A stretch of DNA of 12,325 nt from a candidate division TA06 bacterium DG_78. GTDB lineage: Bacteria > Hydrothermota > Tepidihabitantia > SM23-42. The stretch covers positions 1 to 12,325 of the forward strand of contig LJNI01000061.1 in assembly GCA_001303225.1 (NCBI GenBank), in the 5' to 3' direction. Under the pieces are notes generated by a model, which did no database searches, was not told the DNA's origin, and was given only the letters and a program-made list of their open reading frames with translations. The position numbers were made by a program, and so were the translations under genes. This document shows, piece after piece, positions 1-12,325 of this stretch (position 1 is its first letter; each line of letters begins with the position of its first letter).

Positions 1-13
1 TGGGTTGGTATCC

Positions 14-41
14 ATTTGAAATTTGAAATTTGACATTTGAC
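14..41. repeat. Four tandem AT-rich heptamers (ATTTGAA x2, ATTTGAC x2)
   Basis: Positions 14-20 and 21-27 read ATTTGAA, and 28-34 and 35-41 read ATTTGAC, followed by ATTTTTATT, which runs into the stop codon of the TPR gene. The array lies just past the 3' end of the minus-strand operon. I see no hairpin or T-tract that would make it a standard terminator. Short heptamer arrays of this kind are typical of intergenic spacers in some candidate-phylum genomes, but that is recollection rather than something shown here. Confidence 0.75.
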
Positions 42-45
42 ATTT

Positions 46-2271
46 TTATTCTAGTCCTTCTAACCTCTTCTGTGCTTCTGCACCCCAGATATCTCCGAGC
101 CCGCGTGCCCTTATCATTTTTTCGTAAACTTTTCTCGCCGCTTCAAGGTCATCAATCAATTCTAGAATAATCCCGGTTTTATACAAAGCTGTCGGGTACC
201 ACATATCATCTTTTGGAAAAACGTCAACTATTTTTTGGTACTCGTAGAAAGCTCTCACCAAATCGCCTTTTGAAAGATATGCCTCACCAAGCCAGTAATA
301 GTATTCAGGAGTAGACGCATGTCGTGCAGCAATGCCTAACTGTTCAATTGCATATTTTGGCTTACCAGCACGAAGTAATGCGTAACCAATATCAAATCGA
401 ACACTCGCTTCTCCATCTTCATCAATGGTTTCAAGAATCTGAGAACCCACCTCAATAACTCCATTCCAATAGGCTGCCCTTTTGTAACAGATTACCTGAT
501 TCTGCAAGGCATCGAGCTGTAGAGAACTGTCAACGCTTGCTCTACCATAGTAATACCCAGCACTATCATAATGTTCTTGTGTATAATGAATCGTAGCAAT
601 TTTAAAGAGTGCTTTATAATAGTTTTCAGTATTTTCAAAATTCTTAATATACAGATTGAATCTTGCCCGTGCAGTATCAATATCACCTTGAAAAAAAGGA
701 ATCAATGCCCAATTATAGTAAACAGATGCAGGCATGTTGTCATTCGTAAAAGTAATGAGCGAATCGTAGTGATGTCGTGCGCTATGATAATTTTCACTTT
801 GCACTAAAAACTCGCCATAGTAGTTCGCTACATCATAATCTACGCCTGAGAAATATGTTGTAAAGATTGCATTCGCCTTCTTATGCTGGCCAGTCCTTGC
901 AAGGCTTTTTACATACAGCCGTATCAGCGTCGTATCATTTTCAAAATCTTCAACTGTATACCCAACAATATTATTATAATTTCCATTAGCAAATTCAGAT
1001 TCGATGAGACCCTTCAATGCACGGCAGGAAAGTACTGTATCTGCTGCCGCATCCACGACTGTAGCGTAGAGGGCTGCCGGATTTTTACCTAATTCTTTTG
1101 AACACTCAGCAAGCAGAAAGAGCATCTCGGGGCTTTTGCTATTGGATAGTATAATCTCGGTCATCGCTTTGTGGTAATTCTTATTTTTAAAGTATTTTCT
1201 TGCTCTCACAGTACGCACATAATCACGTACATTAGCATAGTGAAAATAGCCAGACATCACATTATCTGCTTCTTCTATTCGATCTTCTTTGATCAACTTC
1301 TCACAGTATACTGAGTCAAGGTAGTAGCTGCTGCGTGTTTCAATATGTGAAGCATACAACAAAAGAGAATCGACATCAATACTCTCAGGAGGTGATGTTG
1401 ATACTGATTCTATTTCAGAAACTTGAATCAACAACTTCATCTCCTCTTCATCCTCTGGTGTAATCTTTCTCGCGAGATATCCTGTTGCCAGTGTCTCCAG
1501 GAGTATACATTTATTCGAAAATCCTTTATTCTTATCCAATCGTGCTGTGAATTCTCTAACAATTGTTTTTTCGAAAAGAAGTGCAATTTTCGTAAAACGA
1601 TACAGAAGGTCTGTAGTCACTTCTGCTTTTGGTATTTTCTGGTATATTTCATATGCAGTGATTGTATCACCTATCGCAAGGTACTGTTCAATGAGATATA
1701 CATTACCTTTGACACCTTCAACGGTTTTCAAAATACCAATCTTTTGTTCGGGGTCTGCTTGGAGACGTGCGCGTACTATTTTTATCGTGTCGGTTTGAGG
1801 ACATAACGAGAGGACGTAATCACCCGAATCGTATTGACTGGAATGTATCAAACCATAACCAATAATTTCTAAGAGTGAGTAATTTGTTGCGAAATAGTCA
1901 TAGTTCTTTATATATTCGTAGGCAAGGATATAGGCTCTTTTCTCAGATAGTTTCTCTAACAAAAAATCAAATACTTCCTGACATCGATGATTATATATAT
2001 GGTGTACTAAAAATTGGTTAGTATAATAAATCAAGTTGATAAAATCACCACGCATATCATAAATTTTTATTAAATAGTATATGGCATCAGGTACATGTGG
2101 ATTCAAGGGGTCATCTTGTAATAGATGCTCCAAATAAACCTGGGTAATGCTATACATACCCTGTTCATATGCCTTCTCTGCCATCTCAAAATCGCTCTGT
2201 GCACCAATTAATAAGACATATGGTATAAGAAAACAGAGAAGAACGCATTTTGTACTCACAGTTCTTATCAT
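46..2271 (-). CDS. Exported TPR-repeat protein (scaffold/assembly type)
   Basis: A protein of about 741 residues with an N-terminal signal peptide: a short basic start (MIRTVSTK), then a hydrophobic stretch (VLLCFLIPYVLLIGA) ending in a likely cleavage site near AQS. The rest is helical with TPR-like 34-residue units. They are clearest near residues 30-100 (AEKAYEQGMYSITQVYLEHL) and over the last ~300 residues, for example AYLSKGDLVRAFYEYQKIVD followed by ALYKTGIILELIDDLEAARK. I see no catalytic motif, so a protein-interaction role in the periplasm or outer envelope is inferred. I start it at the second ATG. This gives an ATGA overlap with the upstream glycosyltransferase and places GAGGAG 8 nt ahead. 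The ATG at 2277 would sit only 2 nt from that site. It is the last gene of the operon. The exact partner is unknown, and YbgF/BamD-like lipoproteins are only a structural analogy. Confidence 0.85.
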   Translation of the reverse strand: MIRTVSTKCVLLCFLIPYVLLIGAQSDFEMAEKAYEQGMYSITQVYLEHLLQDDPLNPHVPDAIYYLIKIYDMRGDFINLIYYTNQFLVHHIYNHRCQEVFDFLLEKLSEKRAYILAYEYIKNYDYFATNYSLLEIIGYGLIHSSQYDSGDYVLSLCPQTDTIKIVRARLQADPEQKIGILKTVEGVKGNVYLIEQYLAIGDTITAYEIYQKIPKAEVTTDLLYRFTKIALLFEKTIVREFTARLDKNKGFSNKCILLETLATGYLARKITPEDEEEMKLLIQVSEIESVSTSPPESIDVDSLLLYASHIETRSSYYLDSVYCEKLIKEDRIEEADNVMSGYFHYANVRDYVRTVRARKYFKNKNYHKAMTEIILSNSKSPEMLFLLAECSKELGKNPAALYATVVDAAADTVLSCRALKGLIESEFANGNYNNIVGYTVEDFENDTTLIRLYVKSLARTGQHKKANAIFTTYFSGVDYDVANYYGEFLVQSENYHSARHHYDSLITFTNDNMPASVYYNWALIPFFQGDIDTARARFNLYIKNFENTENYYKALFKIATIHYTQEHYDSAGYYYGRASVDSSLQLDALQNQVICYKRAAYWNGVIEVGSQILETIDEDGEASVRFDIGYALLRAGKPKYAIEQLGIAARHASTPEYYYWLGEAYLSKGDLVRAFYEYQKIVDVFPKDDMWYPTALYKTGIILELIDDLEAARKVYEKMIRARGLGDIWGAEAQKRLEGLE

Positions 2272-3353
2272 GAACATTGCTCCTCTAATATCTGTTCTAA
2301 TTTATCTGCTGCCCTATTCCATGAGAACCCAGATGCCCACGTACGTGCAGCCGAGGAAAAATTTTTCCATATTTTTTCATTATCCATGAGCGCCATTATT
2401 TTTTCAACGAGACTATCGATATTACCGTATTCATAGAGAAAGCCGGTTTTACCATCCTGCACAACCTCACGCAATCCAGGTGAACTGGCACACACAACAG
2501 GTGTACCACACGATTGAGCCTCGATCGCAGTGAGACCCCAACCTTCTTTAATTGAAGGTTGGACAACAACACGCGATCTATGATACATTCGATATTTTTC
2601 TTGTTCACTTACAAAACCAGTGAATTGAACATCAACGTTTAGCTTGTGTGCTAAATGGATCAAATCATTCCGAGCATCACCATCGCCAACAATAACTGCC
2701 TCAACATGTTTTTTCTGTTTAAGCACTGCTATGGCTTTAACAAAATGATCTATTGATTTATATTTCTTAACCCGACCAACATATGCGATGAGGTTATTCT
2801 GACGTCCTTCTTTGATGTCCTGTGGTATTGTTGGTATACCACTCTGCACTATAAAAATTTTATTTTTTACACCAATAGTTTTCAAATCTTCGGCAGTGCT
2901 GTGTGATATCGCAACAAAATCTGAACGTGGATAGAAATATGAAATAAGCCTCTCAGTCAAAAAGACATAACTAGCAAAGAGAAAATTTGTTTCTCGATAA
3001 ATGGCAGTCCGGAAGAGGTGCATGAGCATAGGTATAACTTTTTTTTTCGTAAATAATGGCGAATAAAAAGGAATTTTGTTAAGATCGTCTATGATAACAT
3101 CAATTTTTTTATGTCGCATAATTGCACGGAGAGCGGATGGAACGAAAAAGTTGAAGTTCGAACGTCTTCCTATTCTGTATATTTCAAAACCATCGAGTTT
3201 TTCATAACGCCTTTGATGTGTCGCTCTGCTGCATAAGAGTAGAATATTGTGTCCTTTTTTAAGCATCCGTGAAAATATTTCGTAGAGATAAATTTCCGCG
3301 CCACCGGCAAGTGGATTCTGCCAATCCTGCCAGTTAATTACTAATATATTCAT
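2268..3353 (-). CDS. GT4-family glycosyltransferase (GT-B fold)
   Basis: This 361-residue protein has the full two-domain GT-B layout. The N-terminal acceptor domain starts MNILVINWQDWQNPLAGGAE, with the Gly-rich AGGAE loop at about residues 16-20. The donor-binding domain begins near residue 187 (LIAYVGRVKKYKSIDHFVKA, with R194 and K199 in the usual GR-x4-K position). The EX7E signature is KEGWGLTAIE (E270, E278), followed by AQSCGTPVV and GLREVVQDGKTGFLY. This assigns it to GT4-type retaining transferases using nucleotide sugars. Directly behind two GDP-mannose-modifying enzymes, it probably transfers a GDP-linked 6-deoxyhexose or mannose to a lipid- or protein-linked acceptor; the acceptor cannot be read from sequence. 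No convincing ribosome-binding site precedes the ATG. A 63-nt gap separates it from the upstream reductase gene, the widest gap in the operon. The stop TGA overlaps the next gene's ATG. Confidence 0.9.
   Translation of the reverse strand: MNILVINWQDWQNPLAGGAEIYLYEIFSRMLKKGHNILLLCSRATHQRRYEKLDGFEIYRIGRRSNFNFFVPSALRAIMRHKKIDVIIDDLNKIPFYSPLFTKKKVIPMLMHLFRTAIYRETNFLFASYVFLTERLISYFYPRSDFVAISHSTAEDLKTIGVKNKIFIVQSGIPTIPQDIKEGRQNNLIAYVGRVKKYKSIDHFVKAIAVLKQKKHVEAVIVGDGDARNDLIHLAHKLNVDVQFTGFVSEQEKYRMYHRSRVVVQPSIKEGWGLTAIEAQSCGTPVVCASSPGLREVVQDGKTGFLYEYGNIDSLVEKIMALMDNEKIWKNFSSAARTWASGFSWNRAADKLEQILEEQCS
2280..2285 (-). promoter_or_regulatory. Shine-Dalgarno GAGGAG deciding the TPR gene start
   Basis: On the minus strand GAGGAG lies in the last codons of the glycosyltransferase gene. 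It is 8 nt from the ATG at 2271 and only 2 nt from the ATG at 2277, which favours the downstream start. Confidence 0.7.
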
Positions 3354-3397
3354 CAGTATTTTGATATTTTGGTTTTGACATTACTCTGTATCCTAAT

Positions 3398-3413
3398 ATC
3401 TGTGTAATCTGTG
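3398..3413. repeat. Two 9-bp-spaced ATCTGTG units in the operon spacer
   Basis: ATCTGTG occurs at 3398-3404 and 3407-3413 (unit ATCTGTGTA/ATCTGTGTT) in the only sizeable gap of the minus-strand operon (3354-3416). The same spacer carries TTTTGACATT, which resembles the ATTTGAC units at 28-41. No terminator or promoter is evident in this spacer. Confidence 0.5.
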
Positions 3414-3416
3414 TTT

Positions 3417-4334
3417 CTAGATCTTTGCCCGCCAATAGTTTAAAAGATCCTCTATGGTCTTTTCAATTTTAATCTTTGACTGCCATCCAGTGAGCTCAGA
3501 AAATTTGGTTCCATCGCCTATTAAAATTGGTATATCAATTTTTCTCATTCGTGAAGGATCGCTCTTGAGTTCGAATTTCACTTTTGATAATTTTTTTAAT
3601 ATATCCAGCACGTCTGCCAATGTGTACCCCCTATTCGAAGCTATATTATAGACCTCTCCAGACTGACATTTCTCAATTGCTAATCGATATGCCTCAATGA
3701 TATCATGAATGTTCATAAATTCTCGCTTCACATTAATACTACCGTGTTCTATGAGGGGTGGCCGTTTACCTTTCTCGATTTCAGCAATCTGTTTTGCGAT
3801 CGTTGGCAGCACAAAATCTTCAACTTGTCCTGGTCCAGTATGGTTGAATGGTCTCAAAATCACGATCTCAATCTGTCCGCCCAGATAATTTTTGCATACC
3901 AATTCTGCTGCATATTTGCTTACTGCATAAGGGTTCTTCAACACAACCTCAGACGATTCTGTGAGGTGTTCACCGCCCCCATAGACTTCGCATGTTGATA
4001 CAAATAAAAATCGGACATTTTTGTTTAACGATTTCACAGCCTCTAATATATTTGCTGTACCAATAATGTTTGTATTGTAGGTTAGTGGTGGATCACGAAA
4101 GGATTTAGCAACCGACGTCACTGCTGCAAGATGAAAAATAATATCTGGGTTGTATTCCTTCAACAATTCTCTCGTCATCTCTAAATCGAGAATATCCAAA
4201 GCAATATAATCTCCTTTCTTTGGAAGGAGCGATGGATAACAGGTTGAAACAATATTGTAGGACTCTTCACGGAGCACCTTGGTAAGATGACCACCGACAA
4301 ATCCTTCACTACCAGTGACGAGCAATGTTTTCAT
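3417..4334 (-). CDS. rmd: GDP-6-deoxy-D-mannose (4-keto) reductase-like SDR enzyme
   Basis: An extended short-chain dehydrogenase/reductase of about 305 residues. The N-terminal Rossmann motif is GSEGFVG (residues 8-14), and HLAA follows near 68-71. The active-site region reads FVSTCEVYGG (T114, E116), and the catalytic pair is Y136-x3-K140 in NPYAVSKYAAE. RPFNHTGPGQ and the C-terminal GEVYNIAS and LTGWQ are typical of the GDP-mannose dehydratase/reductase branch. Length and sequence style fit Rmd, which reduces GDP-4-keto-6-deoxy-D-mannose to GDP-D-rhamnose. It is clearly paralogous to its upstream neighbour, which would make the substrate. I place the start at the ATG that overlaps the neighbour's stop (TAATG), preceded by GAGAGGG. 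A TTG six codons earlier is possible but has no ribosome-binding site of its own. A related epimerase with another nucleotide-sugar substrate remains possible. Confidence 0.75.
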   Translation of the reverse strand: MKTLLVTGSEGFVGGHLTKVLREESYNIVSTCYPSLLPKKGDYIALDILDLEMTRELLKEYNPDIIFHLAAVTSVAKSFRDPPLTYNTNIIGTANILEAVKSLNKNVRFLFVSTCEVYGGGEHLTESSEVVLKNPYAVSKYAAELVCKNYLGGQIEIVILRPFNHTGPGQVEDFVLPTIAKQIAEIEKGKRPPLIEHGSINVKREFMNIHDIIEAYRLAIEKCQSGEVYNIASNRGYTLADVLDILKKLSKVKFELKSDPSRMRKIDIPILIGDGTKFSELTGWQSKIKIEKTIEDLLNYWRAKI

Positions 4335-5287
4335 TACACCCTCTCTCGCCAATAGTCGAGTAAATCTTTCAAGGTCTGCTCAAATAGAATCTCTGGCTTC
4401 CAACCAGTTGCCTTCTGAAATTTGTCAGGCGAACCAATCAGTAATTCAACATCAGATGGTCTGAACCGTCCTTTGTCTTGTTCAATTTTTAAATCGACAT
4501 TTGATAACGCTACCAGTTTATCGAGCAATTCTTTTATCTTTATTCCCTTACCAGAAGCAATATTATAGACCTCACCGTGAGTTCCTTTCTCGAGAGCAAG
4601 TGCGTATGCCCTTACAACATCACGAACATCTGAAAAATCGCGAACCGCATTCAGATTACCAACATACATAACAGGTTTTCGTTTACCTTTTTCAATCTCA
4701 ACGATCTGTTTTGCAAAATTTGATGTCACAAAAACTTCGGCTCGTCGTGGACCAGTGTGATTAAATGCCCTTGTTCGAACTGTCTTAAGACCATAACTCT
4801 TAAAATATTGGTAGGCGAGAAAATCCTGTGCAACCTTACTAACGCCATAAGGACTGAGTGGTCGGAGAGGATTTGATTCTTTAATTGGTAACTCATCAGG
4901 CAATACCAAACCATACTCTTCACTCGACCCTGCGATATGGATTAATGGATCAATTTTCAATTCCCTAATTGTTTCAAAGAGGTTGACCTCACCTATTATA
5001 TTTGTCGAGAGTGTTTCCTGGGGCACGCGCCAGGAAAAGGGAACATAGCTCTGTGCAGCAAGATGAAATATCCGGTCTGGTCTAATTGCTGAAAGAACAG
5101 TCTTCATTGCGAATGCATCTTTTATGTCACACTCGTACAATTTTATCTTATCTTGGATGTGAATAATGTTTTCTCGATTCGAACGCCATTTAATCGCACC
5201 GAATACCTCATTTTTCCCCGCTGCTAAAAAGTATTCTGCAAGATGACTTCCTACAAAACCAGATATACCAGTAATGAGTATTTTCAT
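4334..5287 (-). CDS. gmd: GDP-mannose 4,6-dehydratase-like SDR enzyme
   Basis: A 317-residue extended SDR enzyme. The nucleotide-binding motif is GISGFVG (7-13). KWRSNRENI (about 33-41) is the NADP-type RSS/N loop region of GMDs, and HLAAQSYVPFSWRVPQET (75-92) is very GMD-like. The active site is HIAGSSEEYG (S121/S122, E123) with Y147-x3-K151 in SPYGVSKV, followed by RTRAFNHTGPRR (171-182). GMD converts GDP-D-mannose to GDP-4-keto-6-deoxy-D-mannose, the branch point to GDP-D-rhamnose, GDP-L-fucose and related sugars. No fucose-synthase gene is next to it; the following gene looks Rmd-like, so the D-rhamnose branch is inferred. AAGGAG lies about 7 nt before the ATG and the preceding gene ends 9 nt upstream. 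GMDs are usually a little longer, so a specialised dehydratase/reductase of the same clan is the main alternative. Confidence 0.8.
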   Translation of the reverse strand: MKILITGISGFVGSHLAEYFLAAGKNEVFGAIKWRSNRENIIHIQDKIKLYECDIKDAFAMKTVLSAIRPDRIFHLAAQSYVPFSWRVPQETLSTNIIGEVNLFETIRELKIDPLIHIAGSSEEYGLVLPDELPIKESNPLRPLSPYGVSKVAQDFLAYQYFKSYGLKTVRTRAFNHTGPRRAEVFVTSNFAKQIVEIEKGKRKPVMYVGNLNAVRDFSDVRDVVRAYALALEKGTHGEVYNIASGKGIKIKELLDKLVALSNVDLKIEQDKGRFRPSDVELLIGSPDKFQKATGWKPEILFEQTLKDLLDYWRERV

Positions 5288-5296
5288 ATTTACTCC

Positions 5297-6052
5297 TTAC
5301 ATTTTTGTATAGAATGGAATATATGCTATTGGGTCAACTGCTTTGTCCCGAAACCTGACTTCATAGTGAAGATGCGGTGATGTCGACTTTCCTGAAGAAC
5401 CAACTGTACCAATGATTTCACCACCAGTCACCTTCTGGTTATTCCTGACATCTATGCTGTACAGATGACCATAGAACGTTGAATAATTTTTATTGTGTTC
5501 AATGATAACGTAATTCCCGTAGAGAGAATCCCACCCTGCGTCAATTACTACTCCTGATGCTGTTGCAATGACTGGTGACAAACGAGGCGCTGCAATATCA
5601 ATGCCTTCGTGGCCAGGCGCAAAATTCTTTGAAATGTGTCCCATCGTGGGCAAGAGGGAAGGTATGTTAGCATCATTTTCAATGTAGCGATCAATATTAT
5701 TTGAAAGATCAGGACTCACTTCATACGCAATTGGTTCTACTGCTGCCGGACTCTTTTCTATACCGAGCATTATCTTAATTTTCTGGTTATTCATTTCAGC
5801 AATGGCTAAATGCTCTTTTATTCTTTCAAGTTTTGTAAATTCTTCTTCTATTTGGGCATTACGTCGCCTCAATGCCTCTGCCTCCATTGCCTTATAGTAG
5901 ATTTTTGAATAACTAATAATATTTATAATGACGATAATAATAACAATAATGAGCAATGTAAACAATGCAGTAAACAAATTTTTAGACAAAAAGAGATGTT
6001 TGGAACTCCCTGAATCAGTAGACGTTATTAAAATTGAATAACCCTTTCTCAT
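5297..6052 (-). CDS. Membrane-anchored M23-family peptidase (LytM domain)
   Basis: This 251-residue protein has a short cytoplasmic N-terminus, one very hydrophobic membrane segment (about residues 26-48, rich in Ile/Val), a charged helical region likely to be a coiled coil (about 55-98), and a C-terminal M23/LytM domain. The zinc site looks complete: H148 and D152 in GHEGID, H196 in YGHL, and H227/H229 in PHLHYEV. Such proteins cleave peptidoglycan cross-bridges or stem peptides from the outer face of the inner membrane, or act as divisome/elongasome regulators. With intact ligands, an active enzyme is expected. It follows the M42 gene by 2 nt and precedes gmd by 9 nt, so it shares the operon transcript and is probably translationally coupled. 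The layout resembles the N-terminal TM-coil-M23 proteins found next to bactofilin genes, although no bactofilin is seen here. Confidence 0.9.
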   Translation of the reverse strand: MRKGYSILITSTDSGSSKHLFLSKNLFTALFTLLIIVIIIVIINIISYSKIYYKAMEAEALRRRNAQIEEEFTKLERIKEHLAIAEMNNQKIKIMLGIEKSPAAVEPIAYEVSPDLSNNIDRYIENDANIPSLLPTMGHISKNFAPGHEGIDIAAPRLSPVIATASGVVIDAGWDSLYGNYVIIEHNKNYSTFYGHLYSIDVRNNQKVTGGEIIGTVGSSGKSTSPHLHYEVRFRDKAVDPIAYIPFYTKM

Positions 6053-6054
6053 AT

Positions 6055-7053
6055 CTACTCGATTCCCTCTTCAGCGACAGAGATCAATAGCTTGATGGTG
6101 CACTGTACATCATCCAAATCACAGACTTCATTGGGAGAATGGATGTAACGTGTCGGAATTGATAACACACTGCTCACGACACCTTCTTTTACAAGCTGTA
6201 TAATTGCAGCGTCCGTAGTACCTGCTTCAAGAATCTCTAATTGATATGGAATTTTCATTTTCTCAGCATACGCGATGAGTTTATCATTTATCATCGGGTT
6301 GCTAATGAAGGAACTATCCTTCACTTTAATTGCAACACCTTTGCCAACAGCAACATCCATTCTTGGTGATTCAGGAGTATCGCCAGTGTCGGTAACGTCC
6401 ACGGCGAGGGCATATTGAGGAGCAATCGCGTAGGCACCTGTGCGCGCTCCCCTCAGGCCAACTTCTTCCTGGACCGAGAACACAAAATAGAGATTATCTT
6501 TATTATTTTTTATCTTTTTTAAACTCTCAATAAGACAGTAACAACCAATGCGGTCATCGAGCGCCTTCGCTGATACCCTCTTGTTGATAGAGGTAAATTC
6601 TTGATGAAACGATGCAATATCACCAATTGTAACCATTTTTTCTGCTTCGGCTTTATTCCGTGCTCCGATATCTATGAACATATTGTTCAACTCAGGTGGT
6701 TTTGGGGTCTCCTTTTTTGTCTCAACACCGATGACACCAATGACGCCATGTTCAAACTGCACCCTCTGGTAGAGCGTGCTATCAGGAAATACCCCACCAA
6801 TCCTCGTGAATCGCAAGAAACCATTTTTATCGATATGGGTCACAATCACACCGATTTCGTCCATATGGGCACAGAACATGATCTTAGCAGATTTTTTCTC
6901 TGAAGCTGGTGGTCTATGAGCTATGAGATTACCGAGACGATCAATCTGAACATCCTGACAGTAATCCTGTATTTCACTTCTGATAAGTTTGCTAATAGCA
7001 TGCTCACGGCCAGATGGCCCGTAGGCATTGCACAGTTTTTTTATTAATTCCAT
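6055..7053 (-). CDS. M42-family metallo-aminopeptidase B
   Basis: A 332-residue M42 (FrvX/TET-type, glutamyl-aminopeptidase/endoglucanase M-like) enzyme. The di-metal ligands can all be placed: H63 in CAHMDEIG, D166 in KALDDRIG, E197 with catalytic base E196 in VQEEVGLRGA, D219 in AVDV, and H305 in TRYIHSPNE. The insert between about residues 70 and 160 is the usual PDZ-like dimerisation/oligomerisation subdomain. M42 enzymes form cytosolic dodecameric tetrahedra that trim N-terminal residues from peptides left by proteases; substrate preference cannot be read from sequence. Its ATG lies inside the end of the upstream M42 gene (10-nt overlap, different frame). The two are diverged tandem paralogues, which suggests a hetero-oligomer or split specificity. 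There is no signal peptide. Confidence 0.92.
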   Translation of the reverse strand: MELIKKLCNAYGPSGREHAISKLIRSEIQDYCQDVQIDRLGNLIAHRPPASEKKSAKIMFCAHMDEIGVIVTHIDKNGFLRFTRIGGVFPDSTLYQRVQFEHGVIGVIGVETKKETPKPPELNNMFIDIGARNKAEAEKMVTIGDIASFHQEFTSINKRVSAKALDDRIGCYCLIESLKKIKNNKDNLYFVFSVQEEVGLRGARTGAYAIAPQYALAVDVTDTGDTPESPRMDVAVGKGVAIKVKDSSFISNPMINDKLIAYAEKMKIPYQLEILEAGTTDAAIIQLVKEGVVSSVLSIPTRYIHSPNEVCDLDDVQCTIKLLISVAEEGIE

Positions 7054-8057
7054 ATGTCACCATTTCCTAAAATTTTTTGAATACTACAGGCGAGCAATTT
7101 GATACCTTCCTCAATGTCTGTTTGTGAAGCAATTGAGAGAGGTGAATGGATATATCGAGCTGAAATACTCACCACTGCTGACCGTGTCCCCTCTCTTGCA
7201 AGATGCATTGGGCCTGCATCAGTACCACCAACCATCGGTTGTTTGAATTGATGTTTTATATTATTCTCCTGAGCCGTATCAACGAGGAGTGAAACGAGTT
7301 TGGTATCACAGATTACTGAACGATCAGCAATGGTAATCACTGGTCCTTTGCCAATCTGAGGAGACTGCGAGAGATCTTTTTCGAGTGGCCACTCAGCAGA
7401 TGCAGTCGTATCGACGGCTAGTGCTATGTGAGGAGATACTCGATATCCTGCAATGCGCGCACCTCTCAAACCTGCCTCCTCTTGTACAGTAAAAGCATAG
7501 TATATCGGTAAATCAGTCGTTTTTATAAGTTGGATTAAAATGTAACAACCAATACGATTATCGAGCGCCTTGCCAAAGATAATACCATCCCGCTCACTAA
7601 ATGCTGTATCAAACGTACCAGAGTCACCGATTGTAATGAGTGTGCGTGCTATTTTGTTCGTTTTTGCACCGATATCAATAAAAAGGTCTTTTATTTCAGG
7701 TAATTTTTCCTTATCCTCATCCTTAGTCAGGTGGACAGGTTTGTGTCCGATGATACCACAAATCTTCTTTTTTCCAACTACGACTCTCTTGGCGAGTAGT
7801 ACCCGAGATGGTATTCCGATTGTCTTGAATCTCAGCAAGCCATCTTTTTCTATACCAGTTATTACAATGCCCACCTCATCCATATGCGCGGCGAGCATTA
7901 TTTTCGGCAGGTTCTTTTTCCATTTCTTGACGATCAGATTTCCATAAGAATCTTCGAATATTTCACTGACAGAGCGTTTTATCTTACTTTTTATAAATTC
8001 CCGTACCTCTTCTTCTCCACCGCTGACACCAATTATTTCACTCAGCTCTTTTAACAT
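7044..8057 (-). CDS. M42-family metallo-aminopeptidase A, probable leaderless start
   Basis: A 337-residue M42 peptidase, first gene of the seven-gene operon. The ligands are H58 in AAHMDEVG, D166 in GKALDNRIG, E194 with catalytic E193 in VQEEAGLRGA, D216 in AVDT and H304 in ARYIHSPLS. It is a paralogue of the next gene and has DN where that one has DD after the metal-binding Asp. I start it at ATG 8057. A TTG two codons upstream is in frame, but it falls between the -10 box and the predicted transcription start and so could not be translated from this promoter. No Shine-Dalgarno sequence precedes the ATG. The -10 hexamer ends 6 nt before it, so the transcript should begin at or next to the A of the start codon. 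Function is inferred as cytosolic peptide trimming; no signal peptide is present. Confidence 0.9.
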   Translation of the reverse strand: MLKELSEIIGVSGGEEEVREFIKSKIKRSVSEIFEDSYGNLIVKKWKKNLPKIMLAAHMDEVGIVITGIEKDGLLRFKTIGIPSRVLLAKRVVVGKKKICGIIGHKPVHLTKDEDKEKLPEIKDLFIDIGAKTNKIARTLITIGDSGTFDTAFSERDGIIFGKALDNRIGCYILIQLIKTTDLPIYYAFTVQEEAGLRGARIAGYRVSPHIALAVDTTASAEWPLEKDLSQSPQIGKGPVITIADRSVICDTKLVSLLVDTAQENNIKHQFKQPMVGGTDAGPMHLAREGTRSAVVSISARYIHSPLSIASQTDIEEGIKLLACSIQKILGNGDIWN

Positions 8058-8063
8058 ACGCAA

Positions 8064-8091
8064 ATTATATATAATAACCCATAGTTGTCAA
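8064..8091 (-). promoter_or_regulatory. Full-consensus sigma70-type promoter of the M42/GDP-sugar operon
   Basis: On the minus strand TTGACA (8091-8086), a 16-bp spacer and TATAAT (8069-8064) match both consensus hexamers at all 12 positions. A start 7 nt past the -10 box falls on 8057, the A of the M42 gene's ATG, predicting a leaderless mRNA. Confidence 0.8.
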
Positions 8092-8102
8092 CTAATCATC
8101 TC

Positions 8103-8130
8103 TTGACACTGTACTATTAAGGACTATAGT
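8103..8130 (+). promoter_or_regulatory. Divergent promoter of the Gly-rich secreted protein
   Basis: TTGACA (8103-8108), a 16-bp spacer and TATAGT (8125-8130) match 11 of 12 consensus positions. Its -35 box lies 11 bp from the -35 box of the opposing promoter, so the two form a compact divergent pair. A start about 7 nt after the -10 box would fall near 8137, inside the ribosome-binding site. Confidence 0.7.
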
Positions 8131-8132
8131 GT

Positions 8133-8137
8133 GGAGG
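8133..8137 (+). promoter_or_regulatory. Shine-Dalgarno GGAGG for the Gly-rich gene
   Basis: GGAGG is 7 nt from the ATG at 8145 and only 2 bp behind the -10 box. With a typical start site, part of it would not be transcribed. Confidence 0.6.
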
Positions 8138-8144
8138 CGGAAGT

Positions 8145-9257
8145 ATGATTACACTCCTGTTGGCATCAATGCTCATTGGATATATCTACGAAGATGCTGA
8201 TAGCCTCATTGTATATAATGATAGCCTCATTATCTGTGGTTTACACCATTACAACATTAAAGTAACTATTGCCCAAAACAGCAAACTTACAGTAAGACCA
8301 TGGAGTGGTACAGCGGATTCAACTGGATGGCTCTATCTTGATGCTCCTCTCATCTCCATAGAAGATTCTTCGTTGATTAGCGGCTCAGGAGCTGGCTATT
8401 ATGGTGGTTCGACAAGTGATCATCCTAACGGCTATGGACCTGGTGGTGGTGGTAGTGGCACAAGTGGCGGCGGTGGAGGTGCTGGATATGGTGGTGCTGG
8501 TGGTACTGGTGGTGATGTTACACCTGGAGCCGGAGGAATCACTTACGGCGATGTATCAGATACTTTAATTGATATGGGTTCTGGCGGTGGAGCAGGCCGC
8601 TTGGGATTTGTCGATGGTGTTGGTAGTAGTGGTGGCGCCTCGGTCTTTTTACGGGGGAAAAAAATTTGTGTAGATACTTCTACTATAGAGGTTAATGGAA
8701 AGCATGGTAATGACGGAGCCCTCGAGGCTGGAGGCGGTGGTTCTGGTGGTGGTATCGCGATCTGGTCTGATAGTATCGCACTGCACAGTTCTACTATCAG
8801 CGTAGGAGGTGGAGATGGCGGTGATGCTGAATTTGGAGGCGGTGGAGGTGCTGGAGGTGGAAGAATTAAGATTTTTTATTCTGCTTCGTTCGATACATCT
8901 GAACTGACTGTTTTTAGACAGGGTGGTGCTCCAGGTACAGGCTTTTATGGAAACCCTGAACCCGGTGCGATTGGTTCTCTCTATATCGGACCAGTACTCG
9001 GTGTCACAGAAATTGCACAGACCCCGTATGTGAAATTTTTGATCCAGCCTACTGTAGTGAGAAAAACCATGACCGTAATAATTGACAATCCACCACACAC
9101 AGTGCGGTTATATGATGTCTCAGGAAGGATTGTACACGTTATTGCAATAGTGAATACCATAGAATACATCGACTTGAGCGATCTACAACAAGGAATTTAC
9201 TTTGTGCAATTGAGTGGAGAACGTAGTCCTACCATTAAAATTATTCTACTCAAATAA
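8145..9257 (+). CDS. Secreted Gly-rich surface protein with type IX-like C-terminal sorting tail
   Basis: A 370-residue protein. The first ~14 residues (MITLLLASMLIGY) are a short hydrophobic export signal that oddly lacks N-terminal Lys/Arg. Residues 20-80 have a beta-strand-rich pattern (NSKLTVRPWSG, APLISIEDSSLISGSG). Two Gly-rich blocks follow (about 79-165 and 190-245). The second alternates Gly runs with strands such as GGGIAIWSDSIALHSSTISV and GGRIKIFY. This is the layout of Gly-rich parallel-beta surface proteins in which strands separate glycine loops. The tail (about 295-370) resembles the Por secretion/sorting domain: VRLYDVSGRIV, then DLSDLQQGIYFVQL and a basic-hydrophobic end (TIKIILLK). 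Export and attachment or release by a type IX-like system is inferred; no T9SS component is in the window. An in-frame TAG at 8127-8129 excludes a longer start. The function and ligand are unknown. Confidence 0.85.
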   Translation: MITLLLASMLIGYIYEDADSLIVYNDSLIICGLHHYNIKVTIAQNSKLTVRPWSGTADSTGWLYLDAPLISIEDSSLISGSGAGYYGGSTSDHPNGYGPGGGGSGTSGGGGGAGYGGAGGTGGDVTPGAGGITYGDVSDTLIDMGSGGGAGRLGFVDGVGSSGGASVFLRGKKICVDTSTIEVNGKHGNDGALEAGGGGSGGGIAIWSDSIALHSSTISVGGGDGGDAEFGGGGGAGGGRIKIFYSASFDTSELTVFRQGGAPGTGFYGNPEPGAIGSLYIGPVLGVTEIAQTPYVKFLIQPTVVRKTMTVIIDNPPHTVRLYDVSGRIVHVIAIVNTIEYIDLSDLQQGIYFVQLSGERSPTIKIILLK

Positions 9258-9310
9258 GATTTTTGATGCTGACGATCAGGTGTGCAAAGTGTAAGGCAAA
9301 AATCTTTCGC

Positions 9311-9356
9311 TATTTTAGGGTATAGGAATTTCAAATAATTCCTATACCCTAAAATA
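9311..9356. repeat. Perfect 20-bp inverted repeat, 6-nt loop
   Basis: The arm at 9311-9330 (TATTTTAGGGTATAGGAATT) is exactly the reverse complement of 9337-9356; the loop is TCAAAT. The stem carries A/T-rich ends, so it could also stop transcription of the Gly-rich gene in either direction. There is no U-tract after the stem beyond its own A/T end. Confidence 0.9.
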
Positions 9357-9462
9357 TTAGATTCAGACAGATGAATGGAGATGCATACAGATACATATAT
9401 TCGTTAAACATATCCGTTTGAATCTGCTATGATTCGTTTGCATCAAAGTATAACGCAGTTAT
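9314..9462. mobile_element. Probable ~149-bp non-coding insertion flanked by TAT
   Basis: This segment separates the two zinc-ribbon gene halves. TAT at 9311-9313 is repeated at 9460-9462, which would be a 3-bp target duplication (or TA, 2 bp). Its left end is the 20-bp inverted repeat. Its right half holds a 5-bp hairpin (GAATC 9420-9424, GATTC 9431-9435) and three related heptamers: ATTCGTT 9399-9405, ATCCGTT 9412-9418 and ATTCGTT 9432-9438. No transposase and no convincing matching terminal inverted repeats are present, so a MITE-like or IS200/IS605-derived (subterminal-hairpin) element is only one possible reading. Confidence 0.45.
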
Positions 9463-9698
9463 ATTAAGATTGGCAAAGGGAGAATCCTGCACTGCTGGAA
9501 GGACAAAATAAAAAAAGACTTCAGCATCCATATTGGCAACAACATTACGTGTCAGTGCGGCAATATTATAGGTATTGATGAAGAAAAGTGGATAAAAATG
9601 AAACAGCATACTTTTGTATATTCGGGTACAAAAATCAAAAAGTAATTGTCTCGATATCTGTACAAATGTCAAAATAATGTAGTAGAGCTAACTACTTG

Positions 9699-9726
9699 TT
9701 GACAGCCATAAATTTTTGATTAATCT
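9699..9726 (+). promoter_or_regulatory. Possible promoter for the methyltransferase-NUDIX pair
   Basis: TTGACA (9699-9704) is a perfect -35 box. With the 16-bp spacing used elsewhere in the window, the -10 would be TAATCT (9721-9726), which is weak. A 5-bp palindrome (GTAGT 9679-9683, ACTAC 9691-9695) lies just upstream and could be an operator. The leader would be about 14 nt, without a clear Shine-Dalgarno site. Confidence 0.4.
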
Positions 9727-9746
9727 TCAGTTACGAAGATACAAAA

Positions 9747-10502
9747 ATGAAGAAACTCGGACCCGACGATATAAAAATACGAAGCTACATCTATTCTCTC
9801 ATTGATACTGCTAGAGCGAAAGCCATTTTGGACATCGGTTGCGGAGACGGCTATGATCTTATACAAATTGCGAAGCATACAACAAAGCATGTCCGTTTGG
9901 TTGGAATAGACGTGTCGGAAGAGAAAATCGAAGATGCACGTGCAGCGATAACTGATGATACTCGTTTTTCCTTTTTACTACATGATGTTACATCTGGACT
10001 TCCTTTTAAAAATGAAGGATTTAGCGTTATTTTTTCAAAAGATCTTTTAGAATGTATTACTAATAAAGGTGAATTAATCAAAGAAGTCTACCGTATTCTC
10101 TGCCCGAATGGTCAGGTAGTATTTGCCCACTGGGACTGGGATTCGCAAGTTATTGATGGTTCTGATAAAAATTTAGTGCGTAAAATAGTGCATACGTTTG
10201 GTGATTGGCAACAAAAGTGGATGTCAGGATGTGATCCATGGATGGGTAGACGTCTGTGGCGGACATTTAATAGTACAGGCCTTTTCAATGGAGAAATGTA
10301 CACTTATGTACTTACAAACACTGAATTTCGTCCGCCATATTATGGCTATGAACGCATTAAGGATTTTGAAGCATTGGTAAATAAAAATATGATAACAAAA
10401 GAAGAGTACGATACATTTTATCAAGACATCTTAAATCTATCTAAGAATAGAGAATATTTCTATGCAATAACAATGTATATTTATATAGGTAGGAAGATAT
10501 GA
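9747..10502 (+). CDS. Class I SAM-dependent methyltransferase
   Basis: This 251-residue protein has the class I methyltransferase fold in order. Motif I is ILDIGCGDG (residues 27-35, SAM-binding). The acidic residue after beta-2 is D55 in VGIDVSEEKI. Motif II is LLHDVTSGLPF (77-87), and a motif III-like stretch is VYRILCPNGQVVFAHWDWD (114-132). The C-terminal ~110 residues, with DPWMGRRLWRTF, form a substrate cap resembling the Methyltransf_11/25 group that methylates small molecules or lipids. The substrate cannot be inferred. The stop overlaps the NUDIX start as ATGA, so both are made together. No good Shine-Dalgarno site precedes the ATG; GAAG is the best nearby. The base composition of this pair is visibly more A/T-rich than the minus-strand operon, which may mean separate acquisition. 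Confidence 0.88.
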   Translation: MKKLGPDDIKIRSYIYSLIDTARAKAILDIGCGDGYDLIQIAKHTTKHVRLVGIDVSEEKIEDARAAITDDTRFSFLLHDVTSGLPFKNEGFSVIFSKDLLECITNKGELIKEVYRILCPNGQVVFAHWDWDSQVIDGSDKNLVRKIVHTFGDWQQKWMSGCDPWMGRRLWRTFNSTGLFNGEMYTYVLTNTEFRPPYYGYERIKDFEALVNKNMITKEEYDTFYQDILNLSKNREYFYAITMYIYIGRKI

Positions 10503-10960
10503 AAAATATTAGAATTTCAGCAAAGGCAGTCATTCTTGAAAATAGAAAAGTTTTAATGATAAAGAATATTGATAAAGATGGCTTTTGGTATCTTTTACCA
10601 GGTGGTGGTCAACGTCCTAAGGAAACTTTAATTCAGGCATTGAAACGCGAATGTAAAGAAGAAGCAAATATTGATATTACGGTTGGAGAATTATTGTTTA
10701 TAAGGGAGTATATTGGCGAACATCATGAGTTTCGAGAATACGACAGGGATGAGCACCAAATAGAATTCATGTTTTCTTGTAATATAGTAGGTAACAAATC
10801 ACCGCAAGAAGGTGAAACTCCCGATATCTATCAAAAGGGCGTGGAATGGCTTGAGATAACAAAAATAAATGATTATAGAATATACCCTAAAATTCTAAAA
10901 GAGATATTCACAAATATAAACACAAAAAAATTCTCGATATATTTAGGAGATATCAATTAA
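10499..10960 (+). CDS. NUDIX hydrolase
   Basis: This 153-residue protein has a complete Nudix box at residues 36-58: G36, E42, then RECKEEANI (R50, E51, E54, E55). Asn57 replaces the usual Gly, a common variant. It is preceded by YLLPGGG (31-37). NUDIX enzymes hydrolyse nucleoside diphosphates linked to another group (oxidised nucleotides, ADP-ribose, nucleotide sugars and cofactors); the exact substrate is not evident. The start ATG overlaps the methyltransferase stop, with AGGAAG in the last codons of that gene acting as the ribosome-binding site. The tight coupling suggests a shared pathway or a modify-and-clean-up pair, but which molecule is concerned is unknown. Codon use is strongly A/T-rich. 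The domain fills the whole protein, so there is no fusion. Confidence 0.9.
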   Translation: MKNIRISAKAVILENRKVLMIKNIDKDGFWYLLPGGGQRPKETLIQALKRECKEEANIDITVGELLFIREYIGEHHEFREYDRDEHQIEFMFSCNIVGNKSPQEGETPDIYQKGVEWLEITKINDYRIYPKILKEIFTNINTKKFSIYLGDIN

Positions 10961-11074
10961 GAACACAGATCTATAATCCAATTTCATTAAAGTTATGGTA
11001 TAAATATCTCGAATTTTAAAGACTTTTACCATAATTACTCTCAGTGAACATCAAATTTCTGCTAAATTTTCTCC

Positions 11075-11102
11075 TTGCTTTTTACAGTAAATTGGATATA
11101 AT
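11075..11102 (+). promoter_or_regulatory. Probable promoter of the PEP carboxykinase gene
   Basis: TATAAT (11097-11102) is perfect; TTGCTT (11075-11080) sits 16 bp upstream and keeps the key TTG. A start near 11109 leaves an ~81-nt leader, in which I recognise no riboswitch or operator. The rest of the 229-bp gap (10961-11189) is AT-rich, with only a loose 10-bp stem at 10991-11000/11027-11036. Confidence 0.55.
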
Positions 11103-11189
11103 CATAGAAAACAAACAATTAAAAGATAATTCTTAAATTTATTATCCTTTTTTCAATATCATTAATTAATGATTGAGGAGGTTACAAAG

Positions 11190-12325
11190 ATGAATGATGT
11201 GCTACAACAAAGATTAGGTGATGAAGGATATAAGAAGCTCACGAGGATTGATTATCCTCAGCTTCACCAATTTATCGCGAAATATATTGAACATTGCAAT
11301 CCGGATAAAGTTTTTATCTGTACTGATGCTCCTGAAGATATCAAATACGTCCGCGATGCTGCGATCAGAAATGCTGAAGAACAACCGCTCGCAACTGAAG
11401 GTCACACAATTCATTTCGACAGCTACTATGACCAGGCTCGGGACAAAGCACATACTGTAATACTCGTTCCCAAGGGCGTTGACCTCGGTAAAACAATAAA
11501 GACCGGTGACCGCGACGAAGGACTCAAAGAAATTCAAGAGATCATGAAAGATATCATGAAAGGCAAAGAGCTCTATGTCCGCTTTTTCTGCCTCGGTCCT
11601 ACAAATTCTGAATTCTCAGTACCAGTAGTCCAGCTCACTGATTCTGCCTATGTTGCCCATAGCGAGGATATACTCTACCGTCAGGGATTCGAGGAGTTCG
11701 TGAGACAGGGTAAAAAGGCACGCTTTTTCAAAATCGTACACTCAGCTGGTGAACTCGATGAACGTAACACCAGCAAAAATCTCGATAAACGTCGCATCTA
11801 TATTGACCTCGAAGAAAATATTGTCTACAGTGCAAACACCCAATACGGTGGTAATACGATCGGTCTGAAAAAATTATCGATGCGTCTCGCTATCAATCGA
11901 GGTTCGAAAGAAGGCTGGTTAACTGAACACATGCTCGTTATGGGAGTCCATGGTCCAAAGGGCCGAGTCACTTACTTCACTGGTGCATTTCCTTCATTAT
12001 GCGGAAAAACATCTACTTCTATGCTCGATAACGAAACAATTGTCGGTGATGATATAGCCTATCTAAGAAAAAAAGGTGGCGAGGTACGTGCAGTAAATGT
12101 GGAAAAAGGAGTTTTCGGTATTATCATGGGTATTAATTCTAAAGATGACCCGGGCATATGGAAGGCACTCCATACGCCAACAGAAATAATCTTCTCAAAT
12201 ATATTGATGACCCCTGAAAAAGGTGTGCACTGGATTGGTAAAGATGGTGATGTACCTGAAAAAGGTCACAATCATTCTGGTGAGTGGTATAAGGGTAAAA
12301 AGGATAAGGACGGAAATGAAATAAC
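11190..12325 (+). CDS. pckG: GTP-dependent phosphoenolpyruvate carboxykinase (archaeal-like), 3' end cut off by window
   Basis: The first 378 codons are open to the window edge; the family is usually about 600 residues, so the C-terminal third or more is missing. The enzyme interconverts oxaloacetate + GTP and PEP + CO2 + GDP in gluconeogenesis or anaplerosis. Motifs seen are QYGGNTIGLKKLSMR (about 218-232, substrate/metal region), the P-loop FPSLCGKTST (about 267-276; usual bacterial form FPSACGKTNL) and ETIVGDDIAYLRK (about 282-294, kinase 2-like with the metal-binding Asp pair), then VNVEKGVFGI. The P-loop and ETIVGDDIAYL wording is closer, as I recall it, to thermococcal/archaeal PEPCKs than to typical bacterial ones. 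GAGGAGG (11175-11181), 8 nt ahead of the ATG, is the best Shine-Dalgarno site in the window. The gene is unrelated in function to its left neighbours. Confidence 0.93.
   Translation, partial: MNDVLQQRLGDEGYKKLTRIDYPQLHQFIAKYIEHCNPDKVFICTDAPEDIKYVRDAAIRNAEEQPLATEGHTIHFDSYYDQARDKAHTVILVPKGVDLGKTIKTGDRDEGLKEIQEIMKDIMKGKELYVRFFCLGPTNSEFSVPVVQLTDSAYVAHSEDILYRQGFEEFVRQGKKARFFKIVHSAGELDERNTSKNLDKRRIYIDLEENIVYSANTQYGGNTIGLKKLSMRLAINRGSKEGWLTEHMLVMGVHGPKGRVTYFTGAFPSLCGKTSTSMLDNETIVGDDIAYLRKKGGEVRAVNVEKGVFGIIMGINSKDDPGIWKALHTPTEIIFSNILMTPEKGVHWIGKDGDVPEKGHNHSGEWYKGKKDKDGNEI

Follow-up and report, generated by a model that had tools for sequence, protein, structure and literature searches.

A dispersed hairpin repeat has very probably inserted into a conserved small zinc-ribbon-like gene of a candidate division TA06 bacterium

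Double-hairpin elements and other mitochondrial hairpin repeats are mobile hairpin DNA, and BIMEs are mosaics of palindromic modules that lie between genes. Short palindromic mobile repeats that can lie inside genes are an established kind of sequence (PMC2229807, PMC10969869). Among them, the Rickettsia palindromic elements measure approximately 105 to 150 bp, are palindromic, and are located inside protein genes, to which they are fused in frame (PMC2229807, PMC10969869). MITEs are non-coding, A+T-rich, and shorter than 200 bp (PMC2229807). REPIN and REP sequences, with their RAYTs, are short, hairpin-forming, extragenic inverted units that are dispersed and non-autonomous (PMC3116915). REPs carry a GTAG or CGTC tag.

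The locus described here lies in a stretch of 12,325 nucleotides of the candidate division TA06 bacterium DG_78 (contig LJNI01000061.1), an uncultured member of the WOR-3/Stahlbacteria group; the stretch is referred to as the window. In it, a small gene is split by 149 bp of repeat-derived DNA (Table 1). We consider it very likely that a non-coding interspersed hairpin element inserted into this conserved gene and broke it.

Table 1. Features of the split gene, the insert, and the neighboring genes, in window positions
Feature	Position	Strand	Remarks
Upstream neighbor, glycine-rich protein with Por_Secre_tail sorting domain	8145..9257	+	similar gene in 7/8 syntenic loci
N-terminal part, zinc-ribbon-like gene	9266..9313	+	16 codons, CxxC; matched by 26/29 homologues
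Insert	9311..9459 (equally 9314-9462)	.	149 bp; absent from 8/8 syntenic orthologues
Hairpin A	9311..9356	.	perfect 46-bp palindrome, 20-bp arms, 6-nt loop
Dispersed repeat (FFRR)	9360..9444	.	four 13-bp units, two direct and two inverted
Hairpin B	9449..9463	.	6-bp stem, 3-nt loop; right arm enters the gene's TAT ATT
C-terminal part, same zinc-ribbon-like gene	9463..9645	+	codons 17-76, CxCG, stop TAA; matched by 29/29 homologues
Downstream neighbor, SAM methyltransferase	9747..10502	+	orthologue after whole small gene in L042
Phosphoenolpyruvate carboxykinase (GTP type), cut by window end	11190..12325	+	syntenic anchor in 8/8 loci

Translation from the ATG at 9266 passes the tyrosine codon TAT at 9311-9313, runs on for 3 further codons to an in-frame TAG at 9323-9325 (MLTIRCAKCKAKIFRYFRV, then stop), and so ends after 19 residues. 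The C-terminal part is read in a different frame, which closes at the TAA at 9643-9645, and no ATG, GTG, or TTG occurs between the preceding in-frame stop and its first residue, Ile17. The coordinates and frames of the two parts, and the lack of a start codon for the second, had been predicted originally and hold on rechecking the sequence. The 48 nt of the first part and the 183 nt of the second together make 76 codons and a stop. Of the single clean excision that had been proposed, the restored 76-codon frame stands, while its exact point has an uncertainty of 3 nt (9311-9459 or 9314-9462), as TAT, with which the palindrome also ends, is found at either junction. The original prediction was silent on the palindromic build of the insert and on its membership of a repeat family, both of which were found here.

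A large protein collection was searched with the C-terminal part only (61 residues from 9460), which yielded 29 homologous proteins of 64-80 residues. When these were compared with the window by tblastn, every one matched the C-terminal half and all except P0013, P0027, and P0028 matched the N-terminal half, on the same strand and in order; because homologues match both parts in order, 9266-9313 and 9463-9645 are read as one split gene. The C-terminal alignment starts exactly at the Tyr codon in 25 of the 29, and the N-terminal alignments overrun this codon by at least 3 residues into the insert, where the matches are poor. Homologues thus cross the junction, which had been named as support for the split, and the pattern named as refutation, matches confined to one half, is not borne out. 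Tyr16 is invariant in an alignment of 24 of the 29 homologues (A1), and by inspection all invariant residues of this alignment (CxxC, Y16, C27, CxCG, and others) are present in the two halves. P0001 is identical to the window over residues 1-16 and 85% identical over the C-terminal half. Judged from these alignments, the two halves are evidently one conserved small gene that has been split.

The window genes were compared with 14 loci, 8 of them syntenic and 6 matching the small gene only, and the nearest genomes compared belong to the same family as the window genome. In each of the 8 syntenic loci the small gene is whole (74-77 codons) and has the phosphoenolpyruvate carboxykinase gene downstream of it. 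Seven of the 8 also share the gene for the glycine-rich secreted protein and further upstream genes, the remaining locus (L046) beginning at the small gene, and in L042 a methyltransferase gene stands between the small gene and the phosphoenolpyruvate carboxykinase gene, as in the window. Aligning the locus to its relatives, as had been suggested, gave an empty site: the insert was found in none of the 8 syntenic loci, and in none do the two halves belong to different genes. The whole orthologues and the repeat-derived nature of the insert bear out the proposal that a conserved small gene was interrupted by an insertion. A TAA flagged in the gene of genome G014 proved to be that gene's own stop. 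A NUDIX gene is located at 10499-10960 of the window, between the methyltransferase and phosphoenolpyruvate carboxykinase genes; the corresponding gap in L042, approximately 260 bp, is too short for it.

Within the insert, the direct units of the repeat (GATNCANACNGAT) occupy 9360-9372 and 9380-9392 and the reverse-complement units 9412-9424 and 9432-9444, with a spacing of 20 nt inside each pair and a loop of 19 nt. The insert with its flanks (9300-9475) folds far better than shuffled sequences (z -7.3), and its G+C content is 30%, compared with 39% for the window. No Rfam family matched the window or 16 repeat loci at gathering scores, and a tRNA scan returned no tRNA. The modules that make up this mosaic insert are also found apart from one another. 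No identical insert was found elsewhere, and the ends of the inserted unit consequently rest on one insertion.

In being such a mosaic, the insert is similar to BIMEs, from which it differs in sequence, in host group, and in flanking hairpins that vary by copy across its family. It shares size, palindromic build, and a position inside a protein gene with the Rickettsia palindromic elements; unlike those, which are described as fused in frame, it brings the TAG stop and is, at 149 bp, not divisible by three. Its length, base composition, and non-coding nature recall MITEs, but no whole-length terminal inverted repeats were seen and there is no target duplication beyond the ambiguous 3-nt TAT, which is the only sequence common to both junctions and itself belongs to the palindrome. 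The unit of two direct and two inverted 13-mers sets it apart from REPIN sequences, as does the absence from 9311-9462 of the GTAG and CGTC tags described for REPs, or of their complements. In addition, no repeat unit (at most 1 mismatch) was found within approximately 1.5 kb on each side of any of the three Y1_Tnp genes found in the same genome, and a link of the repeat to Y1 transposases was rejected on this ground. The likeness to double-hairpin elements, which are mitochondrial, is one of description. In the literature searched, we found no description of this repeat family, of its construction from four units whose variable positions mismatch, or of its mirrored flanks.

The genome also carries diverged pieces of the repeat at other places. 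The best other matches there cover 54 bp (at 81%) and 38 bp (at 87%), and no exact word longer than 16 bases is common to the insert and 16 loci of this genome. A two-unit pattern had 10 matches in the genome, two of which are halves of one copy. Across the phylum, 20 genomes out of 147 carry the exact pattern; 19 belong to the window's order (17 of 23 genomes of its family, 2 of 4 of the order's second family) and 1 lies beyond it. The same pattern read backwards occurs in none of the 147. With looser spacing, the pattern is found in 21 of 41 relatives. Counting overlaps of at least 15 nt, 23 of the 31 repeat copies examined are clear of open frames of at least 100 residues, frames being taken as called and not as verified genes; the other 8 overlap one, and the extragenic habit of the repeat is not absolute. 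Behind a thiolase gene, the repeat, judged by eye, stands in 6 of 20 readable orthologous gaps and is absent from 14, some of which hold quite different repeats and three of which comprise only 11-14 bases. This pattern of gain and loss fits an element that comes and goes. In the same gap, unrelated repeat-like stretches, for example of the TAAATACCTAAATGCC type, are seen in different species (L219-L240), and the gap looks like a landing spot for repeats. By eye, further repeat-like intergenic stretches are present at 3388-3413 and 15-50 of the window (ATCTGTGTAATCTGTG type and TTTGAAATTTGAAATTTGACATTTGACATT type).

The competing explanation that fares best is that palindrome A and the repeat arrived in two separate insertions, in either order, which we regard as rather unlikely. 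In its favor, genome G014 contains four palindromes with the exact core that, over the stretches shown, have no repeat unit beside them (two lie next to a repeat-like stretch of another kind), and most of the repeat copies listed carry other flanking hairpins. Against it, two loci from two other genera, L143 (G001) and L145 (G014), show the same succession of a palindrome, three bases, and then the first unit: an imperfect relative of hairpin A precedes two direct units, as in the window, and neither locus has the inverted pair. With at most 2 mismatches, the arm of palindrome A matched 8 times across 5 of the 41 genomes, the window's own two arms included, and a control pattern matched twice; a second arm and neighboring units accompany the matches in L143 and L145 only. 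The lone arm matches (G011, G021, and G014:C383) may be due to chance, given the two control matches. We infer that the palindrome and the repeat modules probably arrived together as one unit. In L145, the relative of palindrome A and the two units lie, by eye, immediately in front of an ATG that has a ribosome-binding-type site, and in L155 another relative, again by eye, directly follows an apparent tRNA 3' end.

An assembly artefact, in which unrelated contig pieces were joined or a repeat was misplaced, seems very unlikely to us. The genome is a draft metagenome assembly of 173 contigs, 79.5% complete, and a repeat family is involved; however, relatives show synteny for the genes to the left and to the right, the gap breaks the gene with codon precision, and the genome has no better other matches to the insert than the two diverged stretches and the 16-base word given above.

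Still less credible is programmed bypass, which was offered originally as an expressed gene with unusual decoding. Ribosomes would leave UAU at 9311-9313, skip the hairpins, and land on UAU at 9460-9462 to give a 76-residue protein. Translational bypass is also known from Magnusiomyces mitochondria. In T4 gene 60, it involves matched codons, a stop directly after the take-off codon, and a take-off stem-loop (PMC5009743). The window likewise has matched TAT codons at both junctions and a hairpin that starts at the take-off codon, a series of hairpins could bridge most of the gap, and conserved residues are still present in both halves. The matched codon is, however, explained by a palindrome that ends in TAT, three sense codons precede the stop that in T4 follows take-off directly, and the gap is three times the 50 nt of T4. 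Moreover, the 23 of 31 repeat copies outside long open frames and the lack of the insert in all 8 syntenic relatives argue against a decoding signal, and we found no positive evidence for one. Reinitiation at the C-terminal half can be dismissed, as it offers no ATG, GTG, or TTG.

If a single element did interrupt the gene, it would have entered either just before or just after codon 16. Either a trans-acting enzyme or foldback during replication or repair could have moved it. The allele would probably be null, given the 19-residue peptide and the lack of a usual start for the C-terminal part. The insertion may be fairly recent, with the invariant residues of the family all still there by inspection. 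Between the C-terminal half and five relatives, non-synonymous differences amount to 0.16-0.24 per site, compared with 0.13-0.20 in other pairs of like silent divergence and 0.26 in two pairs of lower silent divergence, silent sites being saturated. These figures suggest no clear decay, with a slight excess possible, and would fit a recent insertion but also a gene still in use; the recent date originally proposed is thus plausible, on a slender basis. A copy inside a conserved gene with a known empty site reveals where the repeat unit ends, which is difficult to judge for copies lying between genes. Repeats of this kind can put small genes out of action, and gene callers then overlook them.

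The hairpins that flank the repeat were compared across 39 four-unit copies. Perfect stems of at least 6 bp were present in 46 of 77 flanks (the 30 nt adjoining the repeat), compared with 5 of 76 control stretches located 40 nt further out and a mean of 5.4 of 77 flanks (maximum 11) over 100 dinucleotide shuffles; the copies and flanks are partly the same site in related genomes and are not independent. Of the 46 stems, 28 lie exactly two bases from the repeat and 43 at most three. Their sequences vary from copy to copy, and some recur.

Three gene ends were examined for the source of these stems. The loci compared are related, and the P values given here are therefore too small. At the end of the thiolase gene, loci that carry the repeat have stems of 9, 9, 8, 7, 8, and 5 bp, and loci that lack it have stems of 3-6 bp (6 versus 14 loci, P 0.0011, or 0.0009 including one locus with an unreadable gap). 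One fragment locus was left out and, in the recount, the locus with the unreadable gap, leaving 20. The outer arm is the conserved His-Ile-Phe coding end, whose bases are not identical in relatives. Similarly, at the end of a Cys/Met-metabolism enzyme gene, stems are 12, 12, 3, 12, and 8 bp with the repeat, three of these hairpins being of identical sequence, and 2-5 bp without it (5 versus 17 loci, the two lowest of 24 being left out; P 0.007). The codons of the outer arm are also found, slightly altered, in relatives that lack the repeat, whereas the inner arm occurs only with the repeat; in L257, the inner arm mirrors that locus's own, different codons. At the end of an NYN-domain gene, no stem difference was found (7 loci with and 12 without the repeat, P 0.21; four paralogue-like loci and one locus cut by its contig end were left out), and in the window's own genome the hairpin lies within the coding end itself; this site lends no support to an inverted copy. 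At the latter two sites, presence of the repeat was scored by a lax criterion of at least 2 units with at most 2 mismatches.

At two of the three gene ends, then, the outer arm lies in the conserved coding end, and the inner arm, seen only with the repeat, resembles that gene's own end copied in inverted orientation. The simplest reading of the flank stems is inverted copying of neighboring DNA, the alternative being selection for hairpins beside the repeat. It is possible, and we propose it only tentatively, that this is a mobile hairpin family whose insertion copies adjacent host DNA in inverted orientation and so builds its own flanking hairpins. If true, inverted copying would point to a foldback mode of insertion. 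No inverted copying is seen at the window copy, whose left palindrome does not reproduce the split gene. We know of no described bacterial repeat that inserts by inverted copying of its neighbors, and a literature search on this mode of insertion found no matching paper.

The same 39 distinct copies were used to examine pairing inside the repeat, whose inverted doublet, like that of REPIN sequences, is able to form a hairpin, though its variable positions mismatch when the arms are nested. At the three variable positions of the inner nested arms, 5, 3, and 6 of the 39 copies match (shuffle means 16.4, 11.3, and 16.5), and at those of the outer arms 10, 10, and 11 (shuffle means 18.2, 13.7, and 18.4), the middle outer position being within 1.5 sd of the shuffles. 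With variable positions that mismatch more than shuffles, the idea of a hairpin kept by pairing was rejected. Crossed pairing is at best weakly better than nested pairing. The mismatches above chance in the nested arms give the impression that a bubble at every third base is favored.

The small protein itself matched no Pfam or NCBIfam family above cut-off. Weak matches were to Zn_ribbon_RPAB4 (E 0.021, below cut-off), to phrog_5988 as the best PHROGs match (E 0.0085, of unknown function), and to a cytochrome c chain among PDB sequences (E 0.021). No second copy of the gene was found in the window's own assembly (79.5% complete). The gene is present in 20 of 41 genomes, including this one. A scan of named genomes found 165 relatives, and the best 80 of these, from which the 14 compared loci were taken, include WOR-3/Stahlbacteria, Dehalococcoidia, Thermoplasmata, and Methanosarcinales. 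The family may have spread horizontally. In alignment A1 and the best 80 of the 165 loci, its members are 58-78% identical to P0001 in bacteria and archaea alike, and two genomes carry two loci apiece (L049 and L050, and L097 and L106).
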